Of a stretch of DNA of 11,620 bases, positions 1-11,620 are shown in pieces. Each line of letters opens with the position of its first letter. Within the stretch, counting starts at the first letter, position 1. The notes under the pieces were generated by a model. That model made no database searches. It was not told where the DNA came from and was given only the letters and a program-made list of their open reading frames with translations. Location of the stretch: positions 1 through 11,620 of the forward strand of contig PITI01000493.1 of assembly GCA_004325065.1 (NCBI GenBank), given 5' to 3'. This DNA is from Hamiltosporidium magnivora. Its lineage: Eukaryota > Microsporidia > Dubosqiidae. The translations under genes were made by a program, and so were the position numbers.

Positions 1-1
1 T

Positions 2-103
2 CTAACCCGAGTGAGCAAGGCTAGGTTTCCATGCTTTTACATGGCAATTACCTACATGTTCAGCTGCGGTCTGCAATCTGGTTACATAAAAAACTACAAA
101 TAA
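2..103 (+). CDS. Possible 3' end of a gene entering from the left
   Basis: This frame is open from the left edge of the window and ends with TAA at 101-103. It would give a 33-residue C-terminal piece that includes a hydrophobic aromatic stretch (CFYMAITYMFSC) and a basic end (GYIKNYK). This resembles the end of a membrane protein, but no family is recognisable. The other strand is also open across the same bases, ending at 2-4, so strand and coding status are uncertain. Sequence to the left of the window is needed to decide. Confidence 0.2.
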   Translation, partial: LTRVSKARFPCFYMAITYMFSCGLQSGYIKNYK

Positions 104-125
104 ATTTGTAGAAAAAGTTTCACAG

Positions 126-275
126 TTATAAAGACCTCCTCCTCATACAAACTCTATGAAACAACCGAAGATGAAGTGCGCTTTCATTCCCATAAAAAAT
201 TCCCACAATGATTTCATATATCAATCTCCCATACTCACTGCCAAGCAGATTGTTTTTTAAATGGTTATCCTCCAT
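126..275 (-). CDS. Hypothetical 49-residue open frame in a coding-like island
   Basis: I do not recognise this product. The frame opens with ATG (MEDNHLKNN...), has an in-frame TAG eight... codons or fewer upstream, and ends in TAA after a basic tail (CMRRRSL). It has no signal peptide and no known motif. The island it lies in, about 1-275, is clearly less AT-rich than the next kilobase, which is the main reason to suspect coding origin. The opposite strand is also open here: a 34-codon frame at 156-260 beginning MKQPKMKC. The true strand is therefore uncertain, and either frame may be a remnant of a decayed gene or mobile element. Confidence 0.22.
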   Translation of the reverse strand: MEDNHLKNNLLGSEYGRLIYEIIVGIFYGNESALHLRLFHRVCMRRRSL

Positions 276-1525
276 CCACCAAATATAATTCTAATATATT
301 ATTTTTTAGTAATAAAAATACATTTTTAATAGAACAAAATTAACTGTATATATTAACACGCACATTAAAAATTCAATGTAATAAAATTCTAAGATTTTTA
401 AATAACGATTTTAAGTCAGAAATTCTTCTAGAGTTTAGTAAGTAAAATATTTGTTGGATATTTATTTATATTTACTATTAAAATATAAATTTTTAAATAT
501 GAAATATTATATTAAAAACAGACAAAGCTTTCTTTCAGAGATCAAAATATTATTTTCAAATCCTAGTTCAATACAATAAAAATGTAAAAACATGTTTCTT
601 GTAATACCGTGGAATGATTAATCATGCACAGTAAATTATAAGAAATTATTTTTAATCTATTATTTAGATGAAATAGTTTAAAAGAAACTTTTTTTCGCAT
701 TTCAAGATTAGATTTTAAACTTTTTTGAAAGATTATATTCTAAAATATAAATTTATATTTAATTTATTCTATAGTTCAGTAAAGATTTTTTTTTATGTCA
801 AATCATTACAACCAAAAAATTTGTATTAAAGTATAATTATAAACTATTTAAAACTTTCTATAATTTAATATCTTTTAAAAGATACTGCTATCTGAACAAG
901 AAATTTCTAATTGTTTGCATTGATTTTATCTTTCTAAAATTTATGTTGTATTTTCTAATATGAATACAATCTATAATTAAATATTACTTTTTCTATAAAG
1001 TTAAGTAAAATAATGTAAATACTATTATTTTTATTCTTGCTGTTATAATAAATCAGAAACTTGTTTTTTAATTTTTTTTAAATTGGCCGTTTCTTATTTG
1101 TCTTAAATTTTTATGATTTTTGATTGGAAGAGATAAGTAAATTCTAAAAAAAACAATATTAAAACGTTTTTGTAAATCTAAAATATAATTCCATTATAAA
1201 CAAACATGTATAATTATTCAAAGTGTTTCTGTAACCATATCCATAAAAAAAAGTATTCTAAAAATCCAATATTTAGTTGAAATACAAATTCTTACAATAT
1301 ATATTTTTTGCATAAAAATATAAGAATTAGTTTTTAGAAAAATTGTGTAAGTTATAAATTTATCGACAAAAGGAATTATTAAAACCACTTTATTGTTACG
1401 CTAGATTCTTCCATTTAAAAATCAACCAATTTTTTTTATCTTTTCGTTTCAAAATTACCAAATTAAATTTTAAAAATTTAAAGCATGTTTCACTAAGACT
1501 TTCAACTTAAATTTTTCTTTGTCTT
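276..1525. other. AT-rich intergenic region, no gene seen
   Basis: About 1.25 kb of very AT-rich sequence with stops in every frame and no coding-like stretch that I accept. Small structures include a perfect 12-bp palindrome ATGATTAATCAT at 614-625 and an 8-bp inverted repeat AATTCTTA/TAAGAATT at 1288-1295 and 1321-1328. The part next to 1534 should hold the promoter of the MKT1-like gene, but no TATA-type element stands out in such AT-rich DNA. A 3-codon ATG frame at 1485-1496 lies just upstream of that gene in another frame. Confidence 0.6.
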
Positions 1526-1533
1526 ACACCCCT
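1526..1533 (+). promoter_or_regulatory. CCC-type motif immediately upstream of the start codon
   Basis: The sequence ACACCCCT directly abuts the ATG at 1534. A run of four C is conspicuous in this AT-rich context. CCC or GGG motifs a few bases upstream of the start codon are a known feature of microsporidian genes, where 5' untranslated regions are very short. The motif supports ATG 1534 as the start and supports a microsporidian source. Its function here is inferred from position only. Confidence 0.5.
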
Positions 1534-3027
1534 ATGCCAATAAGAGGATTTGACATTCTCAAGAAACACATCGTAATCACAGCAAAGCGACCAGCTGCTG
1601 TCTTAAAAGATACACGTTTCTGTGTCGATGGTTTCTGGTTTCTTAAGCGTTACGCACTTCCAAGCAATGCCTCATCAGCATACGTCTTTGGTCTTGATTT
1701 TCTTACACCGATTCAAAAATTTATATCTTTTGTTCAGAACTATAGTATAGATGTACTTTGGATTTGGGACGGTATTCCGATAAAATCCAGCAAAACAGAT
1801 GAATATTTTGAAAAGGCGATTCACGCTTATCAATCCAATGATTTTAGTATTTTCAACAGTCATTTACGAAGATCGATTGAATTCGAAGAATATGTAATAC
1901 CGATTACCGAATTACTTAGAAGTTCAAATATTAGTGTTATTCGTGCTCCATATTGTGCGATGGCACAGGCTTCTTATTTATCTAAACTAGGATTGTGCTC
2001 ATACGTCTTTGCACCAACAGATTTTTTACTTTTTGAAGATGGCGAAAAACTTGTCACTGATTTTTGCAATTTTAAAGATATTTGCACGCAGGTCGAGATA
2101 ATTACACGAAGTGAAATTTTACACAATTTAAAATTGAATTTTTATCGGTTTCAAAGTTACTCACTTCTTCTTGGTTGTGAATTTTGTCCGACTATTCCTC
2201 CCTTTTCCACCAATTTTGATATTAATTCTGTCATTTCAATTGTTGGTGGGTATGAATCTGTTTATTCAGCAGCAAGAAAATGTATGGAACAGGTTTACAA
2301 TACATCGTCTGATTCTATTATTGTGGAAGGGTATTTAAAAATGTTTGTGACGGCCAAGTCACTTTTAAAATTTCATCCGGTAATGAAAGAAAACGGGGCG
2401 GTTTTACCATTGAATGAAATAGATGTTCCATCTGGAATTGAATGTATTTTCGGGGAAAGATATGCAGATTCGTTTTACGAAAAATTATTTAATGTTGAGG
2501 TGTCTCCATTAAATGCTCCTGATTGGTCAGAAAATTTTTATTCTTCAAAAGATAAAACAAGTGAAAACAAAAACAATGAAAAACAAAATATTTCATCCGA
2601 AAGGAAATTAGACACTTTGGATTCTACGCTTGACTCTACCGACATTTTTTTAATGAAGAAAATGTTTGAAAAAGATTATTTTTCAAAAAATATTCTTCTT
2701 AAACTTCTAATTTTTTGTAATTTTTCTGTTCAAGATAAATTAAAAAAAACTTTTTTTAAATCACCACCAATCTTTGAATCTTTCATATACGAATCAAATA
2801 TTGATATTCTAAGATTTGTTAGAATATTAAGAAATGAAATGCTTATAAATTTGCCAAGATTTGATTTGAAATATAAAAATTTTAATATTCAAAATTCTTG
2901 TTTTTTGGAACAAAATAAGGAAGATTATCAAAAGTATAGAAAATATTTTGAAGAAATTAAACCCGTAGTTAAAAGCATTGGAATAAATATCGAAGAAATA
3001 GATGAGTATTTAAGCGGAATGCAGTAG
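1534..3027 (+). CDS. MKT1: MKT1-like XPG-fold protein (nuclease-dead post-transcriptional regulator)
   Basis: A 497-residue protein read from ATG 1534. The frame can be extended five codons to a TTG, but an upstream in-frame TAA at 1471 and the adjacent CCCC motif favour the ATG. Residues ~1-90 form an XPG N-like domain, with Asp32 in CVDGFWFL and Asp79 in WIWDG matching the first two metal-binding positions. Residues ~137-170 match the XPG-I region (APYCAMAQASYL, then APTDFLLF), and ~211-224 match the following GCD-type segment (LLLGCEFCPTIPPF). The two catalytic glutamates of the APxExEA motif are replaced by Cys141 and Met143. One Asp of the next pair is also lost; only Asp163 remains. That pattern fits Mkt1, a fungal XPG-fold protein that, with Pbp1, controls mRNA fate in the cytoplasm. 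A Ser/Asn/Lys-rich linker (~333-370) precedes a helical C-terminal part. At 497 residues it is shorter than yeast Mkt1 (about 830), as expected for a reduced genome. No neighbouring gene forms an operon-like unit. Its first ~300 bases are richer in G+C than the rest of the gene. Confidence 0.85.
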   Translation: MPIRGFDILKKHIVITAKRPAAVLKDTRFCVDGFWFLKRYALPSNASSAYVFGLDFLTPIQKFISFVQNYSIDVLWIWDGIPIKSSKTDEYFEKAIHAYQSNDFSIFNSHLRRSIEFEEYVIPITELLRSSNISVIRAPYCAMAQASYLSKLGLCSYVFAPTDFLLFEDGEKLVTDFCNFKDICTQVEIITRSEILHNLKLNFYRFQSYSLLLGCEFCPTIPPFSTNFDINSVISIVGGYESVYSAARKCMEQVYNTSSDSIIVEGYLKMFVTAKSLLKFHPVMKENGAVLPLNEIDVPSGIECIFGERYADSFYEKLFNVEVSPLNAPDWSENFYSSKDKTSENKNNEKQNISSERKLDTLDSTLDSTDIFLMKKMFEKDYFSKNILLKLLIFCNFSVQDKLKKTFFKSPPIFESFIYESNIDILRFVRILRNEMLINLPRFDLKYKNFNIQNSCFLEQNKEDYQKYRKYFEEIKPVVKSIGINIEEIDEYLSGMQ

Positions 3028-3066
3028 AATGGTATTTATTAACGAAAAAAACTGTTGATTTTATGA

Positions 3067-3072
3067 AATAAA
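3067..3072 (+). terminator. Candidate poly(A) signal AATAAA of the MKT1-like gene
   Basis: A canonical AATAAA lies about 40 bases after the TAG stop of the MKT1-like gene. The distance suits a short 3' untranslated region. In such AT-rich DNA the hexamer also occurs by chance, so position is the only real support. Confidence 0.35.
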
Positions 3073-3232
3073 TATCATTTAATTTAAATTTCTATTCCCC
3101 AAATATTTTTATTTTTCGTGGTTTCTTGTATTAAATTTTCAAATATAAATAATTTCTTTTAAATATTTTAATCATATTTTTACTATCAAAACATGAAATA
3201 GTGTAAAAAATTAAGAATATTCAACAAAAATT

Positions 3233-3364
3233 ATGGAAGAGGACATCCACACTAAAAAAATAAGTGCTTGGAATTTTTTGGAGAAATTATGTAAAAAACA
3301 TTTGATTGATGGTTGGCGAGATGAACCAAAACCTGAATTTTTGTTTGTGTCAGTATTTGTGTAA
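3233..3364 (+). CDS. Hypothetical 43-residue open frame, perhaps a gene fragment
   Basis: The frame starts with ATG (MEEDIHTKKIS...) and ends with TAA at 3362-3364. The product is hydrophilic, with a mixed-charge Trp-containing core (WNFLEKLCKK, then DGWRDEPKPEF). This composition is unlike translated AT-rich noise and looks like a piece of a real protein. I do not recognise a family; a decayed transposase or the start of a larger broken gene are both possible. It begins about 205 bases after the MKT1-like gene, at the left edge of a GC-richer island that extends to ~3885. Confidence 0.3.
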   Translation: MEEDIHTKKISAWNFLEKLCKKHLIDGWRDEPKPEFLFVSVFV

Positions 3365-3397
3365 GGAGGGATGATCTACAAAAACGTTAAATTTTTT

Positions 3398-3885
3398 CTA
3401 AAAACCTATGATATTGTTTTTCATGAAACTAGATTGAAAAACACAGGTGAAGTTATATGAAATCACCATGCCGAATCACGGAAATCTAAACTAGCTCAGT
3501 TGGGTCAGTAGATCTAGGACCTGGAAGCTACGAAAAAACATACCTTTAAAACCCAATAGGTAGGTTATACCTTTTACTATGACATTGTACTGTTTAAGTA
3601 GACATCACGTAACTTGCCACGAAATTTTAGTTGAATTATAATCGTTTTTTAAAGTTTAAAGTAAGTGCCAAGGCGAGTTTTGATTTGAGTTTACACACCA
3701 TGCTACAGACATCCACAAAAATCTGGCTACTGCATCACCTATTAAATGAGTTCTACACACCTTTTAGAAGAAAATATTTGGACAATATGGCTCATTAGAG
3801 GAACCATTGAAGTATTGGGGGCATAGTTATCTATGTTAAACTCAGAACTACTTAAATGCCATAAGAACAATATAAAACATGTCAT
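3398..3885 (-). pseudogene. Broken gene for a hydrophobic, possibly secreted protein
   Basis: On the minus strand an ATG at 3885 opens a 47-codon frame that begins like a signal peptide (MTCFILFLWHLSSSEF), continues through DNYAPNTSM and ends at 3742. Near 3760, one frame over, coding-like sequence continues (CRTHLIGDAVARFLW, then MSVAWCVNSNQNSPW). It goes on to a stop at 3398-3400 with internal stops at 3656-3658, 3605-3607 and 3491-3493. One frameshift plus several stops would explain the whole as a decayed gene. The region is visibly less AT-rich than its flanks, which supports former coding. No family is recognised. A short plus-strand frame (3700-3798) overlaps, so the strand is likely but not certain. 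Confidence 0.35.
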
Positions 3886-4341
3886 TTGTATAGAAATATG
3901 CTAAATTACTAAGTAAAATTTACTCAAAAATAATATATAAAATTCTCATAAAATATTATTTTTTATTCTAACCTACAAGTAAATCTCACTAAATTTTTCG
4001 ACTTATTAAATTCTAAAGCTTCAAAGACGAGTAACAGAATAGAAATATTTTAAGATACAATTTAAATAAATACTATTTAAGTGGTTTTTATTTCAGAATA
4101 CATAATTAAAATTATATCTAAAATTCACCATAATAATTATATATACAATACTTCGACCATAAATATATATATATGGTTTACAAATTAGTTATTTCACATG
4201 AAGAGTTATATTAACTTCGATTTATTAAAATCTATTATGTGAAAGTATAGAAGAAACGTGGTTATATATAAATTAAAATATATTTCTTCTACTTGTTTAT
4301 ATTTTGAGTCATTTATTAAGAAATTAGAAACAAATTGACAA
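3886..4341. other. AT-rich spacer with one palindrome
   Basis: No coding-like frame is seen. It contains a 22-bp near-perfect palindrome at 4156-4177, reading ACCATA, an AT alternation, then TATGGT. The function is unknown, and it could simply reflect an AT microsatellite. Confidence 0.5.
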
Positions 4342-4635
4342 TCAGTTTTTGATTCTAATATTATTAATTATCTTTATGAATTCTTTCTCAACAAAAGTTC
4401 TCTCTTTGGGATTTAACATTCTAAATACATTTTCATTCTAACCATTAGTAAAGGTATCTGTTTTATATGTACCATTTATATGTGTAACAGATCTACCAAA
4501 TCTTAAATAAGTATCCGCTTTAGCCCTTTCTGCTCCTGCTTGAAACAAAGGATAACATTTATCAAAAAGTGAAGATTTTATACCGAGAAATAAAAGAAGC
4601 AGAAATAATATCCTATTTTTAGAATTATCAAACGT
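4342..4635 (-). pseudogene. Broken paralogue of the small secreted LRFGRS protein
   Basis: A minus-strand frame of 97 codons with one internal TAG (4438-4440) and no ATG. An ACG at 4635 sits where a start would be expected, which suggests a lost start codon. The product begins with a clear signal-peptide core (RILFLLLLFLGIKSS). A cysteine in FDKC follows, then AERAKADTYLRFGRSVT, and after the stop a basic helical tail (NPKERTFVEKEF). It aligns without gaps to the intact protein at 8722-8979. IKS, the cysteine and LRFGRS all fall at the same spacing, with 16 residues between Cys and Leu in both. The LRFGRS codons lie at 4489-4506. Leu-Arg-Phe-Gly-Arg is the mark of animal RFamide neuropeptide precursors, and Lys before ADTYLRFG would be a possible cleavage site. 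Whether any product is made is doubtful. Stop readthrough or a non-ATG start are alternatives to pseudogene status. Confidence 0.55.
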
Positions 4636-4687
4636 ATTTCTACTTTTAAAATAATTAATTAAAAGTATAAATTAAATATCAAAATAT

Positions 4688-4809
4688 AATCTTTCTTTCA
4701 TATATTTATAGATTTTATAATCCGTCGTTCAAATATTTATAGATTTAAATCTTTCGTGTATATATTTATAGATTTTATAATCTTTCGTTCATATATTTAA
4801 GATTTTTTA
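4688..4809. repeat. Tandem repeat, four ~31-bp units
   Basis: Four imperfect copies start at 4688, 4719, 4748 and 4779, so the spacings are 31, 29 and 31 bases. Each copy follows the pattern AATCTTTCGTTCATATATTT then ATAGATTTTAT with a few substitutions and a 2-base deletion in the second copy. The array ends about 50 bases upstream of the broken LRFGRS gene, read on the minus strand, and so occupies its promoter region. Confidence 0.8.
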
Positions 4810-5837
4810 GTGCCTGAATTGGCAAATTAATTAGAATTAAAAACTATATTTAGAAATTTAAATTTAATGTGTTTTTAAACTACTTAAGTTGAAAAGTTTA
4901 AGTCAATTTAATATGAAAGGAAAAAATGTTTTATAATTAAAAAAAAATCTTAAAATAACTATTTTGGTTCAACGTTATATAACTGATATGCGATAATATT
5001 AGAAAAACTTAGTTTAATTTGAGAGTGTTTAAATTTTTAGCTTTTATTTTTTAGTAGTTTTTATAATTTTTTAACTAAGTAACAAACAAGCTATTTCTTT
5101 GCAAATTAAGATTTTGAATATTATTTTTATAAGTTTAGATATATTTTTTAAGATTTTGTAATATATAATAAAATAATGGCCTCTTTGTACATTTCAATTC
5201 GTTTCTTAACAATTTAACTTTGTGACTAAAATTAACATTCTTAAATTTTCATATGATTTCTGGTATAATTTAGTACTTTTTTGTAATTAAATTCTAAAAA
5301 TAGTATATAGTAGTCGAAAACAGCTTTCATATAATAATATTTACGATAAAAGCATTGATATCTATACATATATCACATACATATAAGATGTATTTTATAT
5401 CTTTTAAACCTTATTAATTACCATGAACAAATTAATTTCTAACCAATTTTTAAATCTCAATATTTCAAACGAAATAAAAGAGTTTGGTAGTTAAAGTTGA
5501 TATTTCTTCTCTATTGTTATTTAAACTATATTTAATATGTTTAATATTTCATTTTTATGAGTTTAATGTTGTTCGATTTCATATTCAATTACTTTTACAA
5601 TAAATTTTTACAAATAGTAAGTTTTAAATTCATTGTTTGAATCATACTATTATCAAAAGCAAGTATATTTTTATATCGGGTTGTTTAATGCCGACTTATT
5701 GTAAAATTTTAAAAAAGTTAAAAATACTTTTTTTAATGTTTCAGAAAGTAACAAATGAAACGTCTTTGATTTTCGTTTTTCTATCTAAACTATAGCACAG
5801 AAAATTTGTTTTAAATTTTAAATTCTAGAGCTAAAAA
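4810..5837. other. AT-rich region, no gene seen
   Basis: About 1 kb of highly AT-rich DNA with frequent stops in all six frames. I saw no coding-like stretch, no RNA gene and no repeat worth naming. Confidence 0.55.
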
Positions 5838-6141
5838 CTACAAAAAAATCCTAGTATTTGCTTTATTGTTCAAAAAACATAAATATTTCTTTAAATAGGT
5901 TTTCATATGACTCGAGTCTATTTTAGTGTATGGAAATCTAAAACCGCTTTTATGGAATATAATAAAATATTGTGGCTTGCCACTATTTAAATTACATCTT
6001 AAAATGTTATTTCATCATCGGTTTACAGAAAGCTTTAAAATAAATCTGTTTTTTCTTTGAAAAATATCTTATTAGCTTCCTACATTCCCTATCAGTAATT
6101 CAAAAGCAATTATTATGCATTGCTGATGGCAAAATTTTCAT
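5838..6141 (-). pseudogene. Possible decayed coding remnant
   Basis: On the minus strand an ATG at 6141 starts a short frame (MKILPSAMHNNC) ending in TGA at 6100-6102. The same frame continues as a basic stretch (DRECRKLIRYFSKKK, then AFCKPMMK). One frame over, 57 codons are open from 6011 to 5838 (NLNSGKPQYFIIFHKSG, then FRFPYTKIDSSHMK). The residue mix looks coded rather than random, but length alone is not significant at this base composition. A 27-codon plus-strand frame at 5907-5990 competes. No family is recognised. Confidence 0.2.
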
Positions 6142-6690
6142 AAAAAGTGAAAATGCATGTTTTACTTTAACTTAAAAATATTTTCTATGTTTAGATCAGT
6201 TATAACTGAAATATTAATTTGGTTTAGTGTTTGGCTCTGCTATAAAACAAGTTAAACAAAAAATTGAGCACAAATGTAAAATAAAAATTTGATTCAAAAA
6301 AGCTCTATATTTACCTTTACCAAATACAAACCCGATTTTAATTTCTAAAATATTTCGATTCAATATACCTTACGATTCTAATAACGCAAATTATCCTTTG
6401 CAAAGTAATATAAGTGTACTATTTCATTTTGTATCTTTTTATACATTGCAAAGATGATAAATATATCGATTATTACAAGAAAAAAAGTATAAATTTTGAA
6501 ATAAAAAAGATTGAGTAGATATATCAAATTATTGGTATATTTGAATTTTTTAAAATCAATGATTTTTTTCATTTATTAGCTCAATACATAAAATCTATTT
6601 AAAACCCACTAATATCATTGTAAAACAACTTGAATTAATTATATTTTACCGTATATTTCTTGTATTTCTAGTATATTGTGTATTTTTATA
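6142..6690. other. AT-rich region, no convincing gene
   Basis: A 64-codon minus-strand frame at 6378-6572 starts with ATG, but it is almost only Ile, Phe, Leu, Lys, Asn and Tyr, as expected from translated AT-rich noise. A 32-codon plus frame at 6157-6255 is of the same kind. I accept neither as a gene. Confidence 0.5.
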
Positions 6691-6725
6691 ATATCATTAA
6701 GTGGTTTTTAAAACCTTAATGATAT
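6691..6725. repeat. Long inverted repeat (16-bp arms, 2-base bulge)
   Basis: The left arm is ATATCATTAA, then GT as a bulge, then GGTTTT. After a single base the right arm reads AAAACC then TTAATGATAT. All 16 arm bases pair. With essentially no loop this is a DNA palindrome able to form a cruciform, or an RNA hairpin if transcribed. It ends 22 bases from the broken frame at 6748-6936, on that frame's 3' side. Confidence 0.75.
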
Positions 6726-6747
6726 GAAATACGCTGAATAAATTTTA

Positions 6748-6936
6748 TTAGAGTTTAGAAGAATAACCAGCATTAAAAACTATCTGGTTGGTAATGAGTA
6801 CGTAAAATTGGTGTAAAATTAATTGTTGCCATTTTTGTGGGATAAAAACTACACTGAATCTATAGATGGCCAATCCCCTATAATTACGAGTTCTGATAGA
6901 TTAAAAGAAACAAATAGAAAACCTCCATTTTTTCAT
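6748..6936 (-). pseudogene. Short broken frame, possible remnant of a secreted protein
   Basis: A minus-strand ATG at 6936 opens MKKWRFSICFF, which resembles the start of a signal peptide. One TAA follows, then 50 open codons (SIRTRNYRGLAIYRFSV... to NAGYSSKL). The YRF about 17 residues after the cysteine recalls the Cys-to-LRF spacing of the two LRFGRS proteins, but the Gly-Arg is absent and the match is weak. The plus strand is open across the same bases (6823-6954), so only one of the two readings can be right, if either. Confidence 0.2.
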
Positions 6937-6954
6937 CCTCGACTCGGAATGTAA
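6823..6954 (+). CDS. Open frame ending in a FHPRLG motif
   Basis: The frame is open from a TAA at 6820-6822 to a TAA at 6952-6954, 43 codons, with no ATG near its start. The product is hydrophilic (DKNYTESIDGQSPIITSSD, then RLKETNRKPPFFHPRLGM). Phe-x-Pro-Arg-Leu-Gly is the C-terminal signature of insect pyrokinin/PBAN-type peptides, and an Arg-Lys pair lies six residues upstream of the Phe in FHPRLG. In known precursors the Gly is followed by a basic residue; here Met and a stop follow. The lack of a start codon or signal peptide means it would have to be a fragment. Confidence 0.2.
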   Translation: MLPFLWDKNYTESIDGQSPIITSSDRLKETNRKPPFFHPRLGM

Positions 6955-7530
6955 AAGCGAACTCAAAAAATAATTAACTAAGTAAGATTTAATGTGAAAA
7001 ATATAAACCTTTATTGATGAAAAGTTTTTTGTATGTATCTTTTCAGTTCGAATGGTTAGTATATATTTTTGCTAAAAATAGCTGAGAATTCATTCAAATT
7101 TTAATGTTTATAGAGATATTATTTACAAATGATTGCAAAATTTTAGAAGCCTGTTATTATGCTGTTGTCATAATTTTCCCAGGTAATAATTTCAAATTTA
7201 AGTCTCAAAAATTATAAATCAGTTAATCCATAAACTTTTTAGAACCTTTCGCTGTGTATTGTACAAAAAATTAATAATAAATGAAATTATGAATATTTAG
7301 ATTGTAAACTATAGCGCGATTGTCTAGTTTATTTAGTGTATTTTTTATATAATTATATTTTGAAACAAAGTCATTCAAGAGCCATAAAATTGGATTTTTA
7401 TCTTTCTAGTTTTCAAAGACATTCTTATTATGATTAATATCGTATTTGTTTACAAAAAAGCCATTTAGCATATTTTTTAATACAATAGTCTTAACAACTT
7501 AATTTGCAATATTAAAAATCGAACATTTTA
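6955..7530. other. AT-rich region with only scattered short open stretches
   Basis: No feature that I accept. Short minus-strand stretches around 7385-7490 read like coding sequence (for example MSLKTRKIKIQFYG, and CIKKYAKWLFCKQIRY in another frame). They might be further decay products of the pseudogene to the right, but stops and frame changes are too frequent to join them. Confidence 0.4.
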
Positions 7531-8140
7531 TTATTCAAAATAAGTAAATTTATTTTTATTTAAATACCATAAAATACATCCAATCGTAATATTTGAACCA
7601 ATATATTGCAAATAAATTGGCGTGGTTACTCAAAACCAAAAATTTTAAACTGAATATCTCAGATTTTATGCGATTATTTTTACTTCTCGCAATTTCTTCT
7701 TTTCGCTTATAATATATCGTATTCGTATAAAATTAATTCTGACCCGAGCCTAGATAACTTATTTTGTTACGACATTTTCATTTACTAAACACACAAATTC
7801 ACGATTGTTTTTATAAAAAATCTTGTCAGTTACTTTTTTAGTTTGTTCATATAATTTCTATGGAGTTTTTACGGTATAATCACTTTTTATTGTTGAAAAT
7901 TACTTTAAATATTCCTTTCTTATTTCTTACATCATATACAGCTGTTTCTATAATTTGTTCTATTTCTTATGCTCTATATTTAATAGCAGTGAATCTCTTT
8001 TTATCAAAGAGCCCATTACATATATATTGAAGATTTTTTTGAGACGTTTGATGGAAGAGAATCCATATTTTTTTGTTGATACTTTGTGATAAAACCATTT
8101 TAAAAAAATATGTTTTTAAATTCATTATATAATGAGACAT
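7531..8140 (-). pseudogene. Decayed gene of unknown family, about 200 codons
   Basis: An ATG at 8140 opens a 57-codon frame (MSHYIMNLKTYFFKM..., NKKIWILFHQTSQKN, FDKKRFTAIKYRA) that stops at 7967-7969. The same frame continues for 28 codons (EIEQIIETAVYDVRNKK, then GIFKVIFNNKK) to a TGA at 7880-7882. After a frame change near 7830 it goes on with EQTKKVTDKIFYKNNRE and FVCLVNENVVTK, then SEKKKLREVKII, and a last stretch ITIGCILWYLNKNK to a stop at 7531-7533. The mixed charged and hydrophobic composition over ~600 bases is unlike noise and points to one protein broken by several stops and at least one frameshift. I cannot name the family; a transposase is one possibility among many. A 56-codon plus-strand frame at 7860-8030 overlaps and looks like its antisense shadow. 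Confidence 0.45.
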
Positions 8141-8721
8141 GTTTGATTCATGGATCTTCTTTACTCAATCTAATTAATTTTAGGCATTCAAAATATAAAG
8201 TTATAGAAATTTAACTAATATACTCTAAATAGCATCTTAGAAATACTTAAATCAAGGCTTAAGCCACCCCGAAGTATTCCCCTAGTGAATATATTCACGT
8301 TTAGAAGAAAAATTTGGCTTTTCATTATTGTTGAACAGTTAAACAAAAAAATTGGATACAAAAACGTTGATTTCATCTTGGTAATATTTTCATTGTGTAA
8401 GTTTATCGAATGATTTTAGGATATATAGTTAAAAATTTATAACAATGTTATTTAATTTGAAAAAAAGCTAATGTGGATTAAAAATAGATCTATATGTTTT
8501 AATAATATAAAGTTTATATAATATTCCTGCTTTTCCATAAATTTTTGTATATATTTGTTAATTTCAATTGTTTTAAAAGCACATACCCGAACTTTCTTAC
8601 TGCCCCATATCATCTATTTGTGTTTTATTAGTTTTAAGATTCATTACAGATTTGCTTATCTTCCTTATCTCTTTATAAAGAGAATAAAGTTTTATAGATT
8701 AAAAACAGTGTTTATTCTGAT
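8141..8721. other. AT-rich spacer with paired palindromes, no convincing gene
   Basis: A 36-codon minus frame at 8215-8325 starts with ATG (MKSQIFLLNVNIF...) but has no recognisable feature. A 60-codon plus frame at 8555-8737 starts only at a TTG. On the minus strand at ~8600-8700 a frame with KEIRKISKSVMNLKTNK and TQIDDMGQ is open for ~34 codons. It could be a detached tail of the secreted protein gene, but there is no evidence to join them. Confidence 0.4.
8256..8298. repeat. Two perfect palindromes flanking a C-rich segment
   Basis: GGCTTAAGCC (8256-8265) and GTGAATATATTCAC (8285-8298) are perfect palindromes 19 bases apart. Between them lie two CCCC runs (in ACCCCGAAG and TTCCCCTA). This is a marked break in AT-rich surroundings, 115-160 bases upstream of the start of the decayed gene at 7531-8140. 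The layout resembles a regulatory or protein-binding site, but no function can be assigned. Confidence 0.4.
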
Positions 8722-8979
8722 TCATTTATTGCATTGATGATTTCTTTTTCCAGCAAATTTATTTTCATTTTCAGACAACTGATTATATATATTTTTAAAG
8801 TTATTATCCGAAGATATTTGTATTACCTTCTCATCATTTTCTTCTGCAATAGATCTACCGAATCTTAAGGGTTCTCTCGGAGTGGTTTTTTCACAAACGC
8901 TATTTCTTATTGAGAAACAAGCATCTACAAATGTAGATTTAATATATACAAAGAAAATAAATAAATTTAAACCCATCAT
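8722..8979 (-). CDS. Small secreted protein with LRFGRS (RFamide-precursor-like)
   Basis: An 85-residue protein starting MMGLNLFIFF, with an in-frame TAG eight codons upstream and TGA at the end. Residues ~1-20 are a signal peptide, probably cleaved near Ala20, so it should enter the secretory pathway. Then come Cys21 and Cys29, and TTPREPLRFGRS at residues 32-43. The acidic, Asn-rich spacer (EENDEK) leads to KFAGKR at residues 74-79 and a short end with Cys83. Leu-Arg-Phe-Gly-Arg is how animal FMRFamide-like peptides appear in their precursors, where Gly supplies the C-terminal amide and cleavage is at the basic residue. Gly-Lys-Arg at 77-79 is a second canonical amidation site. The protein is paralogous to the broken gene at 4342-4635. 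No lectin, protease or other known domain is seen. LRFGRS might instead be a conserved sorting or binding motif. The residue mix is not that of AT-rich noise. Confidence 0.6.
   Translation of the reverse strand: MMGLNLFIFFVYIKSTFVDACFSIRNSVCEKTTPREPLRFGRSIAEENDEKVIQISSDNNFKNIYNQLSENENKFAGKRNHQCNK
8725..8730 (-). terminator. AATAAA overlapping the end of the secreted protein gene
   Basis: On the minus strand the last codons read TGC AAT AAA TGA, so a perfect AATAAA abuts the stop codon. Very short or overlapping 3' ends are known in compact microsporidian genes. The same bases encode Asn-Lys, so chance is a real alternative. Confidence 0.3.
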
Positions 8980-8993
8980 GAAATATGTTGCAT
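8976..8993 (-). promoter_or_regulatory. Upstream mini-frame overlapping the start of the secreted protein gene
   Basis: An ATG at 8993 starts a five-codon frame (MQHIS) whose TGA overlaps the first ATG of the secreted protein as ATGA. If the transcript includes it, termination there could reduce or couple initiation at the main start, or favour the second of the two adjacent ATG codons. Whether the transcript reaches this far is unknown. Confidence 0.25.
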
Positions 8994-11495
8994 GATCCTA
9001 TGGAAACTTTTAAATCGATTAATACATGTAAATTTGTTATTTACAGTTATAATTTAAATTTAAATTTTCTAATATTCTAACTTATTGTAAACTTTAGTTT
9101 CTGTTTTTTAATTTAAAAAAAAATTTTACAGCTTCAAATTTATAAAATGTATCGATTTAAGTTAGTTCATATATAAATAATGAATTTTTAAATTAATTAC
9201 TTCATTATAGAAGATATTTGTTGTAAATTTAGGGTATGTAAAGCCAGAAATTTTAATTGAGTTTAATATATCCAAAAAATTATTATGGAAAAACGTGATT
9301 CTATTTTGAGTAAATTAGGCAAATTTATTCAAACTTTTTTTATTTTACAAAATTAATAGTAATAAGTCAGGAAATAACAATCTAATTACACAACCATATT
9401 AGTCAAGTATGTCTATAATACAAAGTAACTTAAATTGTTAATTTTCACATAAATTAAAATTTTACTTCTAAATTTTTTTAGACTGATTTCTGAAATACTG
9501 TCTAAACTGAAAAATCTAATAAAATTTTAAATTTTTTAATTGAGAACCAGAACAGACAACTAAACATTTAAAAAAAATTTAATTTCTGAAGCTTGAGATA
9601 TACTTTGAAATCTAGCTATATTTTCTTGAGAAATGCTGTTTTTTTTCGACAGAATTTATATTGGTAGAAAATTTTAGAATAAGATAGATTAAATACCGTT
9701 AATACTGTTGGATTTTTCACTGATTAATCCAAAGCACTTTCTTTTCACAAGAATATAAAATATATTTTGCTTAAATACTTTGATTTTGGTTATTTTATAT
9801 GCAACATGAGTTAAGAAAAGTTATACTTGTTCTTAAAAAAACCTCTTTTTCAAGTATTCCTATGTAAAAGTAAATAAGATTTACTTCGCTATCGCATTTT
9901 TGAATTCTATTTTCTAAGCTTTTATAAACATTTAGTTCTGAGTATGAATTTATTCTTAGATAAAGTTAACTTCTTTCTTAGGTATTTTAAGCTCACCGTG
10001 GGAACATGTTACTTCATTATTGTGGTTGTATAGATAGTATTGGTATAAATTTAATGGTTTTATAATAAAATACAATGATATTACATAGAGAGTTATTTTC
10101 AAACAAAATTTATGAATGTGAAACACTCAACAATTATAGGCTCGTACATTTCTAGTTAGTCGGTTTCAACAATTTTTTAAAAAAACTTTATTAAGAAATT
10201 GCGCCCTAAATGTTTGTAATTTAATATATGCTTAGCAAAAAAAATCACTGCTGTATTACAGGATTTTTTACAATTTTTTTTGTGATTCTAATAATTTTTA
10301 GATATCTATTTTAAATAATTTTTTCAACAGCGTCATCCGAATTATTTCGAATACTACAATACTTTATAGTTCAAAAAAATGGCTACTGATTAAAAATAAA
10401 ATCATTGTTTCTGTTAATATCTTTATGAACATTTTACGAGGGTTCACTAAAAAATTCATTCGATTGCATTAATGACTATGGTTTCATCCAATTTTTCTAC
10501 ACACCGAGACACATTTATATCTTAGATCTAACACAAGCAACATCGCTGTTTAACTTGATTTTATACTCTTAATTATTTGAAGTGTGTCATTAAGATGTAT
10601 TGGCTCCTCCTTTTTAGATTTTTATATTTTTTTAATATGCCATGTTAGCATTTTTTGTTATGAAATTCGCAGTTTAAGCCTTATTCTGACCTCTTCCGGA
10701 CAATTTATAATCTAAAAAGACATTTCATGAATTCAAGGCTGTTTTATTATCATTTCTTACGTATGTTCGATGTTATGTTGATTTATACTTTTTAATTATA
10801 TACACAAAATAAATACAAAAGGGTATGGTCGCTGTTGCAATTAATAATTTTTGAGGTCTCTTTGGATTTATATCTAAAAAGATATAACGGCTTTTTATAT
10901 GTTGTTTAAAAAAGTGTCTTGTTTGTCAAGTAATTCTAAATTTGGAATTATACATTTTGAAAAAAAAAATCGTTATATTCATACAGAATTCTATATTTCG
11001 TTATATAATATTCCTTTTAAGCCATTTCATAAACGAAATTTCTTATTTTTAATTTGTTAAGCAAAGATTTTTTTCTACAACTAAGCTTGGTTTTTACCAC
11101 CATAATTGAGTTACATATTAAATTTCTCTCGAAATCTTTTATTGCGTCTAAATTATTACACAATAACTTTTTTATGAGAAAAGGCCTAAATTAAAGCCGA
11201 TGATTCCACCAGTTTCTTCTTTCATTTTCTAACCACATTTTCGGAAAGAATGATATCTCTGTCATAAAAATTTTAAATTGATAAAGAATATCAAAGAACT
11301 CGAGAAATATCAAGAATGATTTTTCGAATAAAGAGAAACCGTCTAATCATGTATTTCGTTATTTCATAAGTTTTGATCAGAATTGCATTGAATGTTATGA
11401 ATAAAATAAATAAATAAGATAAAAAAACCTTTTATTTTCCAAATTCTTTTTTAATTTTCTTGATCATAATTTTTCAAGCGCACTGATATATAGGG
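8994..11495. other. Long AT-rich gene-free region
   Basis: About 2.5 kb without an acceptable gene. The least AT-rich stretch, ~10420-10740, is open in pieces on both strands (plus MNILRGFTKKFIRLH and HTETHLYLRSNTSN; minus KLSGRGQNKA) and may be a badly decayed coding region. A 24-codon minus frame at 11191-11265 (MTEISFFPKMW, NERRNWWNHRL) is another possible scrap. No RNA gene, named mobile element or long repeat is seen. Confidence 0.5.
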
Positions 11496-11620
11496 TTTTT
11501 CGATCAATATAATAATCCTTGCAATCAATATAATAATTTTTCGATCAATATAATAATCCTTGCAATCAATATAATAATTTTTCGAACAATATAATAATCC
11601 TTGCAATCAATATAATAATC
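11496..11620. repeat. Satellite array, 41-bp unit made of two ~20-bp halves
   Basis: Three copies of a 41-bp unit start at TTTTTCGATCAAT and repeat with exact 41-base spacing (CGATCAAT or its variant at 11501, 11542 and 11583). Each unit holds two half-units sharing ATCAATATAATAAT, one followed by CCTTG and the other by TTTTT. Copies are almost identical except CGAACAAT in the third. The array runs off the right end, so its true length is unknown. Confidence 0.92.

Follow-up and report, generated by a model that had tools for sequence, protein, structure and literature searches.

Hamiltosporidium magnivora, a microsporidian, appears to carry a gene for a small secreted-type protein in which the motif LRFGRS is identical to that of the H. 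tvaerminnensis orthologue and of a diverged, broken sister copy in the same contig, and in which the residues ahead of this motif fit the neuropeptide FLP-2 of nematodes. On the basis of these features we tentatively favour, at a little under an even chance, its reading as a secreted RFamide-type precursor that would yield TTPREPLRF-amide. New in this analysis are the sister copy that shares the motif, the likeness of the candidate peptide to FLP-2 and, in the tail, a further amidation-type site; Table 1 collects the coordinates of all features.

Table 1. Features of the window discussed in the text
Feature	Position	Strand	Evidence
XPG_I-domain gene (497 aa)	1534-3027	plus	Pfam PF00867, 32.6 bits; sole known-domain gene of the window
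Diverged sister copy, broken	4345-4638	minus	Protein search and ungapped alignment; N piece 4441-4638, C piece 4345-4437
LRFGRS of the sister copy (ADTYLRF-GR)	4489-4506	minus	Six-frame RFG scan, alignment
Small secreted-type protein gene, 85 aa plus stop	8722-8979	minus	ATG-started ORF, 92% identical orthologue, codon score
Hydrophobic N terminus, putative signal peptide (residues 1-20)	8920-8979	minus	Sequence; hydrophobic start common to sister copy
Candidate peptide cassette TTPREPLRF-GR (residues 32-42), K31 in front	8854-8886	minus	FLP-2 consensus fit, library match
LRFGRS core (residues 38-43)	8851-8868	minus	Identical in H. tvaerminnensis protein and sister copy
C-terminal tail (residues 44-85), one low-confidence predicted helix (58-77)	8725-8850	minus	AlphaFold2, mean pLDDT 57
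Gly-Lys-Arg (residues 77-79), second amidation and dibasic-type site	8743-8751	minus	Both species' proteins

A small gene shared by two Hamiltosporidium species

The window, that is, the whole stretch of 11,620 nucleotides analysed here, is contig C493 of the genome searched (10.74 Mb in 644 contigs). The product of its XPG_I gene matches H. magnivora CWI39_0732p0010 with 100% identity across 497 aa, and of the ten named matches of this protein with E values no worse than 1e-3, nine come from microsporidia and the tenth from the yeast-like Saitoella. Immediately 5′ of the ATG of this gene stands CACCCCT (1527-1533), which we take to resemble the CCC element preceding microsporidian start codons; the 120 bases 5′ of the ATG of the 85-aa ORF are, unlike those of the XPG gene, without CCC. 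AT-rich tandem arrays lie at 4685-4806 (period about 31 bases) and at 11496-11620 (period about 41 bases), the second reaching the contig end. Rfam and tRNA scans gave no lead, and neither did viral and prokaryote contig scans.

An earlier note, made from the DNA alone, had described a small, intact, ATG-started ORF at 8722-8979 with a signal peptide and, after it, TTPREPLRFGRS. A hydrophobic N terminus and this sequence (residues 32-43) are present in an 85-aa protein that opens with MMGLNLFIFFVYIKSTFVDACFSIRNSVCEKTTPREPLRFGRSIAEENDEKV, on the minus strand, a strand which that note had left out; translated in frame, the plus strand of the same interval has four stops. The signal peptide is putative, judged from hydrophobic character and from the alignment with the sister copy. 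Length alone is modest evidence for a gene here, since an ATG-started ORF of at least 85 aa appears in 16 of 200 dinucleotide shuffles of positions 3101-11620. In its own frame the ORF has a codon score of 0.104 bits per codon, the highest of the six; this value is matched or beaten by 20 of 755 open frames of presumed non-coding sequence (8 of 193 among those of at least 60 aa), and among coding pieces 34 of 98 reach it. The ORF closes with AATAAA as its last two codons (8725-8730, minus strand), and this hexamer recurs 5 bases past the stop (8711-8716, minus strand), a possible close poly(A) signal that is weak given the AT-rich DNA.

The strongest evidence that this ORF is probably a gene is its equal-length orthologue, CWI37_0480p0020 of H. 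tvaerminnensis (85 aa, 92% identity), the only relative found among 5.8 billion proteins and one that supports the microsporidian origin proposed in the note. That search requires shared 5-residue words and similar length, and within this reach no animal protein was returned by either the single-sequence query (1 candidate) or a three-row profile (13 candidates). From H. magnivora to H. tvaerminnensis the two proteins differ by C29R, E30K, K31N, P34S, Q82R, C83I and N84D, and four of these differences lie within residues 29-34 (8878-8895, minus strand), just before REPLRFGRS. REPLRFGRS itself is unchanged, a conservation that is not informative by itself because there are merely seven changes in all.

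No Pfam neuropeptide family, and no Pfam domain above cut-off, was found for the 85-aa protein. It is thus both clade-restricted and without a known domain, as are clade-specific secreted microsporidian proteins, and its sequence suggests a small secreted-type family so far found only in Hamiltosporidium. Several other leads were dropped. A Pfam row for CD59 (E 0.39) led nowhere, and six cyclodipeptide synthase rows in a sequence search of the PDB (E 0.048-0.51) were taken as chance. The PEXEL export motif is R-x-L-x-E/Q/D; RSIAE in the H. magnivora protein is merely PEXEL-like, and the sister copy has RSVTH.

A broken sister copy keeps the motif

Across all six frames of the window, RFG occurs in two places only, both on the minus strand, both as LRFGRS and 4.4 kb apart. 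Protein searches of the genome run from either copy, in which only the best candidates were scored, return these two places alone. Aligned without gaps, the ORF and the sister copy are identical at 21 of 75 residues (28%), among them all six of LRFGRS; the further residues in common include L.L...F..IKS...D.C, with IKS[TS]..D.C at and past the end of the hydrophobic segment. The local alignment score of 72 was reached in none of 5,000 full shuffles and in none of 5,000 in which the hydrophobic and polar parts were shuffled separately. Masking the motif gave a score that only 2 of 5,000 shuffles reached, so that the homology of the two copies is independent of the motif.

The sister copy looks broken, as it is without an in-frame ATG ahead of its hydrophobic stretch and has an in-frame TAG at 4438-4440, beyond which its alignment to the ORF runs on. 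Both of its pieces score as coding (0.067 and 0.083 bits per codon). Identity to the ORF by codon position is 36, 44 and 39 of 75, which makes the duplication look old; the DNA of the motif is identical at 17 of 18 bases, and conservation between the two copies is lower in the tail. A transposon origin was considered and set aside, as 1-kb queries around each copy match only themselves, trivial matches aside, and a tandem duplication visible in the flanking DNA fared no better, the best 25 matches listed being only 14-32 bases long. A tblastn search of the window gave nothing besides the two copies below E 0.04 among the matches listed.

LRFGR, and hence x-R-F-G followed by a basic residue, is present in all three copies. 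Sixteen of the 45 ungapped columns used for permutation are identical, and with the six motif columns assigned in advance the probability that all six are identical is 0.001, or 0.00026 within the 30 columns after the hydrophobic segment; a run of at least six identical columns anywhere has a probability of 0.03. The value for assigned columns is a fair one, since the earlier note named the motif without mention of the sister copy; should the motif not count as preassigned, 0.03 is weak. Homologues that keep the signal peptide and lose the RFG-basic motif were what that note had named as counting against it, and the two homologues checked both keep the motif, leaving the proposal unrefuted on this point.

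The nucleotide pattern of the motif is not enriched in the genome: [LF]RFG[RK] has 52 + 52 matches versus 92 + 66 for the reversed pattern, and its two Arg halves have 35 versus 54 and 40 versus 32. This first scan gave 104 matches, 100 of them among the matches listed. Matches with Arg as the second residue number 75 (35 + 40), two being the window's own and five being left out, as their last codon reads only as His or Gln; all others fall within the 75 loci examined (70 + 5). In these loci we found 40 in-frame [LF]RFG[RK] rows (37 + 3), and none of these 40 other rows belongs to a small ORF that opens with an ATG and a hydrophobic stretch and holds the motif apart from that stretch. An ATG stands ahead of the motif in six of the 40, representing four distinct sequences: one of 30 aa in which the motif adjoins the hydrophobic stretch, one of 13 aa, one of 34 aa, and one of 108 aa that ends on the motif and whose start is not hydrophobic.

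The candidate peptide resembles nematode FLP-2

The peptides to which the cassette had been likened are FLP-15 and FLP-21, given as GGPQGPLRFa and GLGPRPLRFa in PMC4196577. The likeness to RFamides holds, but these are not the closest form, as FLP-2 SPREPIRFa is nearer. For nematode FLP-2 (SPREPIRFa and LRGEPIRFa; receptor FRPR-18) PMC4058706 gives the consensus [L/F/V/S/Q][P/R/M][G/R]EP[I/L]RFa; the source table gives FLP-2 for nematodes, arthropods being outside its coverage. TPREPLRF fits this consensus at 7 of 8 positions and is identical to SPREPIRFa at 6 of 8, with T/S and L/I at the other two, and the H. tvaerminnensis form, TSREPLRF, fits the consensus at 6 of 8.

For comparison with a wider set we used a library of 154 published RFamides drawn from entries in PMC4058706, PMC12035899 and PMC3749230. 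The library was restricted to RF-ending peptides, with long krill sequences trimmed, and omits QRFP, PrRP, kisspeptin and some near-duplicate krill NPF/sNPF rows; SPREPIRF was known before it was built. The best match of TPREPLRF is SPREPIRF, with a score of 38, which none of 17 distinct usable genome contexts attains. Of random 5-mers followed by LRF, 0.14% attain it when drawn with its own composition and 0.06% with that of the XPG gene; a larger RFamide library would raise these and all the other fractions given here. The H. tvaerminnensis form scores 30, a value reached by 5.3% and 3.2% of random strings, respectively, and ADTYLRF of the sister copy scores 28 (10.4% and 7.3%), which is not significant. 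The RFamide-type signature is supported by the orthologue, by LRFGRS in the sister copy and by the match of TPREPLRF to FLP-2.

The likeness to FLP-2 extends to a Gly and a basic residue after RF and to a small precursor. C. elegans FLP precursors span 66-184 aa, a range that includes the 85-aa protein, and several hold one copy of one peptide, according to the precursor entries of PMC4196577. The differences are that the protein is microsporidian, has a single RFamide cassette, a monobasic GR site and Thr at the first position, and has Ser for Pro in H. tvaerminnensis; no homology to a whole FLP-2 precursor was found. On sequence, the 85-aa protein appears to have the anatomy of an animal RFamide precursor, and it is not classed as one because whole-precursor homology was sought and not found and it has no Pfam family.

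Arthropod FMRFamide-like peptides (FaLPs) have in common with it a C-terminal x-R-F followed by Gly and a basic residue, and ADTYLRF of the sister copy ends like decapod NYLRFa, whereas the 85-aa protein has Pro, and no aromatic residue, before Leu. As described in the FaLP entries of PMC12035899, these precursors are multicopy, and Daphnia pulex has two FIRFamides, SLRSNFIRFa and SALNKNFIRFa.

A possible route from precursor to amidated peptide

If the protein is a precursor, its hydrophobic N terminus would take it out of the parasite, and a trypsin-like or convertase-type protease would cut after K31 and after R42. A carboxypeptidase would then take off R42, and the host amidating enzyme would convert G41 to the amide, giving TTPREPLRF-amide or EPLRF-amide. 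The target of this peptide in the water flea would be a G-protein-coupled receptor of the RFamide type, and another cut, at G77-K78-R79, may shorten the tail. That the protein is expressed and secreted, each of the cuts, the amidation and the receptor are all inferred. The basic residues ahead of the cassette are K31 in H. magnivora, R29-K30 in H. tvaerminnensis, where a dibasic RK stands in place of CE, and the R and K of AERAK in the sister copy; single basic residues are common.

Gly-Lys-Arg is the classical amidation plus dibasic signal. In the tail, G[KR][KR] occurs in 1.7% of shuffles of the 42 residues and in 1.6% of random 42-mers of XPG-gene composition. The site comes after KFA, not RF, and the aligned residues of the sister copy are VEK; being post hoc, placed after KFA and absent from the sister copy, it lends minor support to the precursor reading. 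AlphaFold2, run on the three-row alignment, predicts helices at 2-30 and 58-77, with pLDDT below 50 at 33-39, 41-55 and 80-85, the cassette lying in that middle stretch between the two helices. Such a model would suit a propeptide and would equally suit many orphan proteins with three sequences, and its mean pLDDT was judged too low to base a fold search on it.

The genome has subtilisin-family (PF00082) genes at two loci, C137 and C42, whose products are candidate parasite-side processing proteases. A search for convertase P-domains, whose control was positive in 1 of 14 genomes, found none in this genome, the subtilisin genes included; the search for the PHM (amidating-enzyme) family had no positive control and says nothing either way. 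Most likely, amidation would have to come from the host, and this raises a problem of compartments. The exported protein of an intracellular parasite meets the vacuole or cytosol first, and convertases and PAM act in the secretory route or extracellularly. Possibly, spill from lysing fat cells or transit via the host ER could bridge the two.

Other explanations of the motif

The main rival, which we consider unlikely, takes LRFGRS as a furin/kexin-like R-x-x-R↓S site that would split a pro-part from a C-terminal effector, with no amidated peptide being made. R-x-x-R is the minimal furin/kexin-like consensus, and R39-F-G-R42↓S43 fits it, with RFGR kept in three copies; the PF00082 genes at two loci and the low-confidence helix predicted in the tail would also suit such a protein. 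However, L38, F40, G41 and S43 are as strictly kept as both Arg, although a site of this kind leaves them free. Furthermore, TPREP before LRF matches an RFamide, and the part that would be the effector, the tail, is less conserved between the copies than the rest.

It is distinctly less probable that the neuropeptide look is a coincidence, LRFGRS being kept by chance or for a structural reason in a fast-evolving secreted protein. This would accommodate the identical run of six or longer in 3% of permutations, the near-identical motif DNA and the absence of genome-wide enrichment; moreover, published RFamides far exceed 154, and bigger libraries give better chance matches. Against coincidence stand two separate tests, one of the motif in the sister copy and one of the FLP-2-like upstream residues, each of which gives about 0.001.

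Microsporidia have acquired animal genes, and the FLP-2-like cassette and precursor-like size would fit the capture of a host or nematode neuropeptide-precursor gene by horizontal transfer, but we regard this as very improbable, given that the search of 5.8 billion proteins, with its need for 5-residue words and similar length, gave no animal match and that the codon score fits the parasite genome. Least credible of all is a chance ORF in AT-rich spacer, for which the equally long ORFs in shuffled spacers, the missing CCC run and the one annotated relative in the protein database (H. tvaerminnensis) would speak, and against which stand the 92% identical orthologue of equal length, the detectable sister copy and the top codon score in the right frame of six.

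Discussion

A secreted RFamide-type precursor is the reading that we favour; the further reading, that the parasite protein is an RFamide mimic aimed at the host, we hold to be less likely than not. Counting against a mimic, the best match is of nematode type while the host is Daphnia, with dissimilar FIRFamides; there is a single RFamide cassette with a monobasic GR site; and the fit is weaker in H. tvaerminnensis and in the sister copy. The earlier note had proposed a neuropeptide mimic secreted by the parasite and processed by host enzymes. That proposal is supported in part. The microsporidian origin and the RFamide signature hold up; the R-x-x-R alternative, the compartment problem and the poorer match of the H. 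tvaerminnensis form speak against treating the release of a host-active peptide by host convertases and amidating enzyme as established.

In the literature consulted, the nearest mechanistic parallel comes from the parasitoid system of Cotesia vestalis. As outlined in PMC12992715, its teratocytes release into the host an sNPF precursor for which one peptide is predicted, and they promote glycogen breakdown in the host fat body. H. tvaerminnensis infects fat and ovarian cells, according to the tissue descriptions in PMC10941049. Common to both would be a parasite-secreted precursor, one RFamide-class peptide and an arthropod host. In Cotesia, however, the gene is an animal parasite's own neuropeptide gene and its product was found in host haemolymph, whereas Hamiltosporidium is fungus-related, intracellular and without a nervous system, and the activity of its protein is a prediction. 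A second comparison is with the host-exposed, clade-specific proteins of Nematocida, which likewise have an N-terminal targeting-type segment, clade restriction, no domain and a paralogue; they form a large family as against the two copies here, and the portions of PMC5423893 consulted describe no conserved RFG-basic cassette. Among titles and the beginnings of abstracts in the mainly open-access literature searched, no report of a microsporidian RFamide or neuropeptide mimic was found.

The mimic reading is directly testable, since the peptides that it predicts are short and can be synthesised and the receptors to be expected in the host are G-protein-coupled. If it is false, the protein is still a well-bounded secreted-type protein of Hamiltosporidium with an unusually conserved processing-type motif. 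If it is true, a fungus-related intracellular parasite would address the peptide-hormone system of its host directly, and there would be a molecular handle on how, in the model host Daphnia magna, vertically transmitted microsporidia may adjust the use of fat and the production of eggs.
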